Assembly (NCBI RefSeq): GCF_007827365.1
Contig: NZ_VISI01000002.1
Coordinates: forward strand, 625,001 to 689,000
From: Olleya sp. Hel_I_94
GTDB taxonomy: Bacteria; Bacteroidota; Bacteroidia; Flavobacteriales; Flavobacteriaceae
DNA length: 64,000 bases
Reading direction: 5' to 3'
The position numbers and the translations under genes were made by a program. This document shows positions 1 through 64,000 of this stretch, one piece after another; within the stretch, counting starts at the first letter, position 1, and every line of letters starts with the position of its first letter. A model generated the notes under the pieces. That model ran no database searches and was not told the DNA's origin. It worked only from the letters and a program-made list of their open reading frames with translations.

Positions 1-1077
1 ATGCATTACATCTCCATCTTTAACAGTGTATCCTTTACCTTCTACTCTCATTTTACCTGCCTCTTTAACTTTTGACTCGCTACCATAAGTAACATAATCA
101 TCATAAGCAATCACTTCGGCACGAATAAAACCTTTTTCAAAATCTGTATGAATTACTCCTGCAGCCTGTGGTGCAGTTGACCCGACATTTATAGTCCATG
201 CTCTAACTTCCTTAACTCCTGCTGTAAAGTAAGTTTGTTGGTTTAATAATTTATAAGCAGATCTAATTAATTTTGCAGATCCTGGCTCTTCCAGTCCAAT
301 ATCTGATAAAAACATTTGACGCTCTTCATAATCATCCAACTCATTAATATCTGCTTCTGTTCCAACTGCTAATACTAATACTTCAGCATTTTCATCTTTA
401 ACAGCATCTTTAACTAAATCTACGTAAGCATTTCCAGAGACAGCACTATCCTCATCCACATTACAAACATATAATACAGGTTTTCCAGTTATTAGTTGCG
501 ATGGCTTAACAAATTCTTCTAATTCATCTTCTGTAAACTCTAAAGCTCTAACAGACACACCTGCTTCTAAACCAGCTTTTAACTTTAGTAACAAAGCCTC
601 TTCTTTTTGAGCCTCTTTATTACCTGTTTTTGCAGCACGTTTAACTTTTTCTAGTTTTTTATCTACAGTTTCAAGATCCTTTAATTGTAATTCCATATCG
701 ATAGTTTCCTTATCTCTAATTGGATTTACATTGCCATCAACATGCACAATGTTATCATTGTCAAAACAACGTAAAACATGTAAGATCGCATCTGTTTCTC
801 TAATGTTTCCTAAAAACTGATTACCTAAACCTTCACCTTTACTTGCTCCTTTTACTAATCCTGCGATGTCAACAATCTCAACAGTTGCTGGTAATACACG
901 TTCTGGATTAACCAAGCTTTCTAACTTTTCTAATCTTGGGTCTGGTACATTTACTACACCTATGTTAGGCTCTATAGTACAAAACGGAAAGTTAGCACTT
1001 TGCGCTTTTGCATTTGATAAACAATTAAATAATGTTGATTTACCAACGTTAGGCAATCCTACAATTCCTGCTTTCAT
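1..1077 (-). CDS. ychF: YchF/OLA1-type ribosome-binding ATPase (3' end cut by window edge)
   Basis: Translating the complement from the ATG at 1077 gives 359 codons that run off the left edge. They start MKAGIVGLPNVGKST, the Walker A (G1) loop of the Obg-related YchF family, and end at VKDGDVMH just before the usual C-terminus, so only about five residues are missing. YchF binds ribosomes and hydrolyses ATP rather than GTP; it is linked to translation control and oxidative stress in other bacteria. A TATATTTG -7 element lies at 1108-1115 on this strand. The divergent neighbour is a TonB-dependent receptor. Family assignment is firm; physiological role here is inferred. Confidence 0.95.
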   Translation of the reverse strand, partial: MKAGIVGLPNVGKSTLFNCLSNAKAQSANFPFCTIEPNIGVVNVPDPRLEKLESLVNPERVLPATVEIVDIAGLVKGASKGEGLGNQFLGNIRETDAILHVLRCFDNDNIVHVDGNVNPIRDKETIDMELQLKDLETVDKKLEKVKRAAKTGNKEAQKEEALLLKLKAGLEAGVSVRALEFTEDELEEFVKPSQLITGKPVLYVCNVDEDSAVSGNAYVDLVKDAVKDENAEVLVLAVGTEADINELDDYEERQMFLSDIGLEEPGSAKLIRSAYKLLNQQTYFTAGVKEVRAWTINVGSTAPQAAGVIHTDFEKGFIRAEVIAYDDYVTYGSESKVKEAGKMRVEGKGYTVKDGDVMH

Positions 1078-1107
1078 GTAAAGAAAATTTATTTCAAATT
1101 AAGGCTG

Positions 1108-1115
1108 CAAATATA
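1108..1115 (-). promoter_or_regulatory. Bacteroidota -7 element of ychF
   Basis: The minus strand reads TATATTTG, a perfect TAnnTTTG match 30 bases upstream of the ychF start. No clear TTG -33 element is visible at the usual distance. Confidence 0.55.
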
Positions 1116-1256
1116 GTACTATCTTATTTACTAAATTACAGTTGTATTATATTTAATTCACTTTAGAAAAACCTAATAATAACGCCTAATATTTAACAAA
1201 AACACTGATAAATTCTTACAAATTTTATCAATTTTTTAATAAAACAGCACGGTTTT

Positions 1257-1270
1257 GTTAAAATTTTAAC
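1257..1270. repeat. 14-bp perfect palindrome upstream of the TonB receptor
   Basis: GTTAAAATTTTAAC is a perfect palindrome 36 bases before the receptor start at 1307. No TAnnTTTG element is seen in this 5' region, so the palindrome could be an operator or just an AT-rich coincidence. Confidence 0.3.
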
Positions 1271-1306
1271 ATAATTTAGCGTCTAATCAACTTAAAATGT
1301 TTAAAT

Positions 1307-4116
1307 ATGAAAAAACTTAAATTATTGTTTTTACTTCTGCTCACTGTAGGATTTGCAAGTGCACAAACCAATGTAACTGGTACCGTTAAAGGTGACGATG
1401 GTTTTGGCATACCTACAGTTAATGTTGTAGAAAAAGGAACCTCTAATGGAACAACAACGGATTTTGATGGTAATTACTCATTAAACGTGTCAAGCAATGC
1501 TACTTTAGTATTTAGTTACGTTGGTTATGAAAGTAAAGAAGTATCCGTAAACGGACAGTCTACAGTTAATGTTACATTATCAAGTGGTGAAGCATTAGAC
1601 GAAGTTGTATTGGTTGGTTCTAGAACAGCTCCCAGAAGTAATGTAGACAGCGCATTACCTATTGACGTAGTTGGCACAAAAGAGCTAACATCCACTGGTC
1701 AAGCTACCTTTGACAAAGCACTACAGTACAGAATACCTTCCTTTAACACAGTACAAACACCTGTTAATGATGCGACTTCTTTATTAGATCCTTATGAAAT
1801 AAGAAACATGGGTCCTAGTAGAACCTTAATACTAATTAACGGAAAGCGTAAAAATTTAAGTGCTTTATTATACACACAAACGTCTCCTGGACGTGGAGAA
1901 ACTGGTGCAGATATTTCTGCCATACCTACAGACGCGATTAAACGTGTAGAAATTTTACGAGATGGTGCGTCTGCTCAATATGGTTCTGATGCTATTGCTG
2001 GTGTAATGAATATTATACTAAAAGACAATGCAAATTTTGGATCCGCAACTTTAAGAAGTGGAATTACTAGTGAAGGTGATGGAGAAATGATTGGAATTGC
2101 TGTAAATAATGGTTCTACAATTGGAGGTGATAAAGGTTTTATTAATTACACTATAGATTTTTCTAAAACTAATTTAGCAAATAGACCAGGAACAGTAAAT
2201 GCTGTAGCAGAAGCAGATGCTGATTTAGGATTTGATGCTGATTTAGGATTTGTTCAAGAATTTTTATCTCGTCGTCCAGATGCAGGAAATATTAATGGTT
2301 CTCCTGAAAATGCAGCTTCAAAATTCTTAATTAATAGTGGGTTAGATATAGCTGAAAACACAGAGCTTTATTTTAACGCAGCTTACGTTTATAAAAAAGT
2401 AAATAGCTTTGCTAATTACAGAACACCATATTGGAGGGCTTTAAACGATGACAATGCTTATTTAGCAGATTTTTTTCCTGGAAATAATCCAAATACAACT
2501 AATGGATACGATGGATATGTACCAACCTTTGAAGGTTTATTAAACGATTACAATGGTACCGTTGGAGTAAGAACTAAAATAAACGATTGGAACGTTGATT
2601 TAAGTTATACTACAGGAGGAAATACGCAAACTTATAAAGTTAATCAATCTCATAACGGAAATGAAGTTTATACAGCAAATTACAATCCTGAAACAGGAGA
2701 GTTTGAAGCTGTAGAATTATACAGAGCTAATAGTCCACAATCTTTTGATCCAGGAGGAACTAGATTTACACATAACGTTGGTAACATTGACATCTCTAGA
2801 GTATTATCCGATAAAGTAAGTATTGGATTTGGTACAGAGTTTAGAAACGAAACTTTTGAAGTAATCGAAGGTGGTGCTGCATCTTACGAAGGTGGTGGAG
2901 CAGATTCTTTTGCCGGAAATACTCCTCAAAACTCAGGTAAATTTAATAGATACAATTTTGGTGGTTACTTTTCAATTGATTATGACGTAAGTGACGCTTT
3001 TCTTTTAAGTGGTACAATTAGAACAGAAAATTATTCAGATTTTGGAAACACCTTTGTTTACAAACTTAGTTCTAGATTAAAGTTAAACGATCAATTTACA
3101 GCAAGAGCTTCAGTTTCTTCTGGGTTTAGAGCGCCTACATTACACCAAATTTATACACAAAAATCGCAATACTCTTTCAACCAGGTGGAGCAATTGTTGT
3201 AGGTGGATTAGCTAATAATGTATCCACTCAAGCAACTTTATTAGAAATCCCTAATTTAGACGCAGAAACATCTAACAACTTTACAATTGGATTTGGTGGT
3301 AAACTTGAAAACAATTTTAGCTTTACTTTAGATTACTATAATATTTCTGTAAAAGACAGAATTGTATTAGGTGCAGAAATTACAGGTACAGCTTTTGACG
3401 TTAATGGTAATAATATTGGTACAACACCTTTAGACGATATTTTAAGGGATAACAACTTATCAGATATAAGCTTTTTCTCTAACGCAATTGACACAAGAAC
3501 ATCTGGAATTGATGTAGTATTAAGCAAAAAAAATATTGAAATTGGTAATGGAGACTTGGATTTAAATTTATCAGGAAACTACACTTTCCAAAACGAAAGA
3601 GATGGTGACGTTAAAGACATACCTTTAGTGGCACAAGCTGGTCAATCTGTAGTAAACGCAACTCAAGAAGCTTTATTTTTTACTTCTAGACCAGAAACTA
3701 AATGGATCCTTGGTGCTAACTATGAAATTAACAAATTTGGACTTTCGTTAAACAACACCTATTTTGGAAAAACAACATTTAAACAACAAGGATTAGATAA
3801 TAATTTACGTACTGAGTTTACACCTAAAATTGTAACAGACCTAGGTATCAATTACAGCGCTTCTGACAAATTAACTATTGCCTTTAACATTAATAACATT
3901 TTAAATGTACTTCCAGAGTGGAGCTTCAAAGCTGAAAATGCTGTTGGTGAAGCTATAATTAACGATACATCAATAACCTCTACTGGTCAAACTGAGATTC
4001 AAAATCAATCAGATTTAATAACATTTAACCAACGTTACTCTCAAATGACTTATGATGGTTACCATTTTAGTCAACTAGGGACAATGTTTAATTTATCTTT
4101 AAACTATAAATTTTAA
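1307..4116 (+). pseudogene. TonB-dependent receptor, interrupted by a one-base frameshift
   Basis: An outer-membrane active-transport receptor of about 936 residues. A signal peptide (first 19 residues) is followed by a carboxypeptidase-D-regulatory-like beta-sandwich domain, a TonB box region (EALDEVVLVGSR), a plug domain with IKRVEILRDGASAQYGSDAIAGV, and a barrel. The reading frame from 1307 stops at 3200-3202. The protein continues in the -1 frame from 3181 (PGGAIVVGGLANN onward) to the stop at 4116. Restoring one C in the CC at 3181-3182 would rejoin the halves as SFNPGGAI, which reads like intact relatives. So this is either a recent inactivating deletion or a sequence error. A terminator follows at 4141. 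The substrate cannot be told from sequence. Confidence 0.85.
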
Positions 4117-4140
4117 TATTTAAAATAGTTTTATCACAAA

Positions 4141-4170
4141 AATGCTGCTCTTCTCGAGCAGTATTTTTTT
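4141..4170 (+). terminator. Rho-independent terminator of the TonB receptor
   Basis: CTGCTC (4145-4150) pairs with GAGCAG (4156-4161) and a run of T follows, 25 bases after the stop codon. Confidence 0.8.
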
Positions 4171-4403
4171 TATCTTTAATTAGTATTATTCCATTAATAA
4201 GTTAATTAACACACTAAATAAATTATGCATAGTTTATACTTAAATGGATTTGAGAAGATTTATGATGCTATGTATTGAATATTTATTAATTATAAAAATG
4301 AGTGGAAACTTCTACTATACCTTAATAATTTTAAGGTATAAGAGTGTATTGACAAGCCAGCTTATATGTTGATTGTTAAGCTGTAGTGGCTCAAAAAATA
4401 GCA
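4171..4403. other. Gene-free stretch with two inverted repeats
   Basis: No convincing open frame is seen between the receptor terminator and the ferredoxin terminator. The stretch holds a perfect 10-bp inverted repeat (TATACCTTAA at 4316-4325 and TTAAGGTATA at 4331-4340, 5-base loop) without a T-tract. A second interrupted one has arms AGCC..AGCTTA at 4355-4364 and TAAGCT..GGCT at 4377-4391. Function unknown; neither looks like an ordinary terminator. Confidence 0.45.
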
Positions 4404-4433
4404 TAAAAAAAACCTAAGACAGTGCTTAGGTTT
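4404..4433 (-). terminator. Terminator of the ferredoxin gene
   Basis: On the minus strand AAACCTAAG and CTTAGGTTT (arms at 4425-4433 and 4410-4418) are followed by a run of T, 38 bases past the ferredoxin stop. Confidence 0.8.
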
Positions 4434-4470
4434 AATTTAGTTTATATCAAGTTTATGTTTCTAACAGATA

Positions 4471-4824
4471 CTATCCATCAGGATGCATAAATTTTTGTTT
4501 TCCTAATAAAGTGTCTTTACTCTCTACATGATCATCATCAGGTACACAACAATCTACTGGGCAAACTGCTGCACATTGTGGCTCTTCATGAAAACCTACA
4601 CATTCTGTACACTTATCAGGTACAATGTAATAAATCTCATCACTAATAGGCTCTTGTGCTTCATCTGCATCAACTTCTTTACCATCCGTTAACACTAACT
4701 TACCGTTAAGACTTGTTCCATCCTTATATCTCCAATCATCAGCACCTTCATAAATTGCTGTATTTGGGCATTCTGGTTCACAAGCTCCACAGTTAATACA
4801 TTCGTCTGTTATAATAATTGCCAT
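4471..4824 (-). CDS. Ferredoxin with two 4Fe-4S cluster motifs
   Basis: A small (117 aa) soluble electron carrier. The first cluster motif is [12 protein letters not shown] (C9, C12, C15, C19). The second is CTEC with eight residues to the next pair (C72, C75, C84, C88), followed by two more Cys at 92-93. This is the layout of bacterial 2[4Fe-4S] ferredoxins. The roughly 50-residue acidic insert between the motifs is longer than in clostridial forms. The gene is divergent from the acyl-CoA reductase, with overlapping promoters, a pairing that suggests the ferredoxin may serve that enzyme or a shared pathway, though this is inference. Start is the only suitable ATG before the first Cys. Confidence 0.92.
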
Positions 4825-4852
4825 AGCGTATTTTTAATCTTTTTTGTTTACT

Positions 4853-4860
4853 TAACTTTG
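4853..4860 (+). promoter_or_regulatory. -7 element of the acyl-CoA reductase gene
   Basis: TAACTTTG lies 42 bases before the ATG at 4903. It overlaps a possible TTG start at 4858, which argues against that upstream start. It sits within the transcribed leader of the divergent ferredoxin promoter, so the two promoters may interfere. Confidence 0.55.
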
Positions 4861-4865
4861 TGGTG

Positions 4866-4896
4866 CAAAAATAAAGCCAAAAAAGGTGTTATACAA
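4866..4896 (-). promoter_or_regulatory. Ferredoxin promoter (-33 TTG, -7 TATTTTTG)
   Basis: The minus strand carries TTG (4894-4896), a 20-base spacer and TATTTTTG (4866-4873), a full Bacteroidota housekeeping promoter match 41 bases before the ATG. Confidence 0.65.
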
Positions 4897-4902
4897 ATAA
4901 TA

Positions 4903-5964
4903 ATGAGTAACAAAGATCACATAACGGAAGCATTTGTACAATTAGGCCATTTTATTAGTCAATTTACTACAGAAAGTCCTGAGAAAAAAGAAAACATATT
5001 ACATAATCAATTGTTTTTTGATGGTTTTAAACATCAAATCAAGTTAGCAAAAGAACATAACGGTTGGTTTACACAACAAAATATTCAATATGCTTTAAAA
5101 GGTTGGAGTGACCAATTAACTAAAGCAACGCTTCAAAATTGGTTAAAAAAGTACGATTTAACGACTACCAATCCTAAAACCGTTGCCATAATTATGGCTG
5201 GTAATATTCCGTTAGTAGGTTTTCATGATTTTTTGTGTGTTTTACTAACTGGACATTCCGTATTAGTAAAACAATCTTCTAACGACAAACACCTTCTACC
5301 CTATTTAGCCAAATATTTAGAACATATAACTCCAGATTTAAAAGGAAAAATAACCTTTACAGAAGATAAATTACAAAACTTTGACGCAGTAATTGCTACA
5401 GGAAGCAATAACACAGCACGCTATTTTGAGTTTTATTTTAAGAATAAACCTTCAATAATTAGAAAAAGCCGAAACTCGGCTGCAATATTAACAGGGTCTG
5501 AAACACCAGAACAGTTAGACGCCTTATCTGATGATATTTTTAGATACTATGGTTTAGGTTGCAGAAATGTTTCTAAAATGTTTATACCTAGAGATTATAA
5601 TTTTGATGCTTTTTTTAATGCCATGTATAAATGGAATCCGATTATTAACGAAGCCAAATACGCTAACAATTACGACTATAATAAAGCAGTATATATAATG
5701 AGTGAATTTGATATGCTAGAAAATGGTTTTTTAATGATTAAAGAAGACCAAAGCTACGCATCACCAATAGCTACTGTGTTTTATGAGTATTATGATTCTA
5801 TCGAAACTTTAAAACAAAAATTACAACTTGATAAAGATTTAATACAATGTATTGTCGCTAATAATTTTGATGATTCAGAAGTTTCGTTTGGAAAAACACA
5901 ACAACCAGAACTTTCAGATTACGCAGACGATGTTGACACAATTGCATTTTTATTAAAAATCTAA
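4903..5964 (+). CDS. LuxC-like acyl-CoA reductase
   Basis: A 353-residue protein of the LuxC/acyl-CoA reductase branch of the aldehyde dehydrogenase superfamily, which reduces activated fatty acyl groups to aldehydes with NAD(P)H. VAIIMAGNIPLVGFHDFL (about 95-112) is the conserved substrate/cofactor segment, VIATGSNNTARYFE the nucleotide-binding region, and C220 in YGLGCRNVSK is the expected catalytic thiol. The length is shorter than classical LuxC (about 480). ATG 4903 is preferred to the TTG at 4858 because the -7 element overlaps the latter. serC follows after about 110 bases. No luxAB or luxDE is nearby, so bioluminescence is not implied; the true acyl substrate is unknown. Confidence 0.85.
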   Translation: MSNKDHITEAFVQLGHFISQFTTESPEKKENILHNQLFFDGFKHQIKLAKEHNGWFTQQNIQYALKGWSDQLTKATLQNWLKKYDLTTTNPKTVAIIMAGNIPLVGFHDFLCVLLTGHSVLVKQSSNDKHLLPYLAKYLEHITPDLKGKITFTEDKLQNFDAVIATGSNNTARYFEFYFKNKPSIIRKSRNSAAILTGSETPEQLDALSDDIFRYYGLGCRNVSKMFIPRDYNFDAFFNAMYKWNPIINEAKYANNYDYNKAVYIMSEFDMLENGFLMIKEDQSYASPIATVFYEYYDSIETLKQKLQLDKDLIQCIVANNFDDSEVSFGKTQQPELSDYADDVDTIAFLLKI

Positions 5965-6058
5965 AGGATAAATTATTAAATTCTTAACTTAATTTAAATC
6001 AATAATTAGCACCTTTGTTAATTGATAAAATAAGATAATTTCTGTATTACCAGAAAAC

Positions 6059-6066
6059 TAAATTTG
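6059..6066 (+). promoter_or_regulatory. -7 element of serC
   Basis: TAAATTTG matches TAnnTTTG and lies only 5 bases before the serC ATG. This implies a nearly leaderless transcript if it is the true promoter. Confidence 0.4.
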
Positions 6067-6071
6067 TAACC

Positions 6072-7133
6072 ATGCAAAAACATAATTTTAGCGCAGGACC
6101 ATGCGTATTACCTCAAGAAGTATTACAAAAAGCATCACAAGCTTTATTAGATTTTGATAACGGATTATCCCTAATCGAAGTCTCGCATAGAAGTAAGTCC
6201 TTTGTTGATGTGATGGAACAAGCTAGAGCTTTAGCATTAGAGTTATTAGGCCTAGAAGGTAAAGGCTACAAAGCCTTATTTTTACAAGGTGGAGCAAGCA
6301 TGCAATTTTTAATGGTCGCTCAAAATTTATTAGAAAAAAAAGCTTCCTATTTAAACACAGGAACTTGGGCAGACAAGGCTATTAAAGAAGCTAAAATTTA
6401 CGCAGATATTGTAGAAGTAGCATCCTCTAAAGACGCTAACTATAATTATATTCCAAAAGGTTTTGATATTCCAGAAGATCATGATTATTTTCATTGTACA
6501 TCCAACAACACTATTTTTGGAACACAAATGAAAAGTTTTCCTAAATCACCAATCCCATTAGTATGTGATATGAGTAGCGATATTTTTTCACGCTCATTAG
6601 ACTTTTCTCAATTTGACTTAATTTACGCAGGAGCTCAAAAAAACATGGGACCAGCTGGTACAACCCTAATTGTTGTTAAAGAAGATATTTTAGGAAAAGT
6701 ATCGCGTAAAATACCATCAATGTTAGACTATAAAGTACATATAGACAAAAGCAGTATGTTTAATACACCTCCTGTATTTGCAGTCTACACCTCTATGTTA
6801 ACATTACAGTGGTTAAAGGATTTAGGTGGTATTAAAGCTATCGAAAAAGAAAATGACAAAAAAGCAAGATTAATGTATTCTGAAATTGATTTAAACCCAT
6901 TATTTAAAGGTTTTGCAGCTAAAGAAGACAGATCAGACATGAACGCTACCTTTACATTAGTTAATGAAGATTTAAAAGAAACTTTTGACACCATGTGGAA
7001 AGAAGCTGGCGTTAGTGGATTAAATGGACATAGAAGCGTTGGAGGTTACAGAGCAAGCATGTATAACGCCTTATCTTTAGATAGCGTTAAAGTACTTGTT
7101 GAAGTAATGAGTGAATTAGAAAGTAAAGCATAA
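6072..7133 (+). CDS. serC: Phosphoserine aminotransferase
   Basis: This 353-residue PLP enzyme (class V aminotransferase) converts 3-phosphohydroxypyruvate and glutamate to O-phosphoserine, the second step of serine synthesis. It begins HNFSAGPCVLPQEVL, the family hallmark. EVSHRSKSF and LFLQGGASMQF follow. The Schiff-base lysine is K190 in YAGAQKNMGPAG, and the C-terminus has GLNGHRSVGGYRAS. Length is normal. serA starts 11 bases after the stop, so the two are surely cotranscribed. O-phosphoserine from this step could also feed the cysteine-synthase-type enzyme at 36.7 kb, if that enzyme uses it. Confidence 0.96.
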   Translation: MQKHNFSAGPCVLPQEVLQKASQALLDFDNGLSLIEVSHRSKSFVDVMEQARALALELLGLEGKGYKALFLQGGASMQFLMVAQNLLEKKASYLNTGTWADKAIKEAKIYADIVEVASSKDANYNYIPKGFDIPEDHDYFHCTSNNTIFGTQMKSFPKSPIPLVCDMSSDIFSRSLDFSQFDLIYAGAQKNMGPAGTTLIVVKEDILGKVSRKIPSMLDYKVHIDKSSMFNTPPVFAVYTSMLTLQWLKDLGGIKAIEKENDKKARLMYSEIDLNPLFKGFAAKEDRSDMNATFTLVNEDLKETFDTMWKEAGVSGLNGHRSVGGYRASMYNALSLDSVKVLVEVMSELESKA

Positions 7134-7144
7134 AATTATTGAAA

Positions 7145-8101
7145 ATGAAAATATTAGCAAACGACGGAATTTCACAAAGCGGAATTGACGCTTTAGAAGC
7201 TGCAGGTTTTGAAGTTAACACAACAACAGTAGCCCAAGAGCAGTTAATTAATTACATAAACGATAAAGACATTAGTGTTTTACTAGTAAGAAGCGCTACA
7301 ACTGCAAGAAAAGATTTAATCGACGCTTGTCCTAATCTTAAAATTATTGGACGTGGTGGTGTCGGAATGGATAACATAGACGTTGACTATGCCAAACAAA
7401 AAGGCTTACACGTTATAAATACACCAGCAGCATCATCGCAATCTGTTGCCGAGTTAGTTTTTGCTCACCTATATGGTGGAGTAAGATTTTTACACGACGC
7501 TAACAGAAACATGCCTTTAGATGGTGACACGCAATTTAAAAAATTAAAGAAAAACTACGCTAAAGGAGTTGAGTTAAGAGGAAAAACGCTTGGTGTAATT
7601 GGATTTGGTCGTATTGGTCAAGAAGTTGCAAAAATTGGTTTAGGTGTTGGAATGAAAGTTATTGCTGCAGATAAATTTATAGAAGCTGCATATGTTAGTG
7701 TTGACTTTTTTGATGGACAATCAGTAACATTTAATATTAAAACTGAAACAATGGAGGATGTTTTAAAACAATCAGACTTTGTTACACTTCACGTACCAGC
7801 ACAAAAAGACTACGTTATAGCTAAACCTGAGTTTGATGTCATGAAAGATGGATCTGCTATAATTAATGCTGCAAGAGGTGGTGTTGTTAATGAAGTAGAT
7901 TTAGTAAGTGCGCTTGAAAGCGGAAAACTAGCATTTGCAGGTTTGGATACGTTTCAAAACGAACCTACTCCTGCAGTACAATTATTAATGAATGGTAGAA
8001 TTTCTTTAACGCCACACATTGGAGCTGCAACTAATGAAGCACAAGATAGAATTGGTACAGAGCTAGCAACTCAAATCAAGAATATACTTTTAAACGGATA
8101 A
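7145..8101 (+). CDS. serA: D-3-phosphoglycerate dehydrogenase, short form
   Basis: This 318-residue NAD-dependent D-2-hydroxyacid dehydrogenase makes 3-phosphohydroxypyruvate, the first step of serine synthesis. The Rossmann loop is GVIGFGRIGQEVA. Catalytic residues lie in INAARGGVVNE (Arg), LDTFQNEP (Glu) and LTPHIGAATNEA (His). No ACT regulatory domain follows, unlike the 410-residue E. coli enzyme, so serine feedback through ACT is unlikely. ATG 7145 is chosen over the TTG at 7139. Its position directly after serC fixes the 3-phosphoglycerate role over other hydroxyacids. A terminator follows at 8146. Confidence 0.93.
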   Translation: MKILANDGISQSGIDALEAAGFEVNTTTVAQEQLINYINDKDISVLLVRSATTARKDLIDACPNLKIIGRGGVGMDNIDVDYAKQKGLHVINTPAASSQSVAELVFAHLYGGVRFLHDANRNMPLDGDTQFKKLKKNYAKGVELRGKTLGVIGFGRIGQEVAKIGLGVGMKVIAADKFIEAAYVSVDFFDGQSVTFNIKTETMEDVLKQSDFVTLHVPAQKDYVIAKPEFDVMKDGSAIINAARGGVVNEVDLVSALESGKLAFAGLDTFQNEPTPAVQLLMNGRISLTPHIGAATNEAQDRIGTELATQIKNILLNG

Positions 8102-8145
8102 ACAATACATTTTAACGTATACTTATTTAAAACGAAATTTATAAA

Positions 8146-8176
8146 AAGCCACATTGTTAAAATGTGGCTTTTTTTT
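8146..8176 (+). terminator. Terminator of serC-serA
   Basis: AAGCCACATT (8146-8155) pairs perfectly with AATGTGGCTT (8161-8170), followed by T residues. Confidence 0.85.
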
Positions 8177-8223
8177 GTACTTTTCAACTATCAAATCGTA
8201 TTAACTATTAATTTTTATATAAA

Positions 8224-8862
8224 ATGGCAGGAATTTTAGACCTATTAAACTCAGATTTAGGAAAAACAATTATCAGTGGTGTATCTGGATCAACAGGAAC
8301 AGACCAAGACAGAACAGGAAGCGTTTTAACAATGGCTTTACCAGTGTTAATGAAAGCAATGGAACGTAACGCTTCAACACCAGAAGGTGCAGAAGGACTT
8401 TTAGGAGCAATTAAAGGAAAGCACAATGGTAGCATATTAGATAATTTAGGAGACCTTTTTGGAGGTGGAGTAAATGAAGAAGTTGTTAATGATGGTGACA
8501 AAATTTTAGGTCATGTATTAGGTGCTAAAAGAGATGGTGTACAACAAGTAATAGGACAAAAATCTGGCTTAGATTCTGGATCAGTTGCAAACATATTAAA
8601 AGTAGCAGCTCCAATTTTAATGGGTGTTTTAGGAAAACAAGCAAGTCAAAACAACGTAAGCTCTACAAATGACTTAGGTGGTTTACTTGGTGGTTTACTT
8701 GGTGGAAACGAAACTAAAAACGAACAAAGCTTTCTAGAAAAAATATTAGATGCAGATGGTGATGGTAGCATTATCGATGATGTAGCAGGAATGGTACTTG
8801 GTGGTGGATCTAGTAAAAAAGGAGGATTATCTGGTTTATTAGGTGGTCTTTTTGGAAAATAA
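8224..8862 (+). CDS. DUF937 family protein
   Basis: A 212-residue Gly/Leu-rich soluble protein of the DUF937 (YidB-like) family. It has helical repeats around LTMALPVLMKAMERNA and ILKVAAPILMGVLGKQA, then Gly-Leu runs (GGLLGGLLGG and GLSGLLGGLFG). A DADGDGSIIDD stretch near residue 178 looks like an EF-hand-type calcium loop. No signal peptide is visible. Function in this family is unknown; some members are annotated as YidB-like. The gene is monocistronic, with terminators on both sides. Confidence 0.8.
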   Translation: MAGILDLLNSDLGKTIISGVSGSTGTDQDRTGSVLTMALPVLMKAMERNASTPEGAEGLLGAIKGKHNGSILDNLGDLFGGGVNEEVVNDGDKILGHVLGAKRDGVQQVIGQKSGLDSGSVANILKVAAPILMGVLGKQASQNNVSSTNDLGGLLGGLLGGNETKNEQSFLEKILDADGDGSIIDDVAGMVLGGGSSKKGGLSGLLGGLFGK

Positions 8863-8885
8863 ACTTTTCATTTTATAATTTATAT

Positions 8886-8914
8886 AAAGCCAAACCTATG
8901 TTTGGCTTTTTTTT
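8886..8914 (+). terminator. Terminator of the DUF937 gene
   Basis: AAGCCAAAC (8887-8895) and GTTTGGCTT (8900-8908) form the stem and a T-tract follows. An in-frame ATG at 8898 falls inside this hairpin and is not the start of the next gene. Confidence 0.85.
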
Positions 8915-8963
8915 TGTGACTTACATCAACTTATTTTTTTGTATTTTTAAGAAAAAGAAGCGC

Positions 8964-9395
8964 ATGAAAAACATACTTTTATTTGCTATATTATTAATGA
9001 TAGCTTTTAGCTGTAATACCAATAAAGTTGCTAGTTCCAAAGATTTATCATTGGCTCAACCTGGTGATACTATTACCATATCAAGTGACAAAACAGAATA
9101 TGATATTATTATTATAGAGCCAGGTTTTAATACTTGGCTACAAACTGTAGCTAAACCGGAAGGCTATTATACACAACAATATCTAGAAAACAAAAATGTA
9201 ATGTATGTATCAGCCTGGAATAATCGTGCATTACAGCCACAACGCTACAACCCAAACTTATACGAACTCCAAATCGACTACCAATCTAACATAGATTATG
9301 GTTATGACGTAAATTATAAGTTGTATAATTATTTTGTTTATTTTCAAAACAGATATAAACAAAATCTTTTAGGTGGTCGTATTCCTCCTAATTAA
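8964..9395 (+). CDS. Small lipoprotein, DUF6146-like
   Basis: A 143-residue lipoprotein: MKNILLFAILLMIAFSC is a lipoprotein signal with the lipobox Cys at residue 17. The body contains IIEPGFNTWLQTVAKPEGYY and a Trp/Asn-rich segment (YVSAWNNRALQPQRYN) that I recognise from a Flavobacteriaceae family called DUF6146. The ATG at 8964 is selected because any earlier start lies in the preceding terminator and would spoil the signal peptide. Function unknown; location would be periplasmic face of the inner or outer membrane. Confidence 0.75.
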   Translation: MKNILLFAILLMIAFSCNTNKVASSKDLSLAQPGDTITISSDKTEYDIIIIEPGFNTWLQTVAKPEGYYTQQYLENKNVMYVSAWNNRALQPQRYNPNLYELQIDYQSNIDYGYDVNYKLYNYFVYFQNRYKQNLLGGRIPPN

Positions 9396-9406
9396 AGCCT
9401 TTTCTA

Positions 9407-9414
9407 TATCTTTG
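9407..9414 (+). promoter_or_regulatory. -7 element before the DUF6787-like gene
   Basis: TATCTTTG lies 17 bases before the ATG at 9432, with expected transcription start about 7 bases downstream. Confidence 0.5.
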
Positions 9415-9431
9415 CAACGATAAAAATTGCA

Positions 9432-9923
9432 ATGGAAAAATTTAAAAAACGTTGGGAAATCCAACAAAATTGGCAACTATTATTTCCTGTATTAGGATTT
9501 TTAGCACTAGCATATTCTAGCTATAAGCTTGCTAATAAAATGATTGACAACAACATATTCTTAGTTATTACTTCTACTATAATAACCACTTCAGTATTAT
9601 TAAAGTTTGTATTATTTCTGTTTAAAAAACTAGAAAACAAGTGGGAAGTCACTTATAAATGGGAAATGATACGCATATTTATAGTATTTGCGGTTACTGG
9701 TAGTTCTTCTTTATTTGTAGGAAGACCAATAATATATTGGTTAGGAATTACTAAAGAAAACTTAAATATTGTGGTCTATTGGATTTTATATATTATCATT
9801 GGGCTAATTTTCTATCAAATAATGTTAGTCTTTTTTGGGTGGCTGTCAGGGCAGCACAAATTCTTTTGGGAATTTGAAAAAAAGATGATAAGACGTTTTG
9901 GTTTAGGTAAATTCGTAGATTAA
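9432..9923 (+). CDS. Membrane protein, DUF6787-like
   Basis: A 163-residue inner-membrane protein with about four hydrophobic segments (residues 17-33, 38-62, 76-95 and 113-138). The segment KWEMIRIFIVFAVTGSSS followed by WEFEKKMIRRFGLGKF resembles the DUF6787 family. The N-terminus (KKRWEIQQNWQLLF) looks like a second, diverged copy of the same KW.I..W.....F motif, so the protein may be an internal duplication. Function unknown. The next gene starts with TTG directly after this stop codon, so the two are translationally linked. Confidence 0.65.
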   Translation: MEKFKKRWEIQQNWQLLFPVLGFLALAYSSYKLANKMIDNNIFLVITSTIITTSVLLKFVLFLFKKLENKWEVTYKWEMIRIFIVFAVTGSSSLFVGRPIIYWLGITKENLNIVVYWILYIIIGLIFYQIMLVFFGWLSGQHKFFWEFEKKMIRRFGLGKFVD

Positions 9924-10253
9924 TTGAAACAACAACAGCACATAGCATTTAAATATATAGCAATAGTTTTACTACTTGCTGTAATGCTACCTTCTGCTGT
10001 AAAGTTTACACATGTTTTTGAAAACCATAAGCATGAAGTGTGTTCAGACAATATAACATCTCACATGCATGAGACTGATGTAGAATGTGAATTTTACAAG
10101 TTTAAACTTAACACCCAATACTATACTTTTTTTGAAATTTCTTTATTAAATATAGAAGATAATTTCTTGAAAATAAACAATACATTATATAACTTTAAGT
10201 ATAATCATCAGCAATTATCGTACTCGCTTCGAGGACCTCCTTTTTTAGTTTAA
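9924..10253 (+). CDS. Small His/Cys-rich exported protein preceding a TonB receptor
   Basis: A 109-residue protein beginning with TTG immediately after the stop of the previous gene; no better ATG exists. One N-terminal hydrophobic segment (IAIVLLLAVMLPSAV, residues 12-26) acts as signal or anchor. After it comes a cluster of likely metal ligands: H30, H35, H37, C40, H47, H49 and C55. The end is SLRGPPFLV. Small proteins like this are often found just before metal-related TonB receptors in Flavobacteriaceae. A periplasmic metal-binding or metal-sensing role is plausible from ligands and context, not proven. The receptor starts 33 bases downstream. Confidence 0.6.
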   Translation: MKQQQHIAFKYIAIVLLLAVMLPSAVKFTHVFENHKHEVCSDNITSHMHETDVECEFYKFKLNTQYYTFFEISLLNIEDNFLKINNTLYNFKYNHQQLSYSLRGPPFLV

Positions 10254-10286
10254 CATAAGTAATTATTTAAACTAAATTTTTTTACA

Positions 10287-12683
10287 ATGAAATATTATTT
10301 AATTGTTTTGTGCTGCTGTGTATTCAGTTGGGCACAAAGTCAAGATTGCAATGCTACTTTTTCAGGAGAAGTGCATGATTTTCATGATGGTACACCAATA
10401 GTAAATGCTACCATTTTTATTAAAAGCCTTAATAAGTATACCACTACGGATATTAATGGGCGTTTTAATATAGATAATCTATGTAATGCTCTAATAGTTG
10501 TGGAGGTTAGCCATCTTGCATGCGAAACCAAAACCGTGGACGTTAACATTATTAACGATACCTTTATCGAAATTAACCTAGAGCATCATATAGAAGAGCT
10601 AAATGAGGTTAAAGTTACTGGTGCTTCTGGCATTAAACTGACTAAAACTGCACAAGAAACTCATTTAAAATCCGATGTTATTGATCGTTTTAGTTCACTT
10701 AATTTAGGTGATGCTTTAAAACAGATTAGTGGTGTATCTTCCATAAATACTGGTAATAGTATTGTTAAACCTGTAATTAATGGTTTACATAGCAGCCGAA
10801 TTATTGTAATGACTAATGGTGTAAGGCTTCAGGATCAAGAATGGGGAATTGAACATGCACCAAATATAGATTTAAATACTGCTGGTAGTATCAATGTGAT
10901 TAAAGGTGCCAATGCACTAGCATATGGTGGTGATGCAATTGGAGGCGTAATCGTTTTAAAACCTTCTAACATCAGTTTAAAAGATTCACTTTACGGTAAA
11001 ACAATAGTAAGTGGTAACACCAATGGTAGAGGCTATAATTTAAATACCTCATTAACAAAAACATACAAAAAAGGTTGGTATTTAGGTGCACAAGCTTCTT
11101 TAAAACGTTCAGGAGATATGGAAGCACCCGATTATAGTTTAACCAATACTGGCTTAAACACCAAAGGTTTTTCTGTTAATGGTGGTTTTAAAACTTTTGA
11201 AAAAGGCTTTAATGTATATTATAGTTATTTAGATAATGAAATAGCCATTTTAAGAGCAGCGCATATAGGTAATATTGAAGATTTAGTAAATGCGATTAAC
11301 AATCCGCAACCATTAGTAATTGAAGATTTTAGTTATGATATTAACGCGCCTAAACAGGACGTTACCCATCATGTTTTTAAAACTGAATTCTATAAACGTT
11401 TTAAAAAATTTGGACGCGTAGACATACAGTATGATTACCAAAACAATCATCGTTTTGAGTATGATATACGTGTTGGTGATGATAGAGATAAACCTGCTAT
11501 AGATTTAACTCTAAAAACACATACTTTAAAAACTAGCGTGACGTTGGATTCTAAAAACAATATTTCTTATAATTTTGGAGTAAATGCAGGATATCAAAAT
11601 AATTTTGCAGCAAACACAGGTGTTAGACGCCTAATTCCGGATTATGACAAGTATGATGTAGGAGCATTTATTGTTACCGAATTAAAATTAAATAATGACC
11701 TATCTATGGATTTTGGTTTACGTTATGATTTTAATCAAATTGATGCTAAAAAATACTACTTAACTAGTCGTTGGAATGAGCGTAACTATGATTCGGATTT
11801 TGGAAATATTGTGATTGACGATTTAGGTACACAATTACTGACTAATCCAGTTTTTAATTACCACAATGTTTCAGCATCAGCAGGTATTGCTTATCAATTA
11901 AATGAATATAATAGTTTTATATTTAATTATGGATTATCTAATCGTGCTCCTAACCCATCCGAGTTATTTAGTGATGGCTTACATCACTCGGCAGCTAGAA
12001 TTGAATTAGGAGATTTACGTTTAAAACAAGAAACATCAAATCGTATTTCTGGTAGCTATAATTTTCAAAAAAACAATTTATCATTAAACATTGAGGCTTT
12101 TTATAATTATATAAAAGATTACATTTTTATAGAGCCTACTGGAACAGAACAAACCATTCGTGGTGCCTTCCCAGTTTGGAGTTACAATCAAACAAATGCT
12201 GCTTTATATGGATTAGATCTTACTGCTAATTATAGCTTTAATGACCATTGGTTTTTAAATAATAAATCCTCAATCACAAAAGGAAAGGATGTTAGCCAAA
12301 ATGAAGCGTTAATTGATATGCCTTCGTTTAAAACTGTTAACATCATAGGGTATTCTAACCCAAAATGGTTAGATCTTAAAACCGAATTACAAAGTGAGTG
12401 GGTTTTTAGACAAAATGATTACCCAAATAATAATTTTGAAGTATTTATACCAACTACAGAACAAATGGAATTGGTAGATGTAAGTACTACGCCTCCAGCC
12501 TACCATTTGTTGCATTTACAAAGCAATATTACATGGGAAATGTCCAAGTCTACAGACTTAAATATTGAGCTAAATATTACAAATATTTTTAATACAAATT
12601 ACCGAGAAAACCTTAATAGATTACGTTATTTTGCTGATGATGTAGGAAGGAATATAATGTTACAATTAAAATTAAACTATTAA
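10287..12683 (+). CDS. TonB-dependent receptor, ZnuD-like (candidate zinc/metal uptake)
   Basis: A 798-residue outer-membrane receptor. Signal peptide (1-18), carboxypeptidase-regulatory-like domain (about 22-105), plug with LNLGDALKQISGVSSI and INVIKGANALAYGGDAIGGV, then the barrel ending in NIMLQLKLNY. The plug holds RLQDQEWGIEHAPNID and the barrel NRAPNPSELFSDGLHHSAARI. These two segments are reminiscent of the ZnuD zinc receptor group, where His-bearing loops bind metal. It sits between a His/Cys-rich small protein and a lipoprotein (17-base gap). Zinc is the best guess; copper or another metal remains possible. No Zur-type operator was recognised upstream. Confidence 0.85.
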   Translation: MKYYLIVLCCCVFSWAQSQDCNATFSGEVHDFHDGTPIVNATIFIKSLNKYTTTDINGRFNIDNLCNALIVVEVSHLACETKTVDVNIINDTFIEINLEHHIEELNEVKVTGASGIKLTKTAQETHLKSDVIDRFSSLNLGDALKQISGVSSINTGNSIVKPVINGLHSSRIIVMTNGVRLQDQEWGIEHAPNIDLNTAGSINVIKGANALAYGGDAIGGVIVLKPSNISLKDSLYGKTIVSGNTNGRGYNLNTSLTKTYKKGWYLGAQASLKRSGDMEAPDYSLTNTGLNTKGFSVNGGFKTFEKGFNVYYSYLDNEIAILRAAHIGNIEDLVNAINNPQPLVIEDFSYDINAPKQDVTHHVFKTEFYKRFKKFGRVDIQYDYQNNHRFEYDIRVGDDRDKPAIDLTLKTHTLKTSVTLDSKNNISYNFGVNAGYQNNFAANTGVRRLIPDYDKYDVGAFIVTELKLNNDLSMDFGLRYDFNQIDAKKYYLTSRWNERNYDSDFGNIVIDDLGTQLLTNPVFNYHNVSASAGIAYQLNEYNSFIFNYGLSNRAPNPSELFSDGLHHSAARIELGDLRLKQETSNRISGSYNFQKNNLSLNIEAFYNYIKDYIFIEPTGTEQTIRGAFPVWSYNQTNAALYGLDLTANYSFNDHWFLNNKSSITKGKDVSQNEALIDMPSFKTVNIIGYSNPKWLDLKTELQSEWVFRQNDYPNNNFEVFIPTTEQMELVDVSTTPPAYHLLHLQSNITWEMSKSTDLNIELNITNIFNTNYRENLNRLRYFADDVGRNIMLQLKLNY

Positions 12684-12700
12684 CATTTAAAACATTAACA

Positions 12701-13294
12701 ATGAAAAATTTAACACTAAAAACAATTAAACAATTATCGCTATTATTTTTAATTTCAATAGCATTTACAGCGTGTTCAAGCGACGATGACAATACAAATA
12801 ACCCAGAACCTGTTAATGAGGAGGAAGTAATTACAACCTTAACTGCTACACTTATTCCTGTGGGTGGAGGTACAACCGTAACAATGCAAACACGTGATTT
12901 GGATGGTGATGGACCAAATGCTCCAGTAATAACAGTATCATCAGACTTAGTGGCCAACACAGTATATAATGGTAGTCTAGTTTTGTTAAACGAAACTGAA
13001 TCTCCTGCTGAAGAAATAAATGAAGAAATTGAAGAAGAAAGTAATGACCACCAATTTTTTTATAATGTAACTAATAGCATTGCTACTTTTACTTACGAGG
13101 ATTTTGATGATAACGGAAATCCTTTAGGTTTAGAGTTTACTTTAACTACAGCTGCTACAGCTATGACTGGAAATCTAACAATTACTTTACGTCATGAACC
13201 AAGCAAATCTGCAGTTGGTGTTAGCGATGGAGACATTACAAACGCAGGTGGAGAAACTGATGTGCAAGCTGTATTTCCTGTTGTAATACAATAA
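12701..13294 (+). CDS. Lipoprotein partner of the ZnuD-like receptor
   Basis: A 197-residue lipoprotein. The signal ends in FLISIAFTAC and the mature N-terminus reads CSSDDD; acidic residues at this position act as a lipoprotein export signal to the cell surface in flavobacteria, so it may be surface exposed. The body is a predicted beta-rich domain with acidic patches (DLDGDGPNAP, a Glu-rich stretch around residues 106-120) and scattered His. Proteins like it, sometimes named type 1 periplasmic-binding-fold proteins, commonly follow such receptors. A metal-capture role for the receptor is inferred from the operon. A terminator follows. Confidence 0.7.
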   Translation: MKNLTLKTIKQLSLLFLISIAFTACSSDDDNTNNPEPVNEEEVITTLTATLIPVGGGTTVTMQTRDLDGDGPNAPVITVSSDLVANTVYNGSLVLLNETESPAEEINEEIEEESNDHQFFYNVTNSIATFTYEDFDDNGNPLGLEFTLTTAATAMTGNLTITLRHEPSKSAVGVSDGDITNAGGETDVQAVFPVVIQ

Positions 13295-13326
13295 TAGTTA
13301 ACTAAGTTTACCACTATTTTTAATAA

Positions 13327-13356
13327 AAACATCCCGTAAATTACGGGATGTTTTTT
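13327..13356 (+). terminator. Terminator of the receptor-lipoprotein operon
   Basis: CATCCCGT (13330-13337) and ACGGGATG (13343-13350) form a GC-rich stem followed by six T. Confidence 0.88.
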
Positions 13357-13436
13357 GTTTTAAACTTAAATAGATTTAAAAAAAATGTAACAAATGCCTT
13401 GTTTAAACCACTAATTAAAAAACAACTTAAACTATT

Positions 13437-14174
13437 ATGAAAACAGCATTTTACTTACTATTATTAACCTTTGGGTCTTCTTTTTTAGTATATAGTCAAG
13501 ACCAACCTTTAAGTCCCAATAACAATACAGCAGATACATCACTTGTCCAACCAGAATCATCTAATATGAACTGGTATATTGTCCAAGACACAGTTAAAGT
13601 ACTTATTGGAAAAATAAATACTCAAATTAAAAAAGATAAAAAAGAGCTTTACGTCGTTACTACTGTGGACATGACCCAAGCCACAACTAAATGGGTAGAC
13701 ACCACAATTGTATCTATTAAAAACTTTAAACCTATATACCACTCGTCATACAATCAGCAACGTGATATGGTATTACATTTTAACTCTAAGGTTACTGGTT
13801 ATTATTTTGATAAAAAAAACGATTCTAAAACAACTATTAATGAAACTACCACTAAACCTTATTTTGATAGTAATTTTTACCCACAACTTATTAGGTTTTT
13901 ACCGTTAACGGAAGGTTATAAAAATACTATTGCCATTTTTGATTATAATCCTACAACTTCAACAGGTGTTATAACAGCTACTATTAAAAATACAGAACTG
14001 GCAATTTTAAACTTAAATGGTCAAGAAACTAAAGTTTGGAAAGTGCAAACAACAGATGATATTTCTAAAAATCAAACCATTAGCACTTACTATATTGATG
14101 TTACTACCAGAAAAATATTAAAACATGATATTGCTTTTAATGGTAGATTAATGACAATGGAAATAATTGATTAG
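13437..14174 (+). CDS. Secreted protein of unknown function (DUF3108-like)
   Basis: A 245-residue protein with a signal peptide (MKTAFYLLLLTFGSSFLVYSQ) and no other membrane segment, so periplasmic or outer-membrane associated. After a low-complexity linker the mature part is beta-rich, with a pattern of short strands (VSIKNFKPIYHSSYNQQRDM, YYIDVTTRKILKHDI). That pattern recalls DUF3108-type domains that follow lipid-like conversion or precursor proteins. I cannot assign a function. It has its own upstream terminator and stands alone before the gcvT operon. Confidence 0.6.
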   Translation: MKTAFYLLLLTFGSSFLVYSQDQPLSPNNNTADTSLVQPESSNMNWYIVQDTVKVLIGKINTQIKKDKKELYVVTTVDMTQATTKWVDTTIVSIKNFKPIYHSSYNQQRDMVLHFNSKVTGYYFDKKNDSKTTINETTTKPYFDSNFYPQLIRFLPLTEGYKNTIAIFDYNPTTSTGVITATIKNTELAILNLNGQETKVWKVQTTDDISKNQTISTYYIDVTTRKILKHDIAFNGRLMTMEIID

Positions 14175-14255
14175 CATTCTGCATCTTAATAAAAGACTAA
14201 GTAAATTTTAACTTGATATTATTTCTAAACCTAAAAGCAACTCAATAATTTTCAA

Positions 14256-14263
14256 TACTTTTG
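14256..14263 (+). promoter_or_regulatory. -7 element of the gcvT operon
   Basis: TACTTTTG matches TAnnTTTG, 52 bases before the gcvT ATG. The only other promoter-like spot in the gap (near 14290) is weaker. Confidence 0.45.
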
Positions 14264-14315
14264 TTAGGCAAACTTTTAAAAATTTCCGCTTGACGGTAAA
14301 ACAAAAATATATTTC

Positions 14316-15386
14316 ATGAAAAATACAGCTTTAACAGCAACTCACGAAGCCTTAAACGCAAAAATGGTTCCTTTTGCAGGTTACAACATGCCTGTACAAT
14401 ATGATGGTGTAAATATAGAACATGAAGCAGTTAGAAAAGACTGTGGTGTGTTTGACGTATCACATATGGGAGAGTTTTTAATTTCTGGTCCAAAAGCATT
14501 AAATTTAATACAAAGCGTAAGCAGTAATGATGCGTCTAAATTGACAATTGGTAAAGCACAATATGCGTGTTTACCAAATGATGATGGTGGAATTGTTGAC
14601 GATTTAATTATTTACAAATTAAAAGAAGAGCAATATTTACTAGTCGTTAATGCTAGTAATATTGAAAAAGATTGGAATTGGATTACCTCTAAAAACACAG
14701 TTGGTGCTGACATGCGAGATTTGTCAGAGGATTACTCGTTATTAGCTATTCAAGGTCCTAATGCTGTATCAAAAATGCAAGCTTTATCAAGTCGTGATTT
14801 ATCTGCTATTAAGTTTTATAATTTTGAAGTTGGTGATTTTGCTGGAATTGATAATGTAATTATTTCTGCAACTGGATATACTGGTAGTGGTGGTTTTGAA
14901 ATTTATTGTAAAAATGACGAGGTTAAACAAATCTGGGATAAAGTTACTGAAGCTGGTGCAAAACCAATTGGCTTAGCTGCTCGTGATACTTTACGTTTAG
15001 AAATGGGTTATTGCCTTTACGGAAATGACATTGATGATACAACATCACCTATTGAAGCTGGTTTAGGATGGGTAACAAAATTCACTAAAACCTTTACTAA
15101 TAGTGAAGCTTTAGAAGCACAAAAACGCAAAGGTGTAGATCGTAAGTTAGTCGCTTTTGAATTAGACGAAAGAGGAATCCCTAGACAAGGCTATGACATT
15201 GTAGATGGACAAGGCAAAAAAATTGGTGAAGTTACTTCCGGAACCATGTCACCTATGCTTAATAAAGGTATTGGTTTAGGCTATGTACCAACAGTTTTTG
15301 CAGATGTAAACAGTAAAATAAATATACAAATACGTAAAAATGCAGTGCCTGCAACTGTTGTAAAACTTCCGTTTTACAAAGTGTAA
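14316..15386 (+). CDS. gcvT: Glycine cleavage system T protein (aminomethyltransferase)
   Basis: This 356-residue tetrahydrofolate-dependent enzyme takes the aminomethyl group from lipoylated H protein, releasing ammonia and making 5,10-methylene-THF. Hallmarks: [13 protein letters not shown] near the start, [12 protein letters not shown] with the catalytic-region Asp, LAIQGPNAV in the middle, [13 protein letters not shown], and [15 protein letters not shown]. Length matches the family. gcvP and gcvH are not in the window. First of a tight four-gene run (gcvT, glsA, SDR, pterin dehydratase) with gaps of 9, 15 and 22 bases. Confidence 0.96.
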
Positions 15387-15395
15387 TTATACTTT

Positions 15396-16310
15396 ATGTT
15401 AGATTTTAACACAATAATAAACAACATCCATAATAACCTAAAAGACAACGTTGTTAAGGGTGTTGTTGCTTCATATATACCAGAGTTATCAAAACAAGAT
15501 GTCAATCAATTTGGGATTTACATGCAACATATGGACGGTCGATCGTTTAAGGTTGGTGATGCAGAAGTCCCATTTTCTATACAAAGTATTTCTAAAGTTT
15601 TATCATTATCTAAAGCAATTGCTTTTGAAAACAATGATATATGGAAGCGTGTGGATGTAGAACCGTCAGGAAACCCTTTTAATCATTTGTCTTTATTAGA
15701 GTTAGAAAATGGTATACCTAGAAACCCTTTAATAAATGCAGGTGCCATAGTGGTTGCAGATATTTTATGCTCTAAATTTAAAAATCCAAAAGCCGATTTT
15801 TTACAATTTGTACGTGATATTGCCAACGACCAAACTATTGATTATAATTATAAAGTTGCCGAGTCAGAGCGTAAAACGGGATATAACAATTATGCTGCAG
15901 CAAACCTTTTAAAATCTTTTAATAATTTAAATAACGATGTAGAGGATGTTATGGATTTTTACTTCCATCAATGTGCTCTAGAGATGACTTGCTCTCAACT
16001 GGCAAAAGCATTTTATTTATTTGCTAATAAAGGTAAATGCATAAATAATAAGCAACATATTACAAGTAGTCAAGCCAAACGTATAAATGCAATCATGTTA
16101 ACTTGTGGTTTTTATGACGAGTCTGGTGAGTTTGCTTTTGAAGTTGGACTACCTGGTAAAAGTGGTGTTGGTGGTGGTATTGTTGCCTTACTACCAAACC
16201 ATTTTATAATTTCTACTTGGTGTCCTGGTCTAAACGCTAAAGGTAATTCGTTAATTGGAATGCAAGCGTTAGAACAATTTACAACTCAGACCAATTTATC
16301 TATTTTCTAA
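15396..16310 (+). CDS. glsA: Glutaminase
   Basis: A 304-residue serine-dependent beta-lactamase-fold glutaminase that hydrolyses glutamine to glutamate and ammonia. The Ser-x-x-Lys catalytic pair is S64-K67 in FSIQSISKVLSLSKA. Other family motifs are VEPSGNPFN, NPLINAGAIVV, SERKTGYNNYA and GLPGKSGVGGGIVA. Length is normal. Lying in an operon with gcvT, it fits nitrogen and one-carbon metabolism; glutamate made here could also supply SerC. Confidence 0.95.
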   Translation: MLDFNTIINNIHNNLKDNVVKGVVASYIPELSKQDVNQFGIYMQHMDGRSFKVGDAEVPFSIQSISKVLSLSKAIAFENNDIWKRVDVEPSGNPFNHLSLLELENGIPRNPLINAGAIVVADILCSKFKNPKADFLQFVRDIANDQTIDYNYKVAESERKTGYNNYAAANLLKSFNNLNNDVEDVMDFYFHQCALEMTCSQLAKAFYLFANKGKCINNKQHITSSQAKRINAIMLTCGFYDESGEFAFEVGLPGKSGVGGGIVALLPNHFIISTWCPGLNAKGNSLIGMQALEQFTTQTNLSIF

Positions 16311-16325
16311 ACGTTATCCTTACTA

Positions 16326-17156
16326 ATGAAAGAGATAAATAACAAACATCGCATACTAATTTTAGGTGCCAGTGGTTTTATTGGACAAGCTCTATACAAA
16401 GAGCTATGTGGCTATTTTAGAACCTTTGGAACCTATTGCAGAGACAATTACGCCTTTAATAAAAACCAACATTACTTTCAATACAATATTGAAGAAGATG
16501 ATATTTTTGAAATCCTAGATATCGTAAAACCTACCATTGTAATTTCTGCGATACGAGGTAATTTTTCGGCACAAATTATTGCTCACCAACATATTACCGA
16601 GTACATTATTGCCAACAACAGTAAATTAATATTTTTATCATCAGCAAATGTTTTTGATGCCTATAGTAAATTTCCTAGCTATGAAAATGACAAAACATTA
16701 AGTCATAGTATGTATGGTCATTTTAAAATAAAAATAGAGAACATGCTATTGCGTTTGCCAAAACAATATTATGCAATTTTAAGACTACCAATGGTCTTTG
16801 GAGCGCAATCTCCAAGAATACATGAGATTAAATTTCATATAAAAGAAAAAATACCTTTTGAAGTATTTCCTAATTTGATAATGAATGTCACCACAGATAC
16901 TAAGGTCACACAACAAATTCATTATTTAATAAACCGAAATAAAAAAGGCATATTCCATTTAGGTAGTGAAGATTTAGTGCATCATGACGATTTTATTAAA
17001 GAAATTATCGCGTCGCTAAACATAAAAAACCCACTTTTAAAACAAGTGTACACAACCAATGACGACAGGTATTTAGCAGTCCTTTCTAAAGAAAACAAGT
17101 TACCTAAGCATTTACAGTTATTAAGTCAAGAAATTTTAACAGAATTAGAAGTTTAA
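16326..17156 (+). CDS. NAD-dependent epimerase/dehydratase-family (RmlD-like) protein
   Basis: A 276-residue extended short-chain dehydrogenase. The nucleotide-binding motif is ILGASGFIGQALYKEL near residues 12-27. LIFLSSANVFDAYSKFPSY is the usual Ser-bearing strand, and YGHFKIKIE has the YxxxK catalytic pair. The C-terminal part (IFHLGSEDLVHHDDF) resembles RmlD (dTDP-4-dehydrorhamnose reductase) and related sugar-nucleotide reductases. No other dTDP-sugar gene is near, and its place in an amino-acid operon leaves the substrate open. Confidence 0.8.
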   Translation: MKEINNKHRILILGASGFIGQALYKELCGYFRTFGTYCRDNYAFNKNQHYFQYNIEEDDIFEILDIVKPTIVISAIRGNFSAQIIAHQHITEYIIANNSKLIFLSSANVFDAYSKFPSYENDKTLSHSMYGHFKIKIENMLLRLPKQYYAILRLPMVFGAQSPRIHEIKFHIKEKIPFEVFPNLIMNVTTDTKVTQQIHYLINRNKKGIFHLGSEDLVHHDDFIKEIIASLNIKNPLLKQVYTTNDDRYLAVLSKENKLPKHLQLLSQEILTELEV

Positions 17157-17178
17157 TTTATTATTTTTAAATAAAAAT

Positions 17179-17472
17179 ATGGCACTACTTACACAAACAG
17201 AAATAGAACAACGTCTACTTAGACTACCGGAATGGGAACATTATGATAATGCAATCCATGCAGAATTTGAATTTGAAAATTTTAAAGACTGTTTTAGCGC
17301 AATGAGCAGAATTGCTTTTGAGTGCGAAGCATTAAACCATCATCCTGAATGGACTAACGAATATAATGTACTTAAAATTACAATAACAACACATGATGCA
17401 GGTGGAGTTACAGATAAAGATTTTAAATTAGCCTTAGCAATTGAGCATATTGTTGAAGAGGAAGAGGACTAA
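17179..17472 (+). CDS. phhB: 4a-hydroxytetrahydrobiopterin dehydratase (PCD/DCoH)
   Basis: A 97-residue dehydratase that recycles the carbinolamine of pterin cofactors, usually for aromatic amino acid hydroxylases. The conserved core is EALNHHPEWTNEYNVLKI then TTHDAGGVTDKD, giving the catalytic His-His pair and the later His. Normal family length. Last gene of the gcvT run. A phenylalanine hydroxylase is not in the window, so the partner pathway is inferred from the family. Confidence 0.93.
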   Translation: MALLTQTEIEQRLLRLPEWEHYDNAIHAEFEFENFKDCFSAMSRIAFECEALNHHPEWTNEYNVLKITITTHDAGGVTDKDFKLALAIEHIVEEEED

Positions 17473-17496
17473 TACCACTTTATTCACATATTTTTT

Positions 17497-17504
17497 TAAA
17501 TTTG
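17497..17504 (+). promoter_or_regulatory. -7 element of yebC
   Basis: TAAATTTG matches TAnnTTTG, 57 bases before the yebC ATG. Confidence 0.5.
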
Positions 17505-17527
17505 TGATTCAATAAAATAATCTAGGT

Positions 17528-17543
17528 TTTCGCTACAGCGAAA
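17528..17543 (+). promoter_or_regulatory. Small hairpin in the yebC leader
   Basis: TTTCGC and GCGAAA flank a 4-base loop in the predicted 5' leader of yebC. No T-tract follows, so it is not a terminator; it could stabilise the mRNA or be a dispersed repeat. Confidence 0.3.
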
Positions 17544-17561
17544 CTATAAAAACATATAATC

Positions 17562-18290
17562 ATGGGAAGAGCTTTTGAATTTAGAAAAGCACGTAAAATG
17601 AAACGTTGGTCTGCAATGAGCAAGGCTTTTACACGCATTGGAAAAGACATTGTAATGGCTGTAAAAGAAGGTGGACCAGATCCAGCTAGTAACTCACGTT
17701 TACGTGCAGTTATACAAAATGCCAAAGCAGTAAACATGCCTAAGGACAATGTTGAGCGTGCTATTAAAAAAGCAAGCGACAAAAGTCAAGGTGATTTTAA
17801 AGAAGTAATTTTTGAAGGTTATGCACCTCATGGAATTGCTGTTTTAGTTGAAACTGCTACAGATAATAATACCAGAACTGTAGCTAACGTGCGTAGTTAT
17901 TTTAATAAATGTGATGGTAGTTTAGGTACATCAGGATCTGTAGTATTTATGTTTGACCATACTTGTAACTTTAGAGTTGCTGCTGAAGGTTTAGATCCTG
18001 AAGAATTAGAACTAGAGTTTATAGATTTTGGTGCAGAAGAAGTATTTGCAGATGACGATGGTATTTTAATTTACGCACCTTTTGAAAGTTTTGGAGCTAT
18101 CCAAGCTGAACTTGAAAGACGTGAAATTGAAATTTTATCTTCTGGATTTGAACGCATACCACAAGTTACTAAAGCTTTAACACCAGAACAGGCTGCTGAT
18201 GTAGAAAAATTATTAGAAAAATTAGATGATGATGATGATGTACAAAACGTATATCACACTATGGAAGAAACGGATAATGATGATGAGTAA
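17562..18290 (+). CDS. yebC: YebC/PmpR (TACO1) family protein
   Basis: A 242-residue member of the widespread YebC family, described as a DNA-binding regulator in some bacteria and as a translation factor that relieves stalling in others. It begins MGRAFEFRKARKMKRWSAMS with KAFTRIGKDIVMAVKEGG following, then the central NARTVANVRSYFNKCDG-type motif (here DNNTRTVANVRSYFNK) and GSVVFMFDH. The Asp-rich C-terminal tail is usual. It has its own -7 element and a terminator shared with convergent bcp. Confidence 0.95.
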   Translation: MGRAFEFRKARKMKRWSAMSKAFTRIGKDIVMAVKEGGPDPASNSRLRAVIQNAKAVNMPKDNVERAIKKASDKSQGDFKEVIFEGYAPHGIAVLVETATDNNTRTVANVRSYFNKCDGSLGTSGSVVFMFDHTCNFRVAAEGLDPEELELEFIDFGAEEVFADDDGILIYAPFESFGAIQAELERREIEILSSGFERIPQVTKALTPEQAADVEKLLEKLDDDDDVQNVYHTMEETDNDDE

Positions 18291-18308
18291 TCTAATCTTA
18301 TAAGTATT

Positions 18309-18337
18309 AAAAAAGCGACCAATTGGTCGCTTTTTTT
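18309..18337. terminator. Bidirectional terminator between yebC and bcp
   Basis: AAAGCGACC and GGTCGCTTT flank AATT (stem 18312-18320 with 18325-18333). A-tract and T-tract on the two sides let it work for both convergent genes. Confidence 0.85.
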
Positions 18338-18360
18338 AACTTTATTATGTATCGATTATA

Positions 18361-18816
18361 TTACAACTCTAAAATTTGAGCTGCATGATCTTTAGTTTTA
18401 ACCTTATCAATAACGTGGGCTACTACTCCATCTTCATCAATTAAAAAAGTTTTTCGGTGGATACCATCGTACTCTTTACCCATAAACTTTTTTAAACCCC
18501 AAACACCAAAAGCATTAATCACTTCTTTTTCTTCGTCTGCTAATAACGGAAACGGAAAACTGTATTTGTTTTTAAAATTAGTCTGTCTTTTTTCAGAATC
18601 TGCACTTACACCTAAAATCTCATAACCTTTATCTTGTAAGGCTTTATAATTATCGGTTAAATTACAAGCTTCTGCTGTGCAACCAGGTGTACTAGCTTTT
18701 GGGTAAAAGAAAACAATTAGTTTTTTTCCTTTATAATCGGATAATGACACAGGGTTTCCGTCTTGATCATTAACTGTAAAATTTGGTACTTTATCACCTT
18801 GTTTTAATGTATTCAT
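18361..18816 (-). CDS. bcp: Thiol peroxidase, BCP-type peroxiredoxin
   Basis: A 151-residue peroxiredoxin that reduces hydrogen and organic peroxides. The peroxidatic C46 and resolving C51 lie in TPGCTAEACN, five residues apart as in E. coli BCP. FFYPKASTPGC and GVSADSEKRQTNFKNKY are further family motifs. ATG 18816 is preferred to one 24 bases upstream because the -7 element TATTTTTG (18838-18845) would overlap that earlier start. Divergent from nth, with interleaved promoters, which pairs peroxide defence with oxidised-base repair. Confidence 0.95.
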   Translation of the reverse strand: MNTLKQGDKVPNFTVNDQDGNPVSLSDYKGKKLIVFFYPKASTPGCTAEACNLTDNYKALQDKGYEILGVSADSEKRQTNFKNKYSFPFPLLADEEKEVINAFGVWGLKKFMGKEYDGIHRKTFLIDEDGVVAHVIDKVKTKDHAAQILEL

Positions 18817-18829
18817 AGTTGTAATTTTG
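18799..18829 (+). promoter_or_regulatory. nth promoter (-33 TTG, -7 TAATTTTG)
   Basis: TTG at 18799-18801, a 20-base spacer and TAATTTTG at 18822-18829 lie within the 5' end and leader of divergent bcp. Expected start is about 15 bases before the nth ATG. Confidence 0.6.
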
Positions 18830-18837
18830 GTTTCATT

Positions 18838-18845
18838 CAAAAATA
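18838..18845 (-). promoter_or_regulatory. -7 element of bcp
   Basis: The minus strand reads TATTTTTG 22 bases before the bcp ATG. It interleaves with the nth promoter, so transcription of the two genes may be linked. Confidence 0.55.
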
Positions 18846-18851
18846 CAATTA

Positions 18852-19502
18852 ATGACTAAGCAAGAAAAGGTAGATTTTGTTATAAATACGTTAAATACGC
18901 TATATCCCGAAATCCCTGTACCATTAGATCATAAAGATCCCTACACATTATTAGTTGCTGTTTTATTATCTGCACAATGTACTGATGTTAGAGTCAATCA
19001 AATCACACCTATATTGTTTGCAAAAGCAGATAATCCATACGATATGATTAAGTTGAGTGTGGAAGAAATTAAAGAAATAATCAGACCTTGTGGCTTATCA
19101 CCAATGAAAAGTAAAGGTATATACGGATTATCAAAAATGCTAGTCGAAGACTACAATGGTGTTGTACCACAGTCTTTTGAAGCTTTAGAGACCTTTCCAG
19201 CAGTTGGTCACAAAACTGCAGGCGTAGTTATGAGTCAGGCTTTTGGTGTTCCTGCATTTCCGGTTGACACGCACATACATAGATTAATGTATCGATGGAA
19301 TTTAACTAATGGTAAAAGTGTGCAACAAACAGAAAAAGATGCCAAACGTTTATTTCCAGAACATACCTGGAATGATTTACATCTTCAAATAATATGGTAC
19401 GGACGCGAGTACTCTCCTGCCAGAGGTTGGGATTTAGAAAAAGATATTATAACCAAGACTATTGGGAGAGCATCTGTGCTAAAAGAATATGCAAAAAAGT
19501 AA
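18852..19502 (+). CDS. nth: Endonuclease III lacking the 4Fe-4S cluster
   Basis: A 216-residue HhH-GPD DNA glycosylase/AP lyase for oxidised pyrimidines. The catalytic lysine is K121 in FPAVGHKTAGVV (the helix-hairpin-helix) and the aspartate is D139 in PVDTHIHR, as in E. coli Nth K120/D138. E. coli Nth has four Cys near its C-terminus that bind a 4Fe-4S cluster. Here the corresponding end reads YGREYSPARGWDLEKDIITK with no Cys at all; the only Cys are C43 and C80. So the enzyme is predicted to fold without the cluster. Divergent from bcp. Confidence 0.93.
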   Translation: MTKQEKVDFVINTLNTLYPEIPVPLDHKDPYTLLVAVLLSAQCTDVRVNQITPILFAKADNPYDMIKLSVEEIKEIIRPCGLSPMKSKGIYGLSKMLVEDYNGVVPQSFEALETFPAVGHKTAGVVMSQAFGVPAFPVDTHIHRLMYRWNLTNGKSVQQTEKDAKRLFPEHTWNDLHLQIIWYGREYSPARGWDLEKDIITKTIGRASVLKEYAKK

Positions 19503-19538
19503 TATTGGCATAAAGCTTGTGACTTTTTTTAAATACAA

Positions 19539-20090
19539 ATGTTTATGAGATCAACCATTATATGTATTCTTGTTGTACTACTAACCTCTTGTATACCAAC
19601 CAAAATAGCGCCTAAAATTGAAAGTTATAAGATTACAACAGGTAAAAAATTTAATAAAGCATTACCAAAATGGCAATCGTTTATTTTTGAAGATCCTAAA
19701 AACGCAAACGAATTTTATAATTATATAAACACAAAGTTTGAGCTAAACCATAATAATGTTGATAGTAATGTCAAGATTGTAATAAATAATACAGACTACT
19801 ATTTATCTTTTTATGAAATAGCAAGGGATACTGAAACATTAAATTTAATTCCTATAGTAATAGATGGTAAGAGAAATCAAAACGGAAATGATGCCTTATT
19901 AACTGAGGCGTATACAAGCCAATCTAGCAAATATTACATTGCTTTAACCGTTTTTGATGATGATTTTAAAAATTGCCTTAAAGAAGATTATAAGGATCAA
20001 AAAGTTATAATACAATATTTAGAAGCTTTACGTAAACAATATTTGTCGACATATAACTACCAACAATTACTCTTAAAAAAAACGTCCTGA
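19539..20090 (+). CDS. Lipoprotein of unknown function
   Basis: A 183-residue lipoprotein: hydrophobic N-terminus ending in VVLLTSC, a clear lipobox. The start may be 19539 or the ATG two codons later at 19545, which would place an Arg next to the initiator. The body is a mixed alpha/beta, Asn/Tyr/Lys-rich domain without a motif I recognise. Its last codons overlap the terminator stem. Downstream of nth (36-base gap), so it may be in the same transcript. Confidence 0.65.
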   Translation: MFMRSTIICILVVLLTSCIPTKIAPKIESYKITTGKKFNKALPKWQSFIFEDPKNANEFYNYINTKFELNHNNVDSNVKIVINNTDYYLSFYEIARDTETLNLIPIVIDGKRNQNGNDALLTEAYTSQSSKYYIALTVFDDDFKNCLKEDYKDQKVIIQYLEALRKQYLSTYNYQQLLLKKTS

Positions 20091-20108
20091 GACTATCAGG
20101 ACGTTTCC
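20078..20108. terminator. Bidirectional terminator overlapping a stop codon
   Basis: AACGTCCTGA (20081-20090, containing the lipoprotein's TGA) pairs with TCAGGACGTT (20096-20105). The A-tract before the stem becomes a T-tract for the convergent small gene on the minus strand. Confidence 0.8.
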
Positions 20109-20112
20109 AAGT

Positions 20113-20268
20113 TTAGTTTTGAAGTGCTTCAAACTTCAAATTTTTATAATTTATAACACTTAAAGCCTTGCTATAATTTAAGATAAAACTTATGGTTTCA
20201 TCTTTAGGTTTTAGTTTAAAACCGTGTTTTTTTGGGGTATTAGAATGTTCAGAGTAAATTTTTGCCAT
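20113..20268 (-). CDS. Conserved-looking 51-residue basic protein
   Basis: MAKIYSEHSNTPKKHGFKLK opens a 51-residue, Lys-rich soluble protein. Its Met at 20268 is preferred to one twelve codons earlier because it gives a hydrophilic, better start. It lies 55 bases downstream of the ECF sigma gene in the same direction and ends at a good terminator, so it is probably cotranscribed with it. I recognise no domain. It could be a small regulator or nucleic-acid binder, but that is only suggested by charge and context. Confidence 0.55.
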   Translation of the reverse strand: MAKIYSEHSNTPKKHGFKLKPKDETISFILNYSKALSVINYKNLKFEALQN

Positions 20269-20323
20269 GTATATTAGTTTAAGGTATAAACAAATAACGA
20301 GCAAAATTACACTTTATTGTCTT

Positions 20324-20914
20324 TTAATTAGTCAATACTATATTGTGCTTTTCAATAACCTTTCTCATATTAATTAATGCATAGCGCATACGACCCAAAG
20401 CAGTGTTAATACTAACACCTGTACGCTCTGATATTTCTTTAAAACTCATATCATTATACATACGCATTACTAATACTTCTTTTTGATCTTCTGGCAACTC
20501 GTCTATCAAACGTCTTACATCTGACTCAACTTGCTCTTTAACCATAACTTTTTCAGCATTTAAAGACGTATCACTAATAACAGAAAAGATATCAAAATCA
20601 CCAGAATTATCAAATTTTGGCATTCTGTTATTTTTTCTAAAATGATCAATAACCAAATTATGTGCAATACGCATAACCCAAGGTAAAAATTTACCCTCTT
20701 CATTATATTTACCTCGTTTTAAAGTACGAATGACTTTAATGAAAGTATCCTGAAAAATATCTTCAGCAATATCTCTATCAAATACTTTAGAATAAATAAA
20801 ACTATAAATACGTTGTTTGTGTCTAGTAATCAATACTTCTAAAGCAGACTCGTCTCCTTTAATATAGTTACTAACAAGAATAGCATCTGTGATTGTTACT
20901 TTTTGCATAATCAT
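20324..20914 (-). CDS. ECF-type RNA polymerase sigma factor
   Basis: A 196-residue sigma-70 factor with only regions 2 and 4. Region 2 spans about 25-95 (YSKVFDRDIAEDIFQDTFIK, then GKFLPWVMRIAHNLVIDHFR for -10 recognition). Region 4 spans about 135-190 (LPEDQKEVLVMRMYNDMSFK then EISERTGVSINTALGRMRYA). No anti-sigma factor gene adjoins it; the downstream gene encodes a 51-residue protein instead. Start may be 20914 or 20908 (two ATGs, two codons apart). Divergent from uvrA. The target regulon cannot be told. Confidence 0.92.
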   Translation of the reverse strand: MIMQKVTITDAILVSNYIKGDESALEVLITRHKQRIYSFIYSKVFDRDIAEDIFQDTFIKVIRTLKRGKYNEEGKFLPWVMRIAHNLVIDHFRKNNRMPKFDNSGDFDIFSVISDTSLNAEKVMVKEQVESDVRRLIDELPEDQKEVLVMRMYNDMSFKEISERTGVSINTALGRMRYALINMRKVIEKHNIVLTN

Positions 20915-21111
20915 TACTTTTTGGACACCAAAAAAAGGTTCTGGCTTGGGGTTTATAAAAAAAAAAGTAATGTTGTAGTATAGGCAAAAATTAAGTTAGG
21001 TCATTGATATGCATCAAATATAACAACAATCATTCCGAAAAAGCAAAAAAAATCTAAAGTTTTAACATTTTATTGCACAATAATCTTTTTTACTAGATGA
21101 TTAAGTTATGT

Positions 21112-21119
21112 TATCTTTG
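21112..21119 (+). promoter_or_regulatory. -7 element of uvrA
   Basis: TATCTTTG lies 16 bases before the uvrA ATG. Confidence 0.5.
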
Positions 21120-21134
21120 TAGTCAAGACGTAAA

Positions 21135-23924
21135 ATGACTATGACAACACCGCTTTCTGAAGTAAATCCAAAAGAAAACATTATAATAAAAGGTGCTAAA
21201 TTGCACAATCTTAAAAACATTGATGTTGTTATTCCGCGACGCAAACTAGTTGTTATAACGGGATTATCAGGATCTGGAAAGTCAAGTTTAGCTTTTGACA
21301 CTTTGTATGCAGAAGGTCAACGTCGTTATGTAGAAAGTTTAAGTAGTTATGCTAGACAATTTTTAGGACGATTAAATAAACCTAAAGTAGATTATATAAA
21401 AGGTATTGCTCCAGCTATTGCAATCGAGCAAAAAGTAAATAGTACCAATCCACGATCAACCGTTGGAACAACAACCGAGATTTATGATTATTTAAAACTG
21501 CTTTTTGCCAGAGTTGGGCGCACCTACTCGCCTATTTCTGGTCAAGAAGTAAAAAAAGATACGGTTACAGACGTTATTAACTACATAAAAGGTTTAGCCT
21601 TAAACCAAAAACTGCTGTTATTAGCTCCTATTGTATTGGAGGAAGGTCGTGAGTTACAAGACAAATTAAATGCTTTAAATGCACAAGGGTATGCTAGAAT
21701 AAAAGTAAAAGATTCTGTAATAAGAATTGACGATGCTAAGGACTTAACGTCTATTAAAGATTTGTTTTTAGTAGTAGACAGAATTGTTACTAAAGACGAT
21801 GAGGATTTTTATAACAGATTAGCAGACGCCATACAAACTGCCTTTTTTGAAGGAAAAGGTAATTGTTATATCGAAACTCTTGCAGATAACACCAGTCGTC
21901 ATTTTAGTAATAAATTTGAATTGGATGGTTTACAGTTTCTAGAACCAAACGTGCATTTATTTAGTTTTAACAATCCTTATGGTGCTTGTCCAAAATGTGA
22001 AGGTTATGGCGATGTTATTGGTATTGATGATGATTTAGTTGTACCAAATACAGCACTTTCTGTTTATGAAAACGCTATTTTTCCTTGGCGTGGTGACAGC
22101 ATGAGTTGGTATAAAGATCAATTGGTAAACAATTCTCATAAATTTGATTTCCCAATACATAAGCCATATTTTCAATTAAGTCCAGAGCATAAAGCTTTAA
22201 TTTGGGAAGGAAACCAATATTTTGAAGGTTTAAATAGTTTTTTTGCCGAGTTAGAAAGCAAAGCATATAAGATTCAAAATCGTGTAATGCTCTCTCGATA
22301 CAGAGGAAAAACACAATGTAAAGTCTGTCATGGTAAACGCTTAAGACCAGAAACAAACTATATAAAAGTTGGTAATGCAACTTTAACAGAATTAGTAGAA
22401 TTGCCGCTAAGTAAATTAGCAGTATTTTTTGACACCATCACTTTAAATGATTATGATGCAAAAATTGCAGAACGTCTTTTAGTAGAAATTAAAAATAGAC
22501 TAAGTTTTTTACATAATGTAGGTTTAGATTATTTAACCTTAAACCGAAAATCTAACACGCTTTCTGGTGGTGAAAGTCAACGTATCAACTTAGCAACCTC
22601 TTTAGGAAGCAGCTTAGTAGGATCCATGTATATTTTGGACGAACCTAGTATTGGATTACATCCAAAAGACTCTGAACGTTTAATACAAGTATTAAAACAA
22701 CTTCGCGATTTGGGTAATACCGTAATTGTGGTGGAGCATGATGAAGACATCATGAAAGAAGCCGACCAAATAATAGATATTGGTCCAGAAGCTGGGACAT
22801 TAGGAGGTCAAGTTGTTGCTGTTGGTACGTATGCTGATATTTTAAAATCAACATCATTAACTGCACAATATTTAAACGAAACTTTAAAAATTGAAGTACC
22901 TAAAACACGTCGAACTAGCAAGTACAGCATAGACATTATTGGAGCTAGAGAAAATAATTTAAAAAACATAGATGTGTCTTTTCCATTAGAAATGCTAACG
23001 GTTATTACTGGAGTTTCTGGAAGTGGAAAAAGTACTTTGGTTAAAAAAATATTATTTCCTGCCATACAAAAACACTTAACTGGCTTTAGTGATAAAGCAG
23101 GACAGTTTACTGAGTTAAAAGGAAACTATACTATAATAAAAAATATAGAGTTTATTGATCAAAACCCTATTGGACGATCCTCTAGATCTAATCCTGTGAC
23201 ATACGTTAAAGCCTATGATGATATTAGAGCGTTGTATGCTAAACAAAAACTTAGTACTATACGCAATTACGCTGCTAAACACTTTAGTTTTAATGTGGAT
23301 GGTGGACGTTGTGAAACTTGTAAGGGAGAAGGTGAAGTAACTATCGAAATGCAATTTATGGCTGATGTCCATTTAGAATGTGAAACTTGTAAAGGAAAGC
23401 GTTTTAAAAAAGAAGTTTTAGAGGTCACTTTTGCAGATAAAAATATTGATGATATTTTAAATCTAACTATCGATGACGCTATTGACTTTTTTGATAAAAA
23501 CGGAGTCTCCAAGATTAAAAACAAATTACAACCTTTACAAGACGTAGGTTTAGGTTATGTTGCCTTAGGACAAAGCAGTTCTACCCTATCTGGTGGTGAA
23601 GCACAACGTATAAAGTTAGCAACCTTTTTGGGTAAAGGAATTACTAAAGAAAAAATGTTGTTTATTTTTGACGAGCCTACCACTGGTTTACATTTTCATG
23701 ACATACAAAAATTATTAAAATCCTTTTATGCGCTAATAGCAAAAGGACATTCTATTATTGTTGTGGAGCATAATTTAGAACTTATTAAATGTGCAGATCA
23801 TATAATAGATTTAGGTCCTGAAGGTGGTGAAAATGGTGGTCATTTAGTTGCTTTTGGAACTCCAAAAGACGTTATTAAAGTTAAAAATAGTGTGACTGCT
23901 AAGTATTTAAAAGAAAAATTATAA
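21135..23924 (+). CDS. uvrA: Excinuclease ABC subunit A
   Basis: A 929-residue damage-recognition ATPase of nucleotide excision repair. Two ABC halves: Walker A GLSGSGKS (residues 43-50) and GVSGSGKS in the second half; signature motifs [12 protein letters not shown] and [12 protein letters not shown]; Walker [13 protein letters not shown] and [12 protein letters not shown]. Zinc-binding Cys lie in CPKCEGYG with CKVCHGKR, and in [10 protein letters not shown] with CETCKGKRF. Length matches UvrA1. The start could be 21135 or the ATG at 21141. Divergent from the ECF sigma factor. uvrB and uvrC are not in the window. Confidence 0.97.
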
Positions 23925-23947
23925 CCGTTTTAGTATTTAATTTTTAT

Positions 23948-24997
23948 TTAATAAGACAAAAACGAAATAAAACCTAAGACCAGAAAAGCAATAGGTACTA
24001 ACACTACTAAAAAAACTAAAGACACAATTCCGCTTTTTAAAACACTGTAAAATAAACGTTGATTATAAAACCGTTTAACAGCAATTACTAGATATATAAA
24101 TGTGGATAAGGCTATTAAAAAGTCTATCCAATTAGGTACATCAATAATAAAATTGCTGATTAATAAAATACTAAACACTGTGAAAATAAAGGCGAAAAAG
24201 TAAAAAGAAAATACCAAGTGGTAAGCATATCGTCCTTTTTTCCAAAAAAATAGTTTCAAAAAGAAAGCAAAAATTGGTAATAAAATAAATAATGCTATTG
24301 GTGTTGTATTTATCATGGACATCCAAATCGTACCAGCTTTTCTATCCTGATGAAACTTTAAAAGTCTAGGATATAACATCCTATCAAACCATCCTGGATT
24401 ATCATCCATTCCCATAGCTATGTAAATAGATTCCTTTGATGCTCCAACAGTCAATAATGAGTCTATTTTTTGACTCTCGTACCCAAATAAAACGTTATTA
24501 CTTGATTTAATTTCTTTTTGATTTACAATAGAGTCTATCTGTTTATCTGTCATTCCGGATAGCAACTTATTACTATTTAATGTGGCTCTAATTTCACTTC
24601 TTTCAATAGAGTCTATTTCTTTTCTTTCAATTTCATTTAAAACTTTAGTTGATTGCGCTTTAAAATCCTCATTTAAATTTTCTTCTACTTTATTCATTTG
24701 AAAGGAAAACAAAAAGAAAAACACAAACGTAACAAATAAATATAATTGTGCAGGATGCAAATAAGATAGACGTTTACCTTCAATAAATCTTTTAGGCAAA
24801 AATCCTGGTTTACTCATTAAAGGAATAAAACTCTTTAAAAATTTAGAATCCCACAGCAGATAATTATTTAAGGTATTGTAAAATAAAATTCCAAGTGTTA
24901 ATTCCTCTTTATCTTTCATTCCACAATGTGGACAAAATTGGAATCCTGATTTAAAATCGCTATCGCAATTTTTACACTTGGTATACTTTAAGGACAT
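23948..24997 (-). CDS. DUF3667 membrane protein with N-terminal zinc ribbon
   Basis: A 349-residue inner-membrane protein. Cys 8, 11, 22 and 25 (CKNC and CPHC) form a zinc ribbon. The following LLWDSKFLKSFIPLMSKPGF and LSYLHPAQLYLFVTFVFFF are the DUF3667 core. After a charged, soluble stretch (about 105-210) come four more membrane segments to the C-terminus. Function is unknown. It is convergent with uvrA, with only 23 bases between stops and no clear terminator. Confidence 0.8.
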   Translation of the reverse strand: MSLKYTKCKNCDSDFKSGFQFCPHCGMKDKEELTLGILFYNTLNNYLLWDSKFLKSFIPLMSKPGFLPKRFIEGKRLSYLHPAQLYLFVTFVFFFLFSFQMNKVEENLNEDFKAQSTKVLNEIERKEIDSIERSEIRATLNSNKLLSGMTDKQIDSIVNQKEIKSSNNVLFGYESQKIDSLLTVGASKESIYIAMGMDDNPGWFDRMLYPRLLKFHQDRKAGTIWMSMINTTPIALFILLPIFAFFLKLFFWKKGRYAYHLVFSFYFFAFIFTVFSILLISNFIIDVPNWIDFLIALSTFIYLVIAVKRFYNQRLFYSVLKSGIVSLVFLVVLVPIAFLVLGFISFLSY

Positions 24998-25202
24998 TAG
25001 TTAGTAGTTTTTATAAAAGTAAATATTTTAATCAATTATATACTTTTCAATATAGAATTAAATTAAAATATACTAAAAAAACGTCTTGGACATGCAGTAA
25101 AATCAATGCATAACAACTTTGGCACAGCTATTGAAACTACTTAATCAAAATAGCGAATGCCGAAACGCTTAAATAGTAGGCAAAATCTAAATCCTTAATA
25201 CT
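24998..25202. promoter_or_regulatory. Intergenic region with a sigma-54-like promoter at 25119-25134
   Basis: TTGGCACAGCTATTGAA (from 25119) fits the -24/-12 pattern TGGCAC-N5-TTG, with GG at 25121-25122 and the -12 G at 25133. Transcription would begin near 25145, 58 bases before the secreted-protein start at 25203. No TAnnTTTG element was found here. The rest of the gap is plain AT-rich sequence. Confidence 0.5.
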
Positions 25203-25859
25203 ATGAAAAAACTAGTACTATTATTTACAGGTATGTTAATTGGATTAACTACTGTAACAGCAGAAGCTAAATCTGCATCGCAAGGTGAAGATTTAGTATT
25301 AAACAGAAATTATTACGCACAACCAATCTTGTTTACAGAACGTGGTGTGGAATTTTTAATTTTTCCTGACGGAAGTTTTGATTTTAACACAGCAATAAAT
25401 CACACGCAAGGAGACTATTATTACAGACGCACTAACACCAATACAAAACGAAGATCAATAAATGTTACAAATGGTGCTCCAGGTACACAAGTAACTTATA
25501 ATAACCCTAGAGATAGAGGTATGATTATTACACATGATCGTGATGGTAAAGTTAGACGCATAGGAAATGTATTTTTAAATTATAACAGGAGTGGTCAAAT
25601 TAAGCGTTTAGGCTCTGTTTACATTAGTTACAACCGTCAAGGTTTAGTTAGTCAAATTGGAAGTATGCGTTTATACTACAATAGACAAGGACAATTAATT
25701 AAAACTATTGGTCAAGTTAACAGAAGTAATTCTAATCATGACATAGGTCAAACTAATAATGGTCATTATCAATACCAAACAAGTAATAATAATAATAATA
25801 ATGATACAATTTATTACAGAAAAACTGTCGATACACAACCTACTCAGTTAAAAAAATAG
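25203..25859 (+). CDS. Secreted protein with 16-residue beta repeats (paralogue 1)
   Basis: A 218-residue exported protein with a signal peptide ending near AEAKS. ILFTERGVEFLIFPDGSFDF is shared with the neighbouring paralogue (FIFTEAGIEFSIYADGQFDF). From about residue 118 there are three tandem 16-residue units: GKVRRIGNVFLNYNRS, GQIKRLGSVYISYNRQ and GLVSQIGSMRLYYNRQ, predicted to form successive beta hairpins. The tail is Asn-rich. Function unknown. Preceded by a sigma-54-like promoter and followed by a strong terminator. Confidence 0.75.
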   Translation: MKKLVLLFTGMLIGLTTVTAEAKSASQGEDLVLNRNYYAQPILFTERGVEFLIFPDGSFDFNTAINHTQGDYYYRRTNTNTKRRSINVTNGAPGTQVTYNNPRDRGMIITHDRDGKVRRIGNVFLNYNRSGQIKRLGSVYISYNRQGLVSQIGSMRLYYNRQGQLIKTIGQVNRSNSNHDIGQTNNGHYQYQTSNNNNNNDTIYYRKTVDTQPTQLKK

Positions 25860-25888
25860 GTAGTAAATCAAATTTATAAATATTATTT

Positions 25889-25921
25889 AAAGCCATAAAC
25901 TTTTGTTTATGGCTTTTTTTA
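25889..25921 (+). terminator. Terminator of the first secreted repeat gene
   Basis: AGCCATAAAC (25891-25900) and GTTTATGGCT (25905-25914) with a T4 loop, then a T-tract. Confidence 0.85.
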
Positions 25922-25980
25922 TCGCCTTCAATAAATTAAAAAACAACCATAATCCCTTGTGAATATTGAGTTTTTTGTTT

Positions 25981-25996
25981 TTGGCACGATGCTTGT
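25981..25996 (+). promoter_or_regulatory. Sigma-54-like -24/-12 promoter
   Basis: TTGGCACGATGCTTGT fits the RpoN consensus TGGCACG-N4-TTG, differing only at the last base (GT for GC). GG is at 25983-25984 and the -12 G at 25995. The start codon follows at 26032. The same kind of site precedes the paralogous gene upstream. Confidence 0.6.
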
Positions 25997-26031
25997 AATT
26001 ATGTAAGTGTTCAATCTTAAAACAAATAATT

Positions 26032-27138
26032 ATGAAACAAGTATTCCTATTATTATCAGCAATTCTCCTTAGTGGGTTTTCTGTTAATGCAGACACAAAC
26101 ACAACGATAGATAATGGTGTGATTAATAACTCTTATGTCAAAGGTTATGGTAATTCTTTCATTTTTACTGAAGCAGGAATTGAGTTTTCTATTTATGCAG
26201 ATGGTCAATTTGACTTTTATATGCCTAGCTATGGACCTCAAGTTAGCGTAGAAATTAATAATAGAAACACTAATATTAGCTTTAATACAGGATATGATTA
26301 TGGCGCATATGTACAATATGACGAGTTTGGAGCTGTTATTCAAGTTGAAAACACACCTATTTATTATGACTATTACGGTCGCGTTAATCAAGTAGGAAAT
26401 GTTTATATTAACTATAATAACAGAGGCTACATTAGTCGTGTTGGAGGATTATATGTGCACTACAACCGCTACAATCGTTATTCTCATAGTACTGGCTTTA
26501 TAAATATTTACAACAGAGCTTATGTTTACAGACCTTGGCATGCATATTATGTAATTCCACCAGTAAACTACTGTGTACTTTATACAACACCTTATAGAAG
26601 ACATTATACACCAATTAGATATAGATACGACAGACCTTACGTTAATAATTACAGACGTACTACTGCTGTAGCAAGTCGAAGAGGTAATACGATTTCAAGA
26701 AATAGAGCTTTAGCCTCTAGAACAGAAGGAAGAGCACCAAGAGCTACTACTACACCTAGAACTAGAAACAATAGGGCTACTGCAACACCAAGAACAAGAG
26801 GTAATGCAACAACATCTAGACCTAGAACAAATAATACTGTAAATACTAAACCTAAAACAAGAGGTAATACGGTTAACACAAAAACTAGAGACAATAAAGT
26901 GATTACTGCAACACCTAGAACTAGAGGTAACACTACAAGTATACCTAGAACTAGAGGAAATCAAACAACAACCTCTAAACCTAGAACCAGAACTAATACT
27001 AAAGTAAATACAAGAACAAATAGAAGTAATACGCAGGTTAATAAACGTACGACTTCTAAACCTAGAACTACGACTTCAAGAAGTACATCGTCAAGACAAA
27101 ATACTTCCTCTTCAAGAAGTACTAGATCTAGAAATTAG
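26032..27138 (+). CDS. Secreted repeat protein with Arg/Thr-rich tail (paralogue 2)
   Basis: A 368-residue exported protein. Signal peptide 1-20, then the FIFTEAGIEFSIYADGQFDF segment shared with paralogue 1. The same 16-residue repeats follow (GAVIQVENTPIYYDYY, GRVNQVGNVYINYNNR, GYISRVGGLYVHYNRY). A Tyr/Pro/Arg-rich stretch leads into about 160 residues of low-complexity, very basic repeats such as TATPRTRGN and SKPRTRTN running to the end. That tail could bind polyanions or the cell wall, which is inference. Cysteine is nearly absent. Promoter looks sigma-54 dependent. Confidence 0.75.
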   Translation: MKQVFLLLSAILLSGFSVNADTNTTIDNGVINNSYVKGYGNSFIFTEAGIEFSIYADGQFDFYMPSYGPQVSVEINNRNTNISFNTGYDYGAYVQYDEFGAVIQVENTPIYYDYYGRVNQVGNVYINYNNRGYISRVGGLYVHYNRYNRYSHSTGFINIYNRAYVYRPWHAYYVIPPVNYCVLYTTPYRRHYTPIRYRYDRPYVNNYRRTTAVASRRGNTISRNRALASRTEGRAPRATTTPRTRNNRATATPRTRGNATTSRPRTNNTVNTKPKTRGNTVNTKTRDNKVITATPRTRGNTTSIPRTRGNQTTTSKPRTRTNTKVNTRTNRSNTQVNKRTTSKPRTTTSRSTSSRQNTSSSRSTRSRN

Positions 27139-27171
27139 AAAAGACTAATAACTAGTCGATTGAATAGAATT

Positions 27172-27219
27172 CCTACTAAGGTTGTTTGCCCTAAAGCAAC
27201 TTTAAGTAGGTTTTTTTTA
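27172..27219 (+). terminator. Terminator of the second secreted repeat gene
   Basis: An imperfect hairpin joins CCTACT (27172-27177) with AGTAGG just before a run of eight T. It ends at the stop codon of the convergent flippase gene. Confidence 0.6.
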
Positions 27220-28668
27220 TGGAATAAAGCGATTTAATATTTTTGAAATATCTTCTGATAAATTAAATTTAAAAACAGTTAATCCATAGATTATAATTAA
27301 AATTAACGTTTTAGCGACAATGCTAATAATGGGATTAAAATTAAATTCCCAAAAAAACAAACTTAAACCACAAATCAATATTAGTAGTGTTGTTTTTATG
27401 GTAGCTAATGTAAACGGTTGAATTTTAAATTTTTTATACACAAACAATAGTTTGATTGTATTGTATGTAAAAATAGTAATACAACTTGCGTATGCAGCTC
27501 CATTTATTCCATACAACGGAATAAAAACAAGGTTTAAAACTACGGTTAGTATTGCTAATAAAATCCCAAAGACTAGCACTACCCTATAATAATCGCTATT
27601 AAAAAGTATGGCATTATTATTTCCAATAAGGTTGTCTGATAGTTTAGCAAGACCAATCACTAAAACCACCAAAAAGCCTTCGCTATAATTTTCCGGAATT
27701 AAAAGATATAACTTATTGATATTTATTATAATACATAAAAATATAAATCCGCTAATAATAAATAAGTTAATAGAACTTTTTTGATAAAGTGTTTTAAGTT
27801 CAACCTTGTGACCTTCATTTAAAAGCTTAGAGGTTAAAGGGTTTGCTATTTGATGCATTGCTCTAGCAGGAACACCTATAACCGTAGCAATATAAATAGC
27901 TACACCATAATAGGCAACATTATTAAGCGCCTGAAACTGACCAAGCATAAACTTATCTATCTCTAATATTATATTAGCCACAGAGCCTGCGATTATAATT
28001 AAAGCAGAATATTTTAAAATACTTCCAACATTAGGGATTTTAGTTAATTTAAAAACTGGCATCCTAAGACTAAAAGCATATAGTTTCATAATTAAGGCTC
28101 TGACAATGTATGTAATAACAATCCCATAAATTAATTGATCTACATTTAGGTAACCAAAATAAAGACTTAAAAGTAATAACGAGGTAATAAATCTGTGAAA
28201 GACCTCACTCATAAAATTACCAAATACGCTTTGTAATTGCACCTTACTCCAAGCGTAAAACACTTCAAAATAGGCAAAAGCTGCTGCACAAATGTATATT
28301 AACCAAGTATAGTCCTTTATAATAGTATTTTCTTTAGATAGCCAATTGGCAATCAAATCATATGCAAAATGCGTAATTAATCCTAACGGAACTATTAGAA
28401 GTAATGGTAAAAGCAACATTAAACTTAAAAAGCTATTTTGTGATTGTCTGGTTTTAAAGGACGAATAAAACTTAACAATTGTATTATGCACGCCAAAAGC
28501 CATAAAAGGCATTAAAATACTGGCTGTAGACAAGATAAAAGTGATTAAACCAAAATAAGCTTCGCTAACAAATTGAGTATATAAAAATATAACGTTAACA
28601 GCACCAATACCAAACCCAAAATAAGTTATTATAGTATTTTTAATAGATTGATTAACGACTATTCCCAT
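27217..28668 (-). CDS. Polysaccharide flippase (Wzx/MOP superfamily)
   Basis: A 483-residue integral membrane protein with about 14 hydrophobic segments and the N-terminal pattern SIKNTIITYFGFGIGAVNVI of the MATE-like polysaccharide transporters, which flip lipid-linked sugar chains across the inner membrane. GILLAILTVVLNLVFIPLYG is a typical late segment. It ends a four-gene minus-strand operon (DUF4834, YfhO, glycosyltransferase, flippase), with a 21-base gap from the glycosyltransferase. Substrate unknown; surface polysaccharide or glycolipid is likely. Confidence 0.85.
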   Translation of the reverse strand: MGIVVNQSIKNTIITYFGFGIGAVNVIFLYTQFVSEAYFGLITFILSTASILMPFMAFGVHNTIVKFYSSFKTRQSQNSFLSLMLLLPLLLIVPLGLITHFAYDLIANWLSKENTIIKDYTWLIYICAAAFAYFEVFYAWSKVQLQSVFGNFMSEVFHRFITSLLLLSLYFGYLNVDQLIYGIVITYIVRALIMKLYAFSLRMPVFKLTKIPNVGSILKYSALIIIAGSVANIILEIDKFMLGQFQALNNVAYYGVAIYIATVIGVPARAMHQIANPLTSKLLNEGHKVELKTLYQKSSINLFIISGFIFLCIIININKLYLLIPENYSEGFLVVLVIGLAKLSDNLIGNNNAILFNSDYYRVVLVFGILLAILTVVLNLVFIPLYGINGAAYASCITIFTYNTIKLLFVYKKFKIQPFTLATIKTTLLILICGLSLFFWEFNFNPIISIVAKTLILIIIYGLTVFKFNLSEDISKILNRFIP

Positions 28669-28689
28669 ATATTTTATACCATTTATATT

Positions 28690-29976
28690 TTAGGACTGAT
28701 TAATCAAATCTGCTAACTTTTTTGTTAACTGTTGTCTTGAGTAACCTTGTAATCCTATTGGATTAGTCTTTAAATTATTTTCAGTGTAAGCTTTATAATA
28801 CTGCTTAATACTATTTTTTAAAGCATCATAATCATCATAATTAAAAAATTGACCAGTGTTAGTTTTTGTAATAATTGAAGCTACATCTGCTCCTTTTGGT
28901 CCAATTGCAACAATTGGTCTATTAGCAACCATATACTCAAACAATTTACCAGGAATAATTGCTTTAGTATCTTCCGAGTTTATTTCAATCAACAATAATA
29001 ATTGTGATTTTTTTTGAAACTCAATAGCTTTATTGTGAGGTACATATCCAACATAATTTAAACTACCACTTAAACCATTTGTTTTAATAGATTGTATAAC
29101 ATCTTTACCTACTTCTCCAATTAAATTCAACTGAAAATCCTCTGCAAATCTAGTCTCCTCAATCATCAATTCGCTAAGCACTTTCCAAAGTACTTCTGGA
29201 TTTCGTTTAGATAGTAACGACCCAATATGTGACAATGTAAACTTTTTATCTAAGGTATTTACAACTACTTTTTCGTTATCATAACCATTAGTAATTACAT
29301 GGATAGGTTGACTTGTAATACCCTCAAATTCGGTTTTAGTACTTGGGCTAGTTACAATAATTTTGTCAGCATTATTAAGCACTTTTTTTTCTAATGCCTT
29401 ATGTTTATTTTTAGAAGCTTTAGTTAATTTTAGTTGCTTGTGATAACCTATTGTAGTCCATGGATCTCTAAAATCTGCAATCCAATTGACACTATGGTTT
29501 TCTTTTAATTTTAAACCAATTAAATGTAAACTATGTGGTGGTCCAGACGTTATAATTGTATCAATATTAAAATCTAAAATGTAAGTAGATAAGTAGTTGT
29601 AGGACGGTTTTACCCAGTTTTTTCTGGCATCAGGAATAAAAAAATTACCTCTAACAAACAACATCAAACGCTCCATAAGGCTTTGCTTGCTTTTTTCAGC
29701 AATAATCCCTTTACTAATGGTTTTACTTTTTTTAGAAAACAATTGTGCCAATTTGTAAGGCTCCTTTATTGGTTGCTTAAGCACTGTAACACTTGGATTA
29801 ACTTCACTTTGCAAAGTTGCATCTATAATTGGGTAATTAGCATTGGATGGACAGTATACAACAGGCTCTATATTAAATTCTGGTAAATATTTTACAAATT
29901 TTAACCAACGCTGTACACCTGGTCCTCCTGCAGGAGGCCAATAATACGTAATAATTAGCACCTTTTTTTTATCCAT
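28690..29976 (-). CDS. Glycosyltransferase, GT4-like
   Basis: A 428-residue GT-B-fold enzyme. YYWPPAGGPGVQRWLKFVKY near the start is the acceptor-side glycine-rich loop; IADFRDPWTT is typical of the subgroup. NADKIIVTSPS and HVITNGYDNE mark the domain junction, and IPGKLFEYMVANRPIVAIGP is the donor-binding region with the Glu that contacts the nucleotide sugar. No membrane segment, so cytoplasmic. 36 bases after YfhO and 21 before the flippase, so probably making the same glycan. Confidence 0.87.
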   Translation of the reverse strand: MDKKKVLIITYYWPPAGGPGVQRWLKFVKYLPEFNIEPVVYCPSNANYPIIDATLQSEVNPSVTVLKQPIKEPYKLAQLFSKKSKTISKGIIAEKSKQSLMERLMLFVRGNFFIPDARKNWVKPSYNYLSTYILDFNIDTIITSGPPHSLHLIGLKLKENHSVNWIADFRDPWTTIGYHKQLKLTKASKNKHKALEKKVLNNADKIIVTSPSTKTEFEGITSQPIHVITNGYDNEKVVVNTLDKKFTLSHIGSLLSKRNPEVLWKVLSELMIEETRFAEDFQLNLIGEVGKDVIQSIKTNGLSGSLNYVGYVPHNKAIEFQKKSQLLLLIEINSEDTKAIIPGKLFEYMVANRPIVAIGPKGADVASIITKTNTGQFFNYDDYDALKNSIKQYYKAYTENNLKTNPIGLQGYSRQQLTKKLADLINQS

Positions 29977-30012
29977 AATGTAACGCTTTCGCGGAAATTG
30001 AGCCTCGTGTGA

Positions 30013-32451
30013 TTACTCCTCACTAATCTTATTCATGCTTTTTACACCATAAATCAAACCTCCAAGAACTAATAATACCAGTAAAATAGAACTAGCTAAC
30101 GCTATCGTACTACCAGATTTAACAACATCAGGTTCAAACTTAAATTCAATAATATGTCTACCCTTTGGTACTTCTAAACCTCTTAACGCATAGTTTACTT
30201 TAGCATGTGGTTTTAACACACCATCAATATAAGCATTCCATCCAGAACCATAATACATTTCTGAAAACACAGCAAAACCATCATTTACATTATCCGACTG
30301 ATATTTAATATAGTTAGGCTTGTAATCTAAAGTTTTTATTGAAGCTAAAGAGTCCACAACTAAAGTTTTAGGAAGATTAGTTTTATCAGAAACACCTTCA
30401 GAATAAATAGCTGTTTTTTTAGTATCTAATGTGTCTAGAGCCAAAATTTCTGCATCAGCAGAACTTACTTTTTCAGTGTTTTCTACAAACCAAGCATTAC
30501 CATTAGCGTCATTATTTACAAACGGAAACGGACTACCATCTTCTCCTTGACCAATTATGTATTTCGCGTTAAGCATACTTAATACATTAATATTGTTTTT
30601 AGAGATATAAAATTCGTATAAATCTTGATATCGTTTTGGTTTTGCAGCATGATAACCACCTAAAGCATTATGAAAATAGCTAGTTTTAGCTCCTCCAGAC
30701 GTTAAGTCATACACGCGATAATTAGTATTATCCTTAAGTATCTCTAAATCTGCTTTATTGGCTTGATAAGGACGCTCCATTTGTAACTTAGATACAAAAT
30801 CTTCGTTATTAACGTAACGTTTATCTACGCTAACTAAATCTATTATAATTAATAATCCAAGAATGACTATAACCTTAGTTTCGTTAAGTTTCTTTTTCAA
30901 AAAGAAATAGATAACACCTGCTGCTAATAGAACAAACAACAATGTTCTAAGCGTATCTTGTGTAAAAAAGCTAGCTCTATCTTCTCTTAAAGCATCCAAA
31001 AATGCTTGTCCATTACCTTCTCTAATACGACCATCAATACCTCCAACAAAATCGATTATTCCAACAGCTTTTCCTAATAAAAATAGGATTGCTAAACCTG
31101 CTGTAATAATTACTGTGTTTTTTAAAGCCTTAAGTTTTTCTTCGGTTTTAACAACATCATTAAACAACCTAACTAGAGCAAAAACAGCTAAAACAGGAAT
31201 ACATAATTCTAAAATTACTTGTATTGAGCTGACAGCTCTAAACTTATTATATAATGGTACATAGTTAATAAATAAATCTGTTAAGAATTCTAGATTTTTA
31301 CCATAAGACAATAATAAAGACAGTATAGTTCCTCCTAATAACCACCATTTTAAACGACCTTTAACTAAAAACAAGCCTAACACAAATAAAAATATTACAA
31401 CTGCTCCAACATAAGCTGGTGCTTCTACTATGGTTTGGCTTCCCCAATATGTTGGTAGACCTTTAGTATATTCTCTAGCGTCTGCTGGTGGCACACCTTG
31501 ATCAACAATGTATTTATACACTGCAGAATCTTCGCCTACATCTTCTCCGCTTCCACCACCTAAAAATCTAGGTACAAATAGGTTAAAAGTTTCTAGTTTA
31601 CCATAACTATATTCTGTGATATATTCTTTACTTAAACCGTTTGTGTTTTCTCTTTTAGACCCATTGGCATTGATAGTTAACTCGCTTTTACCACGTGTAC
31701 TCTCCTTAACATAATCTTGTGTAGCTAAAATATTAGTTGCATTTAAACCTATTGCCAAGATTACTGCAGCAAATAACACACCTACAGCTTTAAAAAAGTG
31801 AGGCAACATATTTTTACGATAAGCATCTACCAAATAAGCGACACCTAAAACTAAGACTAACAACATTAAATAGTAAGTCATTTGGTAATGGTTAGCCACC
31901 AACTCTAATCCCATAGCTATGGCTGTCAAGATAAAACCGTAAACATACTTACCTCTAAACGTTAGTATAATACCACTTAAAACTAATGGCATATAAGCTA
32001 TTGCATGTGCTTTGCTATTATGTCCTACACCCAAAATTATGATTAAATAGGTAGAAAAACCAAATGCCAAAGCACCTAATCCTGCCAATTTCCAATCCAC
32101 TTTTAAAACCAAAAGCAGTATATAAAATCCAGCAAAATAAAGAAATAAGTAATCAGCTGGTCGTGGTAAAAAACGCAACGACAGGTCTAACTTTTTAATA
32201 TAATTGTGTGGGTATTTTGCTCCTAATTGGTAGGTTGGCATACCTCCAAATGCACTATTAGTCCAATAGGTTTCTTCTCCAGAATTAGTTTTAAAATCCT
32301 TTTGTTGTTTTGCCATTCCTGTGTAGTGAACAATATCACTTTGGTAAATGACTTTTCCTTGTAAAACAGGACTAAAATAGGCTAAAGAGCAAACAATAAA
32401 TCCTACCAAAACTAAAAGATGAGGTAAGATTTTTTTAAAAGAAAATTGCAT
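30013..32451 (-). CDS. YfhO family membrane protein
   Basis: An 812-residue protein with about a dozen transmembrane segments in the first 540 residues. A long periplasmic C-terminal domain ends in a Tyr/Gly-rich strand pattern (SEMYYGSGWNAYIDGVLKPH), then a last membrane helix. This is the YfhO family, a GT-C-like fold; Gram-positive members decorate lipoteichoic acid with sugars. The early acidic pair after the first helix and the loop YFSPVLQGKVIYQSDIVHY fit. In this operon it likely transfers a lipid-linked sugar on the outer face. Confidence 0.88.
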   Translation of the reverse strand: MQFSFKKILPHLLVLVGFIVCSLAYFSPVLQGKVIYQSDIVHYTGMAKQQKDFKTNSGEETYWTNSAFGGMPTYQLGAKYPHNYIKKLDLSLRFLPRPADYLFLYFAGFYILLLVLKVDWKLAGLGALAFGFSTYLIIILGVGHNSKAHAIAYMPLVLSGIILTFRGKYVYGFILTAIAMGLELVANHYQMTYYLMLLVLVLGVAYLVDAYRKNMLPHFFKAVGVLFAAVILAIGLNATNILATQDYVKESTRGKSELTINANGSKRENTNGLSKEYITEYSYGKLETFNLFVPRFLGGGSGEDVGEDSAVYKYIVDQGVPPADAREYTKGLPTYWGSQTIVEAPAYVGAVVIFLFVLGLFLVKGRLKWWLLGGTILSLLLSYGKNLEFLTDLFINYVPLYNKFRAVSSIQVILELCIPVLAVFALVRLFNDVVKTEEKLKALKNTVIITAGLAILFLLGKAVGIIDFVGGIDGRIREGNGQAFLDALREDRASFFTQDTLRTLLFVLLAAGVIYFFLKKKLNETKVIVILGLLIIIDLVSVDKRYVNNEDFVSKLQMERPYQANKADLEILKDNTNYRVYDLTSGGAKTSYFHNALGGYHAAKPKRYQDLYEFYISKNNINVLSMLNAKYIIGQGEDGSPFPFVNNDANGNAWFVENTEKVSSADAEILALDTLDTKKTAIYSEGVSDKTNLPKTLVVDSLASIKTLDYKPNYIKYQSDNVNDGFAVFSEMYYGSGWNAYIDGVLKPHAKVNYALRGLEVPKGRHIIEFKFEPDVVKSGSTIALASSILLVLLVLGGLIYGVKSMNKISEE

Positions 32452-32481
32452 AAAAAGTTTTAAAAAGTATGAGGTTGAAAA

Positions 32482-32733
32482 TTACTCAATTTCTTCGTAA
32501 TCTACATACTCTCCTACATTTTTATTTGAAGATTTATTATTAGGCATTTTATCTATAGTTATCTCGCCTTCTTTTTGAGCTGGCTCTTGTCTTTGTTGGT
32601 TAAACGCACCTCCAAAACGCTCGGTTGCTTTTTTAGCTGCATATTTAAATAATGCAGGTGCAAACAAACGAGATAAGATTTTTAATCCGTAGTAAATTAA
32701 TGCTATTATAAGTATGGTTCTTAATAAAGCCAT
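32482..32733 (-). CDS. DUF4834 small membrane protein
   Basis: An 83-residue protein with one N-terminal membrane helix (LLRTILIIALIYYGLKILSR), an amphipathic FKYAAKKATERFGGAFN segment and an acidic tail ending VDYEEIE. This matches the Bacteroidota DUF4834 family, of unknown role. It is the first gene of the YfhO operon (30-base gap). Confidence 0.8.
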   Translation of the reverse strand: MALLRTILIIALIYYGLKILSRLFAPALFKYAAKKATERFGGAFNQQRQEPAQKEGEITIDKMPNNKSSNKNVGEYVDYEEIE

Positions 32734-32766
32734 GTTGAAATAAAAGTTAAATTATCAATACTTTAA

Positions 32767-32774
32767 CAAAAATA
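32767..32774 (-). promoter_or_regulatory. -7 element of the DUF4834-YfhO operon
   Basis: The minus strand reads TATTTTTG, 33 bases upstream of the DUF4834 start. Confidence 0.5.
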
Positions 32775-32827
32775 CAATTCTTCAGTTTTAAATTGAGTTT
32801 TAAATACTTAAAAAAAATATAAAATCT

Positions 32828-32835
32828 TATATTTG
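32828..32835 (+). promoter_or_regulatory. -7 element of the outer-membrane protein gene at 32853
   Basis: TATATTTG lies 17 bases before the ATG. Confidence 0.5.
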
Positions 32836-32852
32836 ACTTTAAACAAAAACAT

Positions 32853-33914
32853 ATGCTTAACCCAAAATTAATTGTAACGTATATTCTCTTATTAGCAAGT
32901 TTTACTGCTAATGCCCAATATACTGAAGTAATCAACTCTAACAGACCAGGTGTATCTAGAAGTGCTTTTGCAGTCGGAAAAAATGTGGCTCAGCTTGAGG
33001 TTGGACCTTACATTCTTAAAGAAGAGCACACACCATTAAAAAATGAAGCTTCAGGTTTTGGTATTGACTTTGCAGCGCGTTATGGTTTAGTATGGGAAGA
33101 ACTAGAATTAAATATAGAAGGTACTTACCAAAATGATACATTTACAGATAATCGATCTACCTTATTTCCATTAGAAACTGATCGTGCAAATTTTAAATAT
33201 TTAACATTAGGTGCAAAATACTTAGTGTACGATCCATATAAAAAACGTGGTGAGGAGAAACCTAATATTTACAGCTATCATGCTAACAAAAAATTTAAAT
33301 GGAGTAATTTAATTCCAGCTGTAGCTGTATATGCTGGTGTAAACTATGATGCTAAAGATAATGTTTATGTGCCTTATAGTAATCCGTTTTCAAGCCCAAA
33401 TTACGAAGGAGGTTTTACACCTAAAGTAATGGTTGCAACACAAAACAACTTTAATAGTGGTTGGGTTTTAGTTATGAATTTTGCCAAGGACAGGATTGGG
33501 TCGGATTTTTCAGATTTTCAATACATAGTTACTTTAACCAAGTCCATTACTGACCAATGGGTTTTATTTGGAGAAACTCAAGGCATAAAAAGTGATTATT
33601 ATGCAGACAATTTATTTAGATTTGGTGGAGCATATTTATGGAGTAAGGATTTTCAGTTAGATACTGCAATTACTTTTAACACAAAGGACACACCTTCGGT
33701 TTTTAGCTTTAACTTTGGCGCATCTTATCGTTTAGATTTCCATAAAGATCCTGAAGCTGATATAGATAATGGTACTGATGTACTTGAAGAATACGAAAGA
33801 AAAGCGAATAGAAAGAAAAATAAGAATAAAAAAGATAATGATTCTGACACACCAGAAGATTCAGGTAAACGAAAAAAAGAAACTCAAGAGATTGATTTTG
33901 ATGACGAAAACTAA
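32853..33914 (+). CDS. Outer-membrane beta-barrel 'transporter' (phenol MetA-like)
   Basis: A 353-residue secreted protein: signal peptide (LLLASFTANAQ), then INSNRPGVSRSAFAVGKNVAQ, a start pattern of the barrel family annotated as MetA-pathway phenol degradation transporter. Alternating aromatic strands run to about residue 310, and a highly charged Lys/Asp-rich tail ends the chain. The phenol link of the family name is weak; here it should be read as a barrel of unknown cargo. The downstream GNAT gene starts 15 bases later, so they are one transcript. Confidence 0.7.
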   Translation: MLNPKLIVTYILLLASFTANAQYTEVINSNRPGVSRSAFAVGKNVAQLEVGPYILKEEHTPLKNEASGFGIDFAARYGLVWEELELNIEGTYQNDTFTDNRSTLFPLETDRANFKYLTLGAKYLVYDPYKKRGEEKPNIYSYHANKKFKWSNLIPAVAVYAGVNYDAKDNVYVPYSNPFSSPNYEGGFTPKVMVATQNNFNSGWVLVMNFAKDRIGSDFSDFQYIVTLTKSITDQWVLFGETQGIKSDYYADNLFRFGGAYLWSKDFQLDTAITFNTKDTPSVFSFNFGASYRLDFHKDPEADIDNGTDVLEEYERKANRKKNKNKKDNDSDTPEDSGKRKKETQEIDFDDEN

Positions 33915-33929
33915 CCCTTTCTTTTTTAT

Positions 33930-35048
33930 ATGATTACAACCAAAAAAGTAGTATCAAAAGCAGATTATAAAGCGTTTGTTAAATTTCCCTTTGAAATATA
34001 CAAAGACTCTAGATATTGGGTTCCACCTATTATTAGTCAAGAATTAGCAACATTTAATGCAAAGAAAAACCCTATTTTTAATGATGCCGAAGCAACACTG
34101 TTTTTAGCCTATAAAGACAATAAAGTAGTTGGTCGTATCGCTGCAATTATAAATTGGCTAGAAGTAAAAGACCAAAACATAAAAAAAATGCGTTTTGGTT
34201 GGTTTGATTTTATTGACGATCTAGATGTTAGTAAGGCGCTTTTACAAGAGGTTTACACCATTGGTCATGCAAATAAGCTAAACTATACGGAAGGTCCTGT
34301 AGGTTTTTCTAACTTAGATAAAGTTGGAGTTATTACAGAAGGATTTGATGCGATAGGTAACATGATTACTTGGTATAATCACGCCTACTATGTCAACCAT
34401 TATCAGTCACATGGTTTTTCTGTTGAGAAAAAATATTCTGAAAGTCGTTTTCCTTTTAAAAACGTAAAACCCGAATTTTTCTACAAAGCACAAGAATTAA
34501 TAAAAAGACGCTATCAGCTTAAAGCTTTAGACTTAAAAAAAACATCCGAAGTCATGCCTTATGCAGATCAAATGTTTGATTTATTTAATGAAAGCTACGC
34601 CTCACTATCTTCATTTGTTGCGATTACAGATATTCAAAAAGAATATTTTAAAAAGAAGTTTATAAGTTTTATTAATCCAGAATATATCAAATTTGTTATT
34701 GACAAAGACAACAAATTGGTAGCATTTGCTGTAGTTATGCCTAGATTTGCGGATGCATTACAACAAATGAAAGGTAAATTATTACCATTTGGATTTTTAA
34801 AATTATTAAAAGCTAAAAAAGAAAGCAAAGACGTTATGTTTTACTTGATAGGTGTCCATCCTGAGTATCAAAATAAAGGTGTACATGCTGTTATTTTTAA
34901 CGAATATTACAACACGTTTACTGAAAGAGGAATACAAACCTGTTATAGAACACCTGAATTAGAGGATAACGAAGCTATACATAAAATTTGGAAACACTTT
35001 GATCCAGAGGTATATATAAGACGTTGTACTTTTAAAAAAGAATTATAA
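33930..35048 (+). CDS. GNAT-fold acyltransferase, candidate sphingoid-base N-acyltransferase
   Basis: A 372-residue protein made of two GNAT-like halves. The N-terminal part has the KFPFEIYKDSRYWVPPIIS and VGRIAAIINW strands. The C-terminal part has LIGVHPEYQNKGVHAVIF, the acyl-CoA pyrophosphate loop (QxxGxH in place of RxxGxG/A). Relatives are often mislabelled GTP cyclohydrolase. It faces the serine-palmitoyltransferase-type gene across 198 bases. Bacterial ceramide synthase (bCerS, first described in Caulobacter) is also a GNAT-fold enzyme, so N-acylation of a sphingoid or capnine base is a sensible hypothesis. The general GNAT call is firm, the substrate is not. Confidence 0.7.
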   Translation: MITTKKVVSKADYKAFVKFPFEIYKDSRYWVPPIISQELATFNAKKNPIFNDAEATLFLAYKDNKVVGRIAAIINWLEVKDQNIKKMRFGWFDFIDDLDVSKALLQEVYTIGHANKLNYTEGPVGFSNLDKVGVITEGFDAIGNMITWYNHAYYVNHYQSHGFSVEKKYSESRFPFKNVKPEFFYKAQELIKRRYQLKALDLKKTSEVMPYADQMFDLFNESYASLSSFVAITDIQKEYFKKKFISFINPEYIKFVIDKDNKLVAFAVVMPRFADALQQMKGKLLPFGFLKLLKAKKESKDVMFYLIGVHPEYQNKGVHAVIFNEYYNTFTERGIQTCYRTPELEDNEAIHKIWKHFDPEVYIRRCTFKKEL

Positions 35049-35054
35049 ATCATC

Positions 35055-35090
35055 AAGAGCTTACTAATACTATAGAAGCTCTTTTTTTTT
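35055..35090 (+). terminator. Terminator of the GNAT gene
   Basis: AAGAGCTT (35055-35062) and AAGCTCTT (35076-35083), then a long T-tract. Confidence 0.8.
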
Positions 35091-35193
35091 AATAATTATT
35101 TTAAGCTATACTCTCTAAGCCTTAATCATAACCTTTAAGAAATAACTATATTTAATCAAAGATGAATTATATAATGAAACATCTGATTATTAA

Positions 35194-35227
35194 AACAAAA
35201 AAATCCGATTCAAATGAATCGGATTTT
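35194..35227 (-). terminator. Terminator of the serine-palmitoyltransferase-type gene
   Basis: AAATCCGATTCA (35201-35212) and TGAATCGGATTT (35215-35226) pair perfectly; read on the minus strand a T-run follows. Confidence 0.85.
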
Positions 35228-35246
35228 TAACTAAATTTTATTTTTG

Positions 35247-36506
35247 TTACTCTCCCATTGCTTTCATTAAAGCAGCAGACATACGCTTGTAAGTACCGTT
35301 TTCTAAACGTTCTCTAATAGCATCAAAAGCATCTAAAGTTTCAGTCACATCTTGTAATGTATGCGTTGCAGTAGGAATCATACGTAAAAGTATTAATCCT
35401 TTTGGAATTACTGGATACACAACAATAGAACAGAAAATACCATAGTTTTCTCTTAAATCTCTAACTAAAGCCATAGCTTCTGGAATACTTCCATTTAAAT
35501 ATACTGGAGTTACACAACTTTGTGTTGTACCAATATCAAAACCTCTGTCTTTAAGTCCAGATTGTAACGCATCTACAATTTTCCATAAGTTTTCTTTTAA
35601 CTCAGGCATTGTGCGCAACATATCTAAACGCTTTAATGCACCTACAACCAATTGCATTTGCAATGATTTAGCAAACATTTGCGAACGTAAATTATATTTT
35701 AAATAGTCAATAATTTCTTGATCAGCAGCAATAAATGCACCTGTACTAGCTAAAGACTTAGCAAAAGTTGCAAAATACACATCAATATCATCTTGTACAC
35801 CTTGCTCTTCTCCTGCTCCAGCACCAGTTTTACCTAAGGTACCAAAACCATGTGCATCATCTACAAACAGTCTAAAGTTATATTTTTTCTTTAAAGCAAC
35901 AATTTCTTTTAAACGTCCTTGCTCACCTCTCATACCAAATACACCTTCAGAGATCACTAAGATTCCTCCTCCAGTTTGTTCTGCCATTTTAGTAGCACGA
36001 CCTAAGTTTTTCTCTAAACTTTCAATATCGTTATGCTTATAAGTAAATCGTTTTCCGTGGTGTAATCTTACACCATCAATTATACAAGCATGTGCATCCA
36101 CATCATACACAATAATATCGTCTTTACCAACTAAGGCATCTACGGTAGACACCATACCTTGGTAACCAAAGTTTAATAAGTAAGCTGCTTCTTTATGTAC
36201 AAACTCAGCAAGCTCGTTTTGTAGTTGCTCGTGTAAATCTGTGTGACCAGACATCATACGTGCTCCCATTGGATAAGCAGATCCGTATTGTGCTGCAGCT
36301 TCTGCATCAACCTTACGGACTTCAGGATGGTTAGCAAGACCTAAGTAGTCATTGATACTCCATGTAATTACATCTTTTCCTTGAAATTTCATACGATTAG
36401 AAATTTCACCTTCCAATTTAGGAAACACAAAGTAACCTTCTGCTTGTGCAGCCCATTTACCTAGTGGTCCTTTATCTTTGTATATTTTTTCAAATAAATC
36501 TTTCAT
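35247..36506 (-). CDS. Serine palmitoyltransferase-type alpha-oxoamine synthase (or cysteate acyltransferase)
   Basis: A 419-residue PLP enzyme of the alpha-oxoamine synthase family, condensing an amino acid with an acyl thioester. SINDYLGLANHPEV, the His139 that stacks on PLP (VDAHACIIDG), D217/H219 in VDDAHGFGTLG and the Schiff-base K250 in TFAKSLASTGAF are all present. Members include serine palmitoyltransferase (first step of sphingolipids) and, in gliding flavobacteria, cysteate fatty-acyltransferase (first step of capnine sulfonolipids). Eye inspection cannot separate them. The cysteine-synthase-type gene next door favours cysteate. Own -7 element TAATTTTG at 36579-36586. Confidence 0.88.
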   Translation of the reverse strand: MKDLFEKIYKDKGPLGKWAAQAEGYFVFPKLEGEISNRMKFQGKDVITWSINDYLGLANHPEVRKVDAEAAAQYGSAYPMGARMMSGHTDLHEQLQNELAEFVHKEAAYLLNFGYQGMVSTVDALVGKDDIIVYDVDAHACIIDGVRLHHGKRFTYKHNDIESLEKNLGRATKMAEQTGGGILVISEGVFGMRGEQGRLKEIVALKKKYNFRLFVDDAHGFGTLGKTGAGAGEEQGVQDDIDVYFATFAKSLASTGAFIAADQEIIDYLKYNLRSQMFAKSLQMQLVVGALKRLDMLRTMPELKENLWKIVDALQSGLKDRGFDIGTTQSCVTPVYLNGSIPEAMALVRDLRENYGIFCSIVVYPVIPKGLILLRMIPTATHTLQDVTETLDAFDAIRERLENGTYKRMSAALMKAMGE

Positions 36507-36578
36507 TGTAAAACGCGATTTTTAAGCTACTATTGTTAGATATATTAGCTTAAGCTATTAAAATTTAGTTAGATGCTA

Positions 36579-36586
36579 CAAAATTA
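36579..36586 (-). promoter_or_regulatory. -7 element of the serine-palmitoyltransferase-type gene
   Basis: The minus strand reads TAATTTTG, 72 bases before the ATG at 36506. Confidence 0.45.
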
Positions 36587-36690
36587 TGCATTTTTATTAT
36601 ACGTGCATAACAAATAACCTATGTATTATTAACAAAAAAAGTTAATCTTAATACAACTAAGATTAACTAATCTGTCTATTATTTAATTAT

Positions 36691-37731
36691 TTACTTAATA
36701 TATTGAATGCTTTGCGCAGCCTCTTCATTTTTACTATCAAAAAAGCCTTGATCACTCATCCATTTGTCACTGTAAATCTTACTCATGTATCTAGAACCAT
36801 GGTCAGGAAAAATAACAACAACATTATCTGTATCCTTAAATGTGTTAGATTCATTAAGTTGTTTTAAGGCTTGCATTGCAGCACCAGATGTGTAGCCAAC
36901 AAACAACCCTTCGGTTTGTGCTAACTCTCTAGCAGTATGTGCGCTTTCTTCATCTGTGACCTTAATAAACTCATCTATTGTGTCAAAATCTGTCGCAGTA
37001 GGAATTAAATTTTTTCCTAAACCTTCAATTCTGTATGGATAAATTTCTTTATCGTCAAACTCTCTAGTTTCGTGATATTTTTTTAATACCGAACCATAAG
37101 CATCAACACCAATAACCTTAATGTTTGGATTTTGCTCTTTTAAATACTTAGCTGTTCCAGAAATTGTTCCTCCTGTACCACTACATGCAACTAAATGCGT
37201 TATTTTACCTTCTGTCTGGTTCCATATTTCTGGTCCAGTAGAATTGTAATGTGCATCAATATTTAGTTGATTAAAGTATTGATTAATATAAACAGATCCT
37301 TTAATTTCTTCGTGTAATCGTTTTGCTACTTGATAATAACTTCTTGGATCATCTGCACTAACGTTTGCTGGACAAACATATACTTTAGCTCCCATGTTTT
37401 TTAACATGTCAATCTTATCTGCTGAAGATTTTGAACTAACTGCCAAGATACAATCATAACCTTTAATTACACTAACCATTGCAATACTAAATCCTGTATT
37501 ACCTGATGTAGTTTCAATTATTGTGTCTCCTGGTTTAAGTATACCTTGCTTTTCTGCTTGCTCTAATATGTATAAAGCGATTCTATCTTTTGATGAATGA
37601 CCTGGATTAAAGGCTTCAACCTTTGCTAGATAATTCCCTTTAAAACCTGAAGTAATTTTTTTTAGTTTTATCATTGGTGTATTACCTATTAGGTCTAATA
37701 CACTATCAAAAACTTGTTTATTTTGTTCCAT
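36691..37731 (-). CDS. Cysteine-synthase-family PLP enzyme, candidate cysteate synthase
   Basis: A 346-residue beta-family PLP enzyme. [13 protein letters not shown]48 in [12 protein letters not shown] (Schiff base), [12 protein letters not shown] (substrate-binding loop) and [14 protein letters not shown] (PLP phosphate loop) mark the fold of cysteine synthase and cystathionine beta-synthase. It differs from plain CysK by a longer C-terminus (about 35 residues after [18 protein letters not shown]). In capnine-producing bacteria a homologue makes L-cysteate from phosphoserine and sulfite, and the next gene is the matching acyltransferase-type enzyme. Ordinary cysteine or cystathionine synthesis is the alternative. 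Confidence 0.8.
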
Positions 37732-37754
37732 AAATGCTATTTAAAAGCTACTTA

Positions 37755-37776
37755 TTTTGAGTTTTGAAACTCAAAA
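37755..37776 (-). promoter_or_regulatory. Near-perfect palindrome at the 5' end of the cysteine-synthase-family transcript
   Basis: TTTTGAGTTT and AAACTCAAAA flank two bases. It lies between the -7 element (37782-37789) and the ATG, about at the expected transcript start, so it is an operator or a 5' hairpin rather than a terminator. Confidence 0.4.
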
Positions 37777-37781
37777 CCTCG

Positions 37782-37789
37782 CAAAAATA
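37782..37789 (-). promoter_or_regulatory. -7 element of the cysteine-synthase-family gene
   Basis: The minus strand reads TATTTTTG, 50 bases before the ATG at 37731; it separates this gene from the S9 peptidase gene upstream. Confidence 0.5.
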
Positions 37790-37803
37790 AGCATTTTTTT
37801 TGA

Positions 37804-39873
37804 TTATTTATTGATTCCTTCCAATTCGAATAAAAATACATATTCTAAAGCGACTTCCTTTAATGCTTCAAAACGTCCAGAAGCTCCACCATGTCCTGCA
37901 TCCATGTCTGTTTTAAGTAGTAAAATATTTTTATCTAATTTACAGTCTCTTAATTTAGCTACCCATTTTGCAGGTTCCCAATATTGCACTTGCGAATCGT
38001 GCAAACCTGTAGTGACTAACATATTTGGATATGCTTGAGGTGTTACATTATCATATGGCGAATATGACTTCATGTAATTGTAATAATCTTCTTCATTTGG
38101 ATTTCCCCATTCGTCATATTCTCCTGTAGTTAGTGGTATACTATCATCTAACATAGTCGTTACAACATCTACAAAAGGTACTGCAGCAATAACACCATTG
38201 TATAATTCTGGATTCATATTAATTATTGCTCCCATTAATAATCCTCCTGCACTTCCACCCATTGCATAAAGGTGTTGAATAGAGGTATATTTGTTTTCAA
38301 TTAAAAATTTAGAACAATCTATAAAATCTGTAAATGTATTTAATTTGGATTTTAGTTTTCCGTCTTCATACCAAGGACGACCTAAATATTCGCTACCTCT
38401 AATATGAGCAATTACATAGATAAAACCTCTGTCTAACAAGCTAAGTCGTATTGAAGAAAAATAAGGGTCTATTGTTGCTCCATATGAGCCATATGCATAT
38501 TGTAATAACGGACTATTTCCGTCAAGTTTTGTTCCTTTTCTATACACTACAGACATTGGTATTTTTACGCCATCTTTAGCTGTTGCCCAAACCCTTTGTG
38601 ATATATAATTGTCTTTATTAAATGAATCATCTAATACTTGCTGCTCTTTTTTTACCGTTTTTGTTTTAGTCTTTAAATCATAATCGATTATCGAGCTTGG
38701 TGTTGTTAAAGAATTAAAAGAGTATCTTAAATAGTTGCTATCAAAATCTGGATTATTACCTATGTCTGCTGTGTAGGTTTCACTTTCAAAATCTAAATAA
38801 TAGTCTTCTTTACCATCCCAACTAATAATTCTTAATTGATTTAAACCATTTTCACGTTCGTTTACAATTAAATAATCTTTAAAAATCTCAATATCTTCTA
38901 ATAATACATCTTTACGATGCGGAATAACATCCTCCCAATTAGCCTTATCTGTATTGGTTTCGGCTACTTTTTGAAGTTTAAAATTGGTTGCTTCATCCTT
39001 ATTTGTAATGATGTAAAAATTATCTTGATAGTGAGCTATTGAATATTCAAGGTTTCTTTCGCGCTCTTGAAAAATTTTAAATTCACCATCAGGTGTATTG
39101 GCATCTAAAAATCTATATTCGGTTGTTTGCGTACTTGAACTTCCAATTACTAAATACTTTTTAGACTTGGTTTTATACACAAATGTATTAAAGGTGTCAT
39201 CCTCTTCATGAAAAACGACAGTGTCATCAACACTATTTTGACCTAGTTTATGCTTATATATTTTATCCGATCGTAAAGTAACTTCGTCTTTTTTAGAATA
39301 AAACAGTGTTTTGTTATCATTAGCCCAAGTTGAGCTTCCTGTGGTATTTTCTATTTTATCCTCAAAAACTTCATTTGTAACTAAGTTTTTAATAAACAAT
39401 GTGTATTGTCGTCTGCTAACAGTATCAATAGAATAGCTTACTAATGTATTATCTGGACTAATTGAGATACCACCTAATTTAAAATAGCTATAGCCTTTAG
39501 CCATTTTATTACAATCAAAAAGAATTTCTTCTTCAGCGTCAAGATTATCTTTTTTTCTAGTGTAAATTGGGTAATCCTTTCCAATTTCGTATCTAGTTAT
39601 ATACCAATACCCATTTAATTTGTAAGGTACACTTTGGTCATCTTCCTTAACTCTTGACTTCATCTCTTCAAATAAAGACTTTTGAAAAGTTTCTGTATGT
39701 TTTAAAACAGATTCAGTATAAGTATTTTCAGCATTTAGATAATCTAAAACCTCTTGGTCCTCTCTTTGGTTTAACCAAAAGTAATTATCTACTCTGACAT
39801 CATTATGTATACTAAGCTTTTTTTCTATTTTTTTTGCAATAGGTGCAGAAACGTTAGTGCTAACTTTCATCAT
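37804..39873 (-). CDS. ptrB: S9A prolyl oligopeptidase / oligopeptidase B
   Basis: A 689-residue cytoplasmic serine peptidase (no signal peptide). N-terminal beta-propeller to about residue 400, then the alpha/beta-hydrolase domain: nucleophile Ser in YAMGGSAGGLLMGA, Asp in GLHDSQVQYWEPAK and His in DAGHGGASGR. The acidic residues near the active site (LTTGEYDEWGNPN) suggest preference for basic P1 residues, as in oligopeptidase B. Two adjacent ATGs (39873, 39870) are the start; anything earlier would overlap the -7 element TACATTTG at 39900-39907. Confidence 0.9.
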   Translation of the reverse strand: MMKVSTNVSAPIAKKIEKKLSIHNDVRVDNYFWLNQREDQEVLDYLNAENTYTESVLKHTETFQKSLFEEMKSRVKEDDQSVPYKLNGYWYITRYEIGKDYPIYTRKKDNLDAEEEILFDCNKMAKGYSYFKLGGISISPDNTLVSYSIDTVSRRQYTLFIKNLVTNEVFEDKIENTTGSSTWANDNKTLFYSKKDEVTLRSDKIYKHKLGQNSVDDTVVFHEEDDTFNTFVYKTKSKKYLVIGSSSTQTTEYRFLDANTPDGEFKIFQERERNLEYSIAHYQDNFYIITNKDEATNFKLQKVAETNTDKANWEDVIPHRKDVLLEDIEIFKDYLIVNERENGLNQLRIISWDGKEDYYLDFESETYTADIGNNPDFDSNYLRYSFNSLTTPSSIIDYDLKTKTKTVKKEQQVLDDSFNKDNYISQRVWATAKDGVKIPMSVVYRKGTKLDGNSPLLQYAYGSYGATIDPYFSSIRLSLLDRGFIYVIAHIRGSEYLGRPWYEDGKLKSKLNTFTDFIDCSKFLIENKYTSIQHLYAMGGSAGGLLMGAIINMNPELYNGVIAAVPFVDVVTTMLDDSIPLTTGEYDEWGNPNEEDYYNYMKSYSPYDNVTPQAYPNMLVTTGLHDSQVQYWEPAKWVAKLRDCKLDKNILLLKTDMDAGHGGASGRFEALKEVALEYVFLFELEGINK

Positions 39874-39899
39874 TTTAAATCTTATTTTTCTGAAGAGCA

Positions 39900-39907
39900 C
39901 AAATGTA
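39900..39907 (-). promoter_or_regulatory. -7 element of the S9 peptidase gene
   Basis: The minus strand reads TACATTTG, 26 bases before the ATG, ruling out a start at 39900. Confidence 0.5.
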
Positions 39908-39975
39908 AAACTTAAAATTAGTTTGAATTATACTTTATTGATATTTAATTGCACTTAATATTTACTTATAATTAA

Positions 39976-39983
39976 TAAATTTG
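39976..39983 (+). promoter_or_regulatory. -7 element of the YbaB gene
   Basis: TAAATTTG lies 26 bases before the ATG at 40010, divergent from the S9 peptidase promoter. Confidence 0.55.
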
Positions 39984-40009
39984 CAGGATTAACTTTAAAA
40001 TCAAATAAA

Positions 40010-40324
40010 ATGTTTGGAGATTTAATGGGTAAATTAAAAGAAACCCAAGAAAAAGTAGAGGCTACAAAAAAAAGGATGGATACCGTTTTAATTGACGAAA
40101 AAAGTACAGACGATTTACTTAAAGTAACATTGACTGCCAATCGCGAAATTAAATCTATTACAATTGATGATGCTTTATTAGAAGATAAAGAACAATTGGA
40201 AGATTATTTAATTTTAGTACTTAATAAAGCTATAATTAAAGCTACTAATGTAAATGAAGCTGAAGTTGCTGCTGTCGCTAAAGACGGAATGCCTAACATT
40301 CCAGGAATGGATATGTTTAAATAA
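40010..40324 (+). CDS. YbaB/EbfC family nucleoid-associated protein
   Basis: A 104-residue small DNA-binding protein of the YbaB/EbfC family, which forms tweezer-like dimers. It starts with an amphipathic helix ([20 protein letters not shown]), has a beta hairpin with [16 protein letters not shown], a long helix and the C-terminal PNIPGMDMF. Length is normal. Usual neighbours dnaX and recR are absent here. Confidence 0.9.
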
Positions 40325-40342
40325 TTTATTTTATACAAAGTA

Positions 40343-40375
40343 AAAAAGGAAGCCAAATTGGCTTCCTTTTTTTTA
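40343..40375. terminator. Bidirectional terminator between ybaB and the OmpA repeat gene
   Basis: GGAAGCCAA (40348-40356) and TTGGCTTCC (40358-40366) form the stem, with A- and T-tracts on the two sides serving both convergent genes. Confidence 0.85.
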
Positions 40376-40399
40376 TTTATGAAAAGTATTTACTAAATA

Positions 40400-42631
40400 T
40401 TATTCAGCATCGATAACTCTAAATTGAGTACGTCTGTTTGCTAAATGCTCTCTTTCTGTACAAGATACACCATCAGAACATCTGTTAGTTAATCTAGTTT
40501 CACCAAATCCATTTGATACAATTCTTGAAGAATTGATTCCTTTAGAGATTAAGTAGTTAGTTACAGCTTGAGCTCTTCTTTCTGATAAAGATCTGTTAGA
40601 CTCTTTCGAACCTCTTGAATCTGTATGAGAAGCAATCTCTACTGATACACCATTTTGTAAAACTGGTAATAATTTAGCATCGATTTCTCTTTTTGAAGCT
40701 GCTGTTAAAGTAGCAGAACCTAATTCCCAGTTTACATTAAGATCATTATAAGCTACTAACTTACAATCTACTTCTGCCCAAGATGTTAATCCACCTTTAG
40801 TTTGTAGTACTTCTTTAGTTACAGTTTTGTTAACCGCAGGAACAGTTACTTCTTCTACTCTAGCATCGCTAGCTAAAACCGTTTTCTTGTACGTAGCAGT
40901 TTTTTGAGGCACTTCAATAACTCTTGTTGTTGGAGGTGTTACCATTACTGTACGCTTCATTGTAGTAGATGTTGAAGGAATATCAACAACTCTTGTAGAT
41001 TCTGGAGTTATAACAGTTTTTCTGATTGTAGTCATTTTTGCTGGTACATCTGTCGCTCTTGTTGTTGGAGGTGTAGCCATTACTGTACGCTTCATAGTAG
41101 CAGTAACTTCTGGAATAGCTGTTACTCTTGTTGTAGCTGGTTCTAAAACCACAGTACGCTTCATTGTTTTAGTTACAGCAGGAATTTCAATAACTCTTGT
41201 TGTTGGAGGTGTTACCATTACTGTTCTCTTAACTTCATTAGTTACAGCAGGTATAGTAATAACTTTTGAAGTTGGAGGAGTTACCATTACAGTTCTCTTA
41301 ACTTCTTTAGTTACAGCAGGAATATCAATAACTCTTGTAGTTGCTGGAGATACTAAAACTGTTTTTTTGATTGTTTTAGTAATAGCAGGAATATCAATAA
41401 CTCTTGTTGTAGGAGGTGTTGTCATTACAGTCTTTTTAACTGTTTTAGTTACAGCAGGAATATCAATAACTCTTGTTGTTGCAGGCGTTTGAACTACACG
41501 TCTAGTGTAAGTACCCATACCACAATCTTCAGCATTGTTCTCACCTTGATCACATCCTGGCTTAGTAATAACTTGAGCATCATTAGCTAACTCTGTAGTG
41601 TTAACTGTAATGTTTTGAGCAGGTATGTTTTTATAACACCAGTATCTACAATCGTTAGGATCGTTTGATTGACAATCAACAGCTGGAGTATCACTCATTC
41701 CCCATTTAGCAGTTGCAGGCTTAACTTCGATAGTTTGGTAACCAGAAGTAAACTTAGCAGGTACTACAGTTAAAGTAGAACCAAATTGTTGTTTCTTATA
41801 AGATAATGTTTCAGTTCCCCATTTTGCAGGTATAACTTCTAAACGTTGGCTAGCATTTTGTACTACAACTTCAAAACTTTCAGATCCATATTGAGCAGGA
41901 ACTATCTCTACTCTAGAAGATGCAGGTTGTACAACAACTTCAACATTTTCAGTTGTCCATTTAGCTGGAACAACTTCTAAACGTTGACCTCCAGAATTTA
42001 CAACAACAGTTTCTGTTCTTGTTTCGTATTGTGCTGGTACAGTTTCTAACTTAGTGTAAGCAGCTTGTACAACTACAGTTTCTGTTCTTGTTTCATATTG
42101 AGCTGGTACAACTTCTAAACGTTGACTAGCTTCTTGAACAACAACTTCAAAACTTTCAGATCCTAGCTTAGCTGGAATAACTGATAAAGATTGTGCAGCA
42201 TCATTAGATACGATTTGAAAATTCTCTGTAGCATATTTTGCAGGTACTACTGATAATTCTTGATAACCTGGTTGAGTCATCATCTCTTCTGTAGTAGTAT
42301 CTGTAGATCCAGCAACTTTCTCTAATCTCTGAGAAGCTTCTTGCGTCACTACTTCAAAAGATTGAGTTTCGTATTGTGCAGGTACTACAGATAATTCTTG
42401 TCCTGCAGACTGTACAACAAACTCCTCATTCTCTGTTCTGTATTGAGCAGGAACAACTTTTAGCTTCTTGTACGCAGGAGCAACTTGCACTGTTACATCT
42501 TGGTTAACCCATACATCTGGAGTCACACAACGTTTGTAACATTTTCCTGGTTCAGGATTTGTTGGTAAATCTTGTGCGAATGCAATGGTGCAGACTACAA
42601 AAGATAAAAATGTTAGTAATACTTTTTTCAT
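40400..42631 (-). CDS. OmpA-domain protein with two 23-residue repeat arrays
   Basis: A 743-residue secreted outer-membrane protein. Signal peptide 1-19 (ends TIAFAQ). Residues about 50-305: eleven tandem 23-residue units with core RLEVVPAQYETRTETVVVQ, acidic overall. Residues about 305-370: a Cys-bearing linker (CQSNDPNDCRYWCYKN, CDQGENNAEDC). Residues about 373-605: ten 23-residue units with core TTRVIDIPAVTKTVKRTVM, basic overall. Residues about 625-743: OmpA peptidoglycan-binding domain (NWELGSATLTAASKR, HTDSRGSKESNRSLSERRA). The N-terminal parts should project from the wall or outer membrane. Function unknown. Confidence 0.85.
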   Translation of the reverse strand: MKKVLLTFLSFVVCTIAFAQDLPTNPEPGKCYKRCVTPDVWVNQDVTVQVAPAYKKLKVVPAQYRTENEEFVVQSAGQELSVVPAQYETQSFEVVTQEASQRLEKVAGSTDTTTEEMMTQPGYQELSVVPAKYATENFQIVSNDAAQSLSVIPAKLGSESFEVVVQEASQRLEVVPAQYETRTETVVVQAAYTKLETVPAQYETRTETVVVNSGGQRLEVVPAKWTTENVEVVVQPASSRVEIVPAQYGSESFEVVVQNASQRLEVIPAKWGTETLSYKKQQFGSTLTVVPAKFTSGYQTIEVKPATAKWGMSDTPAVDCQSNDPNDCRYWCYKNIPAQNITVNTTELANDAQVITKPGCDQGENNAEDCGMGTYTRRVVQTPATTRVIDIPAVTKTVKKTVMTTPPTTRVIDIPAITKTIKKTVLVSPATTRVIDIPAVTKEVKRTVMVTPPTSKVITIPAVTNEVKRTVMVTPPTTRVIEIPAVTKTMKRTVVLEPATTRVTAIPEVTATMKRTVMATPPTTRATDVPAKMTTIRKTVITPESTRVVDIPSTSTTMKRTVMVTPPTTRVIEVPQKTATYKKTVLASDARVEEVTVPAVNKTVTKEVLQTKGGLTSWAEVDCKLVAYNDLNVNWELGSATLTAASKREIDAKLLPVLQNGVSVEIASHTDSRGSKESNRSLSERRAQAVTNYLISKGINSSRIVSNGFGETRLTNRCSDGVSCTEREHLANRRTQFRVIDAE
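40815..41511 (-). repeat. Array 2: ten 69-bp repeats (basic 23-residue units)
   Basis: Each unit reads like TTRVIDIPAVTKTVKRTVM followed by a Pro-rich turn (VTPP). Units are well conserved at Arg3, Ile7/Pro8 and the KRTV part; the last two are diverged. Confidence 0.8.
41716..42490 (-). repeat. Array 1: eleven 69-bp repeats (acidic 23-residue units)
   Basis: Each unit reads like QRLEVVPAQYETRTETVVV plus a short Gln/Ala/Ser turn. The third unit (EKVAGSTDTTTEEMMTQ) has lost the VPA core. Alignment by eye with array 2 matches RL..VPA....T...TVVV to RV..IPA....T...TVMV. Confidence 0.8.
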
Positions 42632-42856
42632 TTTTAATAATTTAAATGGTTATTTGATAAATATATAGCCGAACTAATAACGACTGTTCACTTAACGACT
42701 GTTCACTAATTTCAAGCAAAAAAAATACATATCAAACTATTATTACTTTTAATTCTTAATATTTAGTTAAAATTCGCCAAAGAGTAAATAAAAGCGTTAA
42801 ACAACAATTGTTTTTTAACATATATTAAATCAAAAAAAATTACTAAAAAATAAATT
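42632..42856. promoter_or_regulatory. 225-bp gap with a 15-bp tandem repeat at 42678-42707
   Basis: TAACGACTGTTCACT occurs twice head to tail (42678-42692, 42693-42707), 47-76 bases upstream of the OmpA-repeat gene. No clear TAnnTTTG element was found. The remainder is AT-rich with no open frame of note. Confidence 0.5.
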
Positions 42857-43876
42857 TTACAATTTACTTATCACTTCTAACACTCTATCGTGCTGATTAT
42901 CATCATAATTTAAATGCGTTACCAATCTTAACTTATTGCTTCCCATTCCAATTATCTTAATATTTTTGTCAGAAAGTGCTTCCAAAAATATTTTTTCTGA
43001 ATATTTATCATTAAGCTCAAAAATTACAATGTTTGTTTCAACAGGTTCTACCTTTTTAACAAATGAAGATTTGGTTAATGCAACTTCTAATTCAATTGCT
43101 TTTTTATGGTCTTCAGCTAATCTATTAATATTATTTTCTAGAGCATATAATCCTGCTGCTGCTAAAAAACCACCTTGTCTCATTCCACCACCTAAAATTT
43201 TTCTAATTCTAATTGCATTGCTCATTATAGTTTCATCTCCAACTAAAACAGATCCTATTGGACACCCTAAACCTTTACTTAAACAAATCGAAATAGTATC
43301 AAATGCTTCTCCATATTGTAAAGTCGTTTCGTTTTTAGCAACTAAGGCATTCCAAAGCCTTGCTCCATCAAGATGAAAACCTAAATTATGATTCTTACAG
43401 ACTTGTTTGATTTTTAATATTTCATTAAAATCCCAACAGGCTCCTCCTCCTTTATTTGTGGTGTTTTCAATTTCGACTAAAGTTGTTAACGGACTATGGT
43501 AAAAATCGGGAGGATTAATGGCTTCAATCACTTGTTTTGCAGTAAACATACCTTGTGTACCATCTAACAAATTACAAGATACACCACTATTAAAAGAGGC
43601 TCCTCCACCTTCATAATTATAAATATGTGCATACTTATCGCAAATAACTTGGTCGCCTGGATTAGTATGTAATTTAATGGCTGTTTGATTAGCCATAGTA
43701 CCACTAGGAAAAAATAAGGCATGAGACTTGCCAAATAACTTAGCAATTTTATGCTCAAGAGCATTTATGGTTTCATCTTCCTTATATACGTCATCTCCTA
43801 CTTGTGCAGACAACATTGCTTCCAACATTTCTGGACTAGGTTTAGTTACTGTATCGCTTCTTAAATCTATAGTCAT
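42857..43876 (-). CDS. ltaE: Low-specificity L-threonine aldolase
   Basis: A 339-residue PLP enzyme cleaving threonine or allo-threonine to glycine and acetaldehyde. It starts IDLRSDTVTKPSPEML, the family signature, followed by VGDDVYKEDETIN. HLDGARLWNA holds the Asp-Arg that contact PLP and substrate, and K201 in ISICLSKGLGCPIGSVL forms the Schiff base. Length is normal. It stands alone; glycine made here could enter the glycine cleavage system whose gcvT is at 14.3 kb. Confidence 0.92.
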   Translation of the reverse strand: MTIDLRSDTVTKPSPEMLEAMLSAQVGDDVYKEDETINALEHKIAKLFGKSHALFFPSGTMANQTAIKLHTNPGDQVICDKYAHIYNYEGGGASFNSGVSCNLLDGTQGMFTAKQVIEAINPPDFYHSPLTTLVEIENTTNKGGGACWDFNEILKIKQVCKNHNLGFHLDGARLWNALVAKNETTLQYGEAFDTISICLSKGLGCPIGSVLVGDETIMSNAIRIRKILGGGMRQGGFLAAAGLYALENNINRLAEDHKKAIELEVALTKSSFVKKVEPVETNIVIFELNDKYSEKIFLEALSDKNIKIIGMGSNKLRLVTHLNYDDNQHDRVLEVISKL

Positions 43877-43948
43877 ATTAAATATATTATTACAGTATAA
43901 AACTATTAAAAATTGTTGGCAAATATTTTTAAATGTTAGTAATAATTC

Positions 43949-43956
43949 TATTTTTG
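43949..43956 (+). promoter_or_regulatory. -7 element of prfB
   Basis: TATTTTTG lies 20 bases before the prfB ATG at 43977. Confidence 0.5.
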
Positions 43957-43976
43957 TTGTAAACCAAAATTAATAT

Positions 43977-45087
43977 ATGATCACTTTAGAGAATATAAAA
44001 GATCTTAATACTCGCCTGACATCGTTAAGGCAATATCTTTGACATTGATGCTAAGCTAATTGCGCTTCAAAATGAAGAAGAGCAAACTTTTGATCCCAGT
44101 TTTTGGAACGATTCTAAAAGTGCAGAATTGGTAATGAAATCCATCCGAGAAAAGAAAAAGTGGATCAATGATTACAACCAATCAAAAGTTTTAATTGAAG
44201 ATTTAGAAGTTATTTTTGAATTTTTTAAAGAAAACGAAGCTACATTGGCAGATGTAGAAGATCGATATACCAAAGCACTAACTTTAATTGAAGATTTAGA
44301 ATTTAGAAACATGTTATCTGAAGAAGGTGACAGTCTAAGTGCTGTATTACAAATTACAGCTGGAGCTGGAGGAACAGAAAGTTGCGATTGGGCTAATATG
44401 TTAATGCGTATGTATTTAATGTATGCCGAAAAAAATGGTTTTAAAGTAAAAGAACTAAATTTTCAAGAAGGTGATGTTGCTGGAATAAAAACAGTTACCC
44501 TTGAGATTGAAGGAGACCATGCTTTTGGATGGTTAAAAGGTGAAAATGGAGTGCACAGATTGGTGCGCATATCTCCTTTTGATAGTAATGCAAAACGACA
44601 TACTAGTTTTGCTTCAGTTTATGTATATCCTTTAGTTGATGATACTATTGAAATTGAAATAAATCCAGCAGATATAGAAATTACAACTGCAAGATCAAGT
44701 GGTGCAGGTGGACAGAACGTTAATAAGGTTGAAACCAAAGTACAATTAACGCACAAACCCTCTGGCATACAAATTTCTTGCTCAGAGACTAGATCACAAC
44801 ACGATAATAGGTCTAGAGCTATGCAAATGCTAAAATCGCAATTGTATGAAATTGAATTACAAAAACAATTAGCACAACGCGAAGATATTGAAGCTGGTAA
44901 AATGAAAATTGAATGGGGAAGTCAAATCCGTAATTACGTGTTACATCCTTACAAATTAATAAAAGATGTTAGAAGTGGTCACGAAACAGGTAATGTTGAC
45001 GCTGTTTTAGATGGTAACATCGAGCCCTTTTTAAAAGCCTATTTAATGATGATGGGACAACAAGAAGTAGATAACGAAAACCTTTAA
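43977..45087 (+). CDS. prfB: Peptide chain release factor 2 with programmed +1 frameshift
   Basis: RF2 recognises UGA and UAA stop codons. Translation from ATG 43977 reads 21 codons to TATCTT then an in-frame TGA (44040-44042). The rest continues in the +1 frame from GAC at 44041, giving about 369 residues. The site AGGCAATATCTTTGAC carries an upstream AGG, like the internal Shine-Dalgarno of E. coli prfB (AGG, then CTTTGAC), so the autoregulatory shift is conserved. The RF2-type recognition loop [16 protein letters not shown] and the catalytic GGQ ([16 protein letters not shown]) are intact. An apparent start at 44128 in the second frame is not real. Confidence 0.95.
44034..44043 (+). promoter_or_regulatory. 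prfB recoding site (CTT TGA C)
   Basis: TATCTTTGAC: the CTT codon at P site slips +1 to UUU when RF2 is scarce; UGA followed by C is a weak terminator. An AGG six bases upstream of CTT supports the shift. Confidence 0.9.
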
Positions 45088-45089
45088 AA

Positions 45090-45431
45090 ATGATTAAAAT
45101 TTATCATAATCCAAGATGTAGTAAATCTAGACAAGGGTTACAATTATTAGAAGATTCTAATAAAAAATTTGAAGTTATTAAGTACCTAGAAACCCCTTTA
45201 ACAGAAAAAGAATTAAAGGAAATCTTATCGCTTCTAAAAATAAAACCAATAGATTTAGTGAGAAAAAACGAAGCTATTTGGAAAGAAAACTACAAAAACA
45301 AAACCTTAACAGATGCCCAAGTAATAGAGGCTTTAATTAATAACCCTAAATTAATTGAAAGACCAATCGTTACTAATAACGACAAAGCTGTTATAGGTCG
45401 ACCAACAGAGTTAATCTCTAGCATTTTATAG
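45090..45431 (+). CDS. ArsC/Spx-family thioredoxin-fold protein (arsenate reductase-like)
   Basis: A 113-residue protein of the ArsC family. The reducing cysteine is C10 in HNPRCSKSR, and the C-terminal ERPIVTNNDKAVIGRPTE holds the Arg residues that bind arsenate. It begins 2 bases after the prfB stop, so it is surely cotranscribed with it. In Bacteroidota such proteins are often labelled arsenate reductase, but no ars operon is near, so a general thiol or Spx-like role is possible. Confidence 0.85.
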   Translation: MIKIYHNPRCSKSRQGLQLLEDSNKKFEVIKYLETPLTEKELKEILSLLKIKPIDLVRKNEAIWKENYKNKTLTDAQVIEALINNPKLIERPIVTNNDKAVIGRPTELISSIL

Positions 45432-45471
45432 TATATAATTATTAATAGCAACCAAAATTTCCCTTAAACCA

Positions 45472-45849
45472 ATGATAGTAATATATCACAATCCTGAGTC
45501 TTCAGACTCAAACGCTTGCTTAAAAATACTTGAAACACATAAACACGATCACGAGGTCATAAAATATCAAGATAAGCCATTAGATAAAATTAAACTTGTT
45601 AAAATAATTAACATACTTAACATTAAACCTGAAGAGCTTATTAGAAAAGAAAGTAAAATTTGGGTAGAAAACTTTAAACATTTAGAAGATGATGGTCACC
45701 TGTTTAATGATGACAGCTTGATAGATATAATGATTGAGTATCAAGACCTTATTGAAAGACCAATAGTCATAAATGGCGAAAAAGCTGTAATAGGCAAACC
45801 TGCAAAACGTATTTTTGATATCATTCCGCAGCAAAAAGCAACGCTATAA
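45472..45849 (+). CDS. ArsC-like paralogue without the catalytic cysteine
   Basis: A 125-residue protein clearly paralogous to its upstream neighbour: it shares IYHNP, IKPEELIRK..IW, and IERPIV.N..KAVIG.P. At the catalytic position it has Ser (HNPESSDSN, S10 aligned to C10), and the GRP motif is GKP, so reductase chemistry by the usual thiol is not expected. It may be a regulatory partner, a binding protein, or a decayed duplicate. The only nearby Cys is C16 (NACLK). Confidence 0.8.
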   Translation: MIVIYHNPESSDSNACLKILETHKHDHEVIKYQDKPLDKIKLVKIINILNIKPEELIRKESKIWVENFKHLEDDGHLFNDDSLIDIMIEYQDLIERPIVINGEKAVIGKPAKRIFDIIPQQKATL

Positions 45850-45902
45850 TTACTCGTTTTTTATTTAACAAACCTTTAACCAAACCTACTTAAACCTATC
45901 GG

Positions 45903-45910
45903 TATTTTTG
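45903..45910 (+). promoter_or_regulatory. -7 element of the outer-membrane receptor gene
   Basis: TATTTTTG lies 25 bases before the ATG at 45936. Confidence 0.5.
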
Positions 45911-45935
45911 CGGTCATACTAAGAAAACCAAACTT

Positions 45936-48356
45936 ATGACTAAAAAAATTATTTCATTTTGCGTATTAATTTTATGCCTGAATCTTGCGTTGGCACAAAA
46001 TAATGATCAAAAAATGGTAACCATTAAAGGAAAAATACTTGAAAAAGATACCAATGCACCTTTAGAGTATGCCACTGTAGTATTTAAAAACACAACTAAT
46101 CCTGCAGATCTTTCTGGAGGTATTACTGATGCTTCTGGTAATTATTCAATCGAAATTAAATCAGGAACCTACAATGTTAGTTTTGAGTATATTGGTTTTA
46201 AAACCGAAGTTTTACCAAACAAATCCATAACAGATAATCAAACCTTTAAAACGCAATACTTATCTATTGATGCTGAAGCTTTAGATGAAATTGAAATTAT
46301 TGCTGAAAAGACAACAGTTGAAATTAGACTGGATAAAAAAATATACAACGTAGGAAAAGATTTAACTGTACGTGGTGGAACTGTAAGTGATGTTTTAGAC
46401 AACGTACCATCAGTATCTGTTGATGTTGAAGGTAATGTTGCTTTACGCGGAAATGATAACGTACGTATCCTTATTAACGGTAAGCCATCAGGATTAGTTG
46501 GATTAAATTCTACCGATGCATTAAGACAATTACCAGCTGAATCTATTGAAAAAGTTGAAGTTATTACTTCGCCTTCTGCTAGATATGAATCCGAAGGAAC
46601 AGCAGGTATACTTAATATCATATTAAAAAGAAGTAAGTTAGAAGGATTAAATGGTGCCATCACAACTAATGTTGGTTACAATCCTTCAGCAGGAATTAAT
46701 GGAAACATAAATTACAGAACTGGAGATATTAATATCTTTAATACTACTGGTTACAGCTATAGAGAAGCTCCAGGAAACTCGTTTACATCAACACAATACA
46801 AATCAACTGGAAATTTTTTAGACGAAACAAATACTTTTGATCGTATTAGAAAAGGACTTACTACTAATTTTGGTGTAGAATGGTATGTAAACGATTCTGC
46901 TTCATTAACAACATCTGTTTTGTACAGAGATAGTGATGATGAAAACAGCACGACCAACCTATTAGAACAATTTGACACAAACCGAAACTTGCTGTCTACA
47001 ACCGTTAGATTAGATCCAGAGTTTGAAGAAGACAAAACAATACAATACGCTTTAAATTTTCAAAAAAATTATAGCGATAGTGGACACGTTTTAACTTTTG
47101 ATTTTCAATATGAAGATAGCTCAGAAAACGAAAACTCATTAGTACAAGTAGATAACGTAATATCAGAACGTGTTGCAACTTTAGAAGATCAACAACAAAT
47201 TTTACTGCAAACAGATTACGTTTTACCTATTGGTGAAAATAGCCAATTTGAAGCAGGTTATAGAGGTAATTTTAACACCACATCTACAGACTTTCAAGTA
47301 GAATTATTGGATTCAGACACTAATCAATTTGAATTAAGCACAGATCTTACTAATCTTTTAAACTTTAAAGAATATCTTAATGCTGTATACACGCAATATG
47401 GTACAAAAATTAATAAATTTTCATTTTTATTAGGTCTTCGTTTAGAAAACACACAGTTAACTATTGATCAACCTACAACAGGAGATTACAACAAAAGAAA
47501 CTTTACAGGATTATTCCCTACCGTTAATCTTAATTACGAGTTTAGTGATAGAGAAAATTTAACTTTAGGTTATGCAAGACGTTTAAGACGTCCTCGTGGA
47601 TTTTTCTTAAATCCTTTTCCTTCTAGATCAAGTGTAACTAATTATTTTCAAGGTAATCCTAGTTTAAACCCAAGTTACTCTGGTCAATTTGACTTAGGTT
47701 ACTTAAAACGTTTTGGAAAATTTACATTTAACTCGTCATTATATTATGCACACGCTACAGATGTATTTAATTTTGTAAGTTTTGATACAGGAGATACTGC
47801 TATAGTAAATGGAGAGTCGTTACCAATCATACAACGTACACCTATTAATTTAGCAACAGAAGACAGGTATGGTTTTGAGTTTACACTAACTTACAACCCA
47901 TCTAGAAATTGGAGAGTTAATGGTAACTTTAACTTTTTTCAAAACGACACAAAAGGAACAACTCCAAACGGATTATCTTTAGACAACACAAACAACAGCT
48001 GGTTTGCACGTATTAATAATAAATATACATTACCAGGAGAAATTGATTGGCAAACTAATTTAAATTATAGAGGTCCAAGTGAAGATGCCCAAACTAAATC
48101 TGAAGGTATATTTACAACAACTATGGCTTTTAGTAAAGATTTATTTGGAGATAGTGCTTCAATAGCCTTTAACGTTAATGATTTATTTAATAGTAGAAAA
48201 CGTCAACAAAACACTACTACTCCAACTTTTGATGCTTACAGCGAGTACCAATGGAGAGAGCGTAGTTTTAACTTAGCCTTTACATACAGATTTAACCAGA
48301 AGAAAAAACGTGTAGAACGTGGAAGCTATGGTGGAGACGATGATTTTGAAGGATAG
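45936..48356 (+). CDS. TonB-dependent receptor, outer-membrane beta-barrel family
   Basis: An 806-residue receptor with signal peptide (1-21), carboxypeptidase-regulatory-like domain (about 28-115), plug (VSDVLDNVPSVSVDVEGNV, ESIEKVEVITSPSARYESEG) and a barrel with the SGQFDLGYLKRFGKFTF-type strands of the family called outer membrane beta-barrel (PF14905-like). The C-terminus is FNQKKKRVERGSYGGDDDFEG, a charged tail rather than the usual terminal aromatic. Substrate unknown. Own promoter; no SusD-type partner follows, so glycan uptake is not indicated. Confidence 0.88.
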   Translation: MTKKIISFCVLILCLNLALAQNNDQKMVTIKGKILEKDTNAPLEYATVVFKNTTNPADLSGGITDASGNYSIEIKSGTYNVSFEYIGFKTEVLPNKSITDNQTFKTQYLSIDAEALDEIEIIAEKTTVEIRLDKKIYNVGKDLTVRGGTVSDVLDNVPSVSVDVEGNVALRGNDNVRILINGKPSGLVGLNSTDALRQLPAESIEKVEVITSPSARYESEGTAGILNIILKRSKLEGLNGAITTNVGYNPSAGINGNINYRTGDINIFNTTGYSYREAPGNSFTSTQYKSTGNFLDETNTFDRIRKGLTTNFGVEWYVNDSASLTTSVLYRDSDDENSTTNLLEQFDTNRNLLSTTVRLDPEFEEDKTIQYALNFQKNYSDSGHVLTFDFQYEDSSENENSLVQVDNVISERVATLEDQQQILLQTDYVLPIGENSQFEAGYRGNFNTTSTDFQVELLDSDTNQFELSTDLTNLLNFKEYLNAVYTQYGTKINKFSFLLGLRLENTQLTIDQPTTGDYNKRNFTGLFPTVNLNYEFSDRENLTLGYARRLRRPRGFFLNPFPSRSSVTNYFQGNPSLNPSYSGQFDLGYLKRFGKFTFNSSLYYAHATDVFNFVSFDTGDTAIVNGESLPIIQRTPINLATEDRYGFEFTLTYNPSRNWRVNGNFNFFQNDTKGTTPNGLSLDNTNNSWFARINNKYTLPGEIDWQTNLNYRGPSEDAQTKSEGIFTTTMAFSKDLFGDSASIAFNVNDLFNSRKRQQNTTTPTFDAYSEYQWRERSFNLAFTYRFNQKKKRVERGSYGGDDDFEG

Positions 48357-48375
48357 TATATAGTACTTTTACAGA

Positions 48376-48417
48376 AAAAAAAATGTTGCTAATAATTATT
48401 AGCAACATTTTTTTTTG
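48376..48417 (+). terminator. Terminator of the outer-membrane receptor gene
   Basis: A 30-bp perfect palindrome from 48381 to 48410 (core TTGCTAATAATTATTAGCAA) with an A-run before and a long T-run after. Confidence 0.88.
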
Positions 48418-48453
48418 ATTGAGTAATTAGTCTCTAAAATAGATTGTAAAAAC

Positions 48454-48488
48454 AAAAAAGGGAAACTCGTTAGAATTTCCCTTTTTTT
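48454..48488 (-). terminator. Terminator of the 57-residue membrane protein gene
   Basis: AAAGGGAAA and TTTCCCTTT flank about ten bases, with A- and T-tracts outside, 17 bases beyond the stop on the minus strand. Confidence 0.8.
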
Positions 48489-48504
48489 ATATAATTGATT
48501 AAAA

Positions 48505-48678
48505 TTAAGCGTTACGCTTAGCTTTTTTCTCTTCTTTAATCTCGTTTAAACGCTCTATTAAACTTCCTCCAATCCAATAAGGAACTACAAAAGTTATTAA
48601 AAATATCATTAACCAAAACCCTATGGTTAAGATAGTTAAAAATGCTAAAAAGCCTAAATATTGGTCAAATTCGAACAT
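48505..48678 (-). CDS. 57-residue single-pass membrane protein
   Basis: The complement from ATG 48678 reads MFEFDQYLGFLAFLTILTIG and continues with WLMIFLITFVVPYW, then an amphipathic basic tail (LIERLNEIKEEKKAKRNA). A strong promoter (TTG, 20-base spacer, TATCTTTG) precedes it and a clean terminator follows, so a small real gene is well supported despite its size. Topology: two close hydrophobic stretches, then cytoplasmic charged helix. Function unknown. Confidence 0.75.
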   Translation of the reverse strand: MFEFDQYLGFLAFLTILTIGFWLMIFLITFVVPYWIGGSLIERLNEIKEEKKAKRNA

Positions 48679-48709
48679 AATGTGTTTAATTTCTAGTTTA
48701 TTATTAGTG

Positions 48710-48740
48710 CAAAGATAAAGTAAACTTGTTTTTTATACAA
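48710..48740 (-). promoter_or_regulatory. Promoter of the 57-residue membrane protein gene
   Basis: On the minus strand TTG (48738-48740), a 20-base spacer and TATCTTTG (48710-48717), 31 bases before the ATG. Confidence 0.65.
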
Positions 48741-48817
48741 TACAAATTCAAAAATTATTAACATAGTTGTTAATAACCTTTTAAATTATCCTTTGTTACA
48801 TCAGATATTAGTCATTT

Positions 48818-49330
48818 TTACTTAGCGTATGCACCTGATGAGTAAGTTAATTCGTAACTGTGTGTGTACACTTCAAACACAATACCAAATGGATCTTCAA
48901 CGTAGCACATTTTAAATGGTTTGTCTTCTGGATAATAGGCTCTAATTGGCATTCTTTGTTTTCCTCCATACGCCACAATTTTTTCAACTAGCGCTTCAAT
49001 ATTTGGGTCCTGAACGCAAAAGTGAAATAAACCAGTATTAAAAGGACTAAATTCTGTAGCTTCCTTTACACCATTTGGAAAAGAAAATAATTCTATTCCT
49101 ATTCCATCAGACGTAGCTAAATGTGCAATTTCAAAAGTAGACCAATCATCTCCAAAAACATCTATACACATCTGCCCTATTGCTGTTTCCTTTTCTTTTT
49201 TAACAATAGACGGTTCCATAATTACATACCATCCCATAACTTCAGAATAAAATTTAACAGCTTCCTTAATATCAGGAACCGTTATGCCTACATGAGAAAA
49301 TGATTTTGGATAAATTTTTATTGTTTCCAT
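48818..49330 (-). CDS. VOC/glyoxalase-family protein
   Basis: A 170-residue protein of the vicinal-oxygen-chelate superfamily (glyoxalase I, bleomycin resistance, dioxygenases). Likely metal ligands: His in FSHVGITVPDIKEAVKFY, the GLFHFCVQD His, and Glu in IVFEVYTH. Closest general type is lactoylglutathione-lyase-like, but substrate is unknown. It is divergent from an HxlR-type regulator with an operator-like palindrome in its promoter, so it is probably induced by a small reactive molecule sensed by that regulator. Confidence 0.82.
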   Translation of the reverse strand: METIKIYPKSFSHVGITVPDIKEAVKFYSEVMGWYVIMEPSIVKKEKETAIGQMCIDVFGDDWSTFEIAHLATSDGIGIELFSFPNGVKEATEFSPFNTGLFHFCVQDPNIEALVEKIVAYGGKQRMPIRAYYPEDKPFKMCYVEDPFGIVFEVYTHSYELTYSSGAYAK

Positions 49331-49346
49331 ATTTTATATTTTTTCT

Positions 49347-49354
49347 CAAAATTA
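49347..49354 (-). promoter_or_regulatory. -7 element of the VOC gene
   Basis: The minus strand reads TAATTTTG, 16 bases before the VOC start. Confidence 0.5.
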
Positions 49355-49357
49355 CTA

Positions 49358-49365
49358 TATATTTG
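49358..49365 (+). promoter_or_regulatory. -7 element of the HxlR-type gene
   Basis: TATATTTG overlaps the left arm of the operator palindrome; the leader to the ATG at 49462 would be about 90 bases. Confidence 0.4.
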
Positions 49366-49377
49366 CCTTGTAGGCAA
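49363..49377. promoter_or_regulatory. Operator-like palindrome TTGCCT-TGT-AGGCAA
   Basis: Perfect 6-bp arms around a 3-base centre. It lies just upstream of the VOC -7 element, between -7 and -33, and at the expected start site of the divergent HxlR gene. That is where a repressor would block both. Confidence 0.6.
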
Positions 49378-49461
49378 TAACTTACCTAAAAGTAATATAG
49401 TCACCCAAACGAGTAAATTATTGATTATTAGAAACATATAACTAATATTGAGATTATAATA

Positions 49462-49767
49462 ATGAAATGTCCTTTAAATTATACCATGGGTTTGATTGGT
49501 ACTAAATGGAAACCCTTAATATTGTTTCACTTATTAGATGGTGGTTTACGTTCTGGAATGTTACAACGTAAAATTGAAGGCATCTCTAACAAAATGTTTA
49601 CTCAAACGGTTAGAGAGTTGGAAAAAGATGGCTTAATAATACGTACCGTTTTTCCTGTTGTTCCTCCTAAAGTAGAGTATAAACTTAGTAAACGCGGACA
49701 ATCATTAGAGTCTATTTTAAAAAGTATGGATACTTGGGGTTTAGAAGATTGTAAACACGTCGTGTAA
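49462..49767 (+). CDS. HxlR-family winged-helix regulator
   Basis: A 101-residue MarR/HxlR-type regulator. CPLNYTMGLIGTKWKPLIL with Cys3 at its N-terminus is the family signature (in several relatives this Cys senses electrophiles or oxidation). The recognition helix lies in MLQRKIEGISNKMFTQTVRE, followed by the wing TVFPVVPPKVEYKLSKRG. It is divergent from the VOC gene and probably represses it and itself through the palindrome at 49363. The inducer is unknown. Confidence 0.9.
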   Translation: MKCPLNYTMGLIGTKWKPLILFHLLDGGLRSGMLQRKIEGISNKMFTQTVRELEKDGLIIRTVFPVVPPKVEYKLSKRGQSLESILKSMDTWGLEDCKHVV

Positions 49768-49916
49768 CTAAAATTAATCAATAAAAAAACTAGCAATTTT
49801 GGTCTTTTTTCTACTATAATTCACCAAAGTTATTTTTATTAAAATTTTATAAACAGAGGATATTAAACTCTACAATTTTCGTAATTTCGTAATCTTAAAA
49901 TTAATCAATCTTTATA

Positions 49917-51314
49917 ATGGAATATAGAATAGAAAAAGATACCATGGGCGAAGTTAAAGTACCTGCAGATAAGCTTTGGGGTGCACAAACAGAACGTTCT
50001 AGAAATAATTTTAAAATTGGTAACGTAGCCTCTATGCCTTTAGAAGTGGTATATGGTTTTGCGTATCTTAAAAAAGCTGCTGCTTATACCAACTGCGAAC
50101 TTGGCGTTTTACCAATTGAAAAAAGAGATCTTATAGCTAAAGTTTGTGATGAGATTTTAAATGGTCAACATGATGATCAATTTCCTTTAGTAATATGGCA
50201 AACTGGTTCTGGAACGCAATCTAACATGAATGTTAATGAGGTGATTGCAAATAGAGCACACCAAATTGCAGGAAAAACTATTGGAGAAGGCGAAAAGACT
50301 ATCCAACCTAATGATGATGTAAATAAATCGCAATCGTCAAATGATACGTTTCCAACAGGAATGCATATTGCTGCATATACTAAGATTGTAAAAACAACAA
50401 TTCCAGGTGTAAAACAATTGCGTGATACTTTAAAAAAGAAATCAGAAACTTTTAAAAACGTTGTAAAGATAGGTCGTACCCATTTAATGGATGCAACACC
50501 TTTAACTTTAGGTCAAGAATTTTCTGGTTATGTCTCTCAATTAGACCATGGATTAAAAGCTTTAGAAAACACATTGCCTCATTTAAGCGAAATAGCTTTA
50601 GGTGGTACTGCTGTTGGAACAGGTTTAAATACACCTAAAGGGTATTCTAAACGTGTAGCAGAATATATTGCAGAATTTACTGGACAACCATTTATAACTG
50701 CTCCTAATAAGTTTGAAGCATTAGCAGCACATGATGCAATTGTAGAAAGTCATGGTGCTTTAAAGCAATTAGCTGTATCATTAAACAAAATTGCTAATGA
50801 TATACGTATGATGGCTTCGGGACCAAGATCCGGAATTGGCGAAATTATTATTCCAGCAAATGAACCAGGAAGTTCTATCATGCCAGGAAAAGTAAATCCA
50901 ACACAATGCGAAGCGTTAACAATGGTCTGTGCACAAGTAATGGGTAACGATGTTGCTATTACTGTTGGTGGTACACAAGGACATTACGAATTGAATGTAT
51001 TTAAACCAATGATGGCTGCAAATATTTTACAATCTGCGCAATTAATTGGTGATGCTTGTGTTAGTTTTGATGTAAACTGTGCAGCAGGAATAGAGCCTAA
51101 CCATGAAGTTATTAAAGAATTACTAAACAACTCATTAATGTTAGTAACTGCTTTAAATACTAAAATTGGATATTATAAAGCTGCTGAAATTGCTAATACA
51201 GCGCATAAAAATGGAACAACTTTAAAAGTAGAAGCTGTTAACTTAGGCTATGTAACTGCTGAAGATTATGACGAGTGGGTTAAACCAGAAGACATGGTTG
51301 GTGCTTTAAAATAG
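49917..51314 (+). CDS. fumC: Fumarate hydratase, class II
   Basis: A 465-residue oxygen-stable enzyme of the citric acid cycle converting fumarate to malate. Motifs: [17 protein letters not shown], catalytic-loop [16 protein letters not shown] (mobile Ser), and [20 protein letters not shown], in which Gln is replaced by Met at the usual THLQDA position. [11 protein letters not shown] is also normal. Length fits. Own terminator follows. Confidence 0.96.
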
Positions 51315-51338
51315 TACATTACAATATATCATAAATTA

Positions 51339-51370
51339 AAAAACCGATAAGCTTACTTATCGGTTTTTTG
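51339..51370 (+). terminator. Terminator of fumC
   Basis: CCGATAAG (51344-51351) and CTTATCGG (51356-51363), flanked by A and T runs. Confidence 0.85.
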
Positions 51371-51467
51371 TTAGTTAGTTATTAATTATAAATAGGGATG
51401 GTTTTAAATAACCATTACAAGTTTATAACTAATTAAATTTCTATTCATTAACATATGTTAATAAATA

Positions 51468-52058
51468 CTATAGTTTTGCTCTAATCCTACTTAATTGCAC
51501 TGGAGTGATACTTAAAAATTTTGCAATTTGATATTGAGGTATTAAATTATCTATATTTGGTATAACTTTTCTTAATTTTAAATAACGCTGCTTCGCATTC
51601 ATTGTTAGTAGCTCAATATGTTTAGCATCATTCTGACACAATAATTGTTCTAAAAACTTAGCATGAAAGCCAAGTACCTCTGCATTAGTTTCACAAAGTG
51701 CTTTATACTTAAAGTAATCAACCTCGTAAATTTCGCAGTCGGTTAAAGACTCGTAAATACACTCAGAAGGCGTTTGATTTATTAACGCACGAAATGACGC
51801 TAAAATGATTCTAGGTACAAAAATTGATTTTGTTACCTCTTTCCCATTTTCTAATCTAACATAGGAGCGCATAACCCCTTTATTTATCATATATATTTTA
51901 TTAGGAACGTCTCCTATATTTACTAAAACAGTTCCTGATTTAACTTGCTTAATATGAGCAATTTCATAAACCAAATTAAAAGACGCTTCGGATATTGGAT
52001 AAAATGATGTTATATAAGATTTAATTTCATTGTAATACATTGGCTTTTCAGCTACCAT
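51468..52058 (-). CDS. Crp/Fnr-type transcriptional regulator
   Basis: A 196-residue protein with the cyclic-nucleotide-binding beta-roll (about 20-125: VKSGTVLVNIGDVPNKIYMI, GVMRSYVRLENGKEVTKSIF) and a C-terminal helix-turn-helix (PQYQIAKFLSITPVQLSRIR). It lacks the Cys cluster of Fnr and the Arg of classic CRP phosphate cassettes is not obvious, so cAMP binding is doubtful. The ATG six codons later is an alternative start. It is divergent from hutI, 157 bases apart, and could regulate it, but that is speculation. Confidence 0.85.
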   Translation of the reverse strand: MVAEKPMYYNEIKSYITSFYPISEASFNLVYEIAHIKQVKSGTVLVNIGDVPNKIYMINKGVMRSYVRLENGKEVTKSIFVPRIILASFRALINQTPSECIYESLTDCEIYEVDYFKYKALCETNAEVLGFHAKFLEQLLCQNDAKHIELLTMNAKQRYLKLRKVIPNIDNLIPQYQIAKFLSITPVQLSRIRAKL

Positions 52059-52186
52059 AATAATTATTTACACACAGGTTAAATGTATCATTTTAAATGA
52101 TGGAGCCTATAAGTTTTCGATGTAGCGCATTTATATTAATATAATAAGTAATGTAAAAAGAATTATTCAGTACTATGCATTTTATC

Positions 52187-52194
52187 TATATTTG
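52187..52194 (+). promoter_or_regulatory. -7 element of hutI
   Basis: TATATTTG lies 21 bases before the ATG at 52216 and overlaps an in-frame TTG at 52192, which is therefore not the start. Confidence 0.55.
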
Positions 52195-52215
52195 AACTTA
52201 AATTATTGCCCAATT

Positions 52216-53451
52216 ATGACCATACTTATTACAAATATCAAGGAATTACTTCAAGTAAGAGATGAAACTATTTTAAAAGTTTCTGGTTTACAAATGAAGG
52301 AATTACCAACTATAAAAAACGCTTACTTATTAATTGATAATGACACAATCGTAGATTATGGAGAGATGTCTGTCGTTACAGGTATAAATGCGGACCAAAT
52401 TATTGATGCGTCAGGTAAATTGGTATTACCTACTTGGTGTGACTCGCATACACATATTGTGTACGCTGGCGACAGATCTCAAGAGTTTGTAGACCGTATT
52501 AATGGTTTAAGTTATGAAGATATAGCTAATCGTGGAGGTGGTATTTTAAATAGCGCTAAAACACTGCAGGAAACTAGTGAAGATGACCTGTATAACCAAT
52601 CTGTTGCACGACTTAAAGCTGTTATGAGTTTGGGTACAGGTGCAATCGAAATAAAATCAGGTTATGGTCTAACTCCTGAAGCAGAATTTAAAATGCTACG
52701 TGTTATAAAAAGACTTAAAAAAGATTTTCCAATAAAAGTTAAAGCTACCTTTTTAGGTGCTCATGCATTACCATTAGCGTTTAAAAATAATAAACAAGGT
52801 TATTTAGATCAGATAATTAATGACATGTTACCTCAAATTGCTAAAGAAAATTTAGCCCAATATATTGATGTATTTTGCGAAAAGGGATATTTTGATTTAG
52901 ACGATACAGCACAAATACTTAAGGCAGGACAAGACTATAATTTAATTCCTAAAATACACGTTAATCAATTTAATGCTTTTGGAGGTATTGCTTTAGCTGT
53001 AAAACACAATGCCATAAGTGTTGATCATTTAGAAGAATTAAATAACGAAGACATTAATGCTTTAAAAGACAGTAATACAATGCCAGTTGCGTTACCTTCT
53101 TGCTCTTACTTTTTAAGTATACCATACACACCAGGAAGACAATTAATTGATGCTGGACTACCTTTAGCTTTAGCAACAGATTATAATCCTGGCTCAACAC
53201 CTTCTGGAAATATGAATTTTGTTGTAAGTACTGCATGTATAAAAATGAGGTTAACACCTGAAGAAGCCATTAATGCTGCAACACTAAATGGTGCTTATGC
53301 AATGGGAATATCAAATCAATATGGTAGTATTACCAAAGGAAAAAAAGCTAATGTAATAATTACTAAACCTATATCTAGCTATAATTATTTACCCTATGCT
53401 TTTGGTGATAACCATATAGAAACAGTAATAATTAATGGTGAAATAATCTAG
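52216..53451 (+). CDS. hutI: Imidazolonepropionase
   Basis: A 411-residue amidohydrolase, third step of histidine degradation: imidazolonepropionate to N-formiminoglutamate. Metal-binding H.H is in CDSHTHIVYAGDRSQEF; further ligands lie in FLGAHALP, KIHVNQFNAFGG and ATDYNPGSTPSGNM. EIKSGYGLTPEAEFKMLRVI is a family signature. The start is fixed by the -7 element. A formiminoglutamase-type gene follows 1.1 kb on; hutH and hutU are not in the window. Confidence 0.95.
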   Translation: MTILITNIKELLQVRDETILKVSGLQMKELPTIKNAYLLIDNDTIVDYGEMSVVTGINADQIIDASGKLVLPTWCDSHTHIVYAGDRSQEFVDRINGLSYEDIANRGGGILNSAKTLQETSEDDLYNQSVARLKAVMSLGTGAIEIKSGYGLTPEAEFKMLRVIKRLKKDFPIKVKATFLGAHALPLAFKNNKQGYLDQIINDMLPQIAKENLAQYIDVFCEKGYFDLDDTAQILKAGQDYNLIPKIHVNQFNAFGGIALAVKHNAISVDHLEELNNEDINALKDSNTMPVALPSCSYFLSIPYTPGRQLIDAGLPLALATDYNPGSTPSGNMNFVVSTACIKMRLTPEEAINAATLNGAYAMGISNQYGSITKGKKANVIITKPISSYNYLPYAFGDNHIETVIINGEII

Positions 53452-53483
53452 CAAAACATAAGTGCCTTATGTTTTAAATATAA

Positions 53484-53516
53484 AAAAACCTGAACGCATT
53501 TGCCTTCAGGTTTTTT
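53484..53516 (+). terminator. Terminator of hutI
   Basis: AAAACCTGAA (53485-53494) and TTCAGGTTTT (53505-53514), then T residues. Confidence 0.85.
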
Positions 53517-53551
53517 GTTATGGAATAAACAATTAATATTAGTTCAAGCTA

Positions 53552-54436
53552 TTATCTAAGTGTAAACTCAGAGCTTGAAACCAATTCGTTTGAGTTAAAA
53601 ACGTTTACTTGGTAACGTCCTTTTTCAAAATCATCATCTGTACTATTTACTATAAATTCACAGATATCTAGATTTCCATTTTCGTAATTAAACTTACTAA
53701 TAATACTATAATTAAGTGTTTGTTCACCAAACTTAATTTGTTGATTTACACCTAATATATTGTTTTTAGGATCTATAACTTGTACATACAATTCTTTATC
53801 TCCTGACTGTACTAATTTATTTTTAGCAACTGTGTAGCATACTCTAATTTTATCACTTCTTCCTGCTCTTTCTGTTGGAATAAGTTTACCATTATTACGT
53901 TCAATAACTCCAAATCCCTTTAAGTTTGCTGTTGTTAAAACTGCAGCATTTTCTACTACTTCTGCAAGCGCTGTATTTTGTACAACTAGAGAATCATTAA
54001 ACATTCTACTTTCTTCATATCTAACATTAGTACTATCTAAAGTAGTCGCTAAATGCATGTTTTCTACTTTTAATCTATCGTTTTCAGATAATAAAACATC
54101 CATTTCATCTTGTAATGCTAAATACTTCTTTTTGTATTTCCATAAACTACTAACGTTGTTTTCAGATACTTTTAACGAGTCTATTAAACTTTGAATACGC
54201 TCTCTAGCTTCTACTAAATTTTGATTAGTCACTTGACTTTCGCTTAAAGCGACATCATATTTAGCTACCATTGTATTTAAGTCGTTTAAAACGTCATTTT
54301 TTTCTTGTGTTAATTGCTGCTCAGTTTGTTGCTTGTCTTTATACAAAGTCGATGTATAAATTCCGGTTCCGATAAATAAAGCTAAGGCTATACCTAATGC
54401 AACCTTCAAACCTGTACTTGCTGTTTTATTTGCCAT
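53552..54436 (-). CDS. Single-pass membrane protein with coiled coil
   Basis: A 294-residue protein. One membrane helix near the N-terminus (VALGIALALFIGTGIYTSTL), a long coiled coil (about 38-165, heptad-like LTQEKNDVLNDLNTMVAKYD) and a beta-rich C-terminal domain (about 172-294, KLIPTERAGRSDKIRVCYTV). This layout is seen in conserved Bacteroidota hypothetical proteins of unknown function. It lies divergent from the formiminoglutamase gene and convergent with hutI; no functional link to histidine breakdown is implied. Confidence 0.7.
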   Translation of the reverse strand: MANKTASTGLKVALGIALALFIGTGIYTSTLYKDKQQTEQQLTQEKNDVLNDLNTMVAKYDVALSESQVTNQNLVEARERIQSLIDSLKVSENNVSSLWKYKKKYLALQDEMDVLLSENDRLKVENMHLATTLDSTNVRYEESRMFNDSLVVQNTALAEVVENAAVLTTANLKGFGVIERNNGKLIPTERAGRSDKIRVCYTVAKNKLVQSGDKELYVQVIDPKNNILGVNQQIKFGEQTLNYSIISKFNYENGNLDICEFIVNSTDDDFEKGRYQVNVFNSNELVSSSEFTLR

Positions 54437-54530
54437 AATTATTTGTTTTTAAATTGTAATCGTTAATTTTCTAGTTATTCTTTAATAATAAAAACGTAAT
54501 TTTAATTTTTCAAAACTACATAAAAAGTAA

Positions 54531-55559
54531 ATGGATAAATTAGTTTTATTTGATAACTCAATTATAAATAATCTACTAAATACTCGTCTTGGCGAAACTA
54601 AATTTGGAGAACATACTAACACGTTAACCAGCGTTTCAAATATATACGATTCTCTTAAACCTTTGGACGTCAAGTACGTTATTTTTGGTATACCAGAAGC
54701 TATTGGTGTATTTGCAAATCTAGGTAAATCAGGCACTTCAACCGCTTGGGATGCTACAATTAAAGTTTTGTTAAATATCCAAAGTAATGCTTTTACTAAT
54801 GCCAAAAATGTTTTGATCCTAGGCCATTTAGACTTTACCGAAGAGCAAAAACAGCTTTCTAAATTAAATCAAGATGATCCTAAGCATATCTCTAAAGCCA
54901 GAAAATTAGTGGCTCAAATGGATACACATGTTGTAGATTTAGTGTCCAATATTGTAAAAGCAGGTAAAATACCCATCGCAATTGGTGGTGGACACAATAA
55001 TGCTTATGGAATGATAAAAGGTACAAGCCTAGCTTTAAAACAACCCATAAATAGTATTAATTTTGATGCACATGCAGATTTTAGAGCATTAGAAGGAAGA
55101 CATAGTGGTAATGGTTTTAGTTACGCTTACGCTGAAGGTTTTTTAAAACGCTATTTTGCATTTGGGTTACACGAAAATTACACATCGTCACAAGTATTTA
55201 CTCAATTTAAAGACAATAAACATTTAGATTTTAATACTTATGAAGCGCTAGCTGTCAGACAAAATTCAAAATTTAAAAAAGAATTACGACGTGCCAAAAA
55301 ACATGTAAATACAACCCATTTTGGAATTGAAATAGATTGCGATGCAATTATAAACACTCCTAGTAGTGCGCAAACATCTAGTGGCTTTTCAGCAGAAAAA
55401 ACAAGACAATTTTTACATTATTTTGCAGCACTTGACAATGTTAAATATTTACATATCTGTGAAGCTGTAGCTAAAAATAAAAAGGCCACACAAGTTGGTA
55501 AACTAATTAGCTATTTAATTACAGATTTTATACGCTCAAACTCTAATAAAAATGACTAA
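54531..55559 (+). CDS. hutG: Arginase-family ureohydrolase, probable formimidoylglutamase
   Basis: A 342-residue manganese hydrolase. Metal-binding motifs: IAIGGGHNNAYGMIKG, SINFDAHADFRALEGRHSG and GIEIDCDAI, as in arginase/agmatinase/formimidoylglutamase. The C-terminal Asp pair is DCD with Asn in place of the next Asp. Neighbouring hutI makes formiminoglutamate the likely substrate, giving glutamate and formamide; other ureohydrolase reactions remain possible. It overlaps the next gene by 8 bases. Confidence 0.85.
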   Translation: MDKLVLFDNSIINNLLNTRLGETKFGEHTNTLTSVSNIYDSLKPLDVKYVIFGIPEAIGVFANLGKSGTSTAWDATIKVLLNIQSNAFTNAKNVLILGHLDFTEEQKQLSKLNQDDPKHISKARKLVAQMDTHVVDLVSNIVKAGKIPIAIGGGHNNAYGMIKGTSLALKQPINSINFDAHADFRALEGRHSGNGFSYAYAEGFLKRYFAFGLHENYTSSQVFTQFKDNKHLDFNTYEALAVRQNSKFKKELRRAKKHVNTTHFGIEIDCDAIINTPSSAQTSSGFSAEKTRQFLHYFAALDNVKYLHICEAVAKNKKATQVGKLISYLITDFIRSNSNKND

Positions 55560-55842
55560 ATTACAAATAGAATACATTAGACTAGCATTAGCCTTACTAG
55601 TCTTTGTTTTTATAATTACACTTCTTTTTTTACATATTAATCAAGTTAATTTAAATTGGTTTACAACATTATCAAGTGTTATGACCTTACCTGCTTTAGG
55701 ATTAAGTATTGCAATTCCTATTTGGATGATTGTTGATTTATTTAGAAAAAAAGTAGCAGATAAGTCTATATTTAACCTGACCTTTTTTATATCTGTAATT
55801 TCAATTTTATTGTTATTATTTGCAATTTATATTTTAAAATAA
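55552..55842 (+). CDS. Small three-helix membrane protein
   Basis: A 96-residue integral membrane protein. Helices at about 12-28 (LALALLVFVFIITLLFL), 40-60 and 75-95. Its ATG lies inside the end of the upstream hydrolase gene (ATGACTAA overlap), so they are translationally coupled. The family is unknown to me. A GNAT acetyltransferase gene follows after 2 bases. Confidence 0.7.
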   Translation: MTKLQIEYIRLALALLVFVFIITLLFLHINQVNLNWFTTLSSVMTLPALGLSIAIPIWMIVDLFRKKVADKSIFNLTFFISVISILLLLFAIYILK

Positions 55843-55844
55843 AA

Positions 55845-56321
55845 ATGAAACCTACTATTAACATTATCCCTTTTGATAAAAAATACGCCAAGGATTTTTA
55901 CGTACTAAACAGAGAATGGTTAGAACAATATTTTTATGTTGAACCTTTTGACGAAGAGGTTTTAAGCAAACCTGACCAATACATCATTGATAAAGGTGGT
56001 TATATATTTTTTGCCAAATTTGAAGATCAAATTGTTGGTACCTATGCCTTCATGCCCTTAAAAAATGAAGCTGGTTTTGAATTAACAAAAATGGCTGTAT
56101 CACCAAGTTTAAGAGGTCATAAAATTGGTCAACAATTACTAGAGCATTGTATTAATTTTGCTAAAGCCAAAAAGTTTGAAAGACTTCTACTCTACTCTAA
56201 TCGTAAATTAGAAAATGCTATATATTTATATCATAAGTTTGGTTTTAAAGAAGTCGTGTTAGAAAAAAATACACCATATAAACGTGCTAATATAAAAATG
56301 GAATTTGACCTAAAGGAATAA
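55845..56321 (+). CDS. GNAT N-acetyltransferase
   Basis: A 158-residue single-domain acetyltransferase. The acetyl-CoA pyrophosphate loop is in KMAVSPSLRGHKIGQQLLEH (RGHKIG, fitting Q/RxxGxG/A), with the following helix LLEHCINFAKAKKFERLLLY and late YLYHKFGFKEV motif. Third gene of a tight run with the arginase-family gene. Acceptor unknown. Confidence 0.88.
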   Translation: MKPTINIIPFDKKYAKDFYVLNREWLEQYFYVEPFDEEVLSKPDQYIIDKGGYIFFAKFEDQIVGTYAFMPLKNEAGFELTKMAVSPSLRGHKIGQQLLEHCINFAKAKKFERLLLYSNRKLENAIYLYHKFGFKEVVLEKNTPYKRANIKMEFDLKE

Positions 56322-56350
56322 AAAAAGCACTAAAAAATTTAGTGCTTTTA
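56321..56350 (+). terminator. Terminator after the GNAT gene
   Basis: AAAAGCACTAAA (56323-56334) and TTTAGTGCTTTT (56338-56349). Confidence 0.75.
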
Positions 56351-56374
56351 ATTTATAAGATATTAAGTAACCGT

Positions 56375-57424
56375 TTATTTTTTAATAAACTTTAAAGTAT
56401 TACCATCTTCTAATTTAAATAGGTATAAGTCACTAGATAAATTTTGAATATCTATACTTTCATTTTTTTCAACTTTACCCTTTAACACTTGTTGTCCTAA
56501 ACTATTATAAACAGTATAATTTAAAGCTTTTTCCATGTTAGACACTTTAATAAAGTTGCTAGAAGGATTAGGATATAATTGTAACGATTTGCTTAAAACA
56601 AACCCATCTGCAGATAAAGTCGGTAAGTTATATTTAGAAATTTTATTTGCATCAAATTCAGCTATATAAACTTCGCTAGTGTTAGCTGCTAAACCAATCG
56701 GAGTTTGTACTCCAGACACTAAATCTTCCTTAGTTGGTACTGCTGCTAAAATATCAACTTTTGAAACTTTATTTGCAGTATACTCTGCTACATATAACGT
56801 GTTTCCGTTTATAGTTAAATCGATAGGAGAATTAAAGTCTGTAATAAAATCTGTACCAGTTGTTGCACCTGATGCGACATCAAGTGTAGACACTTTATTA
56901 CCTGAAAACTCAGCGATGTACAGTATATCATTTTTAAAAAAGATTCCGTAAGGTGCATTAAATGCGTTAGCAACTAAAACAGCGGTTGGCACTGCATCTG
57001 TTAGGTTTATTTTAAAGATTGAATTACTACCTGTTTCTGCGTAATAAAGTTCGTCTCCTTTAATAGCTAATCCTGTTGGATTATTTAAACCAGAAATTAC
57101 TGTTGACATTGTTGCTGTTGGTGCAGAAATATCAATTCTAGATATTTTATTACCAAAATGTTCTGCCACATAAATATAGTTACCTGTTGCAACAATACCC
57201 ATTGGTCTATTTAATCCTGTAATAACATTTGATTTAGTCGTTGGTAATGGAGCAGTAATATCTAATTTAGAGATAATACCACTATTAAACTCTGATATGT
57301 ACAAGTCGTTACCAGACAATGATAACCTATAAGGGTTAGTTGTACCAGTTGTCACAACAGTTGTTTGAGCATTGATTGTAAAGATACCAAACACTAAAAA
57401 TAATAAATTGTAAATTTGTTTCAT
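56375..57424 (-). CDS. T9SS-secreted beta-propeller protein
   Basis: A 349-residue secreted protein. Signal peptide 1-19, then six NHL/SMP-30-like blades of about 42 residues, each with a strand such as PIGLAANTSEVYIAEF, PIDLTINGNTLYVAEY or PMGIVATGNYIYVAEH. Residues about 278-349 are a type A C-terminal sorting domain (LYPNPSSNFIKV, VYNSLGQQVLKG, LYLFKLEDGNTLKFI), which sends it through the type IX secretion system to the surface or medium. Ligand unknown. Confidence 0.87.
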   Translation of the reverse strand: MKQIYNLLFLVFGIFTINAQTTVVTTGTTNPYRLSLSGNDLYISEFNSGIISKLDITAPLPTTKSNVITGLNRPMGIVATGNYIYVAEHFGNKISRIDISAPTATMSTVISGLNNPTGLAIKGDELYYAETGSNSIFKINLTDAVPTAVLVANAFNAPYGIFFKNDILYIAEFSGNKVSTLDVASGATTGTDFITDFNSPIDLTINGNTLYVAEYTANKVSKVDILAAVPTKEDLVSGVQTPIGLAANTSEVYIAEFDANKISKYNLPTLSADGFVLSKSLQLYPNPSSNFIKVSNMEKALNYTVYNSLGQQVLKGKVEKNESIDIQNLSSDLYLFKLEDGNTLKFIKK

Positions 57425-57606
57425 AAGCGAATTTTTAAGCCTTAAAAATTAATTTTCGGCAAAATTTAGGAAAGGGGTTTTTAATTAGATTTTGATAAAA
57501 ATTGAAATAATAGCTACATTATAGCAGTTGCAAAAATATATCTAAAAAGGTTAAAAAAAGTTCCATTTATACCAATTTAATTACCATTGGTCGTTTTTTT
57601 CCTACA
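57425..57606. other. Gene-free stretch downstream of the last minus-strand operon
   Basis: About 180 AT-rich bases between the propeller gene's 5' end and the terminator of the operon upstream. A loose TAAATTTTG near 57463-57475 on the minus strand (one base too wide for TAnnTTTG) is the only promoter-like spot. No open frame seen. Confidence 0.4.
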
Positions 57607-57645
57607 ATAAAAAACCTGTTTACAATAGTAATATTATAAACAGGC
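57607..57645 (-). terminator. Terminator of the AAA+/DUF6638 operon
   Basis: Read on the minus strand CCTGTTTA and TAAACAGG form the stem, followed by six T; it lies just past the stop at 57667. Confidence 0.75.
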
Positions 57646-57666
57646 TTAATATAATTAATTAGTTTT

Positions 57667-59430
57667 TTACTTATTTTCCAACGAGTCTATTTTGCGTTTT
57701 AATTTAGCAATATCGTCTGCTTCTTTTTGCTTGACCATAGAGTCATATTTACGCTGTAAAGCCTCTAGGGATTCTTTTTCTTTTATTGTGTTACCTTTTA
57801 AATCTGTAGTATCAATAGCTATAAATTGATCGTTTAAATCTTTCATTATAGCTTCTACTGCTTTTTCATCGTCCATATAATAATTTTCAATACCTTCACT
57901 TGCTCGCCAAGCTTCATTTAATTGATTGTAAACAGATTTTTCCCATTGGCTTGGGTGTTTTGCATCTATCCAAACAACATCTCTATATTCGCTATCAATT
58001 AAAGCTAAATCTGGTGTTGCAGAACCATCAAATTGTGCTCCTTCTGCTTTTATTGAAGATATAGTCCCTAAAAAGAACATACGTTTACGACCTGCTATAT
58101 TTTTAATGTATGGTCTAAACTCGACAGGCTTATTTACGGACCAATCATATTCTTTTCTGGATTCAATAACCTTTAAAGGCATTGCCGAAACACCAGCATA
58201 ACCTTGTTTTTTTGAGGCATGATCATAATAATATAGTTTGTTTGTTCCATCAGCTGGTACAAACACGCTAAAGGTTAAACTTGTACGCTCATCGCCCACT
58301 GGCTCTAAACCAAACCAATGATACAAACCACTATAAGCATCAGATTTTGAGTCTGAAAAATCAAAATCCGTCACAAATGGTTGTTGGTTTTGATCATCCG
58401 GAAGATTAGGTATCTTAACAGCTGTTTCCATGTTCCAAGGTAATGGATCACTAAATCCACCTAAAAACTTAAGCGATTCGGCTTGTAAACGTGATACTTT
58501 TTCTGATAATGTGTTTTGACGTGTTAAATAAGGATGATTCTTCATATCTTCTGGTGCTATAAAGGTTCCTTTACCTATCGTAACACGCTCAATATAATCG
58601 CTAAAATCATGTGCACCACTATCTATTACCATTACACCTCCAAAGGTTGGATAAGGAAAGAAAAAACCTTTCCATTTAATTAAACTTACCACTTCTACCC
58701 ATTGACCGTTGTCATTTTTCATATAAAACGTGTCACTTGGTTCGTAATTAAATAGCATCCAAGGATTAAAACGTTGTACTACTGCATTGTATGTGTTTCT
58801 GCTAAATTTTAAAGACTCACCAATAGAAAATGTGGTTGAAATACGGTTTTCGTTAGAGAAACGAGGAAAAGGTGTCGTACTTGACACTGAAAACACTTCT
58901 TCAGTATTATCACTAATGCCTTGCCACACATATTTTTCAGTAGGTTGAATCGCCATAGTCCATTTGTTCTCGTCATCCACTCTTACTAAATGTGGTAATG
59001 AAACATCTTTGGTTTCTCCGACGCTTTCATTAGCCATAGAAAAAATGTTTCGTAAAGGCTGAATGCGTTCGTTTTGGGTTAAAGGCAGTTCGTTAATTTC
59101 AACTTTATTTAAATTATTAAATACGTTATATGTTTTCATATAATCATACAATTGATAGTGCCAACCTGCTATGTAAAGCACTCCAAAAAAGACCAATAAT
59201 CCTGCAAGAATACCTAGACGTTTACCTGTAGATGCCGAGTTTCGGAAGCTACGAAGTCCAAAAAACAATAGTATCGCACTTAATAAAATGACAAAAATAT
59301 ATTTACGGATAAATAACAATACAGGTTGATAATCGTCTCTTAAAAAAAACAATAATGCAATTACAATTATTGCTACAATAATTAAAACTGCTTTTTGTTT
59401 TCCGCCTTGATTCCAATACTTTTTAATCAT
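57667..59430 (-). CDS. Large membrane-anchored protein of unknown function
   Basis: A 587-residue protein. Three N-terminal membrane helices (about 15-30, 35-58, 72-92), then a big soluble part with many Trp/Tyr/Phe-rich strands (QGISDNTEEVFSVSSTTPFP, YSGLYHWFGLEPVGDERTSL). It ends in a coiled-coil tail (residues about 555-587, KRKIDSLENK). I recognise no domain. It is the last gene of the operon with the AAA+ ATPase and DUF6638 gene, 72 bases after the 178-residue membrane protein; likely a structural or scaffold subunit facing the periplasm or cytoplasm depending on topology. Confidence 0.75.
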   Translation of the reverse strand: MIKKYWNQGGKQKAVLIIVAIIVIALLFFLRDDYQPVLLFIRKYIFVILLSAILLFFGLRSFRNSASTGKRLGILAGLLVFFGVLYIAGWHYQLYDYMKTYNVFNNLNKVEINELPLTQNERIQPLRNIFSMANESVGETKDVSLPHLVRVDDENKWTMAIQPTEKYVWQGISDNTEEVFSVSSTTPFPRFSNENRISTTFSIGESLKFSRNTYNAVVQRFNPWMLFNYEPSDTFYMKNDNGQWVEVVSLIKWKGFFFPYPTFGGVMVIDSGAHDFSDYIERVTIGKGTFIAPEDMKNHPYLTRQNTLSEKVSRLQAESLKFLGGFSDPLPWNMETAVKIPNLPDDQNQQPFVTDFDFSDSKSDAYSGLYHWFGLEPVGDERTSLTFSVFVPADGTNKLYYYDHASKKQGYAGVSAMPLKVIESRKEYDWSVNKPVEFRPYIKNIAGRKRMFFLGTISSIKAEGAQFDGSATPDLALIDSEYRDVVWIDAKHPSQWEKSVYNQLNEAWRASEGIENYYMDDEKAVEAIMKDLNDQFIAIDTTDLKGNTIKEKESLEALQRKYDSMVKQKEADDIAKLKRKIDSLENK

Positions 59431-59502
59431 ATATCTATAATTTAGGTAATTAGCTTTTGCTAAAAACCGAATTGTGTTTTATTTTTATTTAATTTCTAAA
59501 AA

Positions 59503-60039
59503 TTACATTAGTCCTTTATCCTTAAGACGTTCTCTAGCGCTTTTTTCTGGTGCTTTAGGTGTTTCTTTTATTTCTTTTTTAGCTTCTTCTACGACTTTAG
59601 CATCTTTATTTTTAAAGTCTTCTAAAAACTCTTTCCCTTTATTTAAACCATCTTTTACTACATCTTCTATTGAGTCTGATTGCTGCTCAATCACCTCTCC
59701 TGATTTAAGCACAAAGTTTGCAACATAAGTTCCTATTAAAGTTCCGAAAATAGCAGAAGCAAATGCTGAAATACCATAATATGTACTAAAAATAGCTATT
59801 GGAGTTAAAAACTGAATGATTAGCGCTGCAATTAAAAATGTAAATGCAACAAACAATACTCTAGGCAAAACAGCTTGCTTGTAGATAAATCCTTTTGGAT
59901 TTCCTGGTTTCATTTGTAGTTCTTTACTATTAAATACTTTGTTAAAAAAGCGATACACTGCATTACTTTTAGATTCTGTCCAATAAATAAAAATCCCAAA
60001 AAGAATTGCTCCAAAAAATATTATAATTTCTAAACCCAT
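59503..60039 (-). CDS. Membrane protein with charged coiled-coil tail
   Basis: A 178-residue protein: an N-terminal helix (LEIIIFFGAILFGIFIYW), two more around 52-82 and 84-112, and a highly charged, Lys/Glu-rich C-terminal coiled coil (about 125-178). No known family recognised. It is in the same direction as the two large genes on each side (69 and 72 base gaps), so it is likely a partner of the operon's other membrane protein. Confidence 0.7.
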   Translation of the reverse strand: MGLEIIIFFGAILFGIFIYWTESKSNAVYRFFNKVFNSKELQMKPGNPKGFIYKQAVLPRVLFVAFTFLIAALIIQFLTPIAIFSTYYGISAFASAIFGTLIGTYVANFVLKSGEVIEQQSDSIEDVVKDGLNKGKEFLEDFKNKDAKVVEEAKKEIKETPKAPEKSARERLKDKGLM

Positions 60040-60108
60040 GGTTTTAATTGTGTTTTGGTTAATAAAAAGGTGTTTGATTGCAACCTTTACTAAATTAGTC
60101 TATAATTT

Positions 60109-61344
60109 TTAAATATTGTTACTTATGGTTTCTATAACCCAATCTTTAAATGAGTCGTCCCATGTGTTATATTGTCTATAAAACTCTTCTTTATCATACC
60201 AATACAAGAATAAAACATCTTTAGGAGCCACATTAATTAATAATTTCCATATTAAATCTTGATGCTTTGCTATTAATGAAGAGTGTGGTAAATGCAATGC
60301 ATTAAACAAATTAGAATCTACTATATCTGCTATTTTGTATTGGTTACTAACTTCAAGTTTATCCAAATACAACTCCACACCCATGATGCGTTTTCTGGTA
60401 TTAATATCTAGTTTATTTAGGTAACTTTTAAATAATACTGCATCATTTAAAATATCACGTAATGGATGTTGCGTATCTTTTAACGCCATAGCAAATTCCA
60501 TTTTTTTAATACGTTGGTAACGATCTGTGTTTAAAGCTTCTTCCAAATCGTGTTCAATAATAACATGATTACGCAATTTGTCCATTAATTCTGGCTGCTC
60601 AATATGAAAAATAGTAATGTCGTGAATTGTGTCTTTAATAGCTTCTTTGTACCATTTAAGATTTTCAAAAACAATAATTGGCGAAATAAAATCACGCAAA
60701 ATATAAACACCTCCAAACGACTTTGTGTAAAATGAATCTGTTTGATATTGTAAACTGTGCAAACTTAAATCGCGTCCACGTAAATCGCCATATGTTTGGG
60801 CTGATTCTAAAAGTTTTGCATGTAAATCTTCATCAATAAAATTATTACCTTGTTTAAAAGCATCAATTAATTGCTGTTGTTGCTTTTGTATTTGATCTAA
60901 GTTATTTATTAAATGAAATTTGATATAAACCTTATCGTATTTAAGCACATCTAGTGGTTCATAAAAAGCATCAATATCTTGGTCAAAATCTATACAAATA
61001 GCAGAATCCCTTGTAATATCATTGATTTTTTGACCATGAACTTGAAATACCTGCTTCATCATCTCTCTATCAAAACTATGAAAAGGAGAATAGACAGGTT
61101 TTCCTTTTTGTAAAGGTGAAATAATTATGGCATGTGGATTAGCTTCGCCATTATTAAGGTACATTGTTGTTCCTTTTTCTTCTGCAATCTCTGGACTATA
61201 ACCAATACCATCAATTGAAAAATGGGTTAGTTTTGTTGGTGTAAATCCTAATTTTTGAAGGCATAGATTATAACGATCTACCAACTTACCACTAATGGGA
61301 ATAAGCTCACTTCTGTAAAGGTTTGCTAATTTTAGTTTATTCAT
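60109..61344 (-). CDS. DUF6638 family protein
   Basis: A 411-residue soluble protein. Its N-terminus MNKLKLANLYRSELIPISGK with the LTHFSIDGIGYSPEIAEEKG segment matches my memory of the Bacteroidota DUF6638 family. It has an alternating alpha/beta N-terminal half with acidic pairs (ICIDFDQDIDAFYEPLD) and an all-helical C-terminal half. No catalytic motif was recognised. It lies between the Nudix gene (45-base gap) and the two membrane protein genes. Confidence 0.7.
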   Translation of the reverse strand: MNKLKLANLYRSELIPISGKLVDRYNLCLQKLGFTPTKLTHFSIDGIGYSPEIAEEKGTTMYLNNGEANPHAIIISPLQKGKPVYSPFHSFDREMMKQVFQVHGQKINDITRDSAICIDFDQDIDAFYEPLDVLKYDKVYIKFHLINNLDQIQKQQQQLIDAFKQGNNFIDEDLHAKLLESAQTYGDLRGRDLSLHSLQYQTDSFYTKSFGGVYILRDFISPIIVFENLKWYKEAIKDTIHDITIFHIEQPELMDKLRNHVIIEHDLEEALNTDRYQRIKKMEFAMALKDTQHPLRDILNDAVLFKSYLNKLDINTRKRIMGVELYLDKLEVSNQYKIADIVDSNLFNALHLPHSSLIAKHQDLIWKLLINVAPKDVLFLYWYDKEEFYRQYNTWDDSFKDWVIETISNNI

Positions 61345-61389
61345 TACACCTTTTAATTTCTTTTATTATTATTTATCACAAGGTTACGG

Positions 61390-61974
61390 TTACGCTTCAA
61401 ACACATTATTTATTTGCGCATACTGCAACAAACAAATGGTTTTTATATCTACTAGTTGACCTGTTTTAATCATTTGTAAAGCTTCTGTAAATGGTATTTC
61501 TAAAACTTCAATATCTTCATGCTCACTATCCAAACCACCTCCATCACTAACTTTCATGTCATCTGTATATTCTGCAGTAAAATAATGTAAAATCTCAGTC
61601 AAAGCTCCTGGAGAAGAATAGGCCTTAAATATTTTAGTAACTGTGTCAACTTTATAACCAGTTTCTTCTTCAATCTCTCTAATAATACAAGCTTCTGGTT
61701 GGTCATTATCCAACATCCCAGCACAAGCCTCTAGAACAAAACCAGAGTCATTTCCGTTTAAAAACGTTGACACTCTAAATTGTTTTGTTAAAATAACCGT
61801 TTTATTAATCTTGTTATATAACAAAACTGTTGCTCCATCACCTCTATCATAAGATTCGCGCTTTTGATTTACCCAAGATTCATTTTTCATTTTATATGAA
61901 AACGATACCTCGTTTAACGTTGCCCAACCTTTGTATAAGGTATTTATTACTACATTTTTTAATTTATTGGCCAT
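61390..61974 (-). CDS. Nudix hydrolase (NudK-like nucleotide-sugar pyrophosphatase)
   Basis: A 194-residue Nudix enzyme. The catalytic box is AGMLDNDQPEACIIREIEEE followed by TGY; the REIEEETGY half is intact. At the first Glu of Gx5E there is Gln, with a Glu two residues on. The core resembles NudK/GDP-mannose hydrolase, which cleaves nucleotide sugars such as GDP-mannose or ADP-ribose. Its start overlaps the AAA+ gene's stop by 11 bases, which points to translational coupling. Substrate here is unknown. Confidence 0.88.
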   Translation of the reverse strand: MANKLKNVVINTLYKGWATLNEVSFSYKMKNESWVNQKRESYDRGDGATVLLYNKINKTVILTKQFRVSTFLNGNDSGFVLEACAGMLDNDQPEACIIREIEEETGYKVDTVTKIFKAYSSPGALTEILHYFTAEYTDDMKVSDGGGLDSEHEDIEVLEIPFTEALQMIKTGQLVDIKTICLLQYAQINNVFEA

Positions 61975-63925
61975 TACTAAATAAATCTCTTGCTTTAGTT
62001 TCTATGTTTAATTGGTTGATTCTAGCGTCTACTTTACGTTTAAAGTCAGTATCTGCAATAGTTGCAACGTTGTCTAAATATCTTACCACTTCTTGTCTTC
62101 TAATTTCTGAAAAGTTTAAACCTTTCATGTTAGATTTCATTAATTCTTGTAACATATTGAATTTAGTATCATAATCTTTTTTGAAATACGTTTCCGGATT
62201 ATCAAACCAGCTTTGTTCTAAATCAAAATCTGTTAAACGTAGCGACACTGCACTTTGGATATTACGCACATCTCTGGAAGAGAAAAATGGAAATATCTTC
62301 TGAATCTCTTTATATAAAGTCGCATAAAATTGGTGCGAGTTTGTTTTATGTTGTGTTTCTGCTTTATCGTAAGCTTCTAAAACACGTAATTCCGTTGGTT
62401 TATCTGACACGTTTAAGATTTCTCCCATATTGGTTGCTAGTCCTTGATCCTGTAAATATTTATAATCTGCAGGTCCTTGCATGTTAACAAACTCTGGCAT
62501 AGTCTTATCCAGTTTACTCCACCATAAATGATCTTGATCTAAAAAATCATGTTCACTACGTGCACCATCAATTTTAAAACGACCTTGGACACGTGATATA
62601 ACTGCTTTATCTAACATTTCTGGAAGGTTAGTAAACAACCCAATCGAGCTGTTACCATAATTAACTGCGTAAGCACCTTCTGTATATCTTAAAAAGACAC
62701 CAATGACCTCTTTTACACCTGCAGACACACCTTGTGCTGTACGTTCTTGCAGGTTATTTTCAGCATCATCGATAGGTGCAAAAATTAATTTTGAAGGATC
62801 TTGCATTGGTTTCATCCAATCCACCATCTTCTCGGCAGATCCACCTTGAAATGTACTAATTAAAGTATCTGGCATTGGGTGGAATAAAAACGGAATGTCT
62901 AAATGATCACAATGTTCTTTTAATCTAGTTGCTATTGCAGCAATTAACATACTTTTTCCTGTTCCAGGAATACCGTAACCCATAAAAACTGGCATAAAAC
63001 CACCAAGCTCTTGAAAGGGGTTTTTCTTTGCTTCAAAATCGTAACTCAACATACGTTCCGTCAAACGTCTTGCAAAGTGTTTTGCATCTCTGTTACCTAC
63101 AATTTGCTCGAATTGAATTTTATTAAACTCAACACTTTTTGCGGTACCTTGAAAGGTGTTTTCCCATCCTGAAATAGCAAAATCACTGTTCTCTAGTTTA
63201 TATGTTCTGTCAACGATAGTCTCAGTATATTCTAAGTTGCTTCTGCGTAAACTGATTTCGGTTAACAAAGCTTCAAAATATACTACTGTAAAATCTGCAA
63301 CGTCTTTGTCAGATTTTACAATATCTGGATGTGCTAAATATTTATCATAATAAAATAACGCACAAGAGACCCCTTTTAATGGTGATAGTAATGAGACTTC
63401 TGGAATACCAGCAAATTTTTGCTTCATAACACTTAAATCGTCAGAAGCATGAGGTTTTAACAAGTGTAAAATTTTATAAGCAGTCGCAAATAACATAAAC
63501 GCACTTGCTGTTTGCATCTTACTTTCATACTCACGTCTACCATCATTATCCAAAGCCGATTTACGCTCGTTTAGACTAGATAAACCTGAGGCATCATAAT
63601 AACTGTCTTTTATCCAAATCCCTAACGTTAAACCTTCTTGAACTGCGTATAATGTTTGATTTAAAAGAATTGGTATGGCTACCGAATCTGGTAATAATCG
63701 CTTTTTTAATGCTAAAATGGTTTTTGAAACCGAAGTGATTGATGCAGACGATCCGTTATTTGCTTTAGACAAGTATAATAATATTGACTCATCTTTAGCG
63801 TCTTTATCTTTATTTTTTGCTCGAGAACCTTGTTCCCAACTGATACTTTTTAAGTATGATGAAGCTTCGTCACGTAAAACGTCTAATTCTGATTTTTTTA
63901 TAGGGAAGGTTGAGTTGTGTTCCAT
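61964..63925 (-). CDS. AAA+ ATPase of unknown function
   Basis: A 653-residue protein. The helical N-terminal half (1-300) is unlike any domain I know. The AAA+ core has Walker A GYGIPGTGKSML (about 314-325), and Walker B at LIFAPIDDAENNLQ with Asp where the catalytic Glu is usual. Sensor 1 and the Arg finger region lie in IGLFTNLPEMLDKAVISRVQ. The C-terminus is helical with DVRNIQSAVSLRLTDFDLEQ. In the operon with Nudix, DUF6638 and membrane proteins, it is likely the motor of an uncharacterised assembly. The 5' side of the operon lies beyond the window edge. Confidence 0.85.
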   Translation of the reverse strand: MEHNSTFPIKKSELDVLRDEASSYLKSISWEQGSRAKNKDKDAKDESILLYLSKANNGSSASITSVSKTILALKKRLLPDSVAIPILLNQTLYAVQEGLTLGIWIKDSYYDASGLSSLNERKSALDNDGRREYESKMQTASAFMLFATAYKILHLLKPHASDDLSVMKQKFAGIPEVSLLSPLKGVSCALFYYDKYLAHPDIVKSDKDVADFTVVYFEALLTEISLRRSNLEYTETIVDRTYKLENSDFAISGWENTFQGTAKSVEFNKIQFEQIVGNRDAKHFARRLTERMLSYDFEAKKNPFQELGGFMPVFMGYGIPGTGKSMLIAAIATRLKEHCDHLDIPFLFHPMPDTLISTFQGGSAEKMVDWMKPMQDPSKLIFAPIDDAENNLQERTAQGVSAGVKEVIGVFLRYTEGAYAVNYGNSSIGLFTNLPEMLDKAVISRVQGRFKIDGARSEHDFLDQDHLWWSKLDKTMPEFVNMQGPADYKYLQDQGLATNMGEILNVSDKPTELRVLEAYDKAETQHKTNSHQFYATLYKEIQKIFPFFSSRDVRNIQSAVSLRLTDFDLEQSWFDNPETYFKKDYDTKFNMLQELMKSNMKGLNFSEIRRQEVVRYLDNVATIADTDFKRKVDARINQLNIETKARDLFSNGQ

Positions 63926-64000
63926 GTAATTTTAGTTTTCGGTTTTTAGTCGCAGTATACAGTGATTACTCAAAATGCTTACGCTTCTTAAACTTTGAAT

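What the first reader, a model, noticed from the sequence alone, without database searches (positions are those of the whole stretch)
40400..42631. OmpA protein with an acidic and a basic array built from one 23-residue unit
Both arrays have a strict 23-residue period, and their units align by eye (RLEVVPAQYETRTETVVV against RVIDIPAVTKTVKRTVMV). So they likely come from one ancestral unit that was amplified twice and then diverged to opposite charge. Two oppositely charged arrays on a wall-anchored protein could pair within or between molecules, giving a self-associating surface filament or adhesin. I do not know a described family with this layout.
Basis: partly seen in the sequence, partly recalled or inferred. 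Interest (0 to 1): 0.72.

Follow-up and report, generated by a model that had tools for sequence, protein, structure and literature searches.

The report
Wall-anchored rod of paired repeats
This bacterial envelope protein carries two related repeat arrays that nearly always have the same number of units and appear to zip together, running in opposite directions, into one long rod held at the cell wall, a widespread layout for which we found no description.

Summary
In detail: a single-copy 743-aa OmpA-type protein of Olleya carries an acidic array (A1, 12 units) and a basic array (A2, 12 units) of one 23-residue unit. In relatives the two arrays change length in lockstep: 350 of 359 deduplicated proteins have n1 = n2 (344 by automatic count), from 4+4 to 28+28. 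The arrays are predicted to pair antiparallel, unit i of A1 with unit n+1-i of A2, as one long two-stranded beta hairpin with cysteine caps at base and tip. A residue register read from a 4+4 model came first of 1,568 diagonals by coevolution in 8+8 proteins and first of 286 in 48 proteins from other phyla. It also gave the strongest charge compensation in three sets, though not in the 4+4 or distant sets. The base carries OmpA or PG_binding_1. Opposite net charge is not the rule (7 of 158 4+4 proteins); position-by-position matching is. No Pfam or NCBIfam model above cut-off was seen on the arrays, and ten searches of an open-access library showed no description. What the rod does is inferred; a surface adhesin is unsupported.

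The parts
40400..42631 (-). whole gene, 743 aa
   Evidence: one full-length match in the genome, the 11 others match only the C-terminal OmpA part
42575..42631 (-). signal peptide, residues 1-19, no lipobox
   Evidence: read from sequence by eye; no signal-peptide predictor was run
42527..42547 (-). base cap, GKCYxxC (C31, C35)
   Evidence: G, K, C, Y and the second C invariant in the 106-row 4+4 alignment
41702..42526 (-). array A1, 12 units of 23 residues, net about -12
42251..42319 (-). irregular A1 unit 4 (KVAG instead of VVPA), mirror partner of A2 unit 9
   Evidence: by eye
41636..41704 (-). tip cap, W310...C320...C328xxxC332
   Evidence: W and three C invariant in the 4+4 alignment
41513..41569 (-). 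cysteine-bearing tip insert (C360, C370) near the start of A2
   Evidence: not in the 14 minimal 4+4 proteins printed
40778..41635 (-). array A2, 12 units, net +19 to +22
40985..41050 (-). short (22-residue) A2 unit 9
40763..40795 (-). second base cap, GGLTxW...C623
   Evidence: GG, T, W, C invariant in the 4+4 alignment
40466..40723 (-). OmpA peptidoglycan-binding domain, residues 637-722

Best explanation
A secreted periplasmic protein whose two homologous repeat cassettes zip together antiparallel within one chain, as a long two-stranded beta hairpin or ribbon. A1 runs from the base to a cysteine-rich tip and A2 runs back. Unit i of A1 faces unit n+1-i of A2, with cross-strand side-chain and charge complementarity. 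The base (CxxxC and W..C caps) carries the peptidoglycan-binding domain. Rod length is set by the number of unit pairs, and units are gained or lost in matched pairs because an unmatched unit would have no partner. Supported here by comparative evidence: lockstep unit number, mirrored irregularities, residue-level coevolution in the predicted register. Predicted only: the hairpin geometry, and that the partner lies in the same chain. Inferred: that it serves as a wall-anchored envelope spacer or strut presenting its tip at a length tuned by n; the tip's partner is unknown. The confidence given is for the paired antiparallel architecture; the spacer role alone I hold at about 0.4.
For: (1) n1 = n2 in 344 of 359 deduplicated proteins automatically and 350 of 359 after hand correction of 6 counting errors. 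Outside the Flavobacteriaceae-type set 68 of 73 (63 automatic), r = 0.98, n from 4 to 28, against a permutation mean of 10.8 and maximum of 22. Of 78 named-genome loci 76 parsed and 75 are equal. On a quick tree of the OmpA domain of 106 proteins, n changes at least 18 times among the 105 with equal arrays, and equality is lost once. (2) Irregularity at inner turn sites of A1 and A2 correlates at the mirror register: 0.242 in 37 non-Flavobacteriaceae proteins, against -0.12 to 0.11 for 27 other registers. (3) AF2 of a 4+4 N-region: pLDDT 86.7; strands alternate 12 and 7 residues, and seven of the eight A1 strands mirror an A2 strand of equal length with residue sum 228 (the pair next to the tip is 9 against 8); the top weak structure matches are mostly long beta-hairpin stems. 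(4) Register written down, then tested. Charge covariance is lowest at that register of 186 in Flavo 8+8 (121), Flavo n>=9 (24) and non-Flavo n>=5 (41). MI-APC: first of 1,568 diagonals in 8+8 and of 648 in 4+4, first of 286 in 48 distant proteins. The strongest pair exactly in register (second of all A1-A2 pairs), A1 u4 c22 / A2 u4 c20, is E-R in 46, R-E in 38, K-E in 19 of 121. (5) Window: 15 opposite against 1 like charge pair at that register, rank 1 of 186.
Against: pTM is low (0.34 for the 4+4 model, 0.31 for the whole protein) and parts of the window's own mid-arrays have pLDDT under 50, so the global shape is unknown. No coordinates could be inspected: the hairpin is read from strand limits and match types. 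A straight 12+12 ribbon would be about 90 nm (276 residues x 0.33 nm, recalled rise), far more than the recalled width of a periplasm, so it must bend, lie along the wall, or leave the cell. True exceptions to n1 = n2: P0026, P0028, P0029, P0076, L191, L200, L209, L211, L232 and L290; in the distant set 20 of 92 parsed are 3+4. In Flavobacteriaceae the turn-site test does not discriminate: mirror 0.784 and 0.685, but a parallel shift of -2 gives 1.065 and 0.815. A length-only irregularity test did not support the mirror register (7 coincidences, permutation mean 4.8, 1674 of 10000 as high). An inserted-unit test could not tell mirror from parallel (0.82 against 0.84). Charge covariance at d=0 was second in Flavo 4+4, third in 22 non-Flavo 4+4 and fifth among antiparallel shifts in the distant set, where d = -1 and -2 led. 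Raw charge-pair rank at d=0 in the 18 proteins with n=12 ranged from 1 to 85. The charge test was not fully blind: one charge swap had been noticed by eye before it.
Confidence: 0.8

Rival explanations
1. Arrays pair antiparallel but between molecules: A1 of one chain with A2 of another, giving a swapped dimer or a self-associating filament.
For: Coevolution and n1 = n2 would look the same for an antiparallel dimer.
Against: In the minimal protein only 12 residues separate the last A1 strand from the first A2 strand, and single-chain AF2 places mirrored strands right up to that gap on both sides. Four-cassette proteins read by eye have order a-b-b'-a', as a hairpin needs.
Confidence: 0.15
2. 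The hairpins associate side by side into a larger sheet or tube on the wall, as stems of large beta-barrel assemblies do; the single hairpin is only the subunit. (This can hold together with the best explanation.)
For: Top weak structure matches are hairpin subunits of oligomeric pores, plus phage collar chains and a flagellar-ring chain. Bare two-stranded ribbons this long are unusual (recalled). A weak second coevolution signal, A1-A2 parallel at d = -2 and -4 (4.6 and 3.8 in 8+8; 1.0 and 2.7 in 4+4), could be packing against another copy.
Confidence: 0.25
3. A1 and A2 are two independent rods; their equal lengths reflect a mutation mechanism that copies both arrays together, or selection for equal reach, without contact.
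For: Equal numbers alone would fit; the inserted-unit test does not separate mirror from parallel.
Against: Does not predict residue-level covariation at one antiparallel register, first of 1,568, 648 and 286 diagonals, nor charge swaps.
Confidence: 0.03
4. Surface adhesin or phase-variable filament with two charged arms.
For: Tandem repeats and charge; an OmpA family protein was listed in extracellular products of Tenacibaculum maritimum (PMC11513285, one passage seen), not shown to be this family.
Against: Signal peptide plus peptidoglycan-binding domain; unit number the same in 10 of 10 genus genomes; conserved neighbours look like housekeeping genes.
Confidence: 0.05

Closest known systems
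OmpA / Pal family (PF00691), including OprF, Pal, CHU_0125 and PorE
   Same: C-terminal peptidoglycan-binding domain, above the Pfam cut-off and structurally matched
   Different: No N-terminal barrel, lipobox, TPR or PD40 found; the rest is two paired repeat arrays. CHU_0125, PorE and Pal models match only the OmpA part, far below their cut-offs
Unnamed PG_binding_1 (PF01471) proteins of proteobacteria, Acidobacteria and Nitrospinota, named 'peptidoglycan-binding protein' or 'hypothetical protein' where named
   Same: Same two cassettes, caps and unit; coevolution at the same register in 48 of them
   Different: Other wall-binding domain; of 92 parsed, 70 are 4+4, 20 are 3+4, 2 are 5+5; 57 of 120 have a lipobox-like N terminus by a loose pattern
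SMC / Rad50 arms (recalled; topology only)
   Same: One chain, two arms of matched length pairing antiparallel; Rad50 has a cysteine motif at the tip
   Different: Coiled coil against predicted beta ribbon; no relation tested; no ATPase
Braun lipoprotein Lpp (recalled; listing and abstract start of PMC8824477 seen)
   Same: Envelope rod attached to peptidoglycan whose length could set a spacing
   Different: Lpp is a lipidated coiled coil, covalently attached (partly recalled); none of this seen here
Long beta-hairpin stems of pore-forming assemblies (weak structure matches)
   Same: One long antiparallel two-stranded hairpin per chain (hairpin nature of the matches recalled)

Membership tests
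OmpA family domain (PF00691) | match above the gathering score | tested here: met
   62.2 bits against 27.2, residues 637-722
OmpA porin (PRK10808) | full-length model with N-terminal membrane barrel | tested here: not met
   43.3 bits against 277, model 236-317 of 358 only
CHU_0125 family (NF053607) | full-length model; TPR and PD40 domains before OmpA | tested here: not met
   82.3 bits against 620, model 532-638 of 639 only; domain layout from passages of PMC5891637
T9SS PorE (NF052230) | full-length model | tested here: not met
   61.2 bits against 600
Pal lipoprotein (TIGR02802) | model cut-off and lipobox | tested here: not met
   50.8 bits against 125.35; no lipobox cysteine after the signal peptide (by eye)
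Two-cassette paired-array family described here | CxxxC cap, units, W..C cap, twice, then a wall-binding domain; n1 = n2 | tested here: met
   12+12; caps invariant in the 4+4 alignment
Long beta-hairpin fold of pore stems | strong structural match | tested here: inconclusive
Lpp-like periplasm ruler | rod length sets membrane-wall spacing | not testable with these tools
   needs microscopy of mutants
Surface adhesin | surface exposure and binding | not testable with these tools
   no assay data; no surface signal seen by eye

The most novel reading that the evidence does not exclude
A widespread class of bacterial envelope rods made by a repeat principle not described before as far as we know: two homologous tandem arrays in one chain that grow and shrink in matched pairs and zip antiparallel with residue-level complementarity. 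It would be a beta-strand counterpart of the paired arms of SMC/Rad50, anchored to peptidoglycan, with freely tunable length (4 to 28 unit pairs), further wall-binding domains inserted part-way along some rods, and nested versions acting as jointed rods. It could act as an adjustable envelope spacer or as the subunit of a larger wall-bound tube.
Probability: 0.4. Interest if true: 0.9.

Novelty: new variant of a known kind. Interest (0 to 1): 0.78.

Why it matters
Thousands of protein records may share this layout under names such as 'OmpA family protein' or 'hypothetical protein': two capped searches counted 3,140 and 5,422 proteins at E <= 0.001, of which only the best 120 each were listed and looked at. 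If right, the arrays are one structural element that current annotation misses. The system would be a natural test bed for how tandem repeats evolve when every duplication needs a matching duplication elsewhere in the gene, for what sets envelope spacing in bacteria, and for the design of length-programmable beta rods.

Tried and rejected
Length-only mirror test: flagging units whose length is not 23 gave 7 mirror coincidences against 4.8 expected (1674 of 10000 permutations as high). It mixed the two ends of a unit. The finer turn-site score was devised after this failure, with the register taken from the AF2 model, and should be read with that in mind. Inserted-unit placement (8+8 to 12+12) correlates equally for mirror (0.82) and parallel (0.84) orders: neutral. 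A first mask for inserted OmpA domains was too wide and removed half-units (339 of 359 equal); a tighter one was used (344 of 359).

Compact beta-solenoid with A1 and A2 coils interleaved: I expected a second coevolution diagonal near d = +/-23; none seen. Opposite net charge as a rule: rejected. Link to CHU_0125 or PorE: only the OmpA domain is shared. Partner gene: the commonest neighbours (threonine aldolase-, YbaB-, prolyl oligopeptidase- and cysteine synthase-like, named from recall) occur in 38-41 of 76 named loci and differ in others; neighbours were not examined outside this named set. Structure search of the whole protein: the 50 rows listed are OmpA-type domains. Viral structure library: one match at E <= 0.001 with rmsd 53, judged meaningless.

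Rows dropped: 93 entries failed the landmark patterns; these are truncated loci but also genuine members without the expected tryptophan or cap (for example L092), so the counts cover only proteins with the standard caps. 369 parsed sequences were deduplicated to 359. In one search, 28 of 120 distant proteins were not parsed; one search parsed 106 with a looser pattern that cuts some A1 arrays one unit short, so the unit counts are quoted. L292 and L295 of 78 named loci were not parsed. A3 used 106 of the sequences at hand (41 loci, 65 of the 120 proteins).

Full report
OBSERVATION. The gene at 40400-42631 (-) encodes 743 aa: signal peptide (by eye), GKCYKRC, array A1 (residues 36-310), a tryptophan/cysteine segment (W310, C320, C328, C332), array A2 (333-618), GGLTSW...C623 and an OmpA domain at 637-722. 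A1 and A2 each have 12 units of 23 residues, apart from one 22-residue unit and an insert near the start of A2. Net charges are -12 and +19 to +22. The units of A1 and A2 align well in one register only. The genome has one full-length match; the 11 other hits match only the OmpA end of the query, and the one I read in full (L002) has a different N-terminal part. The nearest named genome is Olleya marilimosa, 96% identity. All 10 genus genomes searched, the window's own included, have a full-length ortholog, each 12+12.

CASSETTE. The start of A2 resembles the start of A1 (CxxxC, then units), and each array ends in a W..C segment (by eye). In an alignment of 106 minimal 4+4 proteins the invariant residues of this region are G6 K7 C8 Y9 C12, W103 C112 C120 C124, P129, G213 G214 T216 W218 C223, that is, the caps plus one proline. 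So a whole capped cassette looks duplicated, rather than only a unit amplified twice. No Pfam model above cut-off lies on the arrays. The NCBIfam matches shown (best 25 per protein) fall on or next to the OmpA or PG_binding_1 part, except weak N-terminal ones in P0305, and all are below cut-off.

LOCKSTEP. In the first 121 proteins (the window's own included) plus 51 loci, unit numbers were 4+4, 8+8, 9+9, 10+10, 12+12 and 14+14 with four exceptions. A wider sample came from Bacteroidota genomes: 100 of 299 genomes of the family, 15 of 395 of a phylum sample, 11 of 246 of an order sample, 1 of 10 of a distant family and 81 of 120 of another family of the same class (group f5) had matches; loci were then read for a part of these. 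A profile Viterbi count on 359 deduplicated proteins gave 344 equal. Six of the 15 others are counting errors seen by eye (P0061, L188, L222, L236, L239, L245), leaving 9 true exceptions. Sizes reach 28+28. In the 73 proteins outside the Flavobacteriaceae-type set 68 are equal (63 automatic), against 10.8 on average and 22 at most in permutations. Of 78 named loci 76 parsed and 75 are equal: Olleya and most Lacinutrix 12+12 (Lacinutrix L288 and L307 are 8+8), Tenacibaculum mostly 11+11 with some 4+4 and 10+10, Lutibacter 5+5, 8+8 and 10+10, Kordia 8+8; the exception, L290, a MAG, is 9+11. On a quick tree of the OmpA domain of 106 proteins, n changes at least 18 times among the 105 with equal arrays; the tree rests on about 110 residues, so the number is rough.

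MIRROR. In the window A1 unit 4 is irregular (KVAG for VVPA) and A2 unit 9 is one residue short; 4 + 9 = 12 + 1. The same holds for 8+8 (4 and 5), 9+9 (4 and 6), 10+10 (4 and 7), and for L052 (14+14), where A1 units 4, 7, 10 face A2 units 11, 8, 5 (by eye). Eleven proteins have OmpA domains inserted in A2, three of them also in A1. By eye, the A1 turn that mirrors the A2 insert carries a length insert in L230, L235, L245 and L228; in L098, L099, L217, L236 and L239 only the residues there are unusual; in L238 and L232 I saw nothing clear, and L232 is 24+16. In L228 and L238 the two OmpA domains sit two units away from exact mirror positions. A score over all inner turn sites peaks at the mirror register (0.242; 27 others between -0.12 and 0.11) in 37 non-Flavobacteriaceae proteins. 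In the two Flavobacteriaceae sets, where one inherited irregularity dominates, the mirror register gives 0.784 and 0.685 but a parallel shift gives 1.065 and 0.815, so those sets do not discriminate. A cruder length test was negative.

COEVOLUTION. With column means removed, charge covariance between A1 and A2 was lowest at this register out of 186 (93 antiparallel, 93 parallel) in three sets: Flavo 8+8 (121), Flavo n>=9 (24), non-Flavo n>=5 (41). It was second in 136 Flavo 4+4 and third in 22 non-Flavo 4+4 proteins, and fifth among antiparallel shifts in the distant set. Mutual information with APC put d=0 first of 1,568 diagonals in 8+8 (10.9; robust sd 1.18) and first of 648 in 4+4 (7.0), with every unit positive on average. 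The 4+4 rows overlap with the AF2 alignment; the 8+8, n>=9, non-Flavo n>=5 and distant sets were not in it. The strongest pair exactly in register swaps charge: E-R 46, R-E 38, K-E 19 of 121. Relatedness inflates such statistics, but does not by itself favour one chosen diagonal in several sets.

DISTRIBUTION. A query typed from recall found the same layout with PG_binding_1 in place of OmpA; the few rows with organism names are from Deltaproteobacteria, Desulfobacterales, Gammaproteobacteria, Nitrospinota and Acidobacteria. Of 92 parsed of 120, 70 are 4+4, 20 are 3+4 and 2 are 5+5. MI in 48 of them again puts d=0 first of 286. P0246 and P0261 look like nested double hairpins, cassette order a-b-b'-a' (by eye).

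HOW IT MOST LIKELY WORKS. Supported by comparative evidence: the arrays are matched antiparallel partners. Predicted: they form one long beta hairpin with a base at the wall-binding domain and a cysteine-rich tip. Inferred: selection for pairing forces duplications and deletions to be matched, and the protein is a wall-anchored rod whose length is tuned by n. A spacer or strut role is my first guess (about 0.4), a side-by-side assembly next (about 0.25), a swapped dimer less (about 0.15). How 12 or 28 unit pairs fit the periplasm is unexplained.

LITERATURE. Searches covered an open-access library; no title or abstract start listed described the arrays, and four unit motifs occur in no paper held. 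Seen: passages of PMC5891637, one passage each of PMC10288586 and PMC11513285; the rest as listings and abstract starts. Most subscription papers are not held, so absence in print is not proven.

Noticed in passing
42678-42707: Perfect 15-base tandem direct repeat (TAACGACTGTTCACT x2) about 50 bases upstream of the start codon, possibly regulatory; a 14-base core with up to 2 mismatches has only these two matches in the window.
   Followed up: partly
L228, L238, L232 (both arrays); L098, L099, L217, L230, L235, L236, L239, L245 (A2 only): OmpA-type domains inserted inside the repeat arrays of large relatives, so the rod would have wall-binding domains part-way along.
   Followed up: partly
P0246, P0261 (and perhaps P0244): Proteins with four cassettes in nested order, as if two hairpin rods were jointed end to end (by eye).
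   Followed up: partly
P0242, P0305: Lipobox-like N terminus and a coiled-coil-like stretch before the arrays in proteobacterial-type members (57 of 120 by a loose lipobox pattern), suggesting an outer-membrane lipid anchor in that branch.
   Followed up: partly
8+8 and 4+4 sets: Weak second coevolution signal, A1-A2 parallel at d = -2/-4, possibly packing of the ribbon on another copy or on itself; not stronger than some unrelated diagonals.
   Followed up: partly
G000:C2:1981390-1981707 and G000:C2:2421060-2421377: Two OmpA-domain ORFs with identical scores and open-frame length (666) against the query, perhaps a recent duplication elsewhere in the genome.
   Followed up: no
45090-45431 and 45472-45849: Two adjacent small ORFs that look like ArsC/Spx-type reductases (named from recall) in tandem.
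   Followed up: no
L295 (Lacinutrix neustonica): Ortholog not parsed; the match of 2227 bases is not a multiple of three, so the gene may carry a frameshift there.
   Followed up: no
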